Source: Prosthecobacter debontii
GTDB taxonomy: Bacteria > Verrucomicrobiota > Verrucomicrobiia > Verrucomicrobiales > Verrucomicrobiaceae
Length of the DNA stretch: 64,000 nt
Direction: 5' to 3'
Assembly (NCBI RefSeq): GCF_900167535.1
Contig: NZ_FUYE01000018.1
Coordinates: 62,001-126,000, forward strand
Of the stretch, positions 1-64,000 are shown piece after piece. The notes beneath the pieces are model-generated. The model was not told the origin of the DNA. It saw only the letters and a program-made list of their open reading frames with translations, and searched no databases. Numbering within the stretch: the stretch's first letter is position 1; each line of letters begins with the position of its first letter. The position numbers and the translations under genes were made by a program.

Positions 1-780
1 CTCCCTCACCGTGTGCGTCTCCTGTGTGGCGCAGACATAGTCGCTGGGTTGATCCTGCTGGAGCATGCGCCACATCATCTCGGTGTATTCGGGGGCGTAA
101 CCCCAATCACGCTGGGCACTGAGATTGCCCAACTCCAAGGGTGTTTGGAGTCCCTCGCGGATGCGACCTGCCGCGCGGGTGATCTTGCGGGTGACGAAGG
201 TCTCGCCACGGCGGGGGGATTCGTGATTGAACAAGATGCCGTTGCTGGCATGCAGGCCGTAGGACTCGCGGTAGTTTACCACGATCCAGTAGCCGTAGAG
301 CTTGGCCACACCGTAGGGCGAGCGCGGGTAAAACGGAGTCTTCTCCGTCTGCGGTACTTCTTGGACCAAGCCATAGAGCTCACTGGTGGAGGCTTGATAA
401 AAACGAGCACGCTTTTCCAGACCCACTTCCTTGATGGAATCCAGAAAGCGCAGGGTGCCTAGGCCATCCACTTCGGCGGTGTATTCCGGCACTTCAAAGG
501 AAACCTTGACGTGACTCTGTGCGGCGAGGTTGTATATTTCGTTAGGCCCAATCTTTTCCAGGAGACGGTTCAGGTTGCTGGAGTCTGTGAGATCGCCGTG
601 ATGAAGGAACAGGCGCTGATTGTAGATCTCTGGATCGTTAAAAAGATGCTCGATGCGCTGCGTGTTGAAGTTCGATGCACGACGGATCATGCCATGCACC
701 GTGTAACCTTTCGCGAGAAGTTGCTCGGCAAGGTAAGAGCCATCCTGGCCTGTGATTCCGGTAATGAGAGCGATGGGCAT
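1..780 (-). CDS. gmd: GDP-mannose 4,6-dehydratase (partial, C-terminus outside window)
   Basis: This short-chain dehydrogenase (extended SDR) converts GDP-mannose to GDP-4-keto-6-deoxymannose, the first step to GDP-fucose, GDP-rhamnose and related sugars. Read from the ATG at 780, the protein begins [20 protein letters not shown], the NADP-binding loop of Gmd. It continues with the Gmd signatures [31 protein letters not shown] and the catalytic YGVAK. About 260 of the usual 340-350 residues are present; the frame is open to base 1, so the C-terminus lies upstream. It is the last of three minus-strand nucleotide-sugar genes (UXS, Ugd, Gmd), 84 bases after ugd. The assignment to Gmd is strong; the final sugar cannot be told from here. 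Confidence 0.93.
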
Positions 781-864
781 GGGGCGGATAGTGATCAGTC
801 TTCAGTAAACAGTATTCAGGATGGAGCGGTCAAGATGCAGCACTCACTGGGAACTGTTTACGGC

Positions 865-2238
865 TCAATTCTTCTCCGGCAGCGGTTTGCCGATGGCATA
901 GACCTTGAAGCCAATGGCTTCCAGCTTCGCCCGATCCAGGATGTTGCGGCCGTCGAAGATCCAGGCTGGCTTGAGCATGTGCTGGTAAATCTTTTCGAAG
1001 TCGAGCTGCTTGTAGGCGTCCCATTCGGTGAGGATGAGCAGGGCATGGGCTCCAGCCGCAGCTTCTTCAGCGGTGGCGGGGAAGCTTACACGGGAGTCAT
1101 TGGTGGCGAGTTCGAGATCCTTGCGGATTTGTTCGGGCTTCACCTTGGGATCGTGAATGGCCAGATTGGCGCGTTCTTCCAGCAGATCCTTACACACATA
1201 GATGGAGGCGGACTCGCGGGTATCGTTGGTGTCCTTTTTGAAGGCGAATCCGAGCACAGCGATGCGCTTGCCCGTGACGGTGTTGAAGAGAGTGCGCAGG
1301 ACTTTCTCGGAGAAGCGGCGCTTTTGCCAGTCATTCATCTGCACGACGTGCTGCCAATACGCGGCGACCTCAGGCAGACCGAAGTGACCACAGAGATAGA
1401 CGAGATTGAGCACGTCTTTCTGGAAGCAGGAGCCGCCAAAGCCCACCGAAGCTTTGAGGAACTTCGGTCCGATGCGGCTATCGGTGCCGATGGCGCGGGC
1501 GACTTCATCCACATCGGCACCGGTGGTTTCGCACAGGGCGGAGATGCTGTTGATGGACGAGATGCGCTGGGCCAGGAAGGCATTGGCCACCAGCTTGGAG
1601 AGTTCGGAGGACCAGAGATTGGTGGTGAGGATGCGTTCACGGGGCACCCAGTGGGCATAGACGCTAACCAACGATTCGACGGCAGTCTGTCCCTCGGGGG
1701 TCGTTTCTCCACCGATGAGGATGCGATCCGGAGCCGTGAGGTCAGCCACGGCGGTGCCCTCGGCGAGGAACTCGGGATTCGACAGTACCTGATGTTTCAG
1801 TCCCTTGCCGTTGGAGGCCAGGATGGTCTTGATGGCCTCCGCAGTGCGCACCGGGATGGTGCTCTTTTCGACGATGATCTTCGGCTCGGTGACGACTTCG
1901 GCAATGGTGCGCGCGACGGCTTCGATGTATCGTAAATCTGCGGCTTTTTCCGCCCCCATACCAAAGGTCTTGGTCGGTGTATTGACACTGACGAAAATGA
2001 TATCCGCACTGCGGATGGTGTCCTCGACAGCTGTGGAGAAAAACAGATTTCGCCCACGTGCGGAGCGCACGACGTCATCGAGGCCCGGTTCATACACGGG
2101 TAGTTCATCCGAGTTCCAGGCGGCGATGCGATCCGCATTCAGATCCACCACCTCCACCCGGATGTCCGGGCACTTGGAGGCGATCATCGCCATGGTAGGA
2201 CCGCCGACATAACCGGCACCGATACAACAAATTTTCAT
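865..2238 (-). CDS. ugd: UDP-glucose 6-dehydrogenase (animal/plant-like type)
   Basis: It oxidises UDP-glucose to UDP-glucuronate with two NAD+, supplying the next enzyme of the cluster. The 457-residue protein starts [20 protein letters not shown]; the GGPT version of the NAD loop and the length resemble eukaryotic UGDH more than the short E. coli enzyme. The catalytic cysteine is about residue 271 in [21 protein letters not shown] and an [11 protein letters not shown] motif in the C-terminal domain complete the family pattern. The frame stays open upstream to 2307, which would overlap the UXS gene. I prefer the ATG at 2238 because the Rossmann fold begins there. It lies 65 bases downstream of the UDP-xylose synthase gene, consistent with one operon. 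Confidence 0.95.
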
Positions 2239-2303
2239 AAAGTTAGTTAGTGTTTGGGCGAAAATTCCGCTTTCCACTTTCCCCATTTCGGCTTTGCCAG
2301 AAA

Positions 2304-3233
2304 TCACCCCACGATGGTCCTGAAGTAGGCAATCGTCTTTTCCAACCCCTCTTCTAGAGTCACTTTGGGTTCCCAGCCGAGTTGGCTTTTGGCCAGGGTG
2401 ATGTCGGGTTGGCGTTGTTTCGGATCGTCTGAGGGAAGGGGATGGAAGGTGATTTTGGAGGGGCCACCGACTTTCTTGAGGACCAACTCTGCCAGTTGGA
2501 GCATGGTGAATTCACCGGGATTGCCGATGTTGATGGGGCCGGTGATGCCGGTGGTTTCCATCAGGCGAATGAAACCCTCGATCAGGTCATCCACATAGCA
2601 GAAGCTACGCGTCTGGCTGCCATCGCCATAGATGGTGATGTTTTGACCGCGCAGGGCCTGGACGATGAAGTTGGAAACCACACGTCCGTCATCGGGCAGC
2701 ATGCGTGGGCCGTAGGTGTTGAAGATACGCACCACACGGATATCCACGCCATTCTGGCGGTGATAGTCAAAGAACAGCGTCTCCGCTACGCGCTTGCCTT
2801 CATCGTAGCAGGAGCGGATGCCAATGGGGTTCACATGGCCCCAGTAGCTCTCGGGTTGAGGATGCACTTCGGGGTCACCATAGACCTCGGAGGTGGAGGC
2901 CTGGAAAACTCGTGCGCGGGTGCGTTTGGCCAAGCCGAGGACATTGATCGCTCCCATGACCGACGTTTTGATCGTCTTGATGGCATTGTATTGGTAATGC
3001 GGCGGCGAGGCTGGGCAGGCCAGGTTGTAGATGCGGTCCACCTCGGCCTTGAACGGATCGATTACGTCATGGCGGAAGAGTTCAAACTGCGGGTTACCAA
3101 GCAGATGCGCGATGTTGGCTTTTCGACCCGTGAAAAAGTTATCCATGCAAAGGACATCATGGCCTTCGTTCAGGAGTCTTTCGCAGAGATGGGAGCCGAG
3201 AAATCCGGCACCGCCGGTGATCAGGATGCGCAT
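2304..3233 (-). CDS. UDP-glucuronate decarboxylase (UDP-xylose synthase)
   Basis: This extended SDR enzyme decarboxylates UDP-glucuronate to UDP-xylose. The 309-residue protein has the [13 protein letters not shown] loop at residues 6-15, [12 protein letters not shown] (highly typical of UXS), the [10 protein letters not shown] segment and the catalytic Tyr143/Lys147 pair in [18 protein letters not shown] and the SFCYVDDL segment complete the family pattern. Its substrate is the product of the next gene (ugd), so order and chemistry agree. It is the first gene of the minus-strand cluster UXS-ugd-gmd. The presence of UXS implies that a surface glycan contains xylose or a UDP-4-keto-pentose-derived sugar; that is inference. 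Confidence 0.94.
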
Positions 3234-3538
3234 GGACTATTGCTAGGCATGATTCGCCGTCGCGTCCAGTGGACAGAATGGCATATCCATTTTCCTTGCC
3301 TTGGTTGGAGGCCCGACCTGAGTGTTGATCTTTTTTACTGTCGAGGACAGGGCTGCGCGTTCGAGTTGATCTTGATGGAGGCCTTTTAAAATAGACAACT
3401 CGGCACTGGAGGGTATTCGACTGTGGATACTTTGTTGCATATCCAGTGCGTCATTTTTGACTCGTCAAGATCTTCTTCCGAAGTCATGATAGGCATTTGT
3501 GGCTGGTGTGGTAGAGTCAAGGAAATCGACCCCAAGCC
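3234..3538. other. Intergenic region between divergent genes
   Basis: About 305 bases separate the minus-strand nucleotide-sugar operon from the plus-strand NTF2-like gene. It should hold both promoters. I see no convincing paired -35/-10 elements, RNA gene or conserved small reading frame. Confidence 0.5.
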
Positions 3539-3943
3539 ATGATCTCTTCTTTACGCAAAGACATCGTCCGGGCCTATGTCGAGGCCTTCAATCGCGGCGA
3601 CATTGACGCCGTGTGCCGCTGCTTCGCTCCCGATGCGCTCATTCACGGCGTGTTAGGCGGGGGAGACCTCGCCAAAGTCCGGCCCATCTGGGAACAACTG
3701 GTGGCCAGCTTCGCCCTGAGCCTCACGCTCGAGTCCATCATTGAGGAAGGTCCCCTCGTCGCTGTGCGCTACACGGAGCGCGGTCAATTCATCGGCGCCT
3801 TTCGTGGCATCGCACCCACCAGCAAACCCTATGAAGTGGTGGCCATGGAGTGGTTTGAGATCCCCGACTCCCGCATCACCCGCCGCTGGGGAGCCCGTGA
3901 CTCGGCCAGTATTTTTAAGCAGATGGAGTTGGTTGTGAATTGA
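3539..3943 (+). CDS. SnoaL/NTF2-like domain protein
   Basis: A 134-residue single-domain protein with the SnoaL-like (NTF2 fold) pattern. The N-terminal helix VRAYVEAFNRGDIDAVCRCF is followed by a strand with DALIHG. A central segment reads VRYTERGQFIGAF, and the C-terminal half contains YEVVAMEWFEI, then a segment with arginines. SnoaL relatives include ester cyclases and small-molecule isomerases, but most are uncharacterised. No signal peptide is visible, so it is probably cytoplasmic. It stands alone, followed by unrelated secreted proteins, so context gives no substrate. The fold call is fairly secure; the function is unknown. Confidence 0.75.
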   Translation: MISSLRKDIVRAYVEAFNRGDIDAVCRCFAPDALIHGVLGGGDLAKVRPIWEQLVASFALSLTLESIIEEGPLVAVRYTERGQFIGAFRGIAPTSKPYEVVAMEWFEIPDSRITRRWGARDSASIFKQMELVVN

Positions 3944-4028
3944 GACGTGGGTGGGAACGTCTCCTTCGTTGGTCAGTCATCCTCTTAAATCTCACATCCA
4001 ACGCGTGAAGAACCTTTCTCGTCGAACC

Positions 4029-4433
4029 ATGAAGAAGCTCTTGATCCTCGCTCTCTTGCCAGTCTTCACGAGTGCGCTGCCAGCGTGGGGAGAACCTCCC
4101 AAAACAGAACATAAAGATTGGGAAAAAGCGTGCGGTGGCAGCCAAATCACGATCACCCGTGTCGGTGATCACATGGTCACCCTTGAGGCCTTTGCGGAGC
4201 ATTTTGCAGAGGGTAGACAGTGGCAATGTCATTTCCAGGATGGGCAGATCATTTCGGCCGCCTATCGCCATTTCATCGTCACTCGCAAGAACGCAGGAGA
4301 TGCAGGTGAGTTCACCACGGAGCAGATCGAAGACCGGGTCGAGGTTTTCCACTTTCCCGATCATGATTTCACTCAGTTAGACCCTGCGCTGAAGAAGGAT
4401 TTATCCGAACTCCTCGCCCTTGCCCAAAGCTAA
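4029..4433 (+). CDS. Small secreted hypothetical protein
   Basis: I do not recognise the family. From the ATG at 4029 the 134-residue product begins MKKLLILALLPVFTSALPAW, a clear Sec signal peptide with probable cleavage near residue 21. The frame extends upstream to 3951, but that extension lacks coding character and would bury the signal peptide. The mature part is polar, has one cysteine near the N-terminus (EKACGGS) and one in WQCHF, and ends in a charged helix (DPALKKDLSELLALAQ). The two cysteines could form a disulfide after export. It precedes another exported hypothetical gene by 47 bases, and the two may be co-transcribed. Confidence 0.7.
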   Translation: MKKLLILALLPVFTSALPAWGEPPKTEHKDWEKACGGSQITITRVGDHMVTLEAFAEHFAEGRQWQCHFQDGQIISAAYRHFIVTRKNAGDAGEFTTEQIEDRVEVFHFPDHDFTQLDPALKKDLSELLALAQS

Positions 4434-4480
4434 GCCAACTCAGTCGGCGAACCACTTTAAAGTTAGGCCTTTCCTCTTTC

Positions 4481-5026
4481 ATGAAGAAATCACTCCTCCT
4501 CTCTTTCCTTCTAACCCTCAGCGCTTGTTCCTTTACCTTCGCGGGTGAGTCTGGGTTGACGGTGACGTATCAACCACTGGATGGCCTCGCCTCCGGGACC
4601 ATCCATATTGCTCAAGTCACCTGCCATGATTGGTATCGCCTCGGAGGAGGGGCCACTCAGATCCCCCTCATTTCGGCACCGAATGTGCCCCCGACAAACA
4701 ACCCCAAGGAAGCCACGCAGGATCTCAATCTAGCATCCCTGTCCGGCCTGAAATTTCGGACCAGCGATCTCGGTGGTTCTTCCATCACCGCTCATTCTGT
4801 CACTCTGGATGCGACCCATTTCAAGGTCCCGCCGAATGCAGGTCACCCACGAGAAGACCTCGTGCGCGCCAGCCTGGAATGCCTGCGCCTGTGCCTACCT
4901 GAAAAGCTCCAGCAAACACCGCTCACTCTGGAATGTCGTGAGGCCGATCAGCCGTGGCTGAGCCAGATCGTGGCCGACTTCAATTCCAAGGATCGGGCGA
5001 AGGTGTTTTTTACTCCGGCTGAGTGA
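4481..5026 (+). CDS. Exported hypothetical protein, possible lipoprotein
   Basis: This 181-residue protein of unknown family starts MKKSLLLSFLLTLSACSFTF. LTLSAC fits a lipobox with Cys16, so it may be lipid-anchored; cleavage after FAG by signal peptidase I is the alternative. The mature region contains several cysteines (TCHDWYR, LECLRLCLPEK, LECREADQP) spaced in a way that suggests disulfides. It contains a hydrophilic PPTNNPKEATQDLN loop. It follows a second small secreted protein with a 47-base gap and precedes an unrelated 228-residue orphan. No function can be proposed from sequence. Confidence 0.65.
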   Translation: MKKSLLLSFLLTLSACSFTFAGESGLTVTYQPLDGLASGTIHIAQVTCHDWYRLGGGATQIPLISAPNVPPTNNPKEATQDLNLASLSGLKFRTSDLGGSSITAHSVTLDATHFKVPPNAGHPREDLVRASLECLRLCLPEKLQQTPLTLECREADQPWLSQIVADFNSKDRAKVFFTPAE

Positions 5027-5103
5027 TGGATGGCTTAATAAGGTATGCTTCTGGAAAGACAAAGTTAGCCTTTAGAAAACATAACTAGAGTCCCTCAACG
5101 AAT

Positions 5104-5790
5104 ATGAGACTGTCTCAACCTAAAGATGCGGCGGCGGAATTTCAGGCGATGTTCGAGATTACTCTTCGCAACCTACATCCTGACTATAAGCGAAATAAAG
5201 TCGTTCGAGGTATCCGAACCGAGTATGTTCGCGAAGTCGCTCTTGGAGTATATGCGTCTCACAATGTTCTCTGCCTGAAAGGGCGGTATTATCATGGCTT
5301 TTGCATCACGCTGCATCTGGAACTGCCCAATCCTTATCTGCATAGTCCTTTTACAGTCGGCGGTAGACTCGATCATAACCAGTCCGTGAACAGGGCAATC
5401 CAGAGAGATCTAGAGCGTCACATGATTTTAAGTGACTCGCACCAATTTCGGAAAGGCAGCGAGCGCATCATCACAAGATGCACCACTGAAGCTGAAGCGC
5501 TCTTACTGCCACATTACCTTTCCACCTTCGAACGATCCAGAAACGCGCTGCTCGCCTTGGCTGAGTGTGTGGTTGGGGATACACCCATCATCGCGGATCG
5601 AGAAGCCATCAAAGGCTATGGTGCAACCCTGGCTGATTGGGATTGTGATATGCTCCGGTTCTCCGAACTCTTCCAAAAGAATCACCAAGAGTCGCTGCCG
5701 TTTTTGATGGCCATCCTTGGGTCCAAGCCCGAATTATTTCAGCGACTACGGGAGAATGGGAGGCTTGATCCGTCCAACCTCCAAAGTTGA
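5104..5790 (+). CDS. Hypothetical protein, 228 residues
   Basis: I do not recognise this protein. It is soluble with no signal peptide or membrane segment. It has a mixed alpha/beta N-terminal half (VLCLKGRYYHGFCITLHLEL) and a helical C-terminal half (SRNALLALAECVVGD, FSELFQKNHQESLPFLMAIL). Its codon use is less GC-rich at third positions than in neighbouring housekeeping genes, which hints at a laterally acquired or fast-evolving orphan; this is a visual impression. It lies between small exported proteins and a minus-strand tRNA. The reading frame is long and uninterrupted and has no competing frame, so I consider it real. Confidence 0.6.
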   Translation: MRLSQPKDAAAEFQAMFEITLRNLHPDYKRNKVVRGIRTEYVREVALGVYASHNVLCLKGRYYHGFCITLHLELPNPYLHSPFTVGGRLDHNQSVNRAIQRDLERHMILSDSHQFRKGSERIITRCTTEAEALLLPHYLSTFERSRNALLALAECVVGDTPIIADREAIKGYGATLADWDCDMLRFSELFQKNHQESLPFLMAILGSKPELFQRLRENGRLDPSNLQS

Positions 5791-5854
5791 CCATGTGATC
5801 AGCCTTACCCAAGCACTCAAGTGCCACCCACTAAACCAATAAAGCCTAAAAGAG

Positions 5855-5926
5855 TGCGCTCGCCAGGAATCGAACCTGGATATGCGGCTTCGGAGACCAC
5901 CATTCTATCCGTTGAACTACGAGCGC
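5855..5926 (-). tRNA. tRNA-Arg (anticodon CCG)
   Basis: On the minus strand a complete cloverleaf can be drawn. The acceptor is GCGCTCG paired with CGAGCGC, the D arm is GTTC/GAAT, and the anticodon stem is GTGGT/GCCGC around loop CTCCGAA. The T arm is CCAGG-TTCGATT-CCTGG. The anticodon CCG reads the arginine codon CGG. The discriminator is A, and CCA is not encoded in the DNA. Confidence 0.93.
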
Positions 5927-6052
5927 GTTCGGGTTTGAGAACCCTATGTCTCGCATGGGCAGGCCGTGCGGGCAAGTGCAAAGTGGCGGAGGGCCGGGTG
6001 AGAAGCGGTTTCCGGGCTGGCGAAAGCTGTGGGCTGCGGTAAGGTGAGCCGA

Positions 6053-7174
6053 ATGCCCCTTTCCCTCCATGACCTGACCTTTGACGAGCTGGGCCGCTTG
6101 CTGGCGGACGATGGGCTGCGTCCGGTGCATGCGGGCACGCTTTGGAATGCGCTGTATTTCCGTGCTGAAACGGATCTGCTGGCACGGGCGGAGCGGGAGG
6201 ACTGGGTGCCGCCGCTGCGGCGCTGGCTGGCGGAGAAAACCGGGCCGGGGGGTGAATACTTCATCGATCATCTGGCCATCTCATCCCACATCCCGAGCGG
6301 GGATGGCCTGACTCAGAAATACCTGCTGCGTCTCCAGGATGGGCAGGAGATCGAGACCGTCATCATGGGCTACCCAGGGCGCTACACGGTGTGCGTGAGC
6401 ACGCAGGCGGGCTGTGCCATGGGCTGTGTGTTTTGTGCCACCGGGCAAATGGGCTTCGTGCGGCATCTACGGCCCGGGGAGATCGTCGGTCAGGTGCTGC
6501 ATGCGCAGCGCGTGCTGCGGGCGAAAGGGGAGCGACTGCGCAACATCGTGCTCATGGGCATGGGTGAGCCACTGCATAACTATGAGCAGGTCATGAAAGC
6601 TCTGGGCATGATCAGTGACACCCGAGGCTGTAACATCGGCCCGAGCAAGATCAGCGTGAGCACCGTAGGGGTGGTGCCGGGCATCCTGCGTCTGGCTGAG
6701 GAAGGTCGCCCCTACAATCTCGCCATCAGCCTGCATGGCAGCACGGCGGAGGAACGTGCAGCGCTGATCCCGGCAAACCAACGCTGGCCGCTGAGCGATC
6801 TCATCGCCGCCTGTCACACCTATGGGGAGAAGACCGGGCGCAAGATCTTCTTTGCCTGGACGCTCATCGCGGGAGTGAATGATACCCCGGCCCATGCGCA
6901 GCGCGTGGCGGCTCTGCTCCAGGGGCTGAAGGCGCATGTGAATCTGATCCCGCTGAATGAGACCGCAGGCTTTGCCGGTCGTGAAAGTGCGGAGACAGCA
7001 GCCAATGAATTTCACGCCATCATCCAGAGTGCGGGCATCCCCTGCACCATTCGCCAGCGCCGCGGCATTGATGTCGCAGCAGGTTGTGGCCAGCTCAAGG
7101 CGGAAAAGACGAAGAAACGGCGCGAGGCAGCCCTGCCGGTGACAGCTCCCGTAGGTTTGCATTTGAAAGCCTGA
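6053..7174 (+). CDS. rlmN: Dual-specificity 23S/tRNA adenine C2-methyltransferase RlmN
   Basis: This radical-SAM enzyme methylates C2 of A2503 in 23S rRNA and A37 in some tRNAs. The 373-residue protein has the CxxxCxxC iron-sulfur motif at about residues 121-128 (CAMGCVFCATGQMG). GEP follows in NIVLMGMGEPLHNYEQ, and the second catalytic cysteine, about residue 345, is in RRGIDVAAGCGQL. The basic C-terminal tail is typical. I choose the ATG at 6053 because AAGGTGAG sits just upstream; a GTG at 6029 in the same frame is less likely. It is a single gene, divergent from the tRNA-Arg gene, facing a minus-strand heme-related gene. Confidence 0.95.
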   Translation: MPLSLHDLTFDELGRLLADDGLRPVHAGTLWNALYFRAETDLLARAEREDWVPPLRRWLAEKTGPGGEYFIDHLAISSHIPSGDGLTQKYLLRLQDGQEIETVIMGYPGRYTVCVSTQAGCAMGCVFCATGQMGFVRHLRPGEIVGQVLHAQRVLRAKGERLRNIVLMGMGEPLHNYEQVMKALGMISDTRGCNIGPSKISVSTVGVVPGILRLAEEGRPYNLAISLHGSTAEERAALIPANQRWPLSDLIAACHTYGEKTGRKIFFAWTLIAGVNDTPAHAQRVAALLQGLKAHVNLIPLNETAGFAGRESAETAANEFHAIIQSAGIPCTIRQRRGIDVAAGCGQLKAEKTKKRREAALPVTAPVGLHLKA

Positions 7175-7214
7175 CTTCCTCGAGAGTGCTATCGATTCAC
7201 ACGGGCTCAGAAAC

Positions 7215-8222
7215 CTAGTCAAGGCCGCCCTTTAACAGATCCTTCCACTGTTCTCGTTGCCAAGGCCCGGCTTCGGAGCGGAGACCGATGCCTCCGCAGA
7301 AGTCTCGGTGAGCGTTGTAGAACTCGATGCAGAGGGCCTCCTCAGATCCGACCTGGAATCGCGTGGCCCATGCTTGACCACGGTGGACGCAGCCGCGGAG
7401 GGTGAGCTGGGAGGCCTCTCCAAAGAAAGTGGTGCCGCAGCGGCAGTCCCCCCAGTGCGTGGGGTAAAAGCCTGTGGGAAGAAAGACCGCTTCGTTACGC
7501 ACCGCACCGCCCAGCGGCACCTGAGCGAGCGTCATATTTTGTAGCGCCTGCCGCACCACCCTGCGCGGCAGACGCCAGGCCAGATCCTGCCCCGCCATCT
7601 CCAGCGCAGAAAGGCGGGAGACGCCCTCCAGTCCGGGAAACGCAGAGTCGGGCAGGCTTCGCGAGAGGCCGTTCCAGAGATTCCGCACATTCCCCTGGGC
7701 AGGGGATGGCATCTCTGTTCGTGCTTCGGATTTCTGGCCAAAGTCGAGGGTCCGACGCCCGCTGGCATGGCGGGAGACGAGGTCTTCATAGGCCTCATGG
7801 TCGGACCAATTGGTGACGAGGATCTTCAGGCATCCCTCGCCATGCCGGTCAAAAAATTGAAAGCTGGCGACCTGTTGATCACCGACATTTTCCACCACCG
7901 CCATGGCTCCACCGAAGGCGGCAGGGCGGATCTCAGATCCTGTTTCCAAGCAGATCCATTCATCCGTGCCCGGATAGGATTGGAAGACCGGTTTTTCCCA
8001 GGCGGAAGCCATGCTGATCGGCCCCCGTGACGCAGTGACCATCACGAGGCCCAGGTTGCGCAGGTTCTTGAAAAACTTGTCCCAACGGCCGTCCAGGTGA
8101 ATCGCCATCGCCGCGCCATCATCCGCATCAAAGCAGCTCTCGGGCTTCACCCGTCGCAGGTCAAACGTGTGCGCGGGGAAGCTGTAAGCGATACGGGGGC
8201 TATGACGTGAGGCGGAGTCCAT
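7215..8222 (-). CDS. HemS/HmuS-like hemin-degrading factor family protein
   Basis: This 335-residue soluble protein appears to have the two-lobed layout of HemS/ChuS/HmuS heme-handling proteins. The first lobe has LGLVMVTASRGP, then ASFQFFDRHGEGCLKI, close to the family's LQFFDxxGDAVHKI segment. The second lobe has VRNEAVF, FGEASQLTLR and CIEFYNAHRDFCGGIGL, which mirror the second repeat and its C-terminal strand. HemS relatives bind heme in the cytosol and pass on or degrade it. It lies 41 bases after a flavodoxin gene on the same strand; a flavodoxin is a plausible electron donor. The similarity is by pattern only, and the heme ligands could not be assigned. Confidence 0.6.
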   Translation of the reverse strand: MDSASRHSPRIAYSFPAHTFDLRRVKPESCFDADDGAAMAIHLDGRWDKFFKNLRNLGLVMVTASRGPISMASAWEKPVFQSYPGTDEWICLETGSEIRPAAFGGAMAVVENVGDQQVASFQFFDRHGEGCLKILVTNWSDHEAYEDLVSRHASGRRTLDFGQKSEARTEMPSPAQGNVRNLWNGLSRSLPDSAFPGLEGVSRLSALEMAGQDLAWRLPRRVVRQALQNMTLAQVPLGGAVRNEAVFLPTGFYPTHWGDCRCGTTFFGEASQLTLRGCVHRGQAWATRFQVGSEEALCIEFYNAHRDFCGGIGLRSEAGPWQREQWKDLLKGGLD

Positions 8223-8263
8223 AGACAGACGGTGTTGGGGAAAGGACGAGAACGAATCTAATG

Positions 8264-8749
8264 TTAGGCGGCGAGGAGTCTCTTTTGAGCGAGAGTGGCG
8301 AAGACTCCTTCGATCCAGGCATCACAGGGCTCGTCATAGTCGATGTCGCAGTCCACACGGATGTGGAAGCGAGTGGCCCCGAGGGTTTCCAACGCTTCAT
8401 CATAATCTTTGCCACACTGACAGAAGCGGTCATAGCAGGAGTCACCAAGCGCGAGCACGGAGTAGCGCAGATGCTCCAGGCGCTGGGTGGGGCGATTCAC
8501 CACCTGCGCATAAAAATTCTCCGTGCCATCGGGAGGATCGCCATCGCCGTAAGTGCTGGTGATGATCAGGGCGGTATCGAATTGCTTCAAGACATCCGCA
8601 GCACAGTCCGCCATGTTCTCCAGCACAGGATCGTAACCCCGTTGGCGGGCGACGCTGGCGGCTTTTTCCGCGCAGGATTCCGAGTTTCCCGAGAAGGTGC
8701 CGAAGAGGATGAGAAGAGGCTTAGACATGGCTTGCTGAGACGTGACCAT
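8264..8749 (-). CDS. Flavodoxin-like electron-transfer protein
   Basis: An FMN-binding flavodoxin domain of about 161 residues. The phosphate loop is GTFSGNSE, the second flavin loop is TSTYGDGDPPD, and the third is LGDSCYDRFCQCGKDYD. The last resembles the flavodoxin domains of sulfite reductase and cytochrome P450 reductase and the MioC protein. I use the ATG at 8749, which has AAGGCGG a few bases upstream. The ATG at 8728 (MSKPLLILFG) is also possible, and the frame is open back to 8791. It is transcribed into the HemS-like gene, suggesting that it supplies electrons for heme reduction or degradation; that coupling is inference. Confidence 0.88.
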   Translation of the reverse strand: MVTSQQAMSKPLLILFGTFSGNSESCAEKAASVARQRGYDPVLENMADCAADVLKQFDTALIITSTYGDGDPPDGTENFYAQVVNRPTQRLEHLRYSVLALGDSCYDRFCQCGKDYDEALETLGATRFHIRVDCDIDYDEPCDAWIEGVFATLAQKRLLAA

Positions 8750-8866
8750 GATTCCGCCTTTCCCATCCTGCTGCTGCCGCTGGATTGTCATGAGTTGTAG
8801 AGGAAATGACTCGCCTCTTTTGCAATGAATCGGCCCTGAGAGTCGTAAAAATCAGGTCGTCTGCGC

Positions 8867-10099
8867 ATGAGATTTGCACCTCTTTGGATCTTGTTTAGCA
8901 CCGTATTACCCACTCTAGCTACGGATTGGCCGCGCTGGCGTGGGACTCATGGCGACGGAGGTTGGAATCCGGCTTCGATTCCAGTGAATTATTCAGACCA
9001 GACGCCTGAACTCCTTTGGGAAAAGGACATCGGTGGAGGTTATGGTGGTGTGACCGTTAGTGCCGGGCGTGTGTATGTCTTGGATCGTCCGAAAGACGGA
9101 GGTGATGTCGAACGCATCCTTTGTTATGCGCAGAGTTCGGGGGAACTGTTATGGTCTCACTCCTGGCCTGCGGTTTATGGTCGCATGGACTATGGCAATG
9201 GCCCTCGCTCTTCCGTGACGCTTCACTCAGGTCGGGCTTATGTGCTCGGGGCAGCTGGTATGGCGCTGTGCCTGAATGCTCACACAGGGCAGATCCTCTG
9301 GCAGGTGGATACGGTGGCGGAGCATGGAGCGAGCGTTCCTACCTGGGGATTCGCGGCTTCTCCGGTGCTCGACGCTGGACGTGTGCTCCTGCATGTGGGG
9401 GCCCAACCAGAGGGCAGTGTCTTGGCTCTGGATGCCCAGAATGGAAAGCTGCTCTGGCGTGGTGGGGCTGATCCTGCGGGTTACTGTACCCCTGAGATCA
9501 TCATCCATGAGGGGCAGCGTCAGCTCATTGCCTGGGGGCCCGAAAACATTCAGAGCCTGAATCCTGAGACGGGGGCCACGCTGTGGACCTATCCCTATAA
9601 GATCACGTATGGCGTGAGCATCGCCCAGCCCTTGTATCGGGATGGAGTCCTGCTCATCTCGGGGTATTGGCATGGCACGAAAGCCCTGCGGCCGGGAGTG
9701 AACCCGGAGCTGGTCTGGGAGAATGAAAAAGAGATGTGTGGCTTGATGTCCTCCCCACTTTTCAAAGACGGGGTGGTGTATCTGTTGGATAAGAACAAAG
9801 GGCTTCAAGGCATTGAACTGAAGACGGGCCGCATTCTCTGGAGTGATGCCAACACCCTGACTCCGAAAGATCGAAATCCCCAGATGAGTCTCGTCTGGAT
9901 GCAGGAAAGTCAGGGTCTGGCAGCGCTACTCAATGCCCAGGGTGAATTGGTCTATGTAAAGCTGGGGCCAGAGGGGTTTGAGGAACTGGCGCGGCATCAA
10001 ATCATCGGCAAGACCTGGGCTCATCCCGCCTTCGTGGGGAATGCTATCTACGCACGCTCAGACACCAAGCTCGCCGCCTGGAGGCTTTGGCCGGATTGA
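8867..10099 (+). CDS. Secreted PQQ-type beta-propeller (BamB-like) protein
   Basis: The 410-residue product has an N-terminal signal peptide (MRFAPLWILFSTVLPTLA). It then begins TDWPRWRG, the typical start of outer-membrane or periplasmic PQQ-repeat proteins of Verrucomicrobia and Planctomycetes. Repeated blades carry the pattern of a Gly-rich strand followed by G.LLW. Examples are SSGELLWSHSW, HTGQILWQVD, QNGKLLWRGG and KTGRILWSDA. No catalytic residues of PQQ alcohol dehydrogenases are evident, so a scaffold or binding role is more likely than an enzyme. It is transcribed alone, divergently from the flavodoxin gene. Confidence 0.88.
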   Translation: MRFAPLWILFSTVLPTLATDWPRWRGTHGDGGWNPASIPVNYSDQTPELLWEKDIGGGYGGVTVSAGRVYVLDRPKDGGDVERILCYAQSSGELLWSHSWPAVYGRMDYGNGPRSSVTLHSGRAYVLGAAGMALCLNAHTGQILWQVDTVAEHGASVPTWGFAASPVLDAGRVLLHVGAQPEGSVLALDAQNGKLLWRGGADPAGYCTPEIIIHEGQRQLIAWGPENIQSLNPETGATLWTYPYKITYGVSIAQPLYRDGVLLISGYWHGTKALRPGVNPELVWENEKEMCGLMSSPLFKDGVVYLLDKNKGLQGIELKTGRILWSDANTLTPKDRNPQMSLVWMQESQGLAALLNAQGELVYVKLGPEGFEELARHQIIGKTWAHPAFVGNAIYARSDTKLAAWRLWPD

Positions 10100-10269
10100 T
10101 CTCAAGTGAAGCAGGTGCTTATGCCTGCCCTTCCTTGAAGGTCCATTGCACGCAATAGTCTCCGCATCACCTTTTTCGGCCAGCCAGATTTTCCCTTCAG
10201 CCTAGGCAAAGCCGAAGGGCAGAATTTTGGTCAGGAGCCAAGCGGAGAATGCTCCGGCAGGGTGAAGTC

Positions 10270-10314
10270 CTACACATGTCGTAGATTAATCTCGACAAAT
10301 ACGACAAGTGTCGT
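10270..10314. promoter_or_regulatory. Probable BlaI-type operator upstream of the repressor gene
   Basis: Two dyads lie directly upstream of the BlaI-like gene. The sequence at 10301-10314 (ACGACAAGTGTCGT) is a perfect 6-2-6 inverted repeat, and CTAC...GTAG around ACATGTC at 10270-10284 is a second, less regular one. Both share the TGTCGTA half-site. BlaI/MecI repressors bind dyads containing ACA and TGT half-sites, so autoregulation of this operon is likely. Confidence 0.65.
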
Positions 10315-10328
10315 CAATGTCGCGAAAT

Positions 10329-10730
10329 ATGGCCAAAAAATCTCTTCCTCCACTTTCCGCAGCCGAGCAAGCGCTGATGGACATTCTCTGGAAACGCTCG
10401 CCTGTTGGCGTGCTCGACTTGCTGGAAGCAGTCAATGAGGGGCGTGCCGAACCTGTCACCCGCAACACGCTCCAAACTCAGCTCACCCGACTGGAAGCGA
10501 AGGGCTGGATTTCCCGTGATGACTCTAGCCGCAGCCATGTCTATGCCCCCGCCGTCCCCGAGCAGCGAGGCCGCAGCAGCGTGTTGAGGGAACTTAAACA
10601 GCGCTTCTTCGGCGGCAGTAATCTGGCGCTGGTCCGCTGCCTCGTCGAGAGTGAAGAGATCACCGAGGAAGAACTGGTGGAACTGCGCAAACTGGTCCGC
10701 AGTGGGACGGTCAGGAAAGGAGGCGAGTGA
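10329..10730 (+). CDS. BlaI/MecI/CopY family transcriptional repressor
   Basis: A 133-residue winged-helix repressor. The N-terminus KSLPPLSAAEQALMDILW is the classic BlaI first helix. The recognition helix and wing lie in TRNTLQTQLTRLEAKGWI and SRSHVYAP. The C-terminal helices (SEEITEEELVELRKL) form the usual dimerisation region. I choose ATG 10329 from family alignment. ATG 10317 or GTG 10308 would start inside or next to the operator. Its stop overlaps the start of the M56 peptidase gene by one base (TGATG), the normal BlaI-BlaR1 arrangement. The repressor is probably inactivated by proteolysis triggered by that partner. No beta-lactamase lies nearby, so antibiotic sensing should not be assumed. 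Confidence 0.9.
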   Translation: MAKKSLPPLSAAEQALMDILWKRSPVGVLDLLEAVNEGRAEPVTRNTLQTQLTRLEAKGWISRDDSSRSHVYAPAVPEQRGRSSVLRELKQRFFGGSNLALVRCLVESEEITEEELVELRKLVRSGTVRKGGE

Positions 10731-13138
10731 TGAGCCCAGAAAACGTCTTTTTCCTCAACTTTGGCCTGCACAGCCTGGCCTTTGGATTCCTTGGCTGGCT
10801 CATCTTGCGTTGCCTGATTCGCGATGCCTTGAGGCGCAGTGTCACCGCGATGATGGCCATCCTCTTTTCGGTGGGCGGGCCATGGCTGGTTTCGTCGCTG
10901 ACCCCCTGGGATGAAGGCAGTGGTACGCTTGCCTTAGCGACGCTTCATCAGACGCTGGACACGGACTGGCGCATCGTCATTCGGCCTGAGATAACACCAG
11001 CAGTCTCCCCTGACATGGCCATGCATCATGTATCAAAGTTTGTTTGGCGGGCTGACCGTTGGATGCCGGAGCTGAAATGGACTCTGTGGAGCGGCGTCGC
11101 CGCCCTGCTTTTGAGGCACCTGTGGCAGACAAGCAGGATCGTGGTATGGACCCGGGGTTTGAGAAAACCAGTCCAGGAAGAGCTCGAATCCATCCCCAAG
11201 GCGCTGCGCGGAAAGCCGCTGGCCGTTTTTCATCATGCAGGCACTCCCTGTGTGGTGGGCTGGTTCCGGCCATTGATTGCAGTGCCAGCCTCATCCTTCG
11301 GCACCTTGACGGCAAGGCAGTGGCACTGGCTGGTCCGCCATGAGGAGGAGCATCTGCGAGGGAGGGACACGCTGGTCTCCTGGCTCCACGAATGTGCGCG
11401 TGCTGTCCTGTGGTGGAACCCCTTCGTTCATGCGCTTATCGAGAGTCATGCGCGGTCCCGGGAAGAAATCTGTGATGCGGCTGCGGTGGGTGAGGCCGGA
11501 GAAAACAAAGATTATGCCGAATTTCTGCTCAGTTGGGTCCGGACCTCCCACCCAATGGCTGGCGTCATGCCGATGGCTCAATCACGGCCTGCACAGCGGC
11601 TGCGGGGACGGCTAAAGGCGCTTGTCGAAGCCCGCCCGGTGCGTCATCGGCTGGGTGTGAATTTCGTGCTCGCATGCACAGCAGGGGCCGTTGTTGGACC
11701 TCTGCTCATCGCCTCCGTTGGGCTGGTTGTTCCTTCAGCGTCAGTAGCCGCTCAGCCTATCAAATCAGCCAGCACTCCTGGTGAAAACAGTTCCTTGTTT
11801 ACCCGCACTTATACGGTCTCCCCGAATATCCTTTCTGCTCCATCCAATCCTGCGAACAGGGTGACTCCCAGCGAGTTTCTGGAAAGCAAAGGCGTCTCTT
11901 TTCCGGAAAATGCGATGGCCATTTTTCAGACCGACACTTCTCGCCTTGTGGTGACCAACACGCTCGCAAATCTGGAAAAGACCCGCCAGGTTCTCACCGA
12001 CGCTTCGGTGATCCAGCCTCAGGTCTATTTCGTTACTCGGTTCATCCAGGCAGACCGGTTTTTCGGGATTCACGGCGCAGTTTTGGATAGCCAGTCAGCC
12101 GCCGCTCTGATCGCAAATGTCAGTCAAAAGGCTGGCGTTGACTTGCTCGGTGTGCCCCGCATCACAACGAAAATGGGGCAGCAGGCCGTTGTCGAAGTTG
12201 GCCACGTTAATCCTGCCAATCCAGAGCAACGGGTGGGAATTCGCCAAGAACTGATGTCGTCCAAAGCCGATGATGGAAAGGTATTCATCGAGACAAAATA
12301 CTCCTTGGGGCTGGAGTCTGGGGAAGCGTTGATTCCCTCCAAATTTAGCCCTCCCAAGGACTGGTCCCGGGTCAATATGTACACCAGTCATGGCAAGGTT
12401 GAATTGGCCTCCGGGGAGACCTTGGTGCAGCACCTACAGGTCGGAGGGAAACAAATGACCCTCTTGATCTCGGCCATTGCCCTTCTGCCGGACGGCACTG
12501 AGGCCAGTCATTTTGATAGAGTCGCAAACGTCCTCTGGCCAGTTCAAGTGGGAAAAGACATCCCCTACCTGCCCGGAGCTGCTCCAACAGAGCCAAAGAC
12601 GGCTCCGAAGGCACCTAACAAAAAAGTCTTTTTATCCGTCGTTGTGGCAGACGTGCCGGGGGTCTCTCAACTGGCCGCCAATTTGAGTCTGGAAGGAAAA
12701 GACAAGGCCGAACTGGATCGTCTTTTGGGCGTTCTAGATCCCCATCGCATTGGACAGTTTTGGGTCACTGGAGTCTTGACTGACGCTCAGTTTAGCCTCG
12801 TGATGCGTGCCTTGGCGCAACAGCAGGGTGTTGCCGTAGTGGCCTTGCCAGCGAGTGTGGAAAATGGCAAAGAGGCCGTTTTCCAATTGCCTCAAAATCT
12901 GGGAGGCCAGTCGTTTGCCGTCACTCCCGGTGTCTGGGCTGATGGCTACTCCATTGATCTGAATGTCGTGCCTCCGAGTCTCGATCTTTCCTCGGAAAAA
13001 GCGGTTTCCTCAGCCGTGACGATTTGGTCAGGCCAGACACTCGTCCTTGGCGGCTACCTGACAGAGGTGAAGGACCAAGGTCGCTTAATCTTTGTTACGG
13101 CCACTCTTATCGAAGAAACCGGTAAAGCGACCAAGTAA
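10730..13138 (+). CDS. BlaR1-type M56 metalloprotease fused to secretin-like domains
   Basis: An 802-residue membrane protein. Residues 1-340 form a BlaR1/MecR1-like M56 peptidase. N-terminal membrane helices are followed by the zinc motif HEEEH at 204-208, a downstream SREEICDAA with the glutamate ligand near 245, and another membrane helix near 312-335. BlaR1 normally ends in a penicillin-binding sensor domain; here none is visible. Instead residues about 360-802 look like two copies of a secretin-type fold. The first has FLESKGVSFP, AMAIFQTDTSRLVVTN and QPQVYFVTRFIQ; the second ends SGQTLVLGGYLTE and LIFVTATLIEE, as in GspD/PilQ. A strong AAAGGAGG lies inside the end of the blaI gene. The signal sensed is unknown. 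Confidence 0.82.
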   Translation: MSPENVFFLNFGLHSLAFGFLGWLILRCLIRDALRRSVTAMMAILFSVGGPWLVSSLTPWDEGSGTLALATLHQTLDTDWRIVIRPEITPAVSPDMAMHHVSKFVWRADRWMPELKWTLWSGVAALLLRHLWQTSRIVVWTRGLRKPVQEELESIPKALRGKPLAVFHHAGTPCVVGWFRPLIAVPASSFGTLTARQWHWLVRHEEEHLRGRDTLVSWLHECARAVLWWNPFVHALIESHARSREEICDAAAVGEAGENKDYAEFLLSWVRTSHPMAGVMPMAQSRPAQRLRGRLKALVEARPVRHRLGVNFVLACTAGAVVGPLLIASVGLVVPSASVAAQPIKSASTPGENSSLFTRTYTVSPNILSAPSNPANRVTPSEFLESKGVSFPENAMAIFQTDTSRLVVTNTLANLEKTRQVLTDASVIQPQVYFVTRFIQADRFFGIHGAVLDSQSAAALIANVSQKAGVDLLGVPRITTKMGQQAVVEVGHVNPANPEQRVGIRQELMSSKADDGKVFIETKYSLGLESGEALIPSKFSPPKDWSRVNMYTSHGKVELASGETLVQHLQVGGKQMTLLISAIALLPDGTEASHFDRVANVLWPVQVGKDIPYLPGAAPTEPKTAPKAPNKKVFLSVVVADVPGVSQLAANLSLEGKDKAELDRLLGVLDPHRIGQFWVTGVLTDAQFSLVMRALAQQQGVAVVALPASVENGKEAVFQLPQNLGGQSFAVTPGVWADGYSIDLNVVPPSLDLSSEKAVSSAVTIWSGQTLVLGGYLTEVKDQGRLIFVTATLIEETGKATK

Positions 13139-13205
13139 TACAAGTGAGTGGCTTGGCGTTTGTGCAAATGAAGGGGCTACGGCATTGGATCGAATGCCTT
13201 TGGGC

Positions 13206-13742
13206 CTAACGATCATTGCGGAGTTCTTCGATCCGCTGCCGATAACGTTGAGCCCATTCCTGAATTTGCGCGGGCGTGAGTTGCCGGGCTCCATGAATGA
13301 TGAAGGGCTCTAAATACTGCATGCCGCAGAGGTATGCGGTTTGATCCATGGGAGCGAGCAGTTCTCGCATGGTGAAGCGATTGGTGCCTTCTGGACGATA
13401 GGCATCTTCAGGGCCGCCGGTGGTGATGGCGCTCATCAGTTTCTTGCCCACCAGACGAGTGCCGCCTTCGCCATAAGCAAAGCCATGCTCCAGCACCACA
13501 TCCATCCACTCCTTTAAAATCGCCGGAGCGGCATACCAATAAAAGGGATGCTGCCAGACCACCGTGTCATGCTGGAGGAGGCGCTCCTGCTCTTCCTGAT
13601 GATCGATATGAAGGTTGGGGTAGTCCTCATAGAGGTCCACGAAGGTCACATCCTCCAGATCCTGCACCGCCTTCATCAGCGCAAGATTCACTCGCGAACG
13701 ATGCAGGGCAGGGTGAGCAAAGAGGATGAGGACGCGGGCCAT
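13206..13742 (-). CDS. NAD(P)H oxidoreductase of the KefF/MdaB flavodoxin-fold family
   Basis: A 178-residue flavoprotein of the NAD(P)H:quinone oxidoreductase family. The N-terminus MARVLILFAHPALHRSRVN is the FMN phosphate loop of KefF/KefG/YheR proteins. QHPFYWYAAPAILKEWMD and GKKLMSAITTGGPEDAY are the family's flavin and active-site segments. Relatives reduce quinones, or act as the ancillary subunit of glutathione-gated K+ efflux (KefB/KefC); no Kef transporter is present here, so a free quinone reductase is more cautious. It is convergent with the M56 gene and about 165 bases from the divergent Gly-Gly protein gene. Confidence 0.85.
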   Translation of the reverse strand: MARVLILFAHPALHRSRVNLALMKAVQDLEDVTFVDLYEDYPNLHIDHQEEQERLLQHDTVVWQHPFYWYAAPAILKEWMDVVLEHGFAYGEGGTRLVGKKLMSAITTGGPEDAYRPEGTNRFTMRELLAPMDQTAYLCGMQYLEPFIIHGARQLTPAQIQEWAQRYRQRIEELRNDR

Positions 13743-13906
13743 GGGATGAAATGCTAGGAAGACGTTTCAAGCTGTGAGAGAAAGTCCTGTTCCAGCAAGC
13801 GGATTTTAATTTCCCGAGAAAGGCTCCTCCATGGTCTCAGCTATTTTTAAGGAGCTCAGCCAAAGACCTCTTGCAAAAGTATCTGCATATAAGCGATTTT
13901 ACTGGG

Positions 13907-14293
13907 ATGATTGTCATCGATGAAAGTCTCAGCGGTCAACGCCTCCATTCTTTTACCCTGGAATGTCTGGAGGAACGCATGTCGGTTCGAGAGATCATTC
14001 GGGCAAGAATTTGGCAGGAGGTGCAGGATTACAATTCCCAAGGTCTGCTTTCCAAATTCGTCGGTTTGATACAGCCGGTGGATGATGAAAAGCGTTTGAA
14101 TGGTGATGTTCGTCTCAAACCGAAACGGGTCGATTGGGAGCGGCAATATAACACGGCCCTTCGCGCCTTTGAAACCAATGGCTTTTTCATCCTCATCGGA
14201 GACCGCCAAGCTGCAGATTTGGATGAAGAGTTTTTGATCCAACCGGATACGGAAGTCAGTTTCGTGAAACTTGTGCCGTTGGTCGGAGGCTGA
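13907..14293 (+). CDS. Small protein ending in Gly-Gly, upstream of DUF4132 gene
   Basis: A soluble protein of about 128 residues (140 from a TTG at 13871 in the same frame). I do not recognise a named family. It begins MIVIDESLSGQRLHSFTLEC, with alternating strand-like residues, followed by SVREIIRARIWQEVQDYN. The tail FILIGDRQAADLDEEFLI then SFVKLVPLVGG ends exactly in Gly-Gly before the stop (GTC GGA GGC TGA). A small beta-rich protein with a C-terminal Gly-Gly resembles ubiquitin-like modifiers, but the fold is not proven. The stop is seven bases before the DUF4132 start, so the two are almost certainly translated together. Confidence 0.75.
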   Translation: MIVIDESLSGQRLHSFTLECLEERMSVREIIRARIWQEVQDYNSQGLLSKFVGLIQPVDDEKRLNGDVRLKPKRVDWERQYNTALRAFETNGFFILIGDRQAADLDEEFLIQPDTEVSFVKLVPLVGG

Positions 14294-14300
14294 GTCGCTT

Positions 14301-16922
14301 ATGAACTGGTTTCGAGGAATGATTCAAAAAGTCGTGGGGGGGGGAGCCTCCCCTGCATCGCCCCAGATCCCGCCTCCTGAAAACTCGGCTCCCAAATCTG
14401 CGAGTGAATACCATAAGGTGATCGTCGCTTACATGGATCAGGCGGAGCCGTTGCTCAAACATGAGTGGGAGCGTTTCAATCCCAAAACGTCTGCCATTGG
14501 TGAAGAAATTCTCAGTGGGACACCCGAAGCGCAAGCGGCGTTGGCCATGCCCTTGGTCGAGGAATTGCGTGCTCTCGACAGAACCATCAGCCTCTTGCAG
14601 AGTAAGCGACAGGATCGCCGGAGAAAGGTTGGACTGTATCTGTTGATTTCATTGTTAGGGCGTAGGCTGCCGATCCAAGAGGGAGTGGTTCTTTCTCTGT
14701 TAAATTGGATCGGTAAAGCGAGCTATGTTTCCCATTATGAATACCCAGTTACTGCGATGGTTCGCCTCGCCGAAGAGTGGGCATCCGCGGGCAAAATGAC
14801 GGACGACTTGAAAGCGGGATTCGTTCGGTTTCGCAATCGCCTGGCTCGCCATGCAGGTGCGGATGATCGTCGTCTATGTCAGCGTCTTGCCGCGGCCGTG
14901 AGTGAGGCTCCCGAGTTACCCTTAGTATCCGGTGAGCCTTGGGCCGATGCGGTCATTCATTTCTTGAACGACTGTTCCGATGAAACGAAGTTTTTTTGGA
15001 ATGAATTGTTAGGTCTGTGTGTCACAGCGACTTCGGCCAATGTGACTCAAAAATGGCTAAAAAAGGCGGAGGCTATTCTCGCAGACGCTCAGGGGCGGGA
15101 AGAGTTCAGCCGACGTATGTCAGCGTGGTTACCGCTGGTGGAGAAACCGCGCAGCGCAGCTTCCGGATATGCCGCGGTAGGCAGTTACGAGATTACGGAT
15201 CTGCATCAGGATATTCTTCGTGGCCTGACTTGGATCTGTGGCTTGATCGCCACGAAAGAGATGGCCCGCTTGATGACAGGCTTGGCGCTCACTTGCTACA
15301 AGAAGATCCCCGGTGTGGGGTCTCGCTCGGTGCGGGTGGGCAATGCTTGCGTTAGCGCCTTGGGGATGATGGGCACGACGGATGCGTTAGGGCAACTGGC
15401 CTTGATTAAAGTCAGGGTGAAATTTGGAGGTGCTCAGGCGGCGATTGATAAGGCGCTCACTCAATTGGCTGAAAGGTTGGAAGTACCTCGTGAAGAAGTG
15501 GAGGAGATCAGCGTGCCCGCCTATGGCATGACGGGAGTGGGTGAGTTGACTCAGCGGGTGGGAGATTTTACGGCCGAACTCAAGGTGGTGACGTCTCGCC
15601 AAACCGAGATGCTGTGGAGACGGGATGATGGAAAAGGTCAAAAGACTCTTCCTGCGGCAGTGAAGAGTGCGTGTGATGAAGAAGTGAAGGAACTGATGGC
15701 GGCGAAAAAGGACATCGAAAAGATGCTTCCTGCACAGTCCGAGCGTCTAGATAAGCTTTATCTACAGCGGAAAAGTTGGTCGGTGGGTGATTGGCGGGAG
15801 CGTTATCTCGATCATCCGCTGGTCGGAGTCCTGGCTAGGCGTCTGATTTGGAATTTTACTTCTGGAGAGATCACCACACCGGGCATCTGGCTCAAAGATA
15901 CCGTGGTCAACCGTCAAGGGCAGCCGTTAGACCTCAATGATGACGGTATCCTCGTGACCTTATGGCATCCGCTGAACCAGTCGGTGGACATTGTTTTGGG
16001 CTGGCGTGGATTCCTGGAGGAGTGGGAGATCGTGCAGCCGTTCAAACAAGCCCATCGGGAGGTGTATCTGCTGACTCCGGCGGAAGAGCAGACCCAGGTG
16101 TATTCCAATCGCTTTGCTGCCCACCTGCTTCGCCAGCATCAATTCAATGCCCTTTGTGCTGCGCGGGATTGGAAAAATAAAATCCGTCTTATGGTGGATG
16201 ATTTTTATCCTCCGGCTACCCGCAGGCTATCGTCGTGGGGCTTGCGTGCGGAATACTGGATCGAAGGGGCAGGCTCCAACTACGGAACGGATACGTTGGA
16301 AAGCGGGGCTTATCGTTATGTCGCGACGGATCAGGTGCGGTTTTATCGCGAGGATGCTATCACTGTTAACGCTCATGCAAGTGGTGGTGGCTACAGTAGC
16401 ACGAGTTTTGATGGAACTGCTCCTGAGCCCCTGCGACTGGCTGAAGTCGAGCCATTGGTCTTCTCGGAAATCATGAGGGACGTGGATCTCTTCGTCGGTG
16501 TCGCCAGTGTCGGTAATGATCCGGCGTGGTTGGATGGAGGGCGCGATGAGCAGCAGCGTGGCTACTGGCATGACTATGGTTTTGGCGAACTCAGCGCCTC
16601 CGCTCAAACAAGGCGTGTGCTTTTGGAGAAACTGGTTCCCCGTTTGAAGATCGCCTCTCAATGCTCGTTTGTGGACCGCTTCCTCGTGGTGCAGGGGAAA
16701 CGGCATCGTTACAAAATCCACCTTGGCAGCGGAAACATTCTCATCGCACCTTGGGACAAGTATCTCTGCATCGTGCCCGGCCAAGGGCAGGTGGATAAAG
16801 CCGAGGGAAAACTGTATCTGCCTTTCGAAGGAGACAGGGTCCTGAGCATTATTTTGAGCAAAGCGTTTTTACTCGCTGCGGATGACAAGATCACCGACCC
16901 AACGATTTTAAGCCAGATGTGA
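14301..16922 (+). CDS. DUF4132 (MolR/YehI-like) domain protein
   Basis: An 873-residue soluble protein. The C-terminal third carries the DUF4132 signature: RRLSSWGLRAEYWIEG, TDQVRFYR, then VEPLVFSEIMRDVDLFVGVA and GNDPAWLDGG. It closes with VDRFLVVQGKRHRYKIHLGS, then an NILIAPWDKYLCIVP segment. The N-terminal two thirds are mostly helical, with HEAT-like stretches, and have no WGR domain at the start that I can see. DUF4132 proteins (E. coli YehI/MolR) are poorly characterised; those in E. coli lie near MoxR/VWA genes, which are absent here. GGAGG about 11 bases upstream lies inside the end of the Gly-Gly gene, so the pair forms a two-gene unit. Confidence 0.85.
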   Translation: MNWFRGMIQKVVGGGASPASPQIPPPENSAPKSASEYHKVIVAYMDQAEPLLKHEWERFNPKTSAIGEEILSGTPEAQAALAMPLVEELRALDRTISLLQSKRQDRRRKVGLYLLISLLGRRLPIQEGVVLSLLNWIGKASYVSHYEYPVTAMVRLAEEWASAGKMTDDLKAGFVRFRNRLARHAGADDRRLCQRLAAAVSEAPELPLVSGEPWADAVIHFLNDCSDETKFFWNELLGLCVTATSANVTQKWLKKAEAILADAQGREEFSRRMSAWLPLVEKPRSAASGYAAVGSYEITDLHQDILRGLTWICGLIATKEMARLMTGLALTCYKKIPGVGSRSVRVGNACVSALGMMGTTDALGQLALIKVRVKFGGAQAAIDKALTQLAERLEVPREEVEEISVPAYGMTGVGELTQRVGDFTAELKVVTSRQTEMLWRRDDGKGQKTLPAAVKSACDEEVKELMAAKKDIEKMLPAQSERLDKLYLQRKSWSVGDWRERYLDHPLVGVLARRLIWNFTSGEITTPGIWLKDTVVNRQGQPLDLNDDGILVTLWHPLNQSVDIVLGWRGFLEEWEIVQPFKQAHREVYLLTPAEEQTQVYSNRFAAHLLRQHQFNALCAARDWKNKIRLMVDDFYPPATRRLSSWGLRAEYWIEGAGSNYGTDTLESGAYRYVATDQVRFYREDAITVNAHASGGGYSSTSFDGTAPEPLRLAEVEPLVFSEIMRDVDLFVGVASVGNDPAWLDGGRDEQQRGYWHDYGFGELSASAQTRRVLLEKLVPRLKIASQCSFVDRFLVVQGKRHRYKIHLGSGNILIAPWDKYLCIVPGQGQVDKAEGKLYLPFEGDRVLSIILSKAFLLAADDKITDPTILSQM

Positions 16923-16999
16923 GGACGGTTGATGCATCACTGCTTCAGCCTTTGGAGTTGTTGTTTGTGACTCCACTTTGTATGGATCAAGAAGCGCAC

Positions 17000-17029
17000 A
17001 AAAAAGGGAGGCTGTTGTCAGCCTCCCTT
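17000..17029 (-). terminator. Rho-independent terminator of transketolase
   Basis: A perfect 11-base stem (AAGGGAGGCTG / CAGCCTCCCTT) with a four-base loop is followed, on the minus strand, by six T residues. It lies 53 bases beyond the transketolase stop codon. Confidence 0.9.
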
Positions 17030-17081
17030 GGAGTGAAGTGATGTTGAAGAAAGGCGGGCAAGGGTGCCCGCCTCACGGGGC

Positions 17082-19058
17082 TCAGGCCAGAGCCTGGGCC
17101 ACGGCTTCGGCGGTGATGCCGAGTTCCTTGAAGACGATGTTGCCAGGGGCGCTGATGCCGAAGCGATCAATGCCGATGACCTGACCCTGGGTGCCGACGT
17201 ATTTCCACCACAGACCGGTGACACCGGCTTCGATGGAGATGCGCTTGGTGCAGGCGGCAGGGAGGACGGACTCACGATATTCGGCGCTCTGACGGTCAAA
17301 GCGCTCGAAGCATGGCAGGCTGACGACGCGGACGCCGGGCTTACCTTTAGCACCTTCGACAGCCCATTGAACTTCAGAACCGGTAGCGAGGACGATGGCT
17401 TCCAGAGGAGCGGTTTCCTTCACGAGGACGTAGCCACCTTTCAGGGTGCCTTCGCGGCGCTCAGCAGCGCTGAGGAAACCGAGGTGAGGCAGATCCTGAC
17501 GGCTGAGGGCGAGGAGGGTCGGGCCATCCTGACGGCTGAAAGCAGCGGAGAAAGCAGCGGCGGCTTCTTCGGCATCGGCAGGGCGGATGACGTCGAGATT
17601 CGGGATCACGCGCAGACCGCTGACGGTTTCCACTGGCTGGTGGGTCGGGCCGTCTTCACCGACACCGACGGAGTCGTGGGTGAAGATGTAGGTGACGGGA
17701 AGTTTAGCCAGGGCAGCCAAGCGGATGCTTGGGCGGCAGTAGTCGGCGAAGACCAGGAAGGTCGCACCGCTGCCGAGGAAGAGACCGTCGTAGGCGATGC
17801 CATTGCAGATGGCGCCCATGGCGTGCTCGCGGATGCCGAACCAGATGTTGCGGCCGGTGGGGTTGGTGGCGCTGAAGTCACCACCGTCCTTGATGTAGTT
17901 CTTGGTGGAGCCGAAGAGGTCGGCGCTGCCGGTGATGAGGTGAGGAACGGCCTTGGCCAGTTGGTTGAGGATTTCACCGCCGCTGTTACGGGTAGCGGCT
18001 TTACCTTCGGCGGGATATTCCGGGATAGCTTTGAGCAGGTCTTCAGCGGTGAGGGTGCTGTTGCGAGCGGCGTCCAGTTCAGCAGCCAAGCCGGGGTTCG
18101 CGGCGCTCCAGGCGGAGAACGTTTTATTCCACTCGGTGTAGCTGGCGATGCGCTGGGTCTTCAGCTCGGCGAAGTAGGTCTTCACCGCGTCGCTGACGTA
18201 GAAGTGGGTGCCTTCAGGGATGCCGAGGCCTTGTTTAGCGGCGTCCACGAACTTCGCGCCACCTTCACCGTGACCTTTGGCGGTGCCAGCCACCTCAGGG
18301 ATACCCTTGGCGATGATGGTCTTGGCGATGATGATCTTCGGCTTGCCGTTGTTATCGGCCTTGGCTTTTTCGATGGCGGCCTTGATGGCGTCGAGGTCAT
18401 GACCGTCGATGGTGACGGCGTCCCAGCCGAGGGCGATGAAGAGAGCTTGGGTGTCCTCGCTCTGAGTCACCTTGGCCATGGCGTCGAGAGTGACGTCGTT
18501 GGAGTCGAAGATGACGATCAGGTTGTCCAGCGCGTTGTGGGCGGCAAAGGCCACGGCTTCACGGGCCACACCTTCCTGAAGGCAGCCATCACCTGCAAGA
18601 GCGATGATGTGGTTATCAATGATCGTGTGCTCAGCCGTGTTGTATTTGGCCGCAGCCATCTTGCCGCTCAGGGCATATCCGACGGCGTTGCCGATGCCCT
18701 GGCCGAGAGGGCCGGTGGTGCACTCGACGCCTGGAGTTTCATGGAACTCAGGGTGGCCGGGGGTGATGGAGTGCAGGACGCGGAAGTTTTTCACCGCCTC
18801 CAGAGGCACTTCATAACCGCTGAGGTGAAGCCAGCTGTAGATGAACATGGAACCATGGCCGGCGGACAGGATGAAACGGTCGCGGTTCAGCCATTTTGGA
18901 TCGTCTGGATTGCACTGAAGGGTTTCGCCGAAAAGGACGGCTCCGACGTCCGCTGCACCGAGCGGCAGGCCGAGGTGGCCAGAGGAGCACTTGTGGACAG
19001 CGTCCATGGCGAGACCACGGGCTTCATTGGCTGCTTGAGCGAGGATGGCTTTATTCAT
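17082..19058 (-). CDS. tkt: Transketolase
   Basis: A thiamine-diphosphate enzyme that moves two-carbon units between sugar phosphates in the pentose phosphate pathway. The 658-residue length is typical. The N-terminal domain has [28 protein letters not shown], and the TPP/metal motif [13 protein letters not shown]. The pyrimidine domain has [24 protein letters not shown] and [16 protein letters not shown]. The C-terminal domain ends in [12 protein letters not shown]. It is a single gene with its own strong terminator and starts at an ATG (19058). It is a housekeeping gene with high GC at third positions. A long open frame on the opposite strand is a codon-bias shadow. Confidence 0.97.
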
Positions 19059-19231
19059 GAGAATGGGGTAAGAGGGTCAAGTTTGGCAAAGAAGCGCCAG
19101 AATGCGGCCAGGCGCGGGAGGGCCGCTATTTACTGGCGCAGGGGGCACTTTCAAGAAGGAAAACCGGGGAAGGGGGGGTGAAAGAAGGAAGAAGGGGCCT
19201 GACGACAGGTGCTGGAAACAAACCCCCAACC

Positions 19232-21136
19232 ATGTCACGTATGGTGTCTCACATGACAGGGCGCAGCATTATCCAGGCAGTGATTGCAGTTTTTTTAATC
19301 CTCGGCACCGGAGGGGCCTGGGCGGATGAGGCTGCCGTTTTCTCGCGCCTGGAAAAGGAGGTTCTACCCCTGCTGGAGAAATACTGTGTGGAGTGTCACG
19401 ATGCGGACGTCACGAAGGCAGATGTGAATCTCCACACCCTCTGGGATGCCAAGACGGCCCGGCTGGATGTGCGCCTGTGGGATAAGGTGAATGACCAGGT
19501 GGCCACCAAGCAGATGCCACCCGCCAAGAAGAAGGAGCAACCCACCGAAGCTGAGCGACAGGTACTGACGGCGTGGATCACCGAAGCTCAAAAAGCCGTT
19601 GCCAGCCAACCCGCCGTGGACCCGGGGTATCGCAAAGCACGGCGTCTCACCCGCCGGGAATACAGCCTCACTATGCGGGACCTGCTCTACGGCGCCGCTG
19701 ATAAGCTGGGAGATCCCTTTCCTACGGATGGAGCGGGTGGGGAGGGCTTTGATAACAATGCGGACACGCTCTTCATCCCGCCGCTGCTGATCGAGAAATA
19801 CATCGAGGCGACGGATAAGGGGCTCAAAGCGGTTTACAGCCAGTGGGAGACGAAAAAACAGATCATCTCCACCTGGCCGGGACCGCAGAAAGAGCATCGA
19901 GAGGCAGCTCGGGACACGCTGAGCCTGTTTGCGCGTCGGGCTTACCGCCGTCCGGTCACCGAGGCGGATTTAACCCCTCTGCTGGCCATTTATGATCAGA
20001 GCATGCAGAGGAAACCGGACTATGAGGGGGCACTGAAGCTGGCTTTCAAAGCGGTGCTGCTCTCGCCCAAGTTCCTCATTCTCCAGGAGGTCAATCGTGA
20101 GGGGACGAATCAACCCTGGCAGGTGAGTGGTCATGAGATGGCGCAGCGTCTCTCCTACTTTCTGTGGTCCACCATGCCGGATGATGAACTCAATCGCTTG
20201 GCTGACGAGAACAAGCTGACCGACCCGGCGGTGATCGAGGCTCAGGTGAAACGCATGCTGAAGGATTGGAAGGCGGATTCGTTCGTGCGCCACTTTGCCG
20301 CTCAGTGGTTAGGCCTGGATGCGTTGTTCAACACCGTAGACCCAGACCGTGGCAAATACAAAGAGTTCACCGGCAGTCTGCGGCAGGCGCTGTATGATGA
20401 AGGGGTTTATTTCTCGGGGGCGATCCTGCGGGAAAACGGTCGGGTCCTGGATTTCCTCGACAGCAATTACACCTATGTGAATGAGGAGTTGGCGCGTCTC
20501 TATGAGATCCCTGATGTGAAGGGGACCCAGATGCGCAAGGTGGCATTTACCAATGATCGCCGGGGGGGCGTGTTAGGCATGGGCGGGATGCTGGCCGCCA
20601 CCGCCTATCCTCAGCGCACCAGCCCGGTGCTGCGTGGTAAATGGGTGCTGGAAACTTTGTTAGGCACCCCCGCGCCACCGCCGCCGCCGAATGTGGGCAC
20701 CCTGCCGGAAGATGATCGCAAGGTGGAGCAGCTCACCTTTCGTCAGCAGTTGGAAAAACATCGCAGCAAAGAGGCCTGCATGGGCTGCCACAATCGTTTG
20801 GACCCGCCTGGGTTTGGTCTGGAAAACTTCGATCCGATTGGCAAATGGCGGGACAATGAGAACGGCAAACCTCTGGATGTGACCGGGAACTTTGTGGATG
20901 GGCGCCGCTTCAATGGACCGGCGGAGATGCGCCGTCTGTTGATGAGTGAGAAACACAAGTTCGTGCGGAACTTCAGCGCCCGGTTGCTGGGGTATGCGCT
21001 AGGTCGCGGCCTGGAACCTTATGACCAACCCACGCTCCTGAGATTGGAGCAAACCTTGGTGCAGGGAGACTATCACGCCCTCCCGGTTATCGTCGCCGTT
21101 GCCCAGAGTTATCCTTTCACTCATCGTCGGAATTAG
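19232..21136 (+). CDS. DUF1587/DUF1595/DUF1592/DUF1588/DUF1585 cytochrome-type protein
   Basis: A 634-residue exported protein of the planctomycete-type cytochrome family. After the signal peptide (GRSIIQAVIAVFLILGTGGAW, ending ADE) comes a heme motif CVECH at about residue 60. DUF1587 follows (RLTRREYSLTMRDLL), then DUF1595 (FARRAYRRPVTEADL) and DUF1592 (RLSYFLWSTMPDDEL). DUF1588 carries TAYPQRTSPVLRGKW and a second CxxCH (CMGCHNRLDPPGFGLENFD). DUF1585 closes with LLGYALGRGLEPYD. These proteins are linked to extracytoplasmic redox or polymer use, but their role is unproven. The usual DUF1552 partner is not adjacent. I use ATG 19232; ATGs at 19241 and 19253 are possible. Its 3' end overlaps the convergent M23 gene by 20 bases. 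Confidence 0.9.
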   Translation: MSRMVSHMTGRSIIQAVIAVFLILGTGGAWADEAAVFSRLEKEVLPLLEKYCVECHDADVTKADVNLHTLWDAKTARLDVRLWDKVNDQVATKQMPPAKKKEQPTEAERQVLTAWITEAQKAVASQPAVDPGYRKARRLTRREYSLTMRDLLYGAADKLGDPFPTDGAGGEGFDNNADTLFIPPLLIEKYIEATDKGLKAVYSQWETKKQIISTWPGPQKEHREAARDTLSLFARRAYRRPVTEADLTPLLAIYDQSMQRKPDYEGALKLAFKAVLLSPKFLILQEVNREGTNQPWQVSGHEMAQRLSYFLWSTMPDDELNRLADENKLTDPAVIEAQVKRMLKDWKADSFVRHFAAQWLGLDALFNTVDPDRGKYKEFTGSLRQALYDEGVYFSGAILRENGRVLDFLDSNYTYVNEELARLYEIPDVKGTQMRKVAFTNDRRGGVLGMGGMLAATAYPQRTSPVLRGKWVLETLLGTPAPPPPPNVGTLPEDDRKVEQLTFRQQLEKHRSKEACMGCHNRLDPPGFGLENFDPIGKWRDNENGKPLDVTGNFVDGRRFNGPAEMRRLLMSEKHKFVRNFSARLLGYALGRGLEPYDQPTLLRLEQTLVQGDYHALPVIVAVAQSYPFTHRRN

Positions 21137-21839
21137 ACCGCTTAAGTTTGGGATCTTCCAGAGGCGGGGCAGGGTTGAGCTGGTCGGCAGGTGCTCCGCG
21201 TCTCTCGGCGATGAATCGTTCGGGGGAGACTCGGTTGAGGGGCGTATCGGCATAGCCTTGGGCCGGATTGATGTAGGGGCCGGCGCGGACCTCGAAATGG
21301 AGGTGCGCGAGGTATTGGCCGTTCGCGGTGCCTACGGTGCCGATCTTTTGTCCGCGCTGCACGAGAGCCTCGGCAGGCACTAGAAAGGTGTCCAAATGGG
21401 CATACACGGTCTGATAGATTCGCGTTTGATGAGGATCTTCGAGATCTGGCACGCGATGGGCCACAATGAGCATTTTACCCCACCCTGGCCCCGGTTCGCC
21501 CCGATAGACCACGCGCCCTGCGCCTGCGGCATAAACGGGGTCCCCCAGATCGGAGTTGCCGCCGCCGATGCCGTTGAGATCATCTCCCAGGTGACGGGAG
21601 ATACGGAAGGGCTGGGCATTGTAAGTGAAGGCCCCGTGCTCAGACCCCATCGGCGGGTCAAAACGCACGGCGAGCGGCAGGCTGACGATTTCCAAGGGGC
21701 TGAGGCGCAGAAACGCCGGATCGAAGGGCCGAGGCGGGGCGTTCCTCCGAGCCCACCATTCACTGCCCCCGATGGGCCCCCAGACCAGCCAGCCGATGAA
21801 GGCGAGCAGGAGCAAGCTGATGAGGGTGGGTAGACGCAT
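21117..21839 (-). CDS. M23 (LytM-type) metallopeptidase, membrane-anchored
   Basis: A 240-residue peptidase of the M23/DUF family that cuts peptidoglycan cross-bridges or activates other cell-wall hydrolases. An N-terminal hydrophobic helix (LISLLLLAFIGWLVWG) anchors or exports it. The catalytic domain has HLGDDLNG (first zinc ligands), DPVYAAGAGRVVYRG, and the HLHFEVR motif with the other histidines. QIYQTVYAHL-type segments match the core sheet. The C-terminus is a proline/acid-rich tail. It is convergent with the DUF1592 gene and divergent from fur. Both expected zinc-binding motifs are intact, so it is likely active. Confidence 0.88.
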   Translation of the reverse strand: MRLPTLISLLLLAFIGWLVWGPIGGSEWWARRNAPPRPFDPAFLRLSPLEIVSLPLAVRFDPPMGSEHGAFTYNAQPFRISRHLGDDLNGIGGGNSDLGDPVYAAGAGRVVYRGEPGPGWGKMLIVAHRVPDLEDPHQTRIYQTVYAHLDTFLVPAEALVQRGQKIGTVGTANGQYLAHLHFEVRAGPYINPAQGYADTPLNRVSPERFIAERRGAPADQLNPAPPLEDPKLKRSNSDDE

Positions 21840-21936
21840 GGGCGGACGGGACTGACTCTATATTAACACAATCAAAATGGGCAAAAGCTGATCCAAACTT
21901 GCGTTCAGTCTCAATTAGGCTACTACGTTTCTCAAT

Positions 21937-22419
21937 ATGGACCCACGAGTGAAAGAAAGGCTGGAAGCCCATTTGGTCGCGACAGGCCTGCGCCGAACCA
22001 AGCAGCGCGAGACGATTGTCGAGGCAGCCTTTGCCACGGACGATCATTTCAACGCGGAAGAGCTGCTGGATAAGGCGCGCAAGCTGGATCGCACCGTATC
22101 TCGTGCCACCGTTTACCGCACCCTTCAGCTCCTGGTGGAGTGTGATCTGCTGCGGGAGGTGGATCTGGGTCGTGACCAGACCTATTACGATCCGAATTTC
22201 CTCGATAAACCTCAGCACAATCACCTGATCTGCCTGGATTGTGACCGTGTGGTGGAGTTCGAAGATGAGCACAGCGCGGTGTTGCACGACTGCATCACCC
22301 GCCGTCTTGGCTTCCAGCCGCAGATGAAGGCCATGCGCATCCAGGCCCACTGCGACGAGTATTCCAAGACCGGTCACTGCAAGTTCAAGACGGAGCGGGA
22401 AATGGCCTTGTCTCAATAG
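21937..22419 (+). CDS. fur: Fur family metal-responsive repressor
   Basis: A 160-residue Fur-family regulator. The N-terminal winged helix (RRTKQRETIVEAAF and SRATVYRTLQLLVE) binds DNA. The dimer domain has HNHLICLDCDRVVEF, with the first Cys pair of the structural zinc site. A second pair lies in AHCDEYSKTGHC near the C-terminus. The HNHLIC segment and four cysteines favour Fur or PerR over Zur. It would sense ferrous iron or peroxide and repress uptake genes. The heme-related pair at 7.2-8.7 kb is a possible target but no Fur box was seen there. It is followed by argH with a 130-base gap. Confidence 0.88.
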   Translation: MDPRVKERLEAHLVATGLRRTKQRETIVEAAFATDDHFNAEELLDKARKLDRTVSRATVYRTLQLLVECDLLREVDLGRDQTYYDPNFLDKPQHNHLICLDCDRVVEFEDEHSAVLHDCITRRLGFQPQMKAMRIQAHCDEYSKTGHCKFKTEREMALSQ

Positions 22420-22549
22420 CCCTGAGACGGTTCGGCTTGCTTTCCGAGAGACTCGTTAGAGCGGTTGGGCAGAGGGCCTTTGTGCCTCAGAGGTGGCTCC
22501 AGGGTTGCACCGGCTCACTTTGCCGCTACTCTCCGCGCCCCGTTTATTT

Positions 22550-23923
22550 ATGTGGAAAGGCCGTTTTGCTCAAGAAACCAGCCAGCTCGTGCAGAGCTAT
22601 GGCGAGTCTGTGTCCTTTGACTGGAGGCTATATGCGCACGACATCCGCGGCTCCATCGCCCATTCCAAAGGCCTGCTGAAAGCCGGCATCCTCACTGCCG
22701 AGGAACAGTCGGCGATTGAATCCGGGCTGCTGGAAATCCGCGCAGAAATTGATGCCGGGAGGTTCGAGTTCAAACAAGCGCTGGAAGACGTGCACATGAA
22801 CATCGAGTCCGAGTTGACTCGCCGCATCGGTCCCGCGGGGGCGAAGCTGCACACAGCGCGCAGTCGCAACGACCAGGTGGCCACGGATGTGCGCCTCTAT
22901 ACCCGGGATGCGGTGGTGGAGATCGTGGATCTGATTGCCGATCTCCAGCGCTCACTCATTGAGGCCTCGGAACGGGCTGGTCAGGCGGTGGTGCCGGGCT
23001 ACACCCACCTTCAGCGCGGGCAGCCCGTGTTGTTTGCCCATCATTTGCTGGCGTATGTGGAAATGCTGGAGCGTGATGCCCAGCGCCTGTTGGATGCCAA
23101 CGACCGTCTGAATGTCATGCCTCTGGGTTCAGGTGCCTTGGCGGGTTCCACCATCATTTTGGATCGTGAGTATGTGGCTGAGCTCTTGGAGTTCGACTCC
23201 GTCACGCAAAACAGCATGGATGCGGTCAGTGATCGTGACTTCGCGGCGGAGGTCATGTTTGCCATCGCTCTTTGCGGCATCCATCTCTCGCGTTTGAGTG
23301 AGGACATCATCCTCTGGTGCAGTGCCGAGTTTGGTTTTGTCACCCTGAGTGATGCCCACACCACGGGCTCCAGCCTGATGCCTCAGAAGAAGAATCCCGA
23401 TGTGGCCGAGCTGACTCGTGGCAAGTCGGGCCGCCTCGTGGGCAACCTGATGGCCTTGCTGACCCTGCTTAAGGGTCTGCCGATGACTTACAACCGCGAC
23501 ATGCAGGAGGATAAAGAGCCTCTGTTTGACTCGCTCGATACCATCCAGGCCGCACTGGCGGTGTTTGCCGAGATGATCTCTGGGATGGAGGTGAATGAAA
23601 CCCGCACCCGTGCAGCCACCAGCGACCCCATGCTACTGGCGACCGATCTGGCGGATTACCTCGTCAATCACGGCGTGCCTTTCCGTCAGGCCCATGAAGT
23701 CATCGGGAAACTGGTGGCGTATTCCATCGCCGAAAAGACCGCTTTTGCGGATATCCCGCTGGCTCAATACCAGGAGTTCTCCCCTGCTTTTGAGGCGGAT
23801 TTGTTTGACTGCCTGAATCTGGAGACTGCTCTGGCGGCCCGCAAAGGCATCGGCGCTCCGTCTCCGAAGAATGTGTCCGCGCAGCTCGATTTCTGGAAAC
23901 AAGCTCTCTCGGACGAAGGCTGA
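22550..23923 (+). CDS. argH: Argininosuccinate lyase
   Basis: It splits argininosuccinate into arginine and fumarate, the last step of arginine synthesis. The 457-residue product begins MWKGRFAQETSQLVQSYGES, the normal ArgH start. The frame is open to 22493, but that extension is not conserved-looking. The family motifs are LHTARSRNDQVATDVR, GYTHLQRGQPVLFAHH and the fumarase/lyase signature GSSLMPQKKNPD at about 272-283. The gene overlaps the next one (nudix) by one base in TGATG and the two are followed by tatC; they form one transcription unit ending at the terminator at 25816. Confidence 0.97.
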   Translation: MWKGRFAQETSQLVQSYGESVSFDWRLYAHDIRGSIAHSKGLLKAGILTAEEQSAIESGLLEIRAEIDAGRFEFKQALEDVHMNIESELTRRIGPAGAKLHTARSRNDQVATDVRLYTRDAVVEIVDLIADLQRSLIEASERAGQAVVPGYTHLQRGQPVLFAHHLLAYVEMLERDAQRLLDANDRLNVMPLGSGALAGSTIILDREYVAELLEFDSVTQNSMDAVSDRDFAAEVMFAIALCGIHLSRLSEDIILWCSAEFGFVTLSDAHTTGSSLMPQKKNPDVAELTRGKSGRLVGNLMALLTLLKGLPMTYNRDMQEDKEPLFDSLDTIQAALAVFAEMISGMEVNETRTRAATSDPMLLATDLADYLVNHGVPFRQAHEVIGKLVAYSIAEKTAFADIPLAQYQEFSPAFEADLFDCLNLETALAARKGIGAPSPKNVSAQLDFWKQALSDEG

Positions 23924-24540
23924 TGAACGGAAGCACTCCAGATTTTCCTCTCTTCCGCGTCGAAGATCGCGATGGCTGGCGACGTGTCTCCACGCAGCGT
24001 GTATTCAGTAGCGATCATGTGAGCGTGGATCAGGTGCAGTGCCTCACGCCGCATCGTCAGGAGGTCGGGGTGTCGTGGATGGTCGTTCAGCGGAAGGCTG
24101 CCGTGGCTGTGGCGCCAGTGAATGAAAAGGGCGAGTTTCTCCTCATCGCTCAGGAGCGTGTGCCGGTGCAGCAGACGGTGTGGGAATTTCCTGCCGGTCA
24201 GATTGATGCGCCCATCGAGGAGATCACTGCGGAGTTGATCGTGGAGACCACCTTACGTGAGTTGCGCGAGGAGACAGGCTACGGTTTAGCACCGGGGGGC
24301 ACCCTGGAGCCGCTGGGCTGGTTTCTTCCCTCGCAAGGTTTCACCGACGAACACGTTTATTTATTTCAAGCGAAGCCCGTGTGCGTCGTCAGCCGTCCGG
24401 AATTGGACGATGGCGAGCACATCAGCGACGCGCGCTGGGTCAGTTCAGAAGAGTTGCGGAGGATGATCGCTGCCAATGAGATCACCAACGCTCTGACACT
24501 GTCCCTGTTTGCGCGGATGGCGGCCAAGGGAGCGATTTGA
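23923..24540 (+). CDS. Nudix hydrolase, ADP-ribose pyrophosphatase type
   Basis: A 205-residue Nudix protein related to ADP-ribose pyrophosphatases (NudF). The fold begins with RVSTQRVFSSDHVSVD and VVQRKAAVAVAPVNEKGEFL. VWEFPAGQID precedes the Nudix box, whose core is TLRELREETGY. An insertion of about a dozen residues lies between the box's first glycine and the REL core. The C-terminal GFTDEHVYLFQA is typical of NudF. It would hydrolyse ADP-ribose or another nucleoside diphosphate sugar, cleansing toxic metabolites. It is translationally coupled to argH (TGATG) and lies 37 bases before tatC. Confidence 0.9.
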   Translation: MNGSTPDFPLFRVEDRDGWRRVSTQRVFSSDHVSVDQVQCLTPHRQEVGVSWMVVQRKAAVAVAPVNEKGEFLLIAQERVPVQQTVWEFPAGQIDAPIEEITAELIVETTLRELREETGYGLAPGGTLEPLGWFLPSQGFTDEHVYLFQAKPVCVVSRPELDDGEHISDARWVSSEELRRMIAANEITNALTLSLFARMAAKGAI

Positions 24541-24577
24541 GGCGTTTAACCCCAGAACTCTTCTTTTTACATCCGTT

Positions 24578-25780
24578 ATGTGGCAAGGCATCCTGAGTAA
24601 AGTTTTCAAAGTGCGCGACAAGGTCGCTCTCAACCTCAGCAAAGAGGATGAGGAAAAGCCCTTTTTGGATCACCTGGATGATCTGCGCACGATGCTGGTG
24701 CGGATGGGCATCACCCTGATTTCGGCCACCATCATCTCCTTCTACTTTTATAAGGAACTGTTCAACGCGATCCTCTACCCGATGGTGCTGGCAGGGTTTG
24801 CGCCGAACATTGAGGAAGCACGCAAGCTGCTGATCAACATTGATGTCGCGGGACCTTTCATGATGGCCGTGAACGTGTCTTTGATCGCGGCCGTGATTGC
24901 CTCTTTTCCACTGCTGCTGGTTTTCCTCCTGCAGTTCATTTTGCCAGGCTTGAAGTCGAACGAGAAGAAGCTGCTGTTTCCGGCTATCGCGATTGGCACA
25001 GGCCTCTTCCTGAGCGGAGCCGCCTTTTCTTACTGGGTGGTGCTGCCGCGCGCGCTCGTGTTCTTTTCAGAGTTCGCTGCCTCCGTCGGCGCGACCCAGA
25101 CATGGACGATCGATAACTACGTCACCTTCACCACGCGCTTCATCTTGGTGTTCGGGATCGCCTTTGAGCTGCCGATCATCGTGATGGCCCTGGTGAAGTT
25201 GGATTTCCTCAACTTCCGCATCATGAAGTCCACATGGCGGCACGCGATCATCGCGATTACCTTGTTTGCGGCGGTGGTGACTCCGACACCCGATGTGCTG
25301 ACCCTCATGCTGATGTCTGGCCCTCTCTATGTGCTGTACGCGGTCTGTGTCATCTTGGCCTACTTCATGGAGAAGAAGGATCGAGCAGCCTATCCCGAAT
25401 ACTACGCGGAGTTGGAGAAGGATCAGAAGGAACTGGAGCAAGAGTCCGGGGATGAATGGGACAACGAGAACTACAATCCGTGGTTCTCCGATGAAAAAGA
25501 CGACGAGGATGATGAATATCAAAAGCCTCGTGCCGTGCCTTCTGCTCCGCCTCCGCAGGTCGAAAAAGCGCCCAAAACTGTGTCCATGGAAGATCCTGTG
25601 GATGAGGGTGAAGACCAAGGTTCCGTGATGCCTGAGGAAGAGGAAAATCAGCCTGAGGTCGAGGCGACTGAAGCTTCACCCGCCTCACCTGAACCGACTC
25701 CTGAAAAACCCCAAACGGAAAAATCCACTGAGGAGCTAGCACGGGAAGATGAGTCTCGTAGCGGCAATCCGCCCGTCTAA
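24578..25780 (+). CDS. tatC: Twin-arginine translocase subunit TatC with long acidic tail
   Basis: The Tat substrate-receptor subunit of the inner membrane, which exports folded proteins such as the RR-signal oxidoreductase and DUF1501 protein in this window. Six membrane helices span about residues 40-265. The TatC N-terminal motif FLDHLDDLRTMLVR is present, as are FELPIIVMALVKLDFL and VVTPTPDVLTLMLM. Residues from about 266 form a long hydrophilic tail (about 135 residues) with poly-acidic runs such as DEKDDEDDEY and PEEEENQPEVEATE, and Pro/Ser/Ala stretches. Ordinary TatC is about 250 residues, so this tail is unusual. No tatA/tatB is adjacent. Confidence 0.95.
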   Translation: MWQGILSKVFKVRDKVALNLSKEDEEKPFLDHLDDLRTMLVRMGITLISATIISFYFYKELFNAILYPMVLAGFAPNIEEARKLLINIDVAGPFMMAVNVSLIAAVIASFPLLLVFLLQFILPGLKSNEKKLLFPAIAIGTGLFLSGAAFSYWVVLPRALVFFSEFAASVGATQTWTIDNYVTFTTRFILVFGIAFELPIIVMALVKLDFLNFRIMKSTWRHAIIAITLFAAVVTPTPDVLTLMLMSGPLYVLYAVCVILAYFMEKKDRAAYPEYYAELEKDQKELEQESGDEWDNENYNPWFSDEKDDEDDEYQKPRAVPSAPPPQVEKAPKTVSMEDPVDEGEDQGSVMPEEEENQPEVEATEASPASPEPTPEKPQTEKSTEELAREDESRSGNPPV

Positions 25781-25815
25781 TCGCCGCTAAAACTTGCTTT
25801 TCATCCAAGTTCAAG

Positions 25816-25846
25816 ACCCGCGTAGAACCATCTACGCGGGTTTTTT
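25816..25846 (+). terminator. Rho-independent terminator after tatC
   Basis: A perfect 11-base stem (ACCCGCGTAGA / TCTACGCGGGT) with loop ACCA is followed by six T. It lies 36 bases after the tatC stop and ends the argH-nudix-tatC unit. Confidence 0.95.
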
Positions 25847-26159
25847 GTTCGCAGGTGAAATCCAAGGATGGCATCGGATGTGTCATGGACCTTCAGGAAA
25901 TTGGCGGCGATTGCGATCCTCTCAGCACTAGGGAATAAGGTGGGTTAGCTGACAGCCATATTTGCTTATGAAAAAGTGATTATGAAGCTGCATTGAGTAA
26001 CTGAGAAATAATCTCATAAACTAGTGGAGACATTGTTGGAGCAGCTCTTTTATTTTAATGGTTATAGCTGTTTTATTTATTAGACATTAACATCCAGGGC
26101 TTACAAATTCCTTACCTTCATAAACTTTCCTATTCTTGGGAAAAAGGATACCAAACTTG
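25847..26159. other. AT-rich intergenic region upstream of the Rrf2-like gene
   Basis: No gene is visible. The stretch at about 25960-26130 is markedly richer in A and T than the surroundings and should carry the promoter of the regulator. AAAAAGGAT about 11 bases before the ATG at 26160 is a plausible ribosome-binding site. No clear operator dyad could be assigned. Confidence 0.5.
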
Positions 26160-26656
26160 ATGCGCCTGAGCTTATTTTCGGATTTTTCTCTCCGAGTTCT
26201 CCTATTTGGAGCCGTCAAAGGGGCGCCTTTTCCCCTACATGAGGTGGCGGATGCTTTTGGAGTGTCACGCCATCACTTGGTGAAGGTAGTCAATAATTTG
26301 ACCAAGCTGGGCTATCTGGCCACTAAGCGCGGCCGTGGGGGGGGATCGAGCTGGCGATGAAGCCGGAAGATATTCAGATCGGAAAGCTGGTTCGGAAAAC
26401 CGAGACTTCGTCTCCTTTGGTGGAGTGCTTCGATATGAAGACGAATACCTGCCCGATCTACATGTGCTGCGGGCTGAAGGGGGCACTTTCGCAGGCGGTC
26501 GGAGCTTTTTATGGTGCTCTCGACCGCTACACACTGGAGGATGTGATCACCTCCGAAAATCGCGCCATGCTCCAGCATATTCTCCTCCGCTCGAAGCTCC
26601 AGCCTGCGGCGGGAGATCAGGATGAAGTGCCTGATCTTATGCAAGGAGTTCCGTGA
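26160..26656 (+). pseudogene. Rrf2/NsrR-like regulator interrupted at a run of eight G
   Basis: Two overlapping frames together give one Rrf2-family iron-sulfur regulator. The first (26160-26360) reads MRLSLFSDFSLRVLLFGA, then a winged helix (SRHHLVKVVNNLTKLGYL) and the wing KRGRGGG, and stops at once. The next frame continues IELAMKPEDIQIGKLVR, the expected NsrR continuation. It has the cysteine cluster ECFDMKTNTCPIYMCCGL and the C-terminal helix DRYTLEDVI. The break sits in eight consecutive G at 26337-26344; nine G, or a -1 ribosomal slip, would restore a protein of about 165 residues. NsrR-type repressors sense nitric oxide with a cluster. This may be a true pseudogene, a phase-variable gene, slippage decoding, or a sequencing error. 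Confidence 0.8.
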
Positions 26657-27917
26657 TCACGCTGCCCTTATCTCCGACCGTGAAGGGGCGATTGCTGGGC
26701 GACATGACGATGTGATTGACGTCCATGCCCATGGCATGACCGACGGTGCTGTGGAAGTCCTGAATGGTCACCTGCTTATCGGCGGGGGCATTGCCTTCCT
26801 TATCGCTGGCGCCATAGATGGTGCCGCCTTTGACTGGACCGCCCGCCAGGAGGGTGCTGAACACCTTGGGGTGATGGTCACGCCCGCTGCGGCTGTTGAT
26901 CTTCGGACTGCGGCCGAATTCGGAACAGAGCACGACGAGGGTGGATTGCAGCAGGCCACGCTCCTGGAGATCGGACAGCAGCGCGGCGAGGGCGGTATCC
27001 AGGATGCCACCGTTATCTTCCATGCCATCGCCAATGTCATTGTGCATGTCCCAGCCGCCGTGAGCGACCTCGATGAATCTCACGCCGCGCTCGACCAAAC
27101 GGCGGGCCAGCATGCAGCCCTGACCAAATTTGTTCATGCCATATTTTTCTCGGGCTTCGCTGCTTTCCTCCGTGAGCTTGAAGGCGTCGAGATCCTTGGC
27201 GCTGAGCAGTTTCAAAGTATCATCGTAAAAGTCGGTGTAGGCTTTCAGATTGCTGTCGTGAAACTTGGCTCGGAAACCGGAGTCCACCTTGTTGAGCAGA
27301 GCCAGGCGCTTGCTCATGATCTCTGCAGAGGCGTCGAACTGAGCGTATTGCAGCCCTGCTTCGGGATCATGGATCGGCAGCGGGCTGAAGCCGGCGGAGA
27401 AGAAGCCATTGCCGCTCTCTGGACCACGGCCCACACAAACGGAGGAAGGCAGGGTCTGGCTGCTCTTGCCCAGCAGTTCCTGCGCCCAGGCGCCGAGCAC
27501 GGGGTGCTTGATGGTGCCGCGCTGCTCATAGCCGGTGCGCATGAGGTATTGGCCGGAGGCATGCACCCCGGTCTTGGAGGTCATGCTGCGGATGATGGCC
27601 AGTTTCTCGGAGTGATCTTTGGCCAGATTGGGCAGATAAGCTCCGAGCTGATAACCGGCCTTGGTGGTGATCGGGTCACCCGGGCCTTTGGTATCCCCAG
27701 TCTTGGGGTCCAGCGTGTCGATGTGTGACATGCCACCCAGCATCTGCAGCCAGATTACATTTTTAGCTTTGCCGAAACCGGGTAGGGACTTGGGGTCCGT
27801 GACACCTTCGCTTTTGACGAGATGAGGGATCAAGGTGACGCCCAGAGCGGTCTTGGCGACTTGCTCGGCAAATTGACGGCGCGAAAGGCAATCCAGGGAA
27901 TGAAAGGAAAGGCTCAT
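26637..27917 (-). CDS. DUF1501 domain protein (Tat-exported, sulfatase-fold family)
   Basis: A 426-residue DUF1501 protein, common in Planctomycetes and Verrucomicrobia. The N-terminus SRRQFAEQVAKTALGVTLIP is a twin-arginine signal. Family motifs include VIWLQMLGGMSHIDTLDPK, SMTSKTGVHASGQYLMRTGY, and a metal-site-like HGGWDMHNDI followed by VVLCSEFGRSPKIN and GRDHHPKVF. DUF1501 is distantly related to alkaline phosphatase and sulfatase folds, but no reaction is established. It lies 21 bases after the DUF1549/DUF1553 gene, the family's regular partner. Its 3' end overlaps the broken Rrf2-like gene by 20 bases on the opposite strand. Confidence 0.93.
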   Translation of the reverse strand: MSLSFHSLDCLSRRQFAEQVAKTALGVTLIPHLVKSEGVTDPKSLPGFGKAKNVIWLQMLGGMSHIDTLDPKTGDTKGPGDPITTKAGYQLGAYLPNLAKDHSEKLAIIRSMTSKTGVHASGQYLMRTGYEQRGTIKHPVLGAWAQELLGKSSQTLPSSVCVGRGPESGNGFFSAGFSPLPIHDPEAGLQYAQFDASAEIMSKRLALLNKVDSGFRAKFHDSNLKAYTDFYDDTLKLLSAKDLDAFKLTEESSEAREKYGMNKFGQGCMLARRLVERGVRFIEVAHGGWDMHNDIGDGMEDNGGILDTALAALLSDLQERGLLQSTLVVLCSEFGRSPKINSRSGRDHHPKVFSTLLAGGPVKGGTIYGASDKEGNAPADKQVTIQDFHSTVGHAMGMDVNHIVMSPSNRPFTVGDKGSVITELLA

Positions 27918-27938
27918 GGCAGGAGAAGCGCTGAGGGG

Positions 27939-30056
27939 TTATTGCACGAAGACGAACTCGCGGGAGTTAAAGAGGACCCAGCACAGGTCGGCCGAGGTCA
28001 AACCGGCATCGAAGGCCTCTGTGGCGGAGGCCATTTCTTCTGCGGTGGGTTTACGAGAGAAAAAGCTGTAGTAGAGGGCCTCGACTTTTTTCGGGGTCTC
28101 CGCCTCACCCATGGCGGTGGCTAGGACGAGGGATTTGGGATTGCGCAGGACGTTTTGGGCTTCCCCATTCATCAGCATGAGCACCTGAGGGATGCTGCCT
28201 TCGGCGGAGTTACTGTCGGCAATCTGGCGGTCACTCTGGCCAAACATGCGCAGGAAGTGGCCGTCACGCTCTGGCTGACGCAGCTCGGAAGCGCGGGCGA
28301 GGGCCAGGCCTTCCATCATCGCTGGACGGGTGAATCCGTCCTCTTCGCTGGCGGTCGTCTCTTCCATCATGCGCTGGCGTTTTTTCTTTTTAGCAGCCCC
28401 CTTGCCCTTGGCACCGCCATCCCCCAGCACGCCATCGGCCATGCGGCGCATGCCTTGCATTTCCCCGAGCTTTTCCACGATTTGGGCCGGCGTGATTTCA
28501 GACACGTTCAGCGCCATCACTTGCTTGTAAGGCTCTGCCCGTTTTAGCTTAAAGTTATCCACCTTGTCACCGATGGCGAGGGTGACGCAGGAGTCCCAGG
28601 CTTGCTCAGCTGTCATGCGGCGCAGGATCGGGCCAGGGAAATAGTAGGGCTCACCCAGGGCCAGTTCACGTGTCACGGCTTCCCGTTGATACGTCTGGGT
28701 GTTGCACAGGAGGCGCATGAAGGCCCGCAAGTCGAATTTCAGGCGCACCATCTCATTGCCCAGATGCTTGAGCAGCATGGGATTGCTGGAGGCACTGAGA
28801 TCATCGAGATCTGTCACCGGATCCTGGATGCCGACGCCAAACACCATTTTCCACAGGCGATTGGCGATGGTGATGGCAAAACGGGGATTGTCGGGGCTGG
28901 TCATCCAGCGGGCAAAGATCTCGCGGCGTTGCGCGTCATTGTCGGCTTTTTTCAGCGCCAACTCAGCATCCTGATAGCAGCGCAAGCGGTGGTCATCCTT
29001 GCTCCAAGTCACAAGGATTGGATCCACCGCGTCACCAGGCTTGCCATCCTTGTATTTGTAGTCGTCAGGCAGGGTGAGATCGCTCTTCTCATGGTCGGTC
29101 ACGGAGAGGGAATTGACGTCGAACAAACGGCGGGCCTGTTGATACTGCTGCTGAGTGAGTTCATCGCGCAGATTGCGCATCATTCCTCGTGGCAGGTTGC
29201 GGTCGTAGGTGTCGGCCGCACCGAAAAACGAAGCCATCTGATAGAACTGCTTTTGAGTCCACTCAGCAAAGGGGTGGTCGTGACACTGAGCGCAGGAGAC
29301 ATTGGCCCCGAGGAAGGTGGAGAGTGTCAGGCTGAGGTTATCCAAGCGCATGCCACGGTCTCGCAGCAGGTAGCCGGTGGCTCCATTATCCAGCAGCTTA
29401 CCATCGGCCACCATCATGTCATAGACGATCTCATTCCACGGGCGGTTGGCAGCGATTTGCTCCTTCAGCCATTCCTCATAGGTGAAGAACTTGGCCTTCT
29501 GGGCATCGTCGGCGATGCGGAGCATGTCTGAAAAGTAGTTATACAGATGAGAGGCGAAGCCATCGTCACTGACCAGGGTGTCGATGACATTGGCGCGTTT
29601 GGCGGCGCTGGTGTCTGCCAGGAAAGCCAGTGTTTCTTCACGCGTCGGGATGCGGCCTGCGAGGTCCAGATAAACGCGGCGGATGAATTGCTCATCGCTG
29701 GCCAGGGCGTTGGGTTCTTGCCCGGCTTTTTGTAGCCCCATCAGCACGCCTTTATCAATGACGGCGGCTGATTGTGCGAGGCCGGTGTTTTTCTGAATCC
29801 CTAGGCCCTCAGGCTTCAAGGTGGTAGCCAGTTGCTGATCTTCCGGGGTCAGATTGGTCAGTGGGAAGTCAAACATGCGCCCATCTCGGGTCTGCAAGTA
29901 AACCTTCCCCCCTTCCACCCCGCGAAACGTGGCTTCGACCTGCCTCCCTTGGTTGTCATGCCAAACACGGAAATTGCTGTTACCGTCGGGTGCGGTTTGT
30001 GCGGTGGCTAAGAGTGCCGGAAATAGCGCACAGAGGGTGATGGAGCGAGCGTTCAT
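27939..30056 (-). CDS. SHD1-DUF1549-DUF1553 domain protein
   Basis: A 705-residue exported protein. The signal peptide is NARSITLCALFPALLATAQT. An SHD1-like domain follows (FRVWHDNQGRQVEATFRG and VYLQTRDGRMFDFPLTNLT, residues about 30-80). DUF1549 has RRVYLDLAGRIPTREETLAF and, near its end, SCAQCHDHPFAEWTQKQFYQ, with a CxxCH-like site. DUF1553 includes FAITIANRLWKMVFGVGI, RLLCNTQTYQREA and FFSRKPTAEEMASA. These families may take part in extracellular polymer breakdown with bound heme, but this is unproven. GGGAGG six bases before the ATG at 30056 supports that start over the longer frame. The DUF1501 gene follows 21 bases later. Confidence 0.93.
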   Translation of the reverse strand: MNARSITLCALFPALLATAQTAPDGNSNFRVWHDNQGRQVEATFRGVEGGKVYLQTRDGRMFDFPLTNLTPEDQQLATTLKPEGLGIQKNTGLAQSAAVIDKGVLMGLQKAGQEPNALASDEQFIRRVYLDLAGRIPTREETLAFLADTSAAKRANVIDTLVSDDGFASHLYNYFSDMLRIADDAQKAKFFTYEEWLKEQIAANRPWNEIVYDMMVADGKLLDNGATGYLLRDRGMRLDNLSLTLSTFLGANVSCAQCHDHPFAEWTQKQFYQMASFFGAADTYDRNLPRGMMRNLRDELTQQQYQQARRLFDVNSLSVTDHEKSDLTLPDDYKYKDGKPGDAVDPILVTWSKDDHRLRCYQDAELALKKADNDAQRREIFARWMTSPDNPRFAITIANRLWKMVFGVGIQDPVTDLDDLSASSNPMLLKHLGNEMVRLKFDLRAFMRLLCNTQTYQREAVTRELALGEPYYFPGPILRRMTAEQAWDSCVTLAIGDKVDNFKLKRAEPYKQVMALNVSEITPAQIVEKLGEMQGMRRMADGVLGDGGAKGKGAAKKKKRQRMMEETTASEEDGFTRPAMMEGLALARASELRQPERDGHFLRMFGQSDRQIADSNSAEGSIPQVLMLMNGEAQNVLRNPKSLVLATAMGEAETPKKVEALYYSFFSRKPTAEEMASATEAFDAGLTSADLCWVLFNSREFVFVQ

Positions 30057-30290
30057 AGAGTGCCTCCCAGTGGATTGGACCATGAAACGCAACGTTTGTG
30101 CGGAAGTTGCGTTAGAAAAAATCCAGAGCTCAGTTTCCCCGAAAATGCCGCATCGCCAGGTGGAGGGTGCTTTTGCTCAAGCCAAAGGTAGCAACCTGAG
30201 GCATAGTGAGGCGACATTGCTTGAGAGGAGAAAAAGGTGAGAAAGCTTTGATTATTAGCTGAAATTTGATAATTTTATAGAAATACCATA

Positions 30291-31283
30291 ATGAACAGCC
30301 TCCTATCCAGCATCCGACGTGCTGGCCAGACCGCTAAATCTGCGGCCCTGGTGGCGTGTGGTATGGCGGCGCTCTCACGTGCGCAGTTTTCCGGGCAGGG
30401 GGTCGTGTTGGTTTTCCATGGGGTCTGTTCTGATCGCGGCCCGGTGGGTGTGAGTGATACCAGCCTGCATTTGAAGGTTTCGGTGTTCCGCGCGTTATGC
30501 AGGCATCTGGCGGTTTATTATCACGTCATGCCTTTACGTGAGATGGTGGCCATCTTGCGGGCGGGAGACGAGCTTCCCGACCGAGCTGTGGCTTTGAGCT
30601 TCGATGACGGATATGCTTCCAATTACGACTTGGCGTTTCCGATTCTGAATGAACTGAGACTACCCGCGACGGTTTTCCTCGCGACGGGTTTTCTTGATGG
30701 CACCGCGCCGCTGTGGTTCCAGCAGGTGGACTTAGCCCTAGCTGCCACAGGGACGAAGGGAGGGGCTGAACTGGAAGAGACGCTGAATCAACTCAAGCAA
30801 TGGCCAGATGACGCCATGCGGCGGGAGGTGGCCCAAATGGCCGCCCACTCGGGCCATGCCTCGGTGCCGGACTGCGCTCGCCCCTTAAGCTGGGATCAAG
30901 TGCGTGAGATGCAGCGCAGTGGAATCATTGATTTTGGTGGGCATACCCATACGCATCCCATCCTCACCCGCTGCAGTCTGGAAAAGCAACGGTGGGAAAT
31001 CGAGACGTGTCGGGATCGCATTCGCGAAGAGGTGGGTTTCGCACCGAAGATCTTCGCTTACCCGAACGGCGGGCCGGAGGACTGGACGGAGGAGACGCAG
31101 AAACTGGCCCGAGAGGCTGGCTTTGAGGCCGCTTTGACGATGATCAGTGGCCGGATCAAGCCCGGGGTGGACCTGATGACCCTGCCGCGTTATGGCACGC
31201 CGGGTTCTCTCTGGGAGATTGAGGCCACGGTCTCAGGGGCCTTTGAGATGGCCAGAAAGTGGAGAGGAGGGATGGGGCGATGA
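30291..31283 (+). CDS. Polysaccharide deacetylase (NodB domain)
   Basis: A 330-residue carbohydrate-esterase family 4-type protein, the first gene of a six-gene exopolysaccharide operon. The catalytic core has VLVFHGV, the metal/base motif LSFDDGYASNYD at about residue 100, and the histidine motif GGHTHTHPIL. FAYPNGGPEDWTEE and a hydrophobic C-terminal strand complete the NodB fold. It would remove N-acetyl groups from a glycan during synthesis. The N-terminal SIRRAGQTAKSAALVACGMA segment could be a weak signal or membrane-associated helix. No clear ribosome-binding site is seen; the ATG follows an AT-rich leader. It overlaps the next gene by four bases (ATGA). Confidence 0.9.
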   Translation: MNSLLSSIRRAGQTAKSAALVACGMAALSRAQFSGQGVVLVFHGVCSDRGPVGVSDTSLHLKVSVFRALCRHLAVYYHVMPLREMVAILRAGDELPDRAVALSFDDGYASNYDLAFPILNELRLPATVFLATGFLDGTAPLWFQQVDLALAATGTKGGAELEETLNQLKQWPDDAMRREVAQMAAHSGHASVPDCARPLSWDQVREMQRSGIIDFGGHTHTHPILTRCSLEKQRWEIETCRDRIREEVGFAPKIFAYPNGGPEDWTEETQKLAREAGFEAALTMISGRIKPGVDLMTLPRYGTPGSLWEIEATVSGAFEMARKWRGGMGR

Positions 31284-32569
31284 TCTCGTTAAACATCTCA
31301 GCGCTCCGTCGCAGTTGGAAGACACCTTCTTGGCCTAACCAGTGGTTTGCCTGGGCGGGTCAAGGTTTGCAAAAAACCGAGAAGGCGTTGACGGCCTTGG
31401 CCAAGCGCTTTCGGACCGCTCAACCCGCACCTGCGGTGGAGCGCAGGACCGTGCTGCACTTCATCGCGGCTCCTGGCGGCGGAGGCGCGGAGGCGATGCT
31501 GGGCAATCTCGTGATGGCGATGAACCCGGCCCGATGGCGCTCGGTGGTGGTGCTGGTGGATGGTCGAGACTGGCCTGAAGCGGTGGCCAAGCTCAGGGAT
31601 GCCGGGGCGGAGGTCCATGACCTGGAGGCCCACGCGTTTCTACGCCCCAGCACTCTGTGGCGCTTGATTCGCCTGCTCCGTCAGATTCACCCAGATGTCG
31701 TGCAGACGTGGATGCATCATGCCGATTTCGTCGGCGGCTGGTGTGCTCGTTTGGCGGGTGTCAAACATGTGGTGTGGGGCATTCACTGCCGTGAGATCCA
31801 TCGCAACCCCGGGGATTCGGATCTGAAGATGTCACTCTTTCGGCGTTTGATCGGAGGCAGCTCGCGCGTGGTGCCGACGCAGATCATTTCTTGCTCCGCC
31901 ACAGCAGTGGAGGATCATGTCTCCTTGGGCTACCCACGTACCGCCATGACCTGGGTGCCGAATGGCATCGACACCTCACGGTTTAAGCCTGATGGGCAGG
32001 CTCGAGCCGCTGTTCGTAAAGAACTGCGAGTGCCCGAGAAAGCTCCACTGATCGGGTTCATCGGTCGGTTTCATGAGATGAAGGACCTGTCCACCTGGCT
32101 GAGAGCGGCGGCGCTTCTTCAGGCTCGGAAACCCGATGTGCACTTTTGGTTATGCGGCGGAGATGAGTGGGAACTCGGGGATTGCGCTCGCGCCGCCTTG
32201 TCGGTTGTGCCTCACCGTCAGCAGATGCATTTCACCCCATTTCGCTCTGACCCTGAGCACGTCTATCCGGCTCTGGACCTGTTTTCTTTATCCTCTCGCA
32301 CGGAAGCCTGTCCCATGACGGTGATGGAGGCGTTATCCAGCGGGGTGCCTTGCGTGACGACGGATGTGGGGGATTGCGCAAGGCTACTGGAAGGGCTGGG
32401 GCAAGTGGTGCCAGCGCGTGATGCGGAGGCTTTAGCGAAAGCTTGGGAGGAGACGTTGAGTCATCCCACCAGTGCCAAGACCCTGCGCAAGGAGGCGCAG
32501 CAACGTTTCGATATCACGGTGGCAGCTCAGGCCTACGAGAAAGTTTACGAGGAGGTGGTGGCATCATGA
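31280..32569 (+). CDS. Glycosyltransferase family 4
   Basis: A 429-residue GT-B fold glycosyltransferase. The N-terminal domain has LHFIAAPGGGGAEAMLGNL, the donor/acceptor glycine-rich loop of GT4 enzymes. The C-terminal domain has WVPNGIDTSRFKPDGQ, LIGFIGRFHEMKDLSTWLRA and the EX7E-type region SLSSRTEACPMTVMEALSSG. It should add one sugar from a nucleotide donor to the growing repeat unit; the donor is unknown, though UDP-xylose and UDP-glucuronate can be made by genes at the left of the window. Start ATG 31280 overlaps the previous stop (ATGA), and its own stop overlaps the next start in the same way. Confidence 0.93.
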   Translation: MISLNISALRRSWKTPSWPNQWFAWAGQGLQKTEKALTALAKRFRTAQPAPAVERRTVLHFIAAPGGGGAEAMLGNLVMAMNPARWRSVVVLVDGRDWPEAVAKLRDAGAEVHDLEAHAFLRPSTLWRLIRLLRQIHPDVVQTWMHHADFVGGWCARLAGVKHVVWGIHCREIHRNPGDSDLKMSLFRRLIGGSSRVVPTQIISCSATAVEDHVSLGYPRTAMTWVPNGIDTSRFKPDGQARAAVRKELRVPEKAPLIGFIGRFHEMKDLSTWLRAAALLQARKPDVHFWLCGGDEWELGDCARAALSVVPHRQQMHFTPFRSDPEHVYPALDLFSLSSRTEACPMTVMEALSSGVPCVTTDVGDCARLLEGLGQVVPARDAEALAKAWEETLSHPTSAKTLRKEAQQRFDITVAAQAYEKVYEEVVAS

Positions 32570-34287
32570 AAAGCCGCCTCATCGCATTCATCTTCTTGCT
32601 GAGTGGAATCGCTCAGGCGGAGCTGAAAGTGTCTCTCGCGGATGCCATGACGCGGGTGATGCGGGCCGACGAATCCTTACCGAAAGCGGCTGTGAATCTG
32701 CACGCGGCACGCGGGGAGTGGGAGTCATTCCAGATCGTGCTAAATGGCTCGGAAAGCGAGATCAAGGAAGCCAAGGTGGAAGCCACGTCCTTGACCGGAC
32801 CGGACCAGGAAACTCTGCCTGCGCCGACCTTGCTCCGAGAGCATTACGTGCGGGTTTCGAAATCAACCCCCATGGCACCTTTGCCCCCGGGAGATTATCC
32901 AGATGCGCTGGTGCCGCTGACCTTTCCCTGGCAGACGCTGCCTGACCAAAAGCATTTCAACCAACCTTATTGGGTGGATGTGTTCGTGCCCTACACGGCT
33001 AAGCCGGGGGTTTATAAAGGGGAGATCCGCGTGGTCGGTCCTGACCGGGTGTTTTTGGCCACTCGCCAATACAGCCTGACCGTGCAGCCCTTTGATCTTC
33101 CTGTGGTGCCACGGCTGCGCACCTCCATCATGACCCTCTGGCGCCGCATCGCCGAGGTGCATGGGTTTGATCGCCGTCAGGAGCCGCCCGATCCGAAGCT
33201 GCTCACCCTGCTGGATGAATACTATGACTTGCTCGCCCAACATCGGCTGAGCATCGATCAGACCTATCCCACCTACCCCGAACCCAGCAGCGGTAAGATC
33301 AATCCAGCACGTGTGGAGGCGGGGATGCGCAAGCATCTGCTGCATCGGCATGTGAGCACTCTGGGCCTGCCGATCTGGCCGGAGTGGCCGTTCAAAGATC
33401 CCCTGGGGCAGGACCGTAGCAAAGCCATGAAGTATGTGGCGGAGTGGATGGGGCTGATGAAAAAGCTGCGCTGTGACTCCCGGGGCTATGTGATCATGGG
33501 CTCGCTGGATGAGCCGAATGACAGTGAGGCTTATGCGCGTGTCCGTCGCTGGGGAGATTTCTTCAATGAAACGGAAGCGGTCCATAAGGTCCGAGTGCCC
33601 TTGTTGATCACTGAGCAGCCTACGCCGGACAACGGCTGGTGGGGCCGCCTGGATGGAGATGTGGATATCTGGGTGCCGCACGTGAGCCGTGTCTGGGCGG
33701 ATATGGAATCCCCAGATGGCCAGCGTGACATCGCGCGTCGTCTCGCGGAGGGAGATGAGGTGTGGTGCTACACCGCGCTCACCCAGATCCCCGATGCCTG
33801 GGAAGCTGCGCATGGCCAACCGAAGGCGATGAAGCAATCCAACCCGCCGGTGTGGTGCCTGGATTACCCGGCCATGAATTATCGGGTGCTCGCCTGGGTA
33901 ATGCCTCGTCACGGCATCACCGGGTTGACGTATTGGGACACACTCTTTGCCAGTCCCGGCATCGATGTGTGGAAGGATGCGGGTTCTTTCCAGCATGAGA
34001 ATGGCGAGGTTTACAATGGAGACGGCAGTTTCATTTATCCCGCCACGCGCAAACGCCACGGTGCGGACATGCCGGTGGCCAGCATCCGCCTCAAATGGCT
34101 GAGGGAGATGGCCGAGGACTATGATTACATGATGCTGGCCAAGGATCTAGGCCAAGAAAAGGAGGCGCTGGCTTTGGCGGCGACCTTCGCTCGGGGCTTC
34201 GGAGATTGGGAGGATGATGTGGCCAAGCTCTATGCCGTGCGCCAAAAATTGGCGGAACTCATTGTTAGTCAAGGAGGTGGACGATGA
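32566..34287 (+). CDS. DUF4091-like glycoside-hydrolase-fold exported protein
   Basis: A 573-residue protein with a signal peptide (KSRLIAFIFLLSGIAQA). An N-terminal beta-rich domain (HAARGEWESFQIVLNG) is followed by a TIM-barrel-like domain of the DUF4091 type. Segments include LLDEYYDLLAQHRLSIDQTY, GYVIMGSLDEPNDSEAY and WTYWDTLF-like strands near GITGLTYWDTLFASPG. The C-terminus has RLKWLREMAEDYDYMMLAKD, a DUF4091 hallmark. Members are presumed glycan-active but have no defined substrate. The gene sits in the middle of a polymer synthesis operon, so it may trim or remodel the polymer outside the cytoplasm. It overlaps both neighbours by four bases. Confidence 0.85.
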   Translation: MKSRLIAFIFLLSGIAQAELKVSLADAMTRVMRADESLPKAAVNLHAARGEWESFQIVLNGSESEIKEAKVEATSLTGPDQETLPAPTLLREHYVRVSKSTPMAPLPPGDYPDALVPLTFPWQTLPDQKHFNQPYWVDVFVPYTAKPGVYKGEIRVVGPDRVFLATRQYSLTVQPFDLPVVPRLRTSIMTLWRRIAEVHGFDRRQEPPDPKLLTLLDEYYDLLAQHRLSIDQTYPTYPEPSSGKINPARVEAGMRKHLLHRHVSTLGLPIWPEWPFKDPLGQDRSKAMKYVAEWMGLMKKLRCDSRGYVIMGSLDEPNDSEAYARVRRWGDFFNETEAVHKVRVPLLITEQPTPDNGWWGRLDGDVDIWVPHVSRVWADMESPDGQRDIARRLAEGDEVWCYTALTQIPDAWEAAHGQPKAMKQSNPPVWCLDYPAMNYRVLAWVMPRHGITGLTYWDTLFASPGIDVWKDAGSFQHENGEVYNGDGSFIYPATRKRHGADMPVASIRLKWLREMAEDYDYMMLAKDLGQEKEALALAATFARGFGDWEDDVAKLYAVRQKLAELIVSQGGGR

Positions 34288-35399
34288 GACTTCAGATCAT
34301 TCGTGATGAGGCGGCTTTTTTGGCACTGAAACCTTACTGGGATGCTCTGCTGGAGCGCAGCGCTGTCTGTTCTCCCTTTCTCAGGTGGGACTGGATGTGG
34401 CTCTGGTGGGAGGAGTTTCGCACCGATTTTACCTTGGCCGTGGCCGTCATCGTGGATGCCGAGCAAAAGCCGCTGGCCATTGCACCGTTGATGCTGGGGC
34501 AGGAGACCTCTGGGATGCGCAAGCACCTGATTCACCTGGGCTTTTTAGCCGGGTTGGGAGAGGTCAAAGGGGAGCGCATGGACTTCCTCGTGCCGATGGG
34601 GCGGGAGATGGAGCTGACGCCGCTGCTGTGCCGCGCCTTCGCGCTCTTGCAGCCGGAGTGGGAGACGGTGCGGTTGAACAAACTGCCGGAAGAGTCGCCT
34701 AACCATCCCTTCATCATCGAGGCTCTGAATGAATGCTCCATCGGCGTCAATGTCGTGATCCGCACGGAGTGCATGTGCATTCGGCTCGCCGCCTCGTGGC
34801 AAGATGTTGAGTCTCGATTGGCCACCAAACGGAAGCGAGAGCTGCGCAGGCGCTGGGAGCTGTTAGTCAGCGAGCAGCACGCGGATGAACAGCAAACCAC
34901 GGCTGAAGAGGCTGAGAAACGCCTGGATGAGTTGGCGGCCCTTCACACCCAGCATTATCCAGAGGGGGTGAGTTCTTTCATCACGCCTCGTTCATGGCGG
35001 TTTCATCGCCGCCTCGGACTCAAATGGATTCCTGAGGGGAGAGCGCTGTTACCTTTCATTGGCATCGACTCCGCCATGGCCGGAGGCCTTTATGGCTTTG
35101 TCGAGCGCGGTGAGTTTTTCTTTTTCCAAATCGGCTGGGATGCTTCTCTGGCGCGTTATTCTTTGGGGCACCTCACACTGCGTTGGGCTGTCCAAAGCTG
35201 TGTCGCACGGCAGATGAAGCTGTTCGATATGCTGCCCGGAAACTACCGCTACAAAAGTGAATGGACGGGAGATTCCCGCTTTGTGATCGATCTGGAAGCC
35301 TATCAGCCGGAGAGTTTGCGCGCGGCTCTCTTCCGCGGCTTCCGTTATATGAAACGCCAGTTCAGGGCTCCGTCTGAATGCTCCGCCAAGTCCGAATGA
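34284..35399 (+). CDS. FemAB/CelD-like GNAT acyltransferase (BioF2-type)
   Basis: A 371-residue two-lobed GNAT protein of the CelD/BcsL/FemAB group found in polysaccharide operons. The first lobe has SPFLRWDWMWLWWEEF and VIVDAEQKPLAIAPLML. The second has a coiled linker rich in Arg/Glu (RLATKRKRELRRRWEL), then AMAGGLYGFVERGEFFFFQI, YSLGHLTLRWAVQSC and FDMLPGNYRYKSEWT. These last motifs are diagnostic of the family. It probably acylates a sugar or aminoacylates a glycan precursor in the cytoplasm; neither donor nor acceptor is known. The gene overlaps its neighbours by ATGA at both ends. Confidence 0.88.
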   Translation: MRLQIIRDEAAFLALKPYWDALLERSAVCSPFLRWDWMWLWWEEFRTDFTLAVAVIVDAEQKPLAIAPLMLGQETSGMRKHLIHLGFLAGLGEVKGERMDFLVPMGREMELTPLLCRAFALLQPEWETVRLNKLPEESPNHPFIIEALNECSIGVNVVIRTECMCIRLAASWQDVESRLATKRKRELRRRWELLVSEQHADEQQTTAEEAEKRLDELAALHTQHYPEGVSSFITPRSWRFHRRLGLKWIPEGRALLPFIGIDSAMAGGLYGFVERGEFFFFQIGWDASLARYSLGHLTLRWAVQSCVARQMKLFDMLPGNYRYKSEWTGDSRFVIDLEAYQPESLRAALFRGFRYMKRQFRAPSECSAKSE

Positions 35400-36601
35400 A
35401 AGTCGTCGTCCTCACTGCTGATGCCAATACGTTGGTTTACCATCGCGGAGATTTGATCCGCGATCTCGCCGCCCATGGTTGTGAGGTCGTCACCTCAGCC
35501 GCCGAGGATTACCCGCATGTGAGGCAATACCTGGCTCAGTTTGGCGTGAGGCACTCGCCCATCCGCATGGTGCGGAGTCGGGTCAATCCCCTGTATGACT
35601 GGATCACTTGGCTGGATATGTTCCGGCTCTTCAAAGAAGAAAAGCCCGATGCCCTCTTTGCCTACACCATCAAGTCCGTCGTTTACGGCTGTGTGGTGGC
35701 GCGTTGGGCAGGGGTGCCCAAGATTTATGCCTTGCTTCCTGGACTGGGTTTTACCTTTGTGAAACCCGAGACCTGGAAACAAGCGGCCGTGCAGTGGATC
35801 TCGAAACTTCTGCATCGCTATGCACTGAAGCGTGCTGATGTGATCTTCATGCAGAATCGGGATGATGTGCGGCTTTTTACCGATCTCAAGATGCTGCCTC
35901 CCGGGGTGCCTGTGCATGTGACCGCAGGCTCTGGTGTGAACCTGAATGAGTATCCGCACGTGCCTCTGGAAAACAGTGCCGAGATCGCTGAAGGCCGCAT
36001 CCGGTTCGTCTTAGTCAGCCGCTTGCTCATCAGCAAGGGTGTGTGTGTCTATGCTGAAGCAGCAAGGCAAATCAAAGCCCGGTATCCCAAGGTGGAATTC
36101 CATCTCGTGGGTCCGTTTGATCCGAACCCTAACCGAGTCTCTGAGGAGGAGGTGGCGGGTTGGGTGAAGGACGGCCTTTTAACGCATCACGGCATGGTGC
36201 GGGATGTGCCGGGGGTGCTCAAGGACATGCATGTTTTCTGCCTGCCAACCTGGTATCGGGAAGGGGTGCCTCATGCGACTCTGGAAGCTCTGTCTATGGG
36301 CCGGGCCGTCATCACGACGGACTCGGTGGGAGCTCGTGAGTGCATCGCTCAAGATGGCGGCAACGGGTTCCTGGTGCCTCCAAAGGACATCGAGGCTGTG
36401 GTGAAAGCCATGGAGTTTTTCATCCAAAATCCGGATCAAATTGCCCGCATGGGGCGTGCGAGCCGAAAGCTGGCCGAGGAGGTCTTTGATGTGAAGATTG
36501 TGAATGGAATCATTCTGAATGCCATGGGCCTGACGACAGAAACGGCCAAACTTAAAGAAACTTCTGTGTCTGCTGCTTGCCCCGCCGGGGTGGGTGCATG
36601 A
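35396..36601 (+). CDS. Glycosyltransferase family 4 (second)
   Basis: A 401-residue GT-B glycosyltransferase of the EpsD/WcaL-like group. It starts MKVVVLTADANTLVYHRGDL, with the UDP-sugar-type N-terminal loop. YALLPGLGFTFVKPETW and RADVIFMQNRDDVRLF lie in the first domain. FVLVSRLLISKGVCVYAEAA and EGVPHATLEALSMGRAVITT, containing the EX7E pair, lie in the second. ATG 35396 is preferred over 35378 because of its four-base overlap with the previous gene. It likely transfers another sugar of the same repeat unit. It is followed with an ATGA overlap by the Wzz-type chain-length gene. Confidence 0.93.
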   Translation: MKVVVLTADANTLVYHRGDLIRDLAAHGCEVVTSAAEDYPHVRQYLAQFGVRHSPIRMVRSRVNPLYDWITWLDMFRLFKEEKPDALFAYTIKSVVYGCVVARWAGVPKIYALLPGLGFTFVKPETWKQAAVQWISKLLHRYALKRADVIFMQNRDDVRLFTDLKMLPPGVPVHVTAGSGVNLNEYPHVPLENSAEIAEGRIRFVLVSRLLISKGVCVYAEAARQIKARYPKVEFHLVGPFDPNPNRVSEEEVAGWVKDGLLTHHGMVRDVPGVLKDMHVFCLPTWYREGVPHATLEALSMGRAVITTDSVGARECIAQDGGNGFLVPPKDIEAVVKAMEFFIQNPDQIARMGRASRKLAEEVFDVKIVNGIILNAMGLTTETAKLKETSVSAACPAGVGA

Positions 36602-39060
36602 TTGTACTGTTCTGCGCTGCGCCTTCCATGTCTTACCAGCTCACCATCGACCCTAAAGCTCCCACCGGCATGCCTGCCGATGCGCGTAGTCTTGTGCCGG
36701 TGGCACCTGCGGCGCTTGGGGCACCTCTCGGTATGCCGCCTTCGGTGGACCCGAGTCCCTATCTCTCCACGCCGCCGCCTCAGTTCAATGAATCGGTCAT
36801 TAGCATCGCGGATCTGGTCGGATATTTAAAACGCTTTTGGCTGCTCGGTTTTCTGGTGGGGCTGCCCATGGCGGCCTTGATCTTTTATTTGTTGGGCATG
36901 GGCCCCAACATCTATGAAGCCGAGGCGAAACTACGTCTGCGACTTCAGGACACGAACGTTTTCAACTTCAGTGAAATGGGCCGTCAGAGCGTGACGGAAC
37001 TGAGTGCTCCGCAATTGATCAACAACCATCTCACGGAGTTGAAATCTCGGAAGTTCATGGATTACTTCTATGATCGCTTCGACCCCCAAGAGCGGGACGC
37101 CTTCATTCAGGATGAACTCAGCACGCTGGGTCGTAAGGATCAGTTGTTCAAGTTGATCGGGCTTTACAAACCCTCCAAGCCAGCACCGCCGAAAGACGTG
37201 TTTGCCGGAAGCCTGGAGGAGTGGGTGAGGGTGGAGCCACAGAAGGAATCACACATCCTGCGAGTGCTCGTCCGTAACCGGAACCCGAAGCTGGCGGCGG
37301 CCATTGCCAACAGCTTTGCCACCGACTACATCAGCTTCTTCGGTGAACAGGAGAGTGGGCAGACGGAAAGTGAACGTGGCTACCTGCAAAGCAAAGCGGT
37401 GGAGTTGAAACAGCGTTTGGAAGTCAGTGAGCGCAAGTTGGCCGAATACCGCAAGAGCGAGAACCTCATGCAGGAGAACGCGACCCAGGACATCGGTGGC
37501 GATAAGGTCCGCCAGTTCGTCACCGCGACCACGGATGCGGAAATCCGGCTGGCGAAGGCGAAGAGCGATCTGCAAAGCATCCGCAACACTCAGCAGGCCG
37601 GACGAGATCTACTGGAGGTGCGTGTGGTGGCGGATAATCCCGATGTCGCCTTCAATCGCAAAGAACTGGAAGCGGCCATTGCCGAACGGAAAGCCTTGGA
37701 ACCTCTGTGTGGGCGTAGACATCCCCAGATGATTGCTCTGGCGGGGAAAATCGAATCGGCGAAGTCCGCCTTGGATCATGCCACGATGGCGGTGGTGACC
37801 ATGGCGGAAAACGAAGTGACCGGCCTGGAGCGCCAGATTGCCGATTTCAAAAAGCAGCTCGATGAATCACGTGGGCAGGTGCTGGATCAGAGCGGCAAAA
37901 ATGTGGAGCAAAAAATCCTCAGCGATCAGGTGGCGGCAGATCGGGAGATGTATCAAACCATCGTCAAACGGCTGAATCAGGCCGAAGTGACGGGTAACTT
38001 TAAGGACATCGGCGCACTGAGTTTGTCTGACATTGCCACTGCGCCGGATAAGCCTGTGAAGCCTAACAAACCCGTGGCAGCCGTGGCCAGCTTACTGGTC
38101 TTCGGCATGCTGTTCTTGGGCTTGCCAGTCACTTGGGGGTTGGTCGATGAGCATCTGCTCAAGTTTGTTCGTCAGGGAGGTTCCCCATCGGGAGTGATTC
38201 CCTCGATCAAACACGCTCCGACACGTCCGCTGGGGAAAGCGCCAGCCTCGTTTCCTCAGGTTCCGCTGCCACAGGCTCAGGCTCCAGTCCCCACTCCCAT
38301 CGCAGGCCCTGCGGCAGTCCCGGCCGCCTCCCCTTTCATGGCCGCCCCGGCCCCTGCACCCGCACCGTCACCCCTGATGATGCAGGCGGCTAATCAAGCA
38401 CCGGTCTTGGCCAAGCTCCCTTTGGTGGGGCAGGGGACACCGGAGGCTATGATCGGTCAACTCCTCCAACCGGAGCCCTATGGCGCTGCGGGTGCCCTGT
38501 CCCAGTTGACGACGACTCTGGAAGTGCAGGCTCTGAAGCGCAGCGGGCTCGGCGGAGTCATCCTCCTGACCAGTGCCGATGCCGGTGAGGGGAAGACCCT
38601 GGCTGCGGCGGCCCTGGCGGCCGCCTTCTGCCACCAAGGGCGGCGGGTTTTCATGATGGAGTGCAATGCAGTGGCACCTTCCCTGCACCAATGGTTCCCC
38701 CATTCGGCACGCCACAGCTCTTGGGCTCATGATCTGGAATCGCTGCGTTATGGACGGACCAATCTTTTCATTCTGCCAGCCCATGACCTCCCTGCTTATG
38801 CCACCAACGAATTGTTGGATGGTTATCGCTCCTGGATCGAACGTGCGAAGCAGCAGGTGGATTGGGTGATTCTGGATGGGGGTCCGATTCTGAAAAACTT
38901 TGCTGATGTGGCCCCGCTGGCTCCCTTGGCCACGGATGTGATTTTGGTCAATAACCCTGCCATTTCGAATACGGCCAAGCTGCGGGCAGCGATGAACCTC
39001 CTCCAACCGATGATGAGCAGCAGTGCCTTTCGGGGGATGATCGTCCACGGTGCTGCTTGA
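36598..39060 (+). CDS. Wzz-type chain-length regulator with degenerate BY-kinase-like domain
   Basis: An 820-residue inner-membrane protein. A Pro-rich N-terminus is followed by a membrane helix (FWLLGFLVGLPMAALIFYLLG region) and the Wzz periplasmic domain with long coiled coils. A second helix follows (PVAAVASLLVFGMLFLGLPV). After a Pro/Ala linker of about 100 residues comes a CpsD-like cytoplasmic domain. Walker A is SADAGEGKT and is intact. The Walker A' aspartate is changed (VFMMECNAVAPSLH) and Walker B reads WVILDGGPILKN. No C-terminal tyrosine cluster is present (end MIVHGAA). It would set polymer length and may lack tyrosine-kinase activity. It is the last gene of the operon; the next gene is 86 bases away. 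Confidence 0.9.
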   Translation: MIVLFCAAPSMSYQLTIDPKAPTGMPADARSLVPVAPAALGAPLGMPPSVDPSPYLSTPPPQFNESVISIADLVGYLKRFWLLGFLVGLPMAALIFYLLGMGPNIYEAEAKLRLRLQDTNVFNFSEMGRQSVTELSAPQLINNHLTELKSRKFMDYFYDRFDPQERDAFIQDELSTLGRKDQLFKLIGLYKPSKPAPPKDVFAGSLEEWVRVEPQKESHILRVLVRNRNPKLAAAIANSFATDYISFFGEQESGQTESERGYLQSKAVELKQRLEVSERKLAEYRKSENLMQENATQDIGGDKVRQFVTATTDAEIRLAKAKSDLQSIRNTQQAGRDLLEVRVVADNPDVAFNRKELEAAIAERKALEPLCGRRHPQMIALAGKIESAKSALDHATMAVVTMAENEVTGLERQIADFKKQLDESRGQVLDQSGKNVEQKILSDQVAADREMYQTIVKRLNQAEVTGNFKDIGALSLSDIATAPDKPVKPNKPVAAVASLLVFGMLFLGLPVTWGLVDEHLLKFVRQGGSPSGVIPSIKHAPTRPLGKAPASFPQVPLPQAQAPVPTPIAGPAAVPAASPFMAAPAPAPAPSPLMMQAANQAPVLAKLPLVGQGTPEAMIGQLLQPEPYGAAGALSQLTTTLEVQALKRSGLGGVILLTSADAGEGKTLAAAALAAAFCHQGRRVFMMECNAVAPSLHQWFPHSARHSSWAHDLESLRYGRTNLFILPAHDLPAYATNELLDGYRSWIERAKQQVDWVILDGGPILKNFADVAPLAPLATDVILVNNPAISNTAKLRAAMNLLQPMMSSSAFRGMIVHGAA

Positions 39061-39145
39061 GTCTGGTGATCTGGGCAGTCCTGAAGCAGCAGGTGGCTGA
39101 AGAAATAATTATGGAAATTATTGCGAATTTCTTTATGTTAGACGC

Positions 39146-40111
39146 ATGCCTTTCGGCCGCCTTTCCCATCACCTCAACCTGTGCTGCTTGGTCGTAGGGT
39201 TGGTGTTGATCCTTCCCCTAGAAGGCAGAGCGGTCGTGCTCTATGACACGGACAACGCCTTGACGAACACCACCGCGCCCTCAGGGATTTTGGCCGACAG
39301 TGGCTGGGCTTATCAGGGGCTGTATGGCAGCTATATGGGCACGATGATTGGCTCGCAGTATTTCATCACGGCGCAGCATATCGGGGTCTCAGGTAGCCCC
39401 ACTTTCACCAGTGTGGCGGACAGCACGGTTTACAGCATCGATGCAGCGGCCAATGGCAACATCGGTTATTGGGATATCGCCGGGACGGACCTACGCATCT
39501 ACAAGATCAATGAAAGCTTTTCCACCTACGCCCCGCTCTACACGGGCAGCAGTGAGGTGGGGATGGAAGTGGTGGTCTTTGGCCGAGGCGGCCCTAGGGG
39601 GGCTGAAGTGACGCTGGAAGGCGATCTCAAAGGCTGGCTTCACACCGGCTCAGATGGCGTGGTGCGCTGGGGGGAGAATGATGTGTCTGGCATCACCGCA
39701 GGGCCCTTCGGAGGGGATCTCTTGCGCATGAGCTTCGATCCGATGGGGGGACAAAATGAAGCCACGCTATCCGTGGGAGACTCCGGCGGTGCTGTTTTTG
39801 TCAATGATGGCGGCGTGTGGAAACTGGCCGGGATCAACTATGGTGTGGACGGCTTTTTTGATACGAACAATGTGGTGGATGACAATGAGTTCTCGGCTGC
39901 CCTGTTTGACCGTGGTGGTTTTTATCAAGGCAGCGACAGCTCGGGCTGGTCGGCTGTTCCGCTGCCCCCAGACAGCCCGGCCAACTTCTACGCCTCGCGC
40001 ATCTCGGAGAGTGCGCTGGAGATTCAGAGCATCGTGAGTGTGCCAGAGCCAGCAGGTCTCGTGCTTCTCATGTTGAGTGCCTTGGTCCCGCTGCGTAGGC
40101 GGCGCTCATGA
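39146..40111 (+). CDS. Trypsin-like serine protease with PEP-CTERM sorting signal
   Basis: A 321-residue exported protein with a chymotrypsin-fold triad: His78 in ITAQHIG, Asp115 in GTDLRIYKI, and Ser213 in SVGDSGGAVF. A signal peptide spans residues 1-29 (LVVGLVLILPLEGRA). The C-terminus is a PEP-CTERM anchor: SVPEPAGLVLLMLSALVPL, then RRRRS. PEP-CTERM proteins are sorted by exosortase in bacteria that make exopolysaccharide. Here the gene directly follows such an operon, though no exosortase is visible in the window. Substrate unknown. The promoter probably lies in the AT-rich gap before the ATG, so it may be separately transcribed. Confidence 0.85.
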   Translation: MPFGRLSHHLNLCCLVVGLVLILPLEGRAVVLYDTDNALTNTTAPSGILADSGWAYQGLYGSYMGTMIGSQYFITAQHIGVSGSPTFTSVADSTVYSIDAAANGNIGYWDIAGTDLRIYKINESFSTYAPLYTGSSEVGMEVVVFGRGGPRGAEVTLEGDLKGWLHTGSDGVVRWGENDVSGITAGPFGGDLLRMSFDPMGGQNEATLSVGDSGGAVFVNDGGVWKLAGINYGVDGFFDTNNVVDDNEFSAALFDRGGFYQGSDSSGWSAVPLPPDSPANFYASRISESALEIQSIVSVPEPAGLVLLMLSALVPLRRRRS

Positions 40112-40133
40112 GCCGAGCGGCCTCCGGCATCCT

Positions 40134-41159
40134 TCACTTCTTGAGCTCGGCGAAGATCAATCGACCCGCTGAGGTGGGCAGGGCTCCAGAGATGGAAACT
40201 TCGACGGTTTGGCCGATGCATTGGACGGCCTGATTCACCACGATCATCGTGCCATCTGCGAGGTAACCCACCGCTTGATGTTTGTCTTTGCCTTGTTTGG
40301 TGAGGGTAAGCGTGAGTTCATCCCCGGGGTTCAACTGCGGCAGCAGGGCGACGGCGAGGTCATTGAAACTCAAGACCAGAATGCCACGCAGGCGGGCGAT
40401 CTTGGCGAGGTTTTCATCATTGGTGAGCAGGCGGGCATTGAGCTCACGGGCTGTGGAGACAAGGCGGTTATCGACCGATTGATCGCGATGGGGGCCGGGA
40501 GCCTCTTCATGGATGGAGATGGACAGCTCCTCCATCGTGCGCATCTGCTCCATGATTTCCAGGCCTCGTTTACCGCGCAGGGCTTTCTGCGGCTCTGTGG
40601 AATCCGCCAGCCGTTGAAGTTCATCCAGCACGAAACGTGGCACCACCAGGGCCCCACTGAGGAAGCCGGTCTTCACCACCGCAGGCACCCGGCCGTCGAT
40701 GATGATGTTGGTGTCGAGCAGTAGCGGCTCGCCCTCGGAGCCGTCCCGGCGGAATCGCACGTAAGGGATGAGGAGGGCAAACTGGTCCCGATCACTGCGC
40801 AGGGCAAAGGTGATGCCGAAATACGCGAAGGTGGTATAGATGAGGATCTCCACGCCATTGCGCAGGGCATCCCCCTCCGCCATCGCTTGAAAATAACCGA
40901 GCTGGAAAACGCCGATGCGCGTGATCAGCCAAGCGCAGAACAGGCCGATGGCCAGACCGAAGGTGCCCTGAGAAAAATCGCGCAGAGTGAGCCTAACGAA
41001 AAGCGTGTCAAGGGCGAGGATCAGGCCCATGGCGGTGGCACCAGACACCGCCCCCAGCCAAGCCGGCTGCTGAAAGCCGAGCGCGACCGTGATGCCGGTG
41101 AAGACAAAGAAGGCGAAGAATAAGGCCCGGATGAGCCGAATGGACCACATGGAATGCAT
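40134..41159 (-). CDS. YacL-like membrane PIN/TRAM domain protein
   Basis: A 341-residue protein. Four membrane helices occupy the first 130 residues. A PIN nuclease-like domain follows (PLLLDTNIIIDGRVPAVVKT, then FVLDELQRLADS and DNRLVSTARELNARLLTNDENLAKIA) with conserved acidic residues. A C-terminal TRAM domain (LNPGDELTLTLTKQGKDKHQ and GYLADGTMIVVNQAVQCIG) binds RNA. The Bacillus YacL family has this architecture; function is thought to involve RNA, but this is not settled. It is convergent with the PEP-CTERM gene. The ATG at 41150 is an alternative start. Confidence 0.92.
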   Translation of the reverse strand: MHSMWSIRLIRALFFAFFVFTGITVALGFQQPAWLGAVSGATAMGLILALDTLFVRLTLRDFSQGTFGLAIGLFCAWLITRIGVFQLGYFQAMAEGDALRNGVEILIYTTFAYFGITFALRSDRDQFALLIPYVRFRRDGSEGEPLLLDTNIIIDGRVPAVVKTGFLSGALVVPRFVLDELQRLADSTEPQKALRGKRGLEIMEQMRTMEELSISIHEEAPGPHRDQSVDNRLVSTARELNARLLTNDENLAKIARLRGILVLSFNDLAVALLPQLNPGDELTLTLTKQGKDKHQAVGYLADGTMIVVNQAVQCIGQTVEVSISGALPTSAGRLIFAELKK

Positions 41160-41282
41160 GCTATGATACCGACTTTAGCGCCTGACGCGCTGGCTGACGA
41201 GGACTAATGGACTGGACAAACACATTCCCGCTAGCGTTAGGCGACCTACATTGCCGCATGCAAGATGGAGTTCCGAGGCCTC

Positions 41283-41498
41283 GCGGCCTGAAAGGTCGCG
41301 GGATTCAGCCCCGGGCGCAAGCCCTGGGAACGACGGACACGTGATAGTGCGCCCGCGTTGCGCTCTGAAAGAGCGCAGGAACGGCTGGAACGCCCCAGGA
41401 CCCAAGCAAAAGCATCCGACTCGCCTCTTTCTCGGAGGCCTATGGGATGTTCATGTTTGAAGATACCTCCCACGCTCTCCCGTGACCCTTCAGGCCGC
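41283..41498. repeat. Inverted non-coding repeats in a 558-base gap
   Basis: No gene is supported between the YacL-like gene and ilvD (41160-41717). A 22-base element at 41283-41304 recurs inverted at 41477-41498 with 19 of 22 matches. The gap also has hairpins: GCGCTCT/AGAGCGC (near 41360) and CCCAGGGC/GCCCTGGG (near 41531-41559). The last sits outside the pair. Similar repeated intergenic elements are known in Verrucomicrobia, but I could not compare copies outside this window. Apparent open frames in the region are low-complexity products of the repeats. Confidence 0.6.
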
Positions 41499-41717
41499 AA
41501 CACTTGGTAACATCGCGTTCTCTCCTTTTGACCCAGGGCTGGCTGCGCTGCGCCCTGGGCTGACTTCGGCGACCCTTTGGGCCGCATGGCTGAGGGTGAG
41601 GGTTTTTAGCTCGTGGATGGAATACCCCCACGCTCTGACCAGGCCAAGAGCCGGGAAGGAAAAGGCGGCTGATTTTTGACCCACCGATCCGCCTTGAACT
41701 CATCGGCACATCGGCAT

Positions 41718-43418
41718 TCAACGATCCCGCAGCACCCAGGAGGAAACACAGCCTTGATGAGCCTGGCAAGCTGTCGCTGCAAAGTCAGCCAGGTAGCCGC
41801 GCTGATGCTTCGGCTGCGGCCATTCGGCATGTCGTTCAGACAGATCCGCATGCAGATGGATGGTTCCGGCGAGGAGATCGAACTCGATTTCATCACCGTC
41901 CTGAACGGCCGAAATTGGACCTCCGACAGCGGCTTCGGGGGAGCAGTGGATGCCCATGACGCCATGGGAAACGCCTGAGACACGGCCATCGGAAAGGAAG
42001 GCCACCTTGCCATCCAGCTCCGGCACGGCCAGGGCGGCACTGGCGACGAGCAGCTCCGGCATGCCTGCGGCGATAGGGCCAACACCACGGAGGACCACGA
42101 AATGCCCTGGCTGAATCCTTTTCTCGGCGGCTGCATCCGAGACGGCCTTGACGCTTTCAAAACAGATCGCACGGCCTTTGAACTGCGGACTCTGACGTGA
42201 GGAGACTTTAAAGACCATGCCGTGAGGGGCCAGATTGCCGAAGCAGATTTGCAGGTCGGCGTAGTCTTTGAAGGGCTGGCCCAGCGGCGCGATGAGGTCC
42301 TGATCGGCAGGGACATCGGGGCAATGTGCGACGTTTTCCGCCAAAGTCTGCCCAGTGACGGTGATGCAAGAGCCATCCAGCAGTCCGGCGCGCAGGAAGT
42401 GCTTCAGCAGCATGGCAGTGCCGCCGATGCGGTGCAGATCTGCCATGGTGCCGCGACCGCGTGGGGCGAAGTTGCAGTAAACGGGGGTGCGGCGGCAGAT
42501 GGCTTGCACGTCTTTGAGTGTGAAATCCACCCCGGCCTCATGCGCGACGGCCAGGATGTGTAGCACGCCATTGGTAGAGCCGCCCATCGCGGCGATGGCG
42601 GTCATGGCATTGGTGAGCGCCGCCTGGGTCAGAATCGTGCGCGGGCGCAGATCCAATTCTAAAAGCCGACGCATGGCCTGTCCTGCACGCAGGCAATCAC
42701 CCTTCTTACCAGCATCCACCGCTGGGATGGAGGAGGTGTCTGGGAGGCTAAGTCCCATCGCTTCCAGCGCGATGCCCCAGGTATTGAAGGAAGCGGCGAT
42801 GCCACAACCGCCGGCTCCTGGACAGGCGGCCCGGATGATGGCCTCGGATTCGTCGAAGCTCATGCTGCCGTTGTTGGCTTGGGCTTGGGAATCGTAGGAA
42901 TCCAGAATGGTAATGGGTTTACCCGAATGACAACCCGGCAGGATGCTGCCTCCGTTGACGATCAGCCCTGGGAAATTAAGGCGGGCCAAGGCCATGGCAA
43001 AGGCGGGGCCGTTTTTGTCGCAATGATGCACGCCGATGAGGCCATCATAGCAGTGGGCGCTGGTGACCATCTCGGCGCCATTGGCCATGAGATTGCGTGA
43101 AACGAGGGATGAGGCCCCGCCTTCATGGCCCTGAGTGATGTTGTCGCTGACGCCCGAAACTCCGAAGGGAAAGGCGATGAGGCCTGATTCTGCACAGCCT
43201 TCCCGGATGAGGCTGGCCACCTCATAGGCCTTCATGTTGCAGATGTTACCATCCAGCAGGGGCGTGGCGATGCCGATCTGCGGTTTGTTAAAATCCTCCG
43301 GCTGGAATCCGAGGCCCCAGTAGAACGATTTAACGCCGCGCTGCCAGCCGTGGGTGAGGGAGGAGGAATTCCAGTTGAGGGATTTGGGGGCCATAAAGGA
43401 GGGTGGTGCTCCATTCAT
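41718..43418 (-). CDS. ilvD: IlvD/Edd family dehydratase, probable dihydroxy-acid dehydratase
   Basis: An iron-sulfur dehydratase, most likely converting dihydroxyisovalerate to ketoisovalerate in valine, isoleucine and leucine synthesis. From ATG 43418 the length is 566 residues, normal for IlvD. Motifs include NICNMKAYEVASL, HCDKNGPAFAMALARLN (iron-sulfur cysteine), CPGAGGCGIAASFNT (second cysteine), SDGRVSGVSHGVMGIH and EAAVGGPISAV. Sugar-acid dehydratases (xylonate, arabonate) share the fold and cannot be excluded. A TTG at 43442 is the first possible start, but ATG 43418 is a better choice. The gene stands alone with the OMP gene's terminator upstream. Confidence 0.85.
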   Translation of the reverse strand: MNGAPPSFMAPKSLNWNSSSLTHGWQRGVKSFYWGLGFQPEDFNKPQIGIATPLLDGNICNMKAYEVASLIREGCAESGLIAFPFGVSGVSDNITQGHEGGASSLVSRNLMANGAEMVTSAHCYDGLIGVHHCDKNGPAFAMALARLNFPGLIVNGGSILPGCHSGKPITILDSYDSQAQANNGSMSFDESEAIIRAACPGAGGCGIAASFNTWGIALEAMGLSLPDTSSIPAVDAGKKGDCLRAGQAMRRLLELDLRPRTILTQAALTNAMTAIAAMGGSTNGVLHILAVAHEAGVDFTLKDVQAICRRTPVYCNFAPRGRGTMADLHRIGGTAMLLKHFLRAGLLDGSCITVTGQTLAENVAHCPDVPADQDLIAPLGQPFKDYADLQICFGNLAPHGMVFKVSSRQSPQFKGRAICFESVKAVSDAAAEKRIQPGHFVVLRGVGPIAAGMPELLVASAALAVPELDGKVAFLSDGRVSGVSHGVMGIHCSPEAAVGGPISAVQDGDEIEFDLLAGTIHLHADLSERHAEWPQPKHQRGYLADFAATACQAHQGCVSSWVLRDR

Positions 43419-43495
43419 AGCGGGGGCGGTTTTTCCCAACAAACAAAAAAACTTCCGTGACTGAGCCTAGTTGAACTCGGGGTGATCAATTACCC

Positions 43496-43535
43496 AAAAA
43501 CAAAAACTCCCAACCAGGAGCACTGGTTGGGAGTT
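43496..43535 (-). terminator. Rho-independent terminator of the outer-membrane protein gene
   Basis: A perfect 12-base stem (AACTCCCAACCA / TGGTTGGGAGTT) with a seven-base loop is followed on the minus strand by a T-rich tail. It lies 33 bases after the beta-barrel gene. Confidence 0.92.
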
Positions 43536-43567
43536 GGCTTGAAGGAATCTTTAAGACTCCGACAAAA

Positions 43568-44440
43568 TTAGAAGCTCACGCTCAGCTTGACGCCGCCGAA
43601 GATTTCGCTGTCGGTGGTGTTCAGCTCATGACGAGCGTCCAGGGACAGGTTGTAGGCGATGTAAGGGGTAAGGGTAGCGATCTTGGTCAGCTTGATAGGA
43701 GCCGAGATGGAAGGGATCACGTGGGTGAAACCGCTGCTCTGGACGCCTGGGACCACACCGCTGGTGTAGTAGTCGAAGCCGTAACCACCCTTAACAGCTG
43801 GGACGATGCTCAGCCAGGAAGTGATTTCGATAGGAAGATCAAAGCCAACTTCTGCATAGGAACCACCGATACGGAAGTCATAGTAGAAGCCAGTGTAGAT
43901 GTTCAGAGGGCCAGCTGTGGTGGACACAGTGATACCCACTTCGTCAGCGCTGGAGACGTTACCTTCACCGGCACCGAAAGGACCGTTGGCGGTAGTGCCA
44001 CCGAAACCGTCGAAGAACTCATAGTGAGTGTAAACCAGACCGAACTTGGCGAAGCCAGCGTCGTAGGTCAGGGAGGTGGAGAGGTCCAGCTCGGAATAGT
44101 CGAGGGTGTCAGCACCTTCGTCATTCACCAGGGTGTCAACGGTGCTCACATAGAGAGCGCCGAAGCCCAGGGAAAGCTGCTCGGTCAGAGGCACGCTCAG
44201 GCTGAGGCCAGCCCAGGTGACGTTGTCTGCGAACCACAGGCCGCGGTAGTAGAGGCGGGTGTCATAACCCACTTCGACGGTAGCGCCAAGTGTGTCGAAC
44301 AGGGCACCAGCGTCTTCTTCGACGACTGGGGTGACGCCCTTAGCTGGGGCGGGGGTGCCAGCGAAAGCGTTCAGGCTAGCAGCTGCTGCCAGAACGAGTG
44401 CCGACTTCGTGATGACGGAGGTCATGCTCTTCAATTTCAT
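43568..44440 (-). CDS. Outer-membrane beta-barrel protein
   Basis: A 290-residue outer-membrane protein. The signal peptide (VITKSALVLAAAASLNAFA) is followed by GTPAPAKG. The mature part consists of alternating hydrophobic/polar strands with turns rich in Gly, Asp and Asn (GLSLSVPLTEQLSLGFGALY and YTGFYYDFRIGGSYAEVGFD). It ends in Phe (GGVKLSVSF), the C-terminal signal for the BAM complex. About 12 strands are plausible. No ligand is known; it could be a porin-like or structural protein. High, even codon use, a strong promoter, and a strong terminator suggest an abundant protein. No Shine-Dalgarno site is seen before the ATG. Confidence 0.88.
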   Translation of the reverse strand: MKLKSMTSVITKSALVLAAAASLNAFAGTPAPAKGVTPVVEEDAGALFDTLGATVEVGYDTRLYYRGLWFADNVTWAGLSLSVPLTEQLSLGFGALYVSTVDTLVNDEGADTLDYSELDLSTSLTYDAGFAKFGLVYTHYEFFDGFGGTTANGPFGAGEGNVSSADEVGITVSTTAGPLNIYTGFYYDFRIGGSYAEVGFDLPIEITSWLSIVPAVKGGYGFDYYTSGVVPGVQSSGFTHVIPSISAPIKLTKIATLTPYIAYNLSLDARHELNTTDSEIFGGVKLSVSF

Positions 44441-44505
44441 GATGGTCGATTTTGGTTTGTTGATGAGATGGAGGTTGGTCCGGGAGACCTTCCACCGTGG
44501 CCGAT

Positions 44506-44534
44506 AATTAAAGCACCCCTAAACAGTTGCCAAG
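44506..44534 (-). promoter_or_regulatory. Probable sigma-70 promoter of the outer-membrane protein gene
   Basis: On the minus strand TTGGCA (44529-44534) and TAATTA (44506-44511) are separated by exactly 17 bases. The start of transcription would fall about 60 bases before the ATG at 44440. It is the best promoter match seen in the window. Confidence 0.65.
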
Positions 44535-44609
44535 CATCTTTTTCTGAAAATTATTGAGTTGTTCACATTCTGCCGTTGTCAAAGGCACTGGCCAAGCCTG
44601 CTGTAACCC

Positions 44610-45323
44610 CTATTCTGCCAATACAATACGCAGTCCTGTGGGGGTGATTTCCAGGCTCTGAATCCCTGCTAAAAAGCGTTGCAAAGCAGGGTCTTTCTCC
44701 AGTTCGTTACCAGCGAGGTTCACCCCTTTGATGTCGCCGAGCCAGGCATTGGGAAGGGGCATGCCGCCGACGCGGACATCTCGCACCACCAAGGCGACTT
44801 TTTTATTTTCGTCCATCATGGCGTTGATCGCCAAACCCAGTCTGAGCGTGGTGCCTGAGAGCAAGGGGACGCCCGCATCGGGAGGAATAGGAACCAGGAC
44901 GGTGGCGGAGATGTTGTCCTGGCCGAGATCCACTTTGACCGTATCGCCCAGGTTTTGATTGGCGAGGTAGGCATTGATCTCGCGGGCGGTGATGATGAGC
45001 GTGCGCTCTTGCTCGCCGGGGGAGACTTCTGGCTGGGCTGCTGGGGCGGTGCTGGTATTGAGCACCTGGAGCTTAGCCTCCAGCGTCTGCTGCTCGCTCG
45101 CTGTGAGGCTGACGGGCGTGATGGGGCTGGCGTAAATGTTTCGTTTCACCCACCAAGCCGTAGCTGCGGCGGTAACACCGCAACCGACGACGAAAACCGC
45201 AAGGGTGAAGAGAATGATGCTTTTCCAGGTGGGGCCCTGGCGTACCACGGGGCTACTGAGAGGAGGAGTGGGAGGTGTTTCCATAGACGTAAGTGCAGTT
45301 GACGGAGCGGAGGGTTCGTTCAT
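44610..45323 (-). CDS. Membrane-anchored protein, YpmS/DUF2140-like
   Basis: A 237-residue protein. A Pro/Ser-rich N-terminus precedes a single membrane helix (SIILFTLAVFVVGCGVTAAA). The extracytoplasmic part has RTLIITAREINAYLANQNLG and VPLLSGTTLRLGLAINAMMD, resembling Bacillus YpmS (DUF2140). No catalytic residues are apparent. I choose ATG 45323, which has a G-rich (GGGGGG) stretch just upstream; the frame is open to 45353. It is followed by the OMP gene (promoter in the gap) and preceded by a LysM lipoprotein gene, all on the minus strand, hinting at envelope functions. Confidence 0.7.
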   Translation of the reverse strand: MNEPSAPSTALTSMETPPTPPLSSPVVRQGPTWKSIILFTLAVFVVGCGVTAAATAWWVKRNIYASPITPVSLTASEQQTLEAKLQVLNTSTAPAAQPEVSPGEQERTLIITAREINAYLANQNLGDTVKVDLGQDNISATVLVPIPPDAGVPLLSGTTLRLGLAINAMMDENKKVALVVRDVRVGGMPLPNAWLGDIKGVNLAGNELEKDPALQRFLAGIQSLEITPTGLRIVLAE

Positions 45324-45371
45324 TCGATCCCCCCCGCCATTCCACGTTGCCACTTTCTATGGAACGTGATC

Positions 45372-45869
45372 TCAGGGGATTTTCAGGGTCTGACCGGGGC
45401 GGATTAGGTCGGAGCTCAGGCCATTGGCGGATTTGATCTTGGCGACCGTGGTGCCGCGCTTGCGGGCGATGCCGTAGAGGGTGTCGCCCTTGGCCACTTT
45501 GTAGCTGCCGCTGGATTTTTTAGCGGTGCTCTTGGGGGTGGATTTAGGTTTGGAGGAAGAAGAGGTGGTGGTCTTCTTGGCGCTTGAGCTGCTGCTGGTC
45601 GTTTTAGGCGCCGAGCTGGGCGCATGGAAAGCATAGGGGTCCGCTTCGACAGGGGCCGGAGGCGGGGTGTAAGACGGGGCGCTGTAGCCTCCACCAACCC
45701 CGCTCTGAGCATAACCAGTCTGGCCAGGGTAGGGGTTGTAGCCGCCGTCGTTACCGTAGTTGGAGACATAGGGGTCATTCCCACCGAGGGAGCTTTGACC
45801 ATTTTGGCACGAGGCCAGCAGGGAACAAACGGCGGCAAGAGACAGAAGACGTGCAGCGGTGGGCATCAT
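45372..45869 (-). CDS. LysM-domain lipoprotein
   Basis: A 165-residue lipoprotein with lipobox LLASC (Cys21). The central region is disordered: a Tyr/Gly/Pro-rich stretch (NDGGYNPYPGQTGYAQSG) and a Ser/Lys/Thr-rich linker. The C-terminal LysM domain (YKVAKGDTLYGIARKRGTT, then ANGLSSDLIRPGQTLKIP) binds peptidoglycan. It probably tethers the outer membrane or a partner to the cell wall. It is the first gene of a minus-strand trio with the YpmS-like and OMP genes, though the OMP has its own promoter. Confidence 0.92.
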   Translation of the reverse strand: MMPTAARLLSLAAVCSLLASCQNGQSSLGGNDPYVSNYGNDGGYNPYPGQTGYAQSGVGGGYSAPSYTPPPAPVEADPYAFHAPSSAPKTTSSSSSAKKTTTSSSSKPKSTPKSTAKKSSGSYKVAKGDTLYGIARKRGTTVAKIKSANGLSSDLIRPGQTLKIP

Positions 45870-46049
45870 GGGGCAGTTGAGTGTGTGGGAATTCCTTGGG
45901 GCTACGTGCTGAGTATGGTTTTCGCTTTGGTATGTTCAACTTGAAACCTTCACCGCTCTGCCTGCGTTCACCACTGTCCGCGCTTAGAAATCGCCAAAAA
46001 GCAAGTCTTGCGGTTTCTCCAGCGCTTTTCTAGTCTGCCTTCCCCATAC

Positions 46050-46904
46050 ATGAAAATTGGCTTCAACCTCCTCCTTTGGACCGGTCACGTGACCGAAGAG
46101 AACTTCCCTATCGTCGAGAAACTCAAGGCCGCCGGTTACGATGGCGTCGAGATCCCGATCTTTGACGTGAGCAACCCCGCTCATTTCTCCACGATTGGTC
46201 GTGTGCTGAAAGACAACGGCCTCGAAGCCACTGCCGTGACTGTTTTGCCCGATGAAGCTCACAACGCCATCAGCCCTGTGGCGGCGAACCGTCAGGGTGC
46301 CATCGATCACCTCAAGCGCGTGTTTGAATGCGCTCACAATGCGGGCGTGCAGGTCCTCTGCGGCCCTTATTATCAGGTGCTCGGTCAGTTCACCGGTAAA
46401 TACCCGACCGAAGAAGAGCTCAACAATGCCGCTGAAGTGCACCGCGCCATCTCTCCGGTGGCCGAAGCTGCTGGCGTGAAGTGCGCCATCGAGGCCCTGA
46501 ACCGTTTCGAATCTCACCTGCTCAACACCATGGAGCAGGCCGCCAGCTACGCCAAGCGCGTGGGCCACGCCAACTTCGGCACTATGTATGACACCTTCCA
46601 TGCGAACATCGAGGAGAAGTGCCCGATGACCGCCATCGAGACCGTCTATAACTCGGGCAAGCTCTACCACGTCCACATTTCCGAAAATGATCGTGGCACT
46701 CCAGGCCGCGGCCACATCAACATCCCCGAGCAGATCCAGAAGCTGAAGTCCCTGGGTTATGATGGCTGGATGACCATCGAGGCCTTCGGCGGTTCTCTCC
46801 CCGACCTCGCAGCCGCGACTCGTGTCTGGCGTGATTTCTTCCCATCTCCTGATCAGGTTTACCTGGAAGGCATTGAGGTGATCAAAAAGGCTTGGAATTC
46901 CTGA
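46050..46904 (+). CDS. Sugar epimerase/isomerase, D-tagatose/D-psicose 3-epimerase type
   Basis: A 284-residue TIM-barrel enzyme. Metal ligands fit Glu148 (CAIEALNRFE), Asp181 (TMYDTFHAN), His207 (YHVHISEND) and Glu244 (MTIEAF), close to those of ketohexose 3-epimerases. ENDRGTPGRGHI is the family's substrate-phosphate or sugar loop. It may epimerise a free ketose at C3 or isomerise hydroxypyruvate. It lies 54 bases before a Tat-exported Gfo/Idh/MocA oxidoreductase, a common verrucomicrobial pairing for degrading unusual sugars. The frame opens upstream at 46008, but ATG 46050 (MKIGFNLLLW) is the normal start. Confidence 0.88.
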   Translation: MKIGFNLLLWTGHVTEENFPIVEKLKAAGYDGVEIPIFDVSNPAHFSTIGRVLKDNGLEATAVTVLPDEAHNAISPVAANRQGAIDHLKRVFECAHNAGVQVLCGPYYQVLGQFTGKYPTEEELNNAAEVHRAISPVAEAAGVKCAIEALNRFESHLLNTMEQAASYAKRVGHANFGTMYDTFHANIEEKCPMTAIETVYNSGKLYHVHISENDRGTPGRGHINIPEQIQKLKSLGYDGWMTIEAFGGSLPDLAAATRVWRDFFPSPDQVYLEGIEVIKKAWNS

Positions 46905-46958
46905 GCCTCTGCCAGCGTTCTCAAACCCCATCGTCTTTATCCAACCGCGATTTATCCC

Positions 46959-48341
46959 ATGAATACCACACCAACCCCTACCACCACGCGCCGTGACTTC
47001 ATCGGCAAAACCGCCGTCACCGCGGGTGCCCTCACCGTTGCACAGTCCGCCTGGGCTGCAGGTAGCGATCAGATCAAAGTCGGCCTCATCGGCTGTGGCG
47101 GCCGTGGCTCAGGCGCAGCCAACCAGGCTCTGAGCACCAAGCAGGAAGGCGTCGTCCTTCACGCCGTGGCAGATGCTTTCAAAGAGAAGGCTGAAGCCTC
47201 CCTCTCCAACCTGCGCACCAAGCATGCGGAGAAAGTCCAGGTGGATGACTCCCGCATCTTTGCCGGTCTGGATGGCTACAAGAAAGTCATTGATGAGTGC
47301 GATCTCGTCATCCTCACCACACCTCCTGGCTTCCGTCCGTATCACTTCGAAGCGGCTGTGAACGCGGGTAAAAACATCTTCATGGAAAAGCCCGTGGCAG
47401 TGGACGCCCCCGGCGTGCGCAAGGTGCTGGAAATGGCCAAGGTCGCTGAAGAGAAAAACCTCAAGGTCGTCGTCGGCCTTCAGCGTCGTTACCAGAACTG
47501 CTACCTGGAAGCTCTCAAGCAGGTCAAGGAGCAGAACATCATCGGTGATATCGTCTCCGGCCAGGTTTACTGGAATGGCGGCGGCATCTGGTTCCGTGAC
47601 AAGCAGCCGAATCAGTCCGAGCTGATGTATCAGATCAACAACTGGTATTTCTTCACCTGGCTGTGCGGTGACCACATCAACGAGCAGCACATCCACAACA
47701 TCGACGTGGCTAACTGGTTCATCGGTGGGCACCCCATCAGCGCTCAGGGCATGGGTGGTCGCGAGCAGCGTGTGGATAAGAAATACGGGCAGATCTTTGA
47801 CCACCACTACGTCGAGTTCACCTATGAGAACGGCGTGCGCATCAACAGCCAGTGCCGTCACCAAGCAGGCGTTTACAATGCCGTGCGTGAAGAATTCACC
47901 GGCACGAAGGGCAAGATCTATCTGGACAACAAGCCCAACTGCTACGCTGTGGACCATAAGGGCAACGTCATCTGGAAATACCGCCCCGGCTCTGGCGCTG
48001 CCGCTGCTGAAGACGGTGAAGCCAAAGGCAAAAAAGGCCGCCGCACCGGTGACCCTGATCCGTATCAGACTGAGCACGACATCCTCCAGGCCGCTGTGCG
48101 TGACAACACGCCGATCAACAACGCCTCCTACGGTGCTCACTCCACGATGACCTCCATCCTGGGCCGTATGGCCACTTACTCGGGTAAGGAGATCAAGTGG
48201 GAAGATGCCTTCAACTCCAAGGTGCAGCACATGCCAAACATCGTCACCGCTGAGACCGAACCTCCAGTCAAGCCTGACGCGGAAGGCGGCTACCCCGTTG
48301 CCATCCCCGGCGTCCAGGTGCCCGGCGTGGAGATCCTGTAA
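46959..48341 (+). CDS. Tat-exported Gfo/Idh/MocA family oxidoreductase
   Basis: A 460-residue NAD(P)-dependent oxidoreductase. It starts with a twin-arginine signal (TTRRDFIGKTAVTAGALTVA) and cleavage site (AWAAG). The nucleotide loop is VGLIGCGGRGSGAANQ, and EKPVAVDAPGVRK carries the conserved lysine. The C-terminal sheet includes WLCGDHINEQHIHNIDVANW. Family members oxidise sugars, inositols or their acids, and the glucose-fructose oxidoreductases are exported with bound cofactor. It follows the epimerase in a likely operon and ends at the terminator at 48375. Its partner's substrate likely defines its own, which is unknown. Confidence 0.93.
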   Translation: MNTTPTPTTTRRDFIGKTAVTAGALTVAQSAWAAGSDQIKVGLIGCGGRGSGAANQALSTKQEGVVLHAVADAFKEKAEASLSNLRTKHAEKVQVDDSRIFAGLDGYKKVIDECDLVILTTPPGFRPYHFEAAVNAGKNIFMEKPVAVDAPGVRKVLEMAKVAEEKNLKVVVGLQRRYQNCYLEALKQVKEQNIIGDIVSGQVYWNGGGIWFRDKQPNQSELMYQINNWYFFTWLCGDHINEQHIHNIDVANWFIGGHPISAQGMGGREQRVDKKYGQIFDHHYVEFTYENGVRINSQCRHQAGVYNAVREEFTGTKGKIYLDNKPNCYAVDHKGNVIWKYRPGSGAAAAEDGEAKGKKGRRTGDPDPYQTEHDILQAAVRDNTPINNASYGAHSTMTSILGRMATYSGKEIKWEDAFNSKVQHMPNIVTAETEPPVKPDAEGGYPVAIPGVQVPGVEIL

Positions 48342-48374
48342 TCTCCTCACAACGAGTTTTTAGAACTCTCTCAG

Positions 48375-48411
48375 AACCCCGATCTGTGAAAGCAGGTCGG
48401 GGTTTTATTTT
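48375..48411 (+). terminator. Rho-independent terminator after the Gfo/Idh/MocA gene
   Basis: A 12-base stem (AACCCCGATCTG / CAGGTCGGGGTT, one G-T pair) with a six-base loop is followed by a T-rich run. It lies 33 bases after the stop. Confidence 0.92.
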
Positions 48412-48420
48412 GCTCTGAAG

Positions 48421-48452
48421 GGCCGCAAAAAAAAACGCAGAAGGCGCAAAAA
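48421..48452 (-). repeat. Dispersed GCG/T-run repeat, copy 1
   Basis: On the minus strand it reads TTTTTTGCGCCTTCTGCG, a T run, then TTGCGGCC. Copies at 48761 and 51158 share the order GCGC-TT-GCG-T run-TTGCGGC but lie on the plus strand. Confidence 0.6.
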
Positions 48453-48760
48453 ATGGGAGCCTGAATTTTGATGCTTCTTGGCGAGTTCTCGTGGCCAAAT
48501 TCATTCTGCCCTCAACATACAAGGCCGGGTTTGTCTGGCATTCCATTTGCTGGGCTCTCGCGACCTTGTGGCCGGATTACCCGTCTGTTTAGGGCAGGTC
48601 GCATGACCAGAAAACTGCGAATACAAACGTCTATCCGAGAGTGGGTATTGGCGCGCGGCCGCATCTTTTGAAGGGCGGGTTATTCAGCAACCCGATCTGA
48701 GATTTGAGTCGCGTCGCCAGCAGAACAAACCCACCCTCCGCATATCCACCTACCCTAACT
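48453..48760. other. Intergenic region before the sulfatase
   Basis: With its flanks, about 480 bases without a supported gene lie between the terminator and the sulfatase. The region has short repeats (copies 1 and 2). No RNA gene or strong promoter was recognised. Confidence 0.45.
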
Positions 48761-48789
48761 CTTTGCGCCTATTGCGTGTTTTTGCGGCT
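48761..48789 (+). repeat. Dispersed GCG/T-run repeat, copy 2
   Basis: CTTTGCGCCTATTGCGTG, then TTTTTGCGGCT, lies 35 bases before the sulfatase start. It matches copy 3 (51158) in orientation and copy 1 in inverse orientation. Confidence 0.6.
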
Positions 48790-48823
48790 AGGAACGCTCA
48801 CTCGCTTCGTTTTCAGGGGCCGC

Positions 48824-50902
48824 ATGAAATCCCTGCTCACGCTCCTCAGCCTTTTCTGCCTAACGGCGTTTGCCGCAGATCGTCCCAACATCGTCGTCAT
48901 TCTCTCGGATGACTACGGCTACGGCAGCGTGGGCTGCTATGGGGCGGATGGAAAACTGATCCAGACCCCGAACCTGGATCGCCTGGCCAAGGAAGGTCGC
49001 CGCTTCACCGATGCGAATACCACCTCCTCCGTCTGTTCGCCCACGCGTTATTCCCTCATCACCGGGCGCTACTGCTGGCGCACCTCGGAGAAGCATGGCG
49101 TGCTCGGCACTTTCTCGCCACTGCACATCGAGACCACTCGGCTGAACATGGCCTCCCTGCTGAAGAAGCATGGCTACAACACCGCTGCGATCGGTAAATG
49201 GCACCTGGGTTATGGCAAGGCGGATGATTCACCCGTCTGGAAGACCGACTACGCCGCCGAGCTTTCCCCAGGCCCGCTCGATATCGGCTTCGACTACCAC
49301 TTTGGCGTGCCCGCCAATCATGGCGACCTCACCGGTATCTATGTGGAGAACCGCTTCGTCTATGGCCTGCGTGACGGCAAAATCCCCGCTGGCATGAAGA
49401 TCAGCGGCCCTGACCGTGACAACCCCAACTTCAAAGCCACTTACACCGCTGAAGACACCGAGAGTGGTCGCGTGCAGACGCTGGATCTGGATGCCCCTCG
49501 CCGCATCAATGAGAAGGTCATGCCCTACCTCACGGAAAAATCCGCCGACTGGATCCGCCAGCAGTCGAAGGACACCCCGTTCTTTCTCTACTACACTCCC
49601 GTGGCCGTCCACAACCCCGTGACACCGGACAAGGACATTGCGGGCACCAGCAAGGCCGGCCCCTATGGCGACTGGATTCATGAACTCGATCGCAGTGTCG
49701 GCGGCATCCTTGCGGCTCTGGATGAGAAGGGCCTCACCGACAATACTCTCGTGATTTTCACCGCTGACAACGGCGGGGTCTTCCGGCCTGAACGCGACAT
49801 GCCACAGACGGACGCCTACAAGGCAGGACTGAAGGTCAATGGCATCCTGCGTGGGGGTAAGCACACCGTCTGGCAGGGTGGTTTCACCGTGCCCTTCATC
49901 GCCCGCTGGCCCGGTCATGTACCCGCAGGCACCGTGTGCAAAGAGATGGTCAGTCTTGCCGATATCCTGGCCACTACGGCCGCCCTCGTGGGTGAAAAAC
50001 TGCCTGCCGCAGGAACGGCCGCTGAGGATAGCTACAACATCCTGCCTGCTCTCTTGGGGCAAGAAGCCAAACCTGCGCGCAGCGACATGATCGTTCACAG
50101 TTCAGACGGCATTTATGCCATCCGCAAAGGCCCGTGGAAATGGATCGAAGGCGTGCCTGCACAGGGGATCCGACGCAAGCAGTCCGAGGAGTTCAAACCC
50201 CAACTTTACAATGTGCAAGAAGACCCCTCCGAAACCAAAGAGGTCAGTGCCGAGCATCCTGAAGTGGTGAAGGAACTCAGTGCCCTGCTCGTGCGCTATC
50301 GCGATGGCGGTTACAGCCGCGAGATGCCTCCCATTCTGGAGAAACCTCAGCCCAAAATCGCGGAACTCCCTGCCGTCTCCGGCGAGGCTGTGCTGACGGA
50401 ATCCCTGGCTGAAGTGCCCGGGAAACCCTGGACGACCGGACGTGGAGTCTGGAAGTCGAAAGACGGGGCCGTATGGGGCACTCAAAAAGGTGCCAAGGAT
50501 GCCGGAGCTACCCTGCGTGTGCCGATTTCTGTGAAGGAAGGCACGCTCGACTATCAGATCCAATTCCAGGGTGCCGACCGCCATTCCATGCGCATCGAAG
50601 CCGGGGCCGACAAACGCTCTTTCCGTGTCGAGATCAGCCCCACCCATGTCGGCCTGACGAAGAACCCCGAGCCCGGTCAGGATAAAACGCAGACTGAACC
50701 ACTCGCCCGCAAAGCCATCGAGCTCCAGCCCGATCTCTGGTATCCGGTGCGCATTACCTTCAAGGGAGACACCGTCACCGTGCAGGTGAATGACACCGTC
50801 ATCAGCGGAACACACGCCTTGTTAGGTGAAGAGAAAAAGGCCCTCAACTTCCTCGTCTTTGGCGACGGTCTTGGCTTCAAGAATGTGAAGCTGGTGAAGT
50901 GA
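48824..50902 (+). CDS. Arylsulfatase-type sulfatase with C-terminal lectin-like domain
   Basis: A 692-residue exported sulfatase. The signal peptide is KSLLTLLSLFCLTAFA. The metal site is VILSDDYGYG (residues 25-34), and the active-site motif is CSPTR at 71-75, whose cysteine must be converted to formylglycine. ITGRYCWR and AIGKWHLGYG are typical. Residues about 545-692 form an added beta-sandwich: GTLDYQIQFQGADRHSMRIE and LWYPVRITFKGDTVTVQVND. It looks like DUF1080/LamG jelly-roll domains. It would remove sulfate from a host or algal polysaccharide, with the tail binding the glycan. No sulfatase-maturating enzyme is visible in the window. Confidence 0.93.
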   Translation: MKSLLTLLSLFCLTAFAADRPNIVVILSDDYGYGSVGCYGADGKLIQTPNLDRLAKEGRRFTDANTTSSVCSPTRYSLITGRYCWRTSEKHGVLGTFSPLHIETTRLNMASLLKKHGYNTAAIGKWHLGYGKADDSPVWKTDYAAELSPGPLDIGFDYHFGVPANHGDLTGIYVENRFVYGLRDGKIPAGMKISGPDRDNPNFKATYTAEDTESGRVQTLDLDAPRRINEKVMPYLTEKSADWIRQQSKDTPFFLYYTPVAVHNPVTPDKDIAGTSKAGPYGDWIHELDRSVGGILAALDEKGLTDNTLVIFTADNGGVFRPERDMPQTDAYKAGLKVNGILRGGKHTVWQGGFTVPFIARWPGHVPAGTVCKEMVSLADILATTAALVGEKLPAAGTAAEDSYNILPALLGQEAKPARSDMIVHSSDGIYAIRKGPWKWIEGVPAQGIRRKQSEEFKPQLYNVQEDPSETKEVSAEHPEVVKELSALLVRYRDGGYSREMPPILEKPQPKIAELPAVSGEAVLTESLAEVPGKPWTTGRGVWKSKDGAVWGTQKGAKDAGATLRVPISVKEGTLDYQIQFQGADRHSMRIEAGADKRSFRVEISPTHVGLTKNPEPGQDKTQTEPLARKAIELQPDLWYPVRITFKGDTVTVQVNDTVISGTHALLGEEKKALNFLVFGDGLGFKNVKLVK

Positions 50903-51207
50903 ATGGGCCCCAGCCTCTTTTCGTGCGCCTTATTGCAAGCAACCGTAGGCCGGATGTGTTCGGCGGGGTGAACTTCGCCCTCATCTTTAAGCCAACCGCC
51001 GATCTATCCGGCTCTCCCCGAAGATGTGCATACTCTCCAGGGTGTTCACCATCTCCCCCAAGCGCCGGATAGTTTGGCGATGAGGCTCTTATCGAACCAC
51101 AAGCGTTCTGCTCCAAACACATCCCGCCTACGTTAGTCAGCCATCTCTCGTCTCCTCCTTGGCGCTTTTTGCGTTTTCTTGCGGCCAACTCAAAGGTAAG
51201 GTCACGC
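50903..51207. other. Intergenic region after the sulfatase
   Basis: About 305 bases with no supported gene separate the convergent sulfatase and thrC ends. It contains repeat copy 3 at 51158-51186 and a pair of loosely inverted CCGG...GTGAAC segments near 50950-51065. No clear terminator was identified. Confidence 0.5.
51158..51186 (+). repeat. Dispersed GCG/T-run repeat, copy 3
   Basis: CTTGGCGCTTTTTGCGTT, then TTCTTGCGGCC, is the third copy and lies inverted relative to copy 1 across the sulfatase gene. Confidence 0.6.
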
Positions 51208-52569
51208 TTACTTGCCACTCACTTTCTCCCGGATAAAAGCCTTCAACGGCTCAGGAGAGGACTCCAGAGGGTAGGTTTGCAGGGCCTTGTCTTTCAGGGC
51301 TTCCAGCGTCGGGTGGAGGGGCTCCGTGCCGGTGGCTTCCTGCACCACTTCGGGAAACTTCGCGGGACTCGCAGTGCTGAGCACGACACTCACACGATCT
51401 TCCGCCAGACCGGTGAAGGCGCAGGCGGTGTGGGGGTCCACCACGTAACTGTAGTCACGCCAGACTTGGGCGATGGTGTCGGCGATCATCGCGTCATCCA
51501 TGCGGGTGGCACGGAAGCTGGACTTCGGTTTCGGCAGCGTCACACGTTCGCCTTGTTTCATGCGCAGCATTACCTGCCGCACCTGCTCCTGATCCTTGCC
51601 TAACAGGAAGTAGAGATAACGCTCGAAATTTGAGGCCGCCTGGATGTCCATGCTCGGCGCATAGCTCGGGCGCACTTCGCCTTGCTTGTATTCACCCGAT
51701 TCGAAGAAGCGATACAGGATGTCGTTTTGGTTCGTCGCCACCCGGAAGCCGCCGCAGGGCAGGCCCATCTGCTGAGCCAGCCAACCGGCCAGCACGTTGC
51801 CAAAGTTCCCCGTCGGCACCACGAACTCCACCGTCGCGCGGGCTTCAGCAGGCAGCTTCAGCCAAGCCCAGATGTAATACACGCACTGGGCCAGCACCCG
51901 GGCGATGTTGATGCTGTTCACCGCCGAGAGATTCACGGCGGAAACAAACGCAGGATCGCCAAAGCACTCCTTCACCACGCCTTGGGCATCGTCAAAGGTG
52001 CCGGGCATCGGGATCGCATAGACATTGCTGGCGCCCGTGCAGGCCATCTGGCGCTCCTGCAGCGGGGCCACGCGGCCATTCGGATACAGGATGAAGATAT
52101 CGATGCCGTCCTGCCCCATGCAGCCGTGGATGGCGGCACTGCCGGTATCGCCGGAGGTGGCACCCAGCACGGCCAGCTTCTTGCCCTTCAGCTTCACCTG
52201 CCGCTTATACAGCAGGCCCAGGAGCTGTAGGGCAAAGTCCTTGAACGCCAGGGTCGGCCCATGCCAAAGCTCCAGCACATGGATTTGGTCCGAGAGCTTT
52301 TTCAGAGGCGCCACGTCGGGCGAATCGAATTTGGAGTATGCTTCCTGGGTCAGCGCACGCCACTCCTCCGCCGGGATCTCTGGAGCAAAGAGCTGGAAAA
52401 ACTCCGCAGCCAGTTCCGCATAGGATAGCGACGCCCAACCTGCGAGTTTCCCTGCGATATCCGGCAGCTTTTCCGGCAAAAACAGCCCCCCATCTGTCGC
52501 CAGACCGGCTTCGACAGCTTCAGAAAACGTATGGGGACGGGTCTGCCCGCGGGTGGAAATGTAAAACAT
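51208..52569 (-). CDS. thrC: Threonine synthase
   Basis: A PLP enzyme that converts phosphohomoserine to threonine. The 453-residue protein starts MFYISTRGQTRPHTFSEAVE, as in the longer bacterial class of ThrC. The PLP lysine is Lys110 in HGPTLAFKDFALQLLG. GATSGDTGSAAIHGC is the phosphate-binding segment, and VPTGNFGNVLAGWLAQQMG and a C-terminal DPHTACAF segment fit the family. It is a single gene; tRNA-Gly lies on the other strand upstream. A long opposite-strand frame is a codon-bias shadow. Confidence 0.97.
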   Translation of the reverse strand: MFYISTRGQTRPHTFSEAVEAGLATDGGLFLPEKLPDIAGKLAGWASLSYAELAAEFFQLFAPEIPAEEWRALTQEAYSKFDSPDVAPLKKLSDQIHVLELWHGPTLAFKDFALQLLGLLYKRQVKLKGKKLAVLGATSGDTGSAAIHGCMGQDGIDIFILYPNGRVAPLQERQMACTGASNVYAIPMPGTFDDAQGVVKECFGDPAFVSAVNLSAVNSINIARVLAQCVYYIWAWLKLPAEARATVEFVVPTGNFGNVLAGWLAQQMGLPCGGFRVATNQNDILYRFFESGEYKQGEVRPSYAPSMDIQAASNFERYLYFLLGKDQEQVRQVMLRMKQGERVTLPKPKSSFRATRMDDAMIADTIAQVWRDYSYVVDPHTACAFTGLAEDRVSVVLSTASPAKFPEVVQEATGTEPLHPTLEALKDKALQTYPLESSPEPLKAFIREKVSGK

Positions 52570-52684
52570 GATCAGGGGTTGGTCAGTCAGCCTGCATGCC
52601 TAGGCGCACTTGGGCCAAATCGCAAGCCCAGACCCACCCAGGTGCACACCCTTCAAGTTTCGTGCGGCGACACGATTCGATATC

Positions 52685-52713
52685 TTGACATCTCCTCCGG
52701 CCATCGCCAAACT
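52685..52713 (+). promoter_or_regulatory. Possible promoter of tRNA-Gly
   Basis: TTGACA at 52685-52690 is followed after 17 bases by CAAACT, a weak -10 match (three of six). The tRNA begins about 25 bases further on. Confidence 0.35.
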
Positions 52714-52737
52714 GCGACCTCTGCGGAAAAGCAGTCT

Positions 52738-52811
52738 GCGGGCGTAGTTCAATGGTAGAACACGAGCTTCCCAAGCTTGATACGTGGGTTCGATTCCCAT
52801 CGCCCGCTCCA
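52738..52811 (+). tRNA. tRNA-Gly (anticodon CCC)
   Basis: The cloverleaf has acceptor GCGGGCG/CGCCCGC, D arm GTTC/GAAC, anticodon stem CGAGC/GCTTG around TTCCCAA (anticodon CCC, reading GGG), and T arm GTGGG-TTCGATT-CCCAT. The discriminator T is followed by an encoded CCA at 52809-52811. tRNA-Gly with U discriminator is normal in bacteria. Confidence 0.95.
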
Positions 52812-52888
52812 TTTTCTCCTCATCAACGATGGCTTCATTGCACGTGATTGGAAAGGGCCTTGAGCAGGCCAAGACCGATTCTTTATAA

Positions 52889-53884
<996 letters not shown>

Positions 53885-54390
53885 GCTTAGAGACTTGAAG
53901 CGAACCGAGGCGAGACAATAGCACCCCCGTTCAGTCTCCAAACCCTGGATATATCAGGCCTTGCCGAGCGAAAGGAGATTCTCGGACCGCTCGCTCCGTC
54001 GCCATACAATGGTGGGAACTGTTTTCGCTGGACAGCGAGAGCCTTCTGATTTGGCGGGCACTTGTTGAAGCGATCCCCGCATCCAGTTTTTGACCTCGGC
54101 TAGTCCGACTAACCCGTCAGTCGGCTCCTATATTAGGTCATAACGACATTGGAGCTCCCAGCAGACCTCCACTCCAATCCGTCTTTCGGATAGCAGCCTC
54201 ATCATCATTGATGATCAATATCCTTGAGTGGCAACGGTGGGCCTAGTCCCATTGTAAAATGAAGGGAATCAAGAATGATAGAAATTTCATTTTAAGCTAA
54301 AATACTAAATTTAGATCAATCCAATAAGATTTTAACGCTAAAGCTGTTGAATCGATCCCTTGTTGAGCTAACACGAATATTCCGAAATTC
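53885..54390. other. Intergenic region before the giant surface protein
   Basis: No gene is supported. The last 150 bases are A/T-rich and are the likely promoter region. Short dyads are present but no known site was identified. Confidence 0.5.
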
Positions 54391-57300
54391 ATGAACACCT
54401 GTTCTTCTTACCCCTCGTCAGCCTTGAGAATTTGGCTGTTTTTGTTCGTGGTATTTCTGGGAGGGCTGAGGGCGGCAGTGCCAGTCCTGGATCCAAATTT
54501 TAGTGTAGGCCTTCCCGCTTATTCCACGGTGGTGACCTCAGCTCTTCAGCCTGATGGAAAGATCCTGGTAGGCGGGCCTTTTATCTACACGACGAATTCC
54601 GGAACGGGTAGTGGGGTCGCTCGATTAAACTCAAACGGTAGCCTGGACGAAAGTTTTCGCGCCTCCATTTCAGGGCGGGTTGAATATCTGATCCTTCAAG
54701 AAGATGGCAAAATAATCGCGGGGAGTCAAAAAGCGGTCTTGAGTGTCGGGGGAGGAACTGCAACGCATCTGGTGAGGCTCAATAGCGACGGATCTTTGGA
54801 CTCGACCTACGCCCCAGTGTTTGGGCCAGCGAACCTCAATTCCACCTTGTTGAAAGCATTGGCTTTGCAAAAAGATGGTAAGCTCATTGTTGGCGGAGCA
54901 TTTACCACCGTCAGTGGCGCAGCAAAGACTCGCCTAGCTCGTTTGAATACAGATGGTACTTTGGATACCGGTTTTAGCCCTGATCCAAATAACACTGTTG
55001 ATTCTTTGGCATTGAAAAATGATCAGCTCTATGTCTTGGGTTATTTTACTCAAATTGCGGGCATCACTCAGTCTTACCTCGCCAGACTCAATCTCGATGG
55101 TAGCTGCGACACTGCGTTTTTGCCTTATGTGTCTAGAAAAGATGGAATGAAAATAGAGTCTAATGGGGATATTAGAATATTTTCAAAAAGTAATGCGCAA
55201 ATGTATGATGAGGTAGCGAGTCAGTATTATAACATACCTTGTATGGCTAGCACTCGAATTTCTTCGGTAGGGGCCATTCTAAGTGATGGTAATGCACTTT
55301 ATTCTTGGTGGGAAAATCGGTCGGGTCAAATGGCTTTCGGAATCACATTTAACTCAGAACAGTTTGGGCCTTATCAAGGCGTTATTTATGGGGAAGCCTT
55401 TGCGGACGGATCCCAGGACTATCGACTGAGTAATTATGTCACGGCTGGTGCAACGATGCAGGAAAACAATGGAGTGCTGCTGCACGTTTATCCTTCGGAA
55501 TACTCTGCTAATGATACCTCTCTGATCGGTCGAGTATCAATGCCTAGTTTTAGTCCTAGTTTGCAGATTGATTCGAATGGATTGATTACTTGGAATAGAT
55601 CCGGTAGCCTTGGATTTCCGCGGGGAGACTACGCCAAGTTTCAAGTTTCTTATGACTCTGGACTTTCATGGTCAGATCTTGGCTATGGCACTTTAACGAA
55701 CATCTATGGCAATCAATGGCAGTATTCTGGCTCCGTTTTGCCTGATTCTGCGATTGTTCGAACAAGAAGCCCCGTGCAAGGGGGGTATTTGGGGATTTCT
55801 CAAGGCTTCAGCGGGATGCAGCTTAAAGTCGGTGCCGACGTTTATATCTCTTCAGGCAGCGAAAGCATTCCAGACGGTGCCACCAGCGCGAGTCTGGCAT
55901 ACAATACCTTATTCGATCCAACTTTAGTTTCCCCCGTTAATGCGTATGTGACGAAGACTTACACGATTCGGAACACGGGGGCAAAAGATGCCACAGTCTC
56001 GAGTATCACGGTAAGTGGAACTCATGCCGCCGATTTTACCGTGGGTGGGCTTTCGCTTCCAACCACCGTCACGACTTCGACTCCCAAAACTTTTACACTC
56101 ACCTTTAATCCAAGTGCGATCGGGACGAGAACGGCGACCATTACCGTAACCAATAGTGATGCCACGAAGGGTGCTTATGATTTTGTCGTGAGTGGCGAGG
56201 GCGTTGAGCCTGAGATTAACCTCAAAGGCAATGATTTAGGTATTGTGAATGGAGATGCGACCCCATCATCGTCTGACGGAACTGATTTTGGTCCTGGAAT
56301 CTATGTTCCTCAATTGGTTAAAACTTTTGTCATTGAAAATGCGGGAACGGGTCCGTTGACTGTGTCCAGCATTGGTTTAAGCGGACCCAATGCGTCAAAC
56401 TTTTCGGTGACTCAAATCTCAGGTGGAACGGTCGCTCCAGGGCAGAGCAAAAGCTTCGATGTGCTGTTTTATCCTGCCAGCCCTCTTGGAGCGCATTATG
56501 CCACGGTGACAATCAATAGCAATGACGCCGACGAAGCTGCTTATACTTTCACGGTGAAGGCAGAGGGTATCGAGCCTGAAATCAACGTGAAAGGCAACGG
56601 TGTAACGATTGTCGATGGAGACACAACTCCTTCCGTGTCAGATGATACTGATTATGGTCCTGCGGTGGCGCTTCCCGAGCGTGTCAAAACCTTTACCATC
56701 GAGAATAGCGGGAGTGGTCCGCTGATCATTTCTAACATTGCTCTCACTGGGGTGAACGCGGCGGATTTCGGGGTCAGTCAAATTACGGGTCCGATTTTAC
56801 CTGGAGAGAGCCGCACCTTTAATGTGACCTTGTACCCGAGCGCTCCAGGGCCGCGGTCTGCCACTATCATCATCTATAGTAACGACACCAATGAAGCCGC
56901 TTACGATTATGCGATCCTCGGGCAAGGTGTGGAAGGCTGGCAACTGCCTTCTTACGCCGTCAACTTTAGCACGGCGCAATCGATCCCTATCACGACCTCC
57001 AGCATCGTGGACCTATCGGGCCGTGAACTGCAAATCAGCTTGTCTTTTGCTCCTGCGACTGGGGCGAGTCTGAAGGTCATTAACAACACGGGGTTGAACT
57101 TCATTTCGGGCTCTTACGTCGGTATGGCGCATGGCAGCCAGGTGATTTTAAGTTATGGTAGCCTTTCGTATGTTTTTGTTGCCAACTACTACGGGGGTGA
57201 CGGCAACGATCTCGTACTGCAATGGGCGGGCTCACGCCCCTACGGTTGGGGTTTTAATACTCAAGGCAGTTTGGGAGATGGTGTTAAAACAAATCGCACC

Positions 57301-60300
57301 ACACCCGTGGCTACGTTGAACACGGGCGTTCTCGCAGGCAAGACAATCCTTAGCATTGCTACAGGCGGCACTCATACCCTCGCGCTGACTTCAGAGGGTA
57401 AAGTCTATGCCTGGGGGGACAATGCAAATCGTCAACTTGGCAATGGCTTGACGGGCACTCCCGGCACGACCGATAGCGCGAGCCCCATCGCCGTCTTTGA
57501 TGGGGCAGGCTCAGCTCTTGCGGACAAGACGGTAGTCGCTATCGCTGCGGGTCTCTATCATAGCTTAGCTCTCTGCTCGGACGGGAATGTGGCCGCTTGG
57601 GGATATAACACCACTGGACAATTGGGAAATGGAACCACGACGGCCACAAGCATTCCAACTCTAGTGACCAAGGCCACCGGTTCTGCCCTCAATGGAAAAA
57701 CCGTGGTGCGTATTGCTAGTGGCAGCGGCGCCTTTCACAGCCTGGCTTTATGTTCCGATGGTAGCCTTGCTGCCTGGGGGCGTAACACGGCTCGTTGCCT
57801 GGGCAGTAATTCAGCAACGGCGTCTTTCAGTGTTCCTCAATCGGTCAATACTAGCACTGGAGCATTGGCTGGGAAGACTGTGATCGGTATCTCCGCAGGA
57901 CTAAATTTCAGCCTAGCGCTATGCTCTGATAGTAGCATTGCAGCATGGGGAGACAACGGTAGCCGTCAACTCGGCAACGGCCTCACGGGCACTCCTGGTA
58001 GCGCGGATGCCTATGTGCCTATCAATACAAGCCTCGGTTCGCTACTCAGTGGCGGCCTAACCATCACCCAAATAGCTGCGGGAGAGCTTCATGGGCTAGC
58101 CTTGCGAAGTGATGGCAAAGTGATAAGTTGGGGAGCGAATACCAATGGAAAGCTTGGCGATGGCACCACCACGGCGACTTCTACGCCAGCCCTCGTTAAC
58201 ACCGACAGTGGCAGTTCCAGTCTCTATAACAAAACGGTCACAGCCATCTCTGCCGGGGAAAATCATAGCTACGCGCTTTGCTCAGACGGCAGCGTCCATG
58301 CCTGGGGGCATAACAATGTGGGGCAGATAGGTCAAGGAACGACGACGCCCGCAACGAATTCTCTCCCGCTGGTCGTGCTTGCTGGAGAAATGGGAGTCAG
58401 TCAAAAACACGTCAGCACGTCCTCGGGCCTGGATCATGCGATAACGCTTGTCGCAGAACCGCAAGCTGTAATGGCTGTTGAGTCTCCCAACGATGTGCAA
58501 CTCAGTCATGGCCAGACCTTAGACTTTGGCCAAACCTTTTTCGCTACTGGAGTGACCTCGTATAATAGCGGGATTAGCTCTCAGACGATTCGCATTGAAA
58601 ATCATGGGGTGGGTATTCTGTCTGGGATTACGATGAGTAAGCTTAACGACAGCTCATCAAGTTACAGCGTTAGTTCATCTCTACCTACGGCACTGAGTTC
58701 GGGCCAATACGGGACCTTCGTCATCAATTTCAATCCTAGCGCAATCGGCACGCATACCGCAGTTGTGAGAATCACTGCCACAGTATTCGGAATCGCGAAA
58801 AACTTTGATTTGAATTTAACAGGCATCGGCTCAGACAGCGTGTTTTCTGCAAATTACGTCACTGGAAGTGAAGTCCCTATAACGGCGACTTCTTTGAATG
58901 CCTCTGGCAAATCCATTCATATCAATTTCACCGGATCGACAGCGCCGCCAGTGATCAAAGTGGTCGAATTGACACCTAGCTCTGCATTCATTGAAGGTTT
59001 CTTCACGGATCTTCCTGATAATGAAATCATTTCGATTGTGATTGGCGGACAGACTTACTCATACATCGCCAACTACTACGGAGGAACGGGCAATGATTTG
59101 ATCCTGGAACGCCTAGATTTCACGTTGTCTACGGACGGAGATTCGGATGGGCTAACGAACCTGCATGAGTTTAGATTTGGTACGCATCCACAGGATTACA
59201 CCAGCTTCACGAGACCAGTCACGTGGTCGAATCTAAACAACACTGTCAAGGATGATGCCATCGGATCTTTAACCAAAAACGGCGGTGTTGCAGGTAGCTG
59301 GGATGCGGATGGTGTGAGTCAGGTCGAGTTCGTTGCGAATGGCGTTGTTGTATTTTCCGTCAAACCTGAAAGCGATTTGGCCGTCGGGTTATCAGCTGCA
59401 AATGTGGATCGTCATTTTTCAACATTCACCCATGCGATCAAGTTCAGTCCGGCAGGTGCAGAAGTTTATGAGTCAGGTGTTCAAAAGGTAAATCTTGGAG
59501 GATATGGTCTCAAAACGACCTTTTCGATTAGGAGGACTGGGCAGTATGTGGAGTATTTGAAAAACCGTAAAGTGATTTACACTTCGTCTGTTGCCAGCTC
59601 GGGTGAAGTTATCGTAGATACTTCTTTAGCTTCTTTGGTGGGGGGGATAGAAACGGCCCACATCGTCACCAATGATCTTGATGAGGACGGCCTGCCTGAC
59701 TTTTGGGAGAAGGTCCGCACTCCAGGCGGATATGGTTGGGACGCCGTATTAGCACTTTTGCCCGAGAATGATGATGACGAAGATTCTTTGACCAATTTAC
59801 AAGAGTATGAATGGGATACTTTTCCATTTGATTCCGACAGTGATAATGATGGCTTGCCGGATGGGTGGGAGGTGACCTATGGTTTAAACCCTCGTAATTC
59901 GGACGAGAATCAAAATGGCGTTATAGATGGGCTAGATGACTTTGATCGCCCTGATGGGTTGAGTAATGCGTTGGAGTATTTACATGGAACGCATCCCAAA
60001 AATCATGATACGGATGGGGATGGGCTCCTCGATGGCTGGGAAGTGATGCATGGCCTTGATCCATTGGACCCGGATCAAAACGGAAATGGAATGATCGACT
60101 CAGAAGACAATTTCGACAGTGATCAGTTGTTAAATTTTCAGGAACATCTTGCGGGCACTTCACCTTGGGTAGCAGATACGGATGAAGATGGGGTTCCTGA
60201 TCATGAGGAATTCTATTCGGCCTTTCCTGCGAGTATGGACGCCGATGGCGACGGTCTTACCGATACTGAAGAGATCGCTTTGGGGAGTGATCCGAATGAT

Positions 60301-60351
60301 TGGCGTTCGACGCCTTATATTCAGTTTCAAGTAACTACCCCACTACGTTGA
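54391..60351 (+). CDS. Giant mosaic surface protein: delta-60, choice-of-anchor D, RCC1, Ca-binding repeats
   Basis: A 1986-residue exported protein. After the signal peptide (LRIWLFLFVVFLGGLRA) come delta-60 repeats (residues about 40-260; LQPDGKILVGGPF, LARLNTDGTLDTGF). Three choice-of-anchor D/ASH-like domains follow at about 480-850 (ATVSSITVSGTHAADFTVGG, GVEPEINLKGN). Seven or so RCC1-type propeller repeats occupy about 945-1355 (KVYAWGDNANRQLGNG, HSLALCSDGSLAAWG). A fourth anchor-type domain precedes Asp-rich thrombospondin-3/EF-like repeats at the C-terminus (DSDNDGLPDGWEVTYGLNP, DADGDGLTDTEEIALGSDP). No PEP-CTERM tail. It likely acts as an adhesin or surface scaffold. It lies 47 bases before the RHS gene. 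Confidence 0.92.
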   Translation: MNTCSSYPSSALRIWLFLFVVFLGGLRAAVPVLDPNFSVGLPAYSTVVTSALQPDGKILVGGPFIYTTNSGTGSGVARLNSNGSLDESFRASISGRVEYLILQEDGKIIAGSQKAVLSVGGGTATHLVRLNSDGSLDSTYAPVFGPANLNSTLLKALALQKDGKLIVGGAFTTVSGAAKTRLARLNTDGTLDTGFSPDPNNTVDSLALKNDQLYVLGYFTQIAGITQSYLARLNLDGSCDTAFLPYVSRKDGMKIESNGDIRIFSKSNAQMYDEVASQYYNIPCMASTRISSVGAILSDGNALYSWWENRSGQMAFGITFNSEQFGPYQGVIYGEAFADGSQDYRLSNYVTAGATMQENNGVLLHVYPSEYSANDTSLIGRVSMPSFSPSLQIDSNGLITWNRSGSLGFPRGDYAKFQVSYDSGLSWSDLGYGTLTNIYGNQWQYSGSVLPDSAIVRTRSPVQGGYLGISQGFSGMQLKVGADVYISSGSESIPDGATSASLAYNTLFDPTLVSPVNAYVTKTYTIRNTGAKDATVSSITVSGTHAADFTVGGLSLPTTVTTSTPKTFTLTFNPSAIGTRTATITVTNSDATKGAYDFVVSGEGVEPEINLKGNDLGIVNGDATPSSSDGTDFGPGIYVPQLVKTFVIENAGTGPLTVSSIGLSGPNASNFSVTQISGGTVAPGQSKSFDVLFYPASPLGAHYATVTINSNDADEAAYTFTVKAEGIEPEINVKGNGVTIVDGDTTPSVSDDTDYGPAVALPERVKTFTIENSGSGPLIISNIALTGVNAADFGVSQITGPILPGESRTFNVTLYPSAPGPRSATIIIYSNDTNEAAYDYAILGQGVEGWQLPSYAVNFSTAQSIPITTSSIVDLSGRELQISLSFAPATGASLKVINNTGLNFISGSYVGMAHGSQVILSYGSLSYVFVANYYGGDGNDLVLQWAGSRPYGWGFNTQGSLGDGVKTNRTTPVATLNTGVLAGKTILSIATGGTHTLALTSEGKVYAWGDNANRQLGNGLTGTPGTTDSASPIAVFDGAGSALADKTVVAIAAGLYHSLALCSDGNVAAWGYNTTGQLGNGTTTATSIPTLVTKATGSALNGKTVVRIASGSGAFHSLALCSDGSLAAWGRNTARCLGSNSATASFSVPQSVNTSTGALAGKTVIGISAGLNFSLALCSDSSIAAWGDNGSRQLGNGLTGTPGSADAYVPINTSLGSLLSGGLTITQIAAGELHGLALRSDGKVISWGANTNGKLGDGTTTATSTPALVNTDSGSSSLYNKTVTAISAGENHSYALCSDGSVHAWGHNNVGQIGQGTTTPATNSLPLVVLAGEMGVSQKHVSTSSGLDHAITLVAEPQAVMAVESPNDVQLSHGQTLDFGQTFFATGVTSYNSGISSQTIRIENHGVGILSGITMSKLNDSSSSYSVSSSLPTALSSGQYGTFVINFNPSAIGTHTAVVRITATVFGIAKNFDLNLTGIGSDSVFSANYVTGSEVPITATSLNASGKSIHINFTGSTAPPVIKVVELTPSSAFIEGFFTDLPDNEIISIVIGGQTYSYIANYYGGTGNDLILERLDFTLSTDGDSDGLTNLHEFRFGTHPQDYTSFTRPVTWSNLNNTVKDDAIGSLTKNGGVAGSWDADGVSQVEFVANGVVVFSVKPESDLAVGLSAANVDRHFSTFTHAIKFSPAGAEVYESGVQKVNLGGYGLKTTFSIRRTGQYVEYLKNRKVIYTSSVASSGEVIVDTSLASLVGGIETAHIVTNDLDEDGLPDFWEKVRTPGGYGWDAVLALLPENDDDEDSLTNLQEYEWDTFPFDSDSDNDGLPDGWEVTYGLNPRNSDENQNGVIDGLDDFDRPDGLSNALEYLHGTHPKNHDTDGDGLLDGWEVMHGLDPLDPDQNGNGMIDSEDNFDSDQLLNFQEHLAGTSPWVADTDEDGVPDHEEFYSAFPASMDADGDGLTDTEEIALGSDPNDWRSTPYIQFQVTTPLR

Positions 60352-60398
60352 AAATAACTCGCGTGTCATCTCAAATGTATTCCAAATTTCCTGGTCCA

Positions 60399-63300
60399 AT
60401 GTCTATTAAGATCCTCGCTTGTTTTGTTTTGTCGTTAGCGACGACATTGTTTGCTGAGCCAGACAGTCTTGACATCGTAGTTAATATCAGTGGGGTTAAG
60501 GGAAAAGTCGCGTTAGCAGGCTCCGCTCTTAAAAATGGTAACTCATTGAATTTAAAAATCGGCCCAGAATATGATTTGGTGTTTGATGAAGCAGAAGATG
60601 GAGCCGTGTTGTGCAGCGTTTGTGCAGGCAAGGCGGACATCATGGTTAAGGAGACCGTTACGACCATAGGTCCAAATGGGCCCGAAGGGGACACGTCCGC
60701 AGAACCAAGAAATGTAGGTCCATCAGCCGGATTTTTCTCCATGGCCAAACCAGAGCCTACTGGAGGTGGCGGCGATCCAGATCCCGAGCCATCTGATCCT
60801 GGTGAAGTGTTCACCTTGGTGAAGAAGTCCTATAAAATCAGTTTTGCGAAACCCGCAGCGCAACCTGAGATGGCGAATTTATTAGCTCGGGGGAGTGCCC
60901 CCTCAATGCTTACCGCGTCTCAAGAGCCTTTTGTGTCTGATCGACCTCTCATTGGCAGTGGCACGAGTTGTTGTTCGTCAGGTCTTTCAACGTCTCCTTC
61001 GGTTTCGTCCGTTGCAGCAACGGCTCATCCTGAGGAAGTGTCGGCCCCTCGAGCCCACTTTGAATTGCCCTTAGGGGGCTATTTAGAAGAGGGTGAAAAG
61101 CACGCTATGCCTTTTGGCAGCTTAGTGTTTGATGCCAGCTTGCTGGAAAACCCCGATTTTTCGGAAGATTGGCAGACATTACTCTCTTTCCGAGGAGAGG
61201 CAGGTCAATCTCATGTCTCTCATTTCTTGTCGGATCCTGTGGGGGAATTTCATATTTACAAGACCCCGAATTATGTGTTCAAGGCGACGGAAGAAGATGA
61301 TATTATTTCGATCAAACAATACAGTGGCGAATTCTTCGATGAGTCATCGTTTGACGTGGTCGCTGAAGCTGAGCCACTTATTGCATATTACATCAAAAAA
61401 GTAGGATCGACTTTTGAATTCAAACAATTCAAAGGTAGCGATCTGAATCCAAGCATGACCCTTATTTATGAAGAAACGTTTGTGGCCAACACGGTTAGTA
61501 CGGTGAAGTGGACATGGACAGAAAGCGGGGTCAAACAGCAAGAGGTAAATTCGAGGTTTGTGAACACAAGCCCTGGCGGTAGCCCCAGTGGAGAGGTATT
61601 TGCAGATGCTCTCATCTCGGAGACAAAGGAGACTTACGAGTTCAAGACTGGGGGTATCGTAAAGCAATTGACGCGTTATCATCAAACTCAACATGAGGTT
61701 TTTAGATACCAATTGTCAGGGGACCGTTTCATCAAGCTCAACTATGAAATTTCGGGTGTTGGGCTCGCTCAGCGAAAGAATGAATATTGGTATCGAGCGA
61801 ACTCGGACTACATCGTTACTAAAACTTACCAGGGGTCTAGCCTTAATGAATTGGTAGGAACTCAAGTTAACCGGCCTACGGATGAGGTGATCGAACCTTG
61901 GCTCAGCACCGACGTTACTAGTTCTACAGGCGGGCGGATTCTGCGCAAAGACACTGGCGAGTTAGTTCATTTCACGCCAGGGGGAGCGCAGGATTATCAG
62001 CTTTATTGGCCTTCATCGGGTGATGAAAAGTCGTTATACACTTCAAGAAATGTCATGGATCCATGGGCCTCTTCATATGTCGCAGCAGATGGAACAGCTG
62101 CTCCCAATGGGGCTATCCGTGAAAGGGTCTATAAAATTAATATTTTGGGCCTTCCATCCAGCTGTAAGAAGCTCGGAATCAACTTTTATCACCCAGTCAT
62201 GCCGAGTGCTATTGGAGGGCATTATTCCATTGTTGGCACAGAGCCTTTGTCGCCTCCATATGGATCTCCCAATGATACGTCAATCCCTGGTGAACTAGCC
62301 GCGCAAATCAACTCCTTGGGTGCGGTGACTCAATACACGCTTGAGGAGCCTTTTACATCTGAAGACGAGACGTTGTATCCGGTTGAGGGCGGGCCTTATA
62401 CGACTGAAAGCGTTTTACATGATGTTAAAGGGGCTATTAACACAGATAGTTCAGGGCTTCCAATTTATGAAGGTTCCTTTAAACAGACTGGAAAGTCTTA
62501 CAGAGTAAAAAAAGTTAGCGGTCCATATGGTGTTGTGAGTGAAACCACCGAAGTTTGGGATGGCACTGAATGGCAAACGATGACTTTTAAGTACTACACA
62601 TATTCAAGTGCGGGTAAGCTGTTGTCCATTACTCAAGATGGCATTACCATTGAAAGCCGCGAATACCCAACAGATTTGAGCGAGACGGTGACTGATTCAA
62701 TGGGGGTTTCAACGACTCGCACGGAGAACACCGCAGGCAGATTACTGAGTGTGAAAAGAGTGGGCGCACCAGCGTCGACTTGGCCTGCTCAGTCAGACAT
62801 TCTGACCTCTTACTCGGAAACCTACAGTGCACCATCTAACGAGGTCACGACGATCCATCGTTCCGAGACGACATCTTCGGCAGGCTTGTCTCTGTCTCAA
62901 CATTCGGGTTCAGAAATCGGAGGAACAACGCTTTATGAAACGAATGAAGCCGGTATCAGAACCGATTACCTCTATGGACTCAACGGTTCCTTGCTCACAG
63001 AGACAGCAAGCCGAGCTTCAGGAGATCACACTTTGGTCACATCAAGATATTTCGATGGCCGGATACGTGAGCTCTCGGGCACAGGCCAAGTCAGAAAACG
63101 ATACTCATATGCGGTGACTGCTTCTGGAATCCAAGAAACTGAAGAGCTTCTGGATCCATCATCGACAGTGATAGCAACGAACACGCGGCTTCGGAGCGGA
63201 GATGGAGATCTACTCTCAGAAACGGTTGATGGTGTGACCACCACCTATACTTATGACGAGGCATGTCAGCTCGTTCGTAAGTCCGTCACAGGACAAGCGA

Positions 63301-64000
63301 ACTATCTTTACCACTATGATTACCGTGGCTTCGCGGACAAGGAGGGTTATGATATCAACGGAGACAATGTCCTCACTCCAGGCTCGACAGACATCATCAC
63401 AGAACGTGAGCGGTATTATGAACTTGATGCTGGTGATTGGTGGCTGGTCAATAAGGTCTCCCGTTACGTGACAGATGGCAACGGCACCCAAAAACTCACC
63501 ACGACGAGCCGGGAAAAACAAAACATCGCGGCTGGTTGGGTGACGCAAACCCTTTCTCCCGATGGCGAAATGGAACAGACCACCCGCACGCGCAGTGGTA
63601 AGACCGTGACCAGCGCGACGACCAGCACTCGCTACCCGGGCCGCACTCAGACCCAGGTCCTCTACAATGGCCGATTGGTCAGTTCCCAGAGCTTCAGTCA
63701 GTCGCAGCCTGTGACCTACCTTTATGATGCGCTCGGTCGTCAGACGACGGTCACCGATCACGGCACCGGAGAATCCCAAACCACGGCCTACAGCCCCACG
63801 ACAGGTCAAGTGATCAGCCAAACCAATGGGGCGATGGAGAGCACGTCCTACGGCTATTATGCGAATACCCACGTCAACGCGGGGCAGGTGAACTGGATCC
63901 AAAACAGTGCCGGACTGCGCACTTATTATGCCTACAATACCATGGGGCTTCAGACTCATCAATGGGGAGCCGCTGCTCAGCCTGTCCGGTATAACTACGA
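60399..64000 (+). CDS. RHS/YD-repeat surface protein (partial, 3' end outside window)
   Basis: An exported protein with at least 1200 residues inside the window and an open frame to its edge. The signal peptide is MSIKILACFVLSLATTLFAE (ATG 60399; 60375 is possible). A Pro/Gly linker (TGGGGDPDPEPSDPGE) and a poorly conserved N-terminal region follow. From about residue 900, YD/RHS repeats appear: ETNEAGIRTDYLYGLNG, VDGVTTTYTYDEACQL, TYLYDALGRQTTVTDHG and AGLRTYYAYNTMGLQTHQWG. RHS shells enclose a C-terminal effector or serve as adhesins. The variable C-terminus, which would decide, is not in the window. It probably forms an operon with the giant mosaic protein. Confidence 0.9.
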   Translation, partial: MSIKILACFVLSLATTLFAEPDSLDIVVNISGVKGKVALAGSALKNGNSLNLKIGPEYDLVFDEAEDGAVLCSVCAGKADIMVKETVTTIGPNGPEGDTSAEPRNVGPSAGFFSMAKPEPTGGGGDPDPEPSDPGEVFTLVKKSYKISFAKPAAQPEMANLLARGSAPSMLTASQEPFVSDRPLIGSGTSCCSSGLSTSPSVSSVAATAHPEEVSAPRAHFELPLGGYLEEGEKHAMPFGSLVFDASLLENPDFSEDWQTLLSFRGEAGQSHVSHFLSDPVGEFHIYKTPNYVFKATEEDDIISIKQYSGEFFDESSFDVVAEAEPLIAYYIKKVGSTFEFKQFKGSDLNPSMTLIYEETFVANTVSTVKWTWTESGVKQQEVNSRFVNTSPGGSPSGEVFADALISETKETYEFKTGGIVKQLTRYHQTQHEVFRYQLSGDRFIKLNYEISGVGLAQRKNEYWYRANSDYIVTKTYQGSSLNELVGTQVNRPTDEVIEPWLSTDVTSSTGGRILRKDTGELVHFTPGGAQDYQLYWPSSGDEKSLYTSRNVMDPWASSYVAADGTAAPNGAIRERVYKINILGLPSSCKKLGINFYHPVMPSAIGGHYSIVGTEPLSPPYGSPNDTSIPGELAAQINSLGAVTQYTLEEPFTSEDETLYPVEGGPYTTESVLHDVKGAINTDSSGLPIYEGSFKQTGKSYRVKKVSGPYGVVSETTEVWDGTEWQTMTFKYYTYSSAGKLLSITQDGITIESREYPTDLSETVTDSMGVSTTRTENTAGRLLSVKRVGAPASTWPAQSDILTSYSETYSAPSNEVTTIHRSETTSSAGLSLSQHSGSEIGGTTLYETNEAGIRTDYLYGLNGSLLTETASRASGDHTLVTSRYFDGRIRELSGTGQVRKRYSYAVTASGIQETEELLDPSSTVIATNTRLRSGDGDLLSETVDGVTTTYTYDEACQLVRKSVTGQANYLYHYDYRGFADKEGYDINGDNVLTPGSTDIITERERYYELDAGDWWLVNKVSRYVTDGNGTQKLTTTSREKQNIAAGWVTQTLSPDGEMEQTTRTRSGKTVTSATTSTRYPGRTQTQVLYNGRLVSSQSFSQSQPVTYLYDALGRQTTVTDHGTGESQTTAYSPTTGQVISQTNGAMESTSYGYYANTHVNAGQVNWIQNSAGLRTYYAYNTMGLQTHQWGAAAQPVRYNY

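Follow-up and report, generated by a model that had tools for sequence, protein, structure and literature searches.

The window, that is, the whole 64,000-nucleotide stretch of Prosthecobacter debontii DNA analysed here, contains a gene for a small ubiquitin-like protein (Ubl) ending in Gly-Gly that directly precedes a gene for a DUF4132 protein (Table 1), and this pair, which is present in many distant bacteria, looks like a candidate for an undescribed protein-tagging or sulfur-relay system. Our best reading, in which we have slightly more belief than doubt, is that an E1-activated ubiquitin-like protein is relayed to a cysteine of the DUF4132 protein. No prior description of a Ubl-DUF4132 system was found in the open-licence literature, preprints excluded. 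The features on which the initial annotation had built its proposal, namely a 128-residue protein ending in PLVGG, a seven-base gap and a DUF4132 domain, were all confirmed, the last by a match to PF13569 (Pfam, E 8.5e-47; 159.8 bits against a gathering score of 27), and the modifier role that it had assigned to the small protein is one that this protein may have. The C-terminus of the 873-residue protein additionally matches DUF7737 (PF24879; Pfam, E 8.4e-39), a domain that the annotation did not name.

Table 1. Features of the Ubl-DUF4132 gene pair (positions within the window)
Feature	Position	Strand	Basis or remark
Small Ubl gene	13907..14293	+	ORF: ATG 13907, TGA 14291-14293; 128 aa; tail KLVPLVGG
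Gly-Gly codons GGA GGC of the Ubl C-terminus	14285..14290	+	From sequence
Intergenic gap from Ubl stop to DUF4132 start, 7 bases	14294..14300	+	
DUF4132 protein gene, 873 aa	14301..16922	+	ORF from ATG 14301
DUF4132 domain, residues 444-624	15630..16172	+	Pfam PF13569
DUF4132 invariant residues H556, Q579, Q583, R586, Y589, E595, S602, R604, W624	within 15630..16172	+	Alignment
DUF7737 domain, residues 768-873	16602..16919	+	Pfam PF24879
Codon of invariant Cys823 in DUF7737, candidate acceptor of the Ubl C-terminus	16767..16769	+	Alignment

Relatives of the small protein were searched for with a query from which the last four residues had been removed, and 80 of the 92 that were found, spanning 11 phyla, were kept. 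An exact C-terminal Gly-Gly is present in 79 of these 80, the remaining gene (L091) being N-masked, and occurs at the end of 2 of 547 other ORFs (>=150 aa) from the same DNA. The DUF4132 gene lies directly downstream of the Ubl gene in 74 of the 80 loci, which supports the earlier suggestion of a dedicated pair. Starting from the other gene, 30 DUF7737 genes from five phyla, five of them from genomes preselected as pair carriers, were examined, and 28 have a Ubl beside them; in the Spirochaetota a Ubl was seen beside neither of two DUF7737 genes, a point against the relay. Detection of these relatives required a family alignment: the window protein alone retrieved none from 55 other relatives, including 34 congeneric ones, and exact peptide patterns retrieved none from genome contigs. 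For the small protein, Pfam and PADLOC gave zero matches at E up to 1 and NCBIfam a single one at chance level (E 0.14), PDB sequence searches with the protein or its family returned chance-level matches only, and PADLOC did not match the window pair. In Pfam the relatives have sub-threshold matches only, including ADD_ATRX for L050 (E 0.0028, under its cut-off) and others at E 0.075-0.14, one of which is the ubiquitin-fold Sde2_N for L041. As to mobile elements, no phage matched the C-terminal half of the DUF4132 partner, no viral contig was confirmed with the Ubl alignment, and none of the 30 plasmid records matching the partner covers >80% of its length.

The structural model of the small protein (AF2, pLDDT 83.8) has the order strand-strand-helix-(insert)-helix-strands, in which a predicted beta-grasp core holds a central insert of about 30 residues. 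The top two Foldseek ranks were taken by MOCS2A/MoaD (5mpo; E 0.019-0.020, probability 0.97), and ubiquitin made up most of the other 50 matches listed. Structural alignment with VIA gave a Z of 8.1 against 5mpo_B (rmsd 3.3, 77 aligned) and of 7.0 against ubiquitin 6o83_B (rmsd 2.0, 70 aligned). The fold is thus predicted to be MoaD/ubiquitin-like, and the structure comparison proposed in the initial annotation did not turn up a non-ubiquitin fold. It should be noted that no Foldseek match with this model reached E <= 0.001, which counts against our best reading.

The cysteine in question, C823 of the window protein, lies in DUF7737. It is present in the partners of 102 of 102 GG-tailed Ubls and absent from those of seven of seven Ubls of a sister clade that end in -GxxW (98 and 7, respectively, when counted by distinct sequence), and it is the sole column, among 18 invariant columns of the partner, that is lost in all seven sister-clade members. 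The idea that homologues would keep the Gly-Gly end stands for the clade of the window and fails for the sister clade. On the tree the tail changes once, so the joint loss of Gly-Gly and cysteine corresponds to a single branch and one independent pair, and because such events are too few the link carries no statistical significance; further losses of either were sought in the Myxococcota and Spirochaetota, where none was usable. As judged from the alignments, the loss of the cysteine together with the tail fits the view that Gly-Gly matters chemically. Counting against the relay, four DUF7737 proteins (L045, L160, L178 and L179) retain the cysteine with no Ubl found nearby, although the contig of L178 stops a short way upstream of the gene. 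The N-terminal part of the DUF4132 protein probably consists of helical HEAT/ARM-type repeats, based on a model of the homologue L050. These repeats filled the matches of a whole-model fold search. VIA listed no E2 or E1 fold for the whole model, which does not show that such a fold is absent, and a DUF7737 profile retrieved no protein of solved structure with an E cut-off of 10.

Among the 41 Bacteroidota loci, 13 (and 13 of 80 overall) have a gene for a ThiF/MoeB-type E1 immediately after the DUF4132 gene, with gene gaps of -4 to +3; when only the 33 Bacteroidota loci in which more than 750 bases follow DUF4132 are counted, the share is 13 of 33. The earlier statement that no E1 lies nearby therefore holds for the window, which is on contig C18 of a genome whose ThiF matches are confined to contigs C3 and C15, but not for these 13 relatives. 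The E1 of locus L117 matches PF00899 at E 4e-62, a domain found in both of the linked E1s scanned, and its nearest solved chains are E. coli ThiF, Uba4 and MoeB. The motifs GAGGLG, NLxRQF, K, CDCxD and C...G are invariant in the 12 linked E1s aligned, the shortened L111 being omitted, and we take these residues to be those of the ATP site and a cysteine at the catalytic position. Two observations on the neighbourhoods count against the relay: no E1 was seen beside the pair in 67 of the 80 loci, some of which have little or no contig left beyond DUF4132, nor in the window, and no JAB protease or E2 recurs among the neighbour clusters of the 80 loci, as judged by eye.

By sequence, the DRA0165-DRA0166 pair of Deinococcus radiodurans is a member of the family: DRA0165 (SEP068184) ends in LTALAGG and matches the Ubl profile at E 3.9e-22, and DRA0166 carries the DUF7737 cysteine. 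At this locus modA, thiD and thiS lie about 7-11 kb from the pair. The pair is induced by DNA damage (PMC8533742). DRA0165 has been published as a Deinococcus-only peptide with a predicted MoaD/SAMP1-like fold (PMC9650054); the accessible text of that article mentions neither the wide family nor an E1 nor the cysteine of the partner, and the word "ubiquitin" occurs zero times in its main text. The published data on the two genes comprise induction for DRA0166 and a knock-out for DRA0165.

Based on these observations, we propose a two-component ubiquitin-like system that would be three-component in some Bacteroidota. Since its gene itself ends in Gly-Gly, the Ubl would be made ready for use and need no processing step. 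A ThiF/MoeB-type E1 would adenylate the C-terminal glycine, this enzyme being encoded in the operon in the 13 Bacteroidota and presumably supplied in trans in the window genome, for example by the MoeB-rhodanese protein of L129. The activated Ubl would then be handed to Cys823 of DUF7737, putatively as a thioester, so that the DUF4132 protein could serve as a carrier or transferase passing it to substrates, E2/E3-like in role and with no claim on fold, while its HEAT-like N-terminus may pick or hold the client. Judged from the Deinococcus member, a likely use would be in a stress or DNA-damage response. More tentatively, and with rather more doubt than belief, we suggest that these proteins represent a distinct bacterial Ubl conjugation architecture, spread over at least 11 phyla and belonging, in Deinococcus, to the response to DNA damage. 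Its cysteine transferase, a combined E2/E3 unrelated to known E2s, would be the DUF4132-DUF7737 protein with its HEAT repeats.

The same proteins could instead move sulfur, the Ubl being a MoaD/ThiS-like carrier that is adenylated and then thiocarboxylated, and the DUF4132 protein accepting the sulfur through C823 for a task that involves a cofactor, tRNA or redox chemistry. MoaD (MOCS2A) as the nearest solved fold, the closeness of the relatives' E1 to ThiF, Uba4 and MoeB, and the rhodanese domain on the top-scoring ThiF-family protein of the window genome all point this way. However, no moa, thi, cysteine-desulfurase or other sulfur gene recurs by the pair in the 80 loci or the 13 E1 loci, as judged by eye; the two linked E1s scanned have no rhodanese domain, full-length ones measuring merely 232-240 aa, and neither reaches the curated NCBIfam threshold for ThiF (TIGR02356, 198 and 205 versus 275) or MoeB (TIGR02355, 155 and 175 versus 377). 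We regard sulfur transfer as rather unlikely.

The Ubl might also be bound non-covalently to the DUF4132 protein as a fixed subunit or as its regulator, the Gly-Gly tail doing no more than dock in a pocket near C823; a role of this kind is attributed to TmoB and YukD in the accessible part of PMC1779556. The close pairing of the genes agrees with such a subunit, and the sister clade retains the pair despite its -GxxW tail and missing cysteine, so that the pairing outlives the chemistry. Moreover, 157 proteins were common to all four data sets obtained with N- and C-terminally tagged DRA0165, as given in the accessible part of PMC9650054, and these interactors, being independent of a free C-terminus, do not favour covalent attachment through it. 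Docking accounts poorly, however, for an E1 in the operon and for the exact terminal Gly-Gly and the cysteine being kept together, and we judge this reading to be improbable. Far less credible still is that the Gly-Gly arises by chance or as a translational artefact, its codons serving as Shine-Dalgarno site for the gene that follows, with a coincidental likeness in fold. A Shine-Dalgarno-like GGAGG at 14285-14289 does overlap both Gly codons 11 bases 5' of the next ATG, and such a string lies at the tail in 34 of the 79 GG-ended relatives. Yet Gly-Gly ends 25 of the 26 Ubls whose genes are not followed by a DUF4132 start in the next 25 bases (the 26th being the masked L091), only 5 of those 25 have the string, and all four Gly codons are used at the tail across relatives; since Gly-Gly persists where no start is near, this explanation was rejected.

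Known MoaD, ThiS and SAMP proteins have a C-terminal Gly-Gly. With these proteins and their enzymes MoeB, ThiF and UbaA, the present system has in common the (here predicted) beta-grasp fold, that tail and an E1 of the same superfamily, whereas its Ubl is larger (~130 aa, with the central insert) and paired with DUF4132-DUF7737, no cofactor genes were recognised alongside, and in most loci no adjacent E1 was seen. The E. coli WGR-DUF4132 proteins (MolR/YehI) have the DUF4132 domain in common; the E. coli control genome matches PF13569 and does not match PF24879/DUF7737. E1-driven ubiquitin-like chemistry is also the theme of the Bil and Bub operons and of type II CBASS conjugation, from which the present loci differ by having no recurrent JAB protease or E2 recognised by eye and, as the cysteine partner, a HEAT-like plus DUF4132/DUF7737 protein. 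Many Bub operons, according to the accessible text of PMC13373217, adjoin DNA-damage regulators, which parallels the induction of the D. radiodurans pair by DNA damage. The type 6d operons of Iyer, Burroughs and Aravind (2006) are reminiscent in combining a small standalone Ubl that has a conserved C-terminal glycine, an E1 and a mostly helical uncharacterised protein, but unlike the present pair they encode a JAB protein and, as a distinct polypeptide, an E2-like one; no Ubl-DUF4132 pair is described among the operon types in the accessible part of that article (PMC1779556).

DUF4132 is a widespread family with scarcely any literature. A Ubl partner with a strict Gly-Gly, an operon E1 in some members and one invariant cysteine provide a defined biochemical hypothesis for it, one that can be reduced to single-residue tests and that has a member pair in a tractable organism, D. 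radiodurans. If conjugation proves to be true, the DUF4132 protein would be a new kind of acceptor protein for bacterial ubiquitin-like systems, and the pair might form a post-translational branch of the response to radiation.

The initial annotation had described a 128-residue protein ending in Gly-Gly whose gene stops seven bases before that of a DUF4132 protein, and the ORF coordinates agree with it (see the table below). The small ubiquitin-like protein (Ubl), without any Pfam match, is encoded once in the genome of Prosthecobacter debontii.

Features of the window discussed in the text
Feature	Position	Strand	Remarks
Ubl ORF	13907-14293	+	128 residues, C-terminus KLVPLVGG
DUF4132 gene	14301-16922	+	start 7 bases after Ubl ORF
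DUF4132 domain	residues 444-624 of the large protein		Pfam
DUF7737 domain	residues 768-873 of the large protein		Pfam
Single 803-residue ORF	10727-13138		BlaR1-type M56 peptidase plus weak secretin-like match (E 6e-4, under the curated cut-off)

A ubiquitin-like fold had been proposed for the small protein, and its predicted structure agrees with this. The AlphaFold2 model, built with 62 family sequences, has a mean pLDDT of 83.8 and a pTM of 0.75, and is weak in an insert (about residues 45-76) and in the tail. Foldseek against the PDB gave no match at E 0.001; ranks 1 and 2 were MOCS2A, the human MoaD (E 0.019-0.020), and the 50 matches listed were mostly ubiquitin chains. VIA-align scores of the model are modest for both MOCS2A (Z 8.1, rmsd 3.3, 77 residues) and ubiquitin (Z about 7; e.g. 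6o83_B, rmsd 2.0, 70 residues), yet one fold is common to most of the rows listed. For the partner, a model of the homologue L050, in which the Ubl is read through into DUF4132 (993 residues, 45 rows, pLDDT 83.7), has an N-terminal half of helical repeats matching HEAT/ARM proteins.

The distribution of the pair is patchy, since the Ubl is absent from all 55 other relatives searched (34 of the same genus) and only 6 of 387 genomes of the Verrucomicrobiota sample match at E 0.01, including the window's own and G236, of the same genus (71% identity). Four strong relatives from three other Verrucomicrobiota genomes all lie directly 5' of DUF4132 and end in Gly-Gly. Contigs of the genome collection were then scanned with a five-member alignment lacking the last four residues, which kept the query from favouring Gly-Gly. 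The best 80 of the 92 relatives retrieved span 11 phyla (Bacteroidota 41, Planctomycetota 19, Verrucomicrobiota 8, Actinomycetota 3, Cyanobacteriota 3, and six others with 1 each). An exact C-terminal Gly-Gly is present in 79 of these 80, the exception being L091, where a run of N within the gene leaves X in the protein; the baseline, taken from the 547 other ORFs of at least 150 aa that do not overlap one another in the same DNA, is 2. The suspected dedicated pairing is supported by the DUF4132 gene lying directly 3' of the Ubl in 74 of the 80 loci; it lies directly 5' in two (L059, L069), and the remaining four (L051, L081, L122 and L062, a 3.3 kb contig) have no adjacent DUF4132 gene. ORF starts were taken as the first possible start codon, so some negative intergenic gaps are overstated. 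A single Ubl gene precedes a tandem pair of DUF4132 genes in L073 and L075, and in L122 the next gene after the Ubl is a 236-residue ORF (6397-7107) whose start resembles, by eye, the N-terminal end of DUF4132 partners, as in a truncated partner.

The Gly codons of the window spell GGAGG, which could serve DUF4132 as a ribosome-binding site, and if this were the cause of the Gly-Gly end, it should disappear where there is no downstream start. However, among the 26 relatives without a DUF4132 start within 25 bases downstream, Gly-Gly is kept in 25, the 26th being the masked L091, and we therefore reject a Shine-Dalgarno by-product. A Shine-Dalgarno-like string occurs in the Gly codons of 5 of these 25, versus 34 of all 79 Gly-Gly-ended relatives.

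An alignment of 66 DUF4132 partners contains one invariant Cys, C823 of the window protein, within the DUF7737 motif Y-x-IHLGSGN...YLCIV. The Verrucomicrobiota sample contains 19 DUF4132 matches, seven of which have both an adjoining Ubl and DUF7737; among the remaining 12 (L028 being compared without upstream DNA), L030 has a weak DUF7737 match and 11 lack the domain by profile. A DUF7737 search run independently of the Ubl found the domain in genomes of Bacteroidota (9/296), Pseudomonadota (4/249), Actinomycetota (6/246), Planctomycetota (11/179), Myxococcota (1/89) and Spirochaetota (2/94), the first five counts each containing one centre genome chosen for having the pair. In those five phyla the Ubl accompanies 28 of the 30 DUF7737 genes examined, a set that includes the five centre genomes and L141 and L143 from the earlier family scan and omits fragments in G646, G794, G1249:C86 and G1297. 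No Ubl was found near the two Spirochaetota genes (for L178 the contig stops just upstream); their DUF7737-bearing proteins (L178:2224-3549, L179:2545-3864) have about 440 residues and contain the Cys.

The proposed conservation of Gly-Gly holds for the window-type relatives but not for a sister clade, in which all seven Ubl tails end in -G-x-x-W (LAGRMW, LSGRLW, LAGSYW three times, LTGTYW and LSGAYW). When each DUF7737 protein is paired with the nearest same-strand Ubl of its locus, leaving out three proteins unaligned at C823, all 102 Gly-Gly tails go with a partner Cys, and all seven GxxW tails with A, N or S. The 102 cases comprise 98 distinct sequences, with some loci counted twice as tandem copies or pieces. 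Among DUF7737 proteins without a detected Ubl, the Cys is present in L045, L160, L178 and L179, and missing in L046 and L172 (a gene 70 bases from a contig end). Long-form partners, one of which was scanned and additionally bears DUF5724, retain the Cys when linked to a Gly-Gly Ubl (four Deinococcus, one actinobacterium); length is therefore not the cause of Cys loss. On a 47-row tree the tail changes once and the Cys twice, so the link amounts to one shared event plus L046, which has a long branch, no Cys and no adjoining Ubl, and statistical significance is unattainable. What makes the link specific is the selective loss of C823: of 18 columns invariant in 36 Gly-Gly-linked proteins, 15 remain unchanged throughout the seven GxxW-clade proteins, two persist in six of them, and C823 is the sole one missing in all seven. 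Among columns at least 97% conserved, A594 is likewise lost in the clade. One genome of the GxxW clade has the reverse gene order, with the Ubl (L175:4787-5203) some 1.2 kb downstream of DUF4132.

When every neighbouring ORF of the 80 loci was clustered, the single large recurrent neighbour besides the pair was a ThiF/MoeB-like protein (E1), present in 13 loci, all Bacteroidota; a profile search returned the identical 13. Of the 41 Bacteroidota loci, 33 extend more than 750 bases past DUF4132, giving 13 of 33, in families including Flavobacteriaceae, Sphingobacteriaceae, Chitinophagaceae and Flammeovirgaceae. The linked E1 is 232-240 aa long (194 in L111, shortened) and starts -4 to +3 bases relative to the DUF4132 stop; both representatives scanned match PF00899. 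A 10-locus cluster is, judged from one example, an antisense frame across the Ubl. Elsewhere the window's genome encodes three ThiF-family proteins: a MoeB-rhodanese fusion (L129), a TcdA-like protein named by eye (L130), and L131:1363-2697, whose N-terminal part is JAB-like by eye only (HTH..S..D motif), Pfam finding ThiF alone and no JAB.

The family has a studied member in Deinococcus radiodurans. The operator that the excerpted text of PMC8533742 gives for DRA0165, at -83, has one exact copy at L152:1052-1071, from 82 bases before the Ubl start, which identifies this locus as the D. radiodurans pair. The same excerpt assigns DRA0165-DRA0166 to DdrO/IrrE control and reports that mitomycin C raises DRA0166-V5 in the wild type, not in an irrE mutant. 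According to the portion of PMC9650054 available, DRA0165, there named SEP068184, is cytoplasmic, has a predicted MoaD- and SAMP1-like fold, binds Trx1 and co-purified with 157 proteins, and its knock-out has higher peroxide resistance. That portion also calls it Deinococcus-only and without operator; these two statements disagree, respectively, with the match of DRA0165 to the family profile (E 3.9e-22) and with the exact operator.

Bacterial Ubl-E1 systems are already known (excerpts of PMC1779556; PMC10097602), among them Bil and Bub (excerpts of PMC11354881 and PMC13373217). DUF4132 is named in three papers of the open-licence literature other than preprints, and excerpts of two of them contain no DUF4132-Ubl link, and in open-licence literature of the same scope we found no mention of DUF7737 or DUF5724. 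A sulfur relay instead of conjugation is a real rival. The closest solved chains to the E1 of locus L117 are E. coli ThiF, Uba4 and MoeB; both E1 representatives are under the NCBIfam cut-offs for ThiF and for MoeB, and in the remaining neighbour clusters (3-7 loci each) no JAB, E2 or sulfur gene was recognised by eye. A purely non-covalent Ubl-DUF4132 partnership is likewise a real rival, and the interactors common to N- and C-terminally tagged DRA0165 in the available part of PMC9650054 do not favour C-terminal conjugation.

In the reading that we prefer, a covalent relay, the C-terminus of the Ubl is probably activated by an E1 and then handed to C823 of the DUF4132 protein, which would either pass it to a client or itself be switched by it. 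The GxxW clade, placed on an unrooted tree that gives no direction of change, may represent a derived state in which the complex was kept and the chemistry lost. The relay probably operates in a setting of stress or DNA damage.
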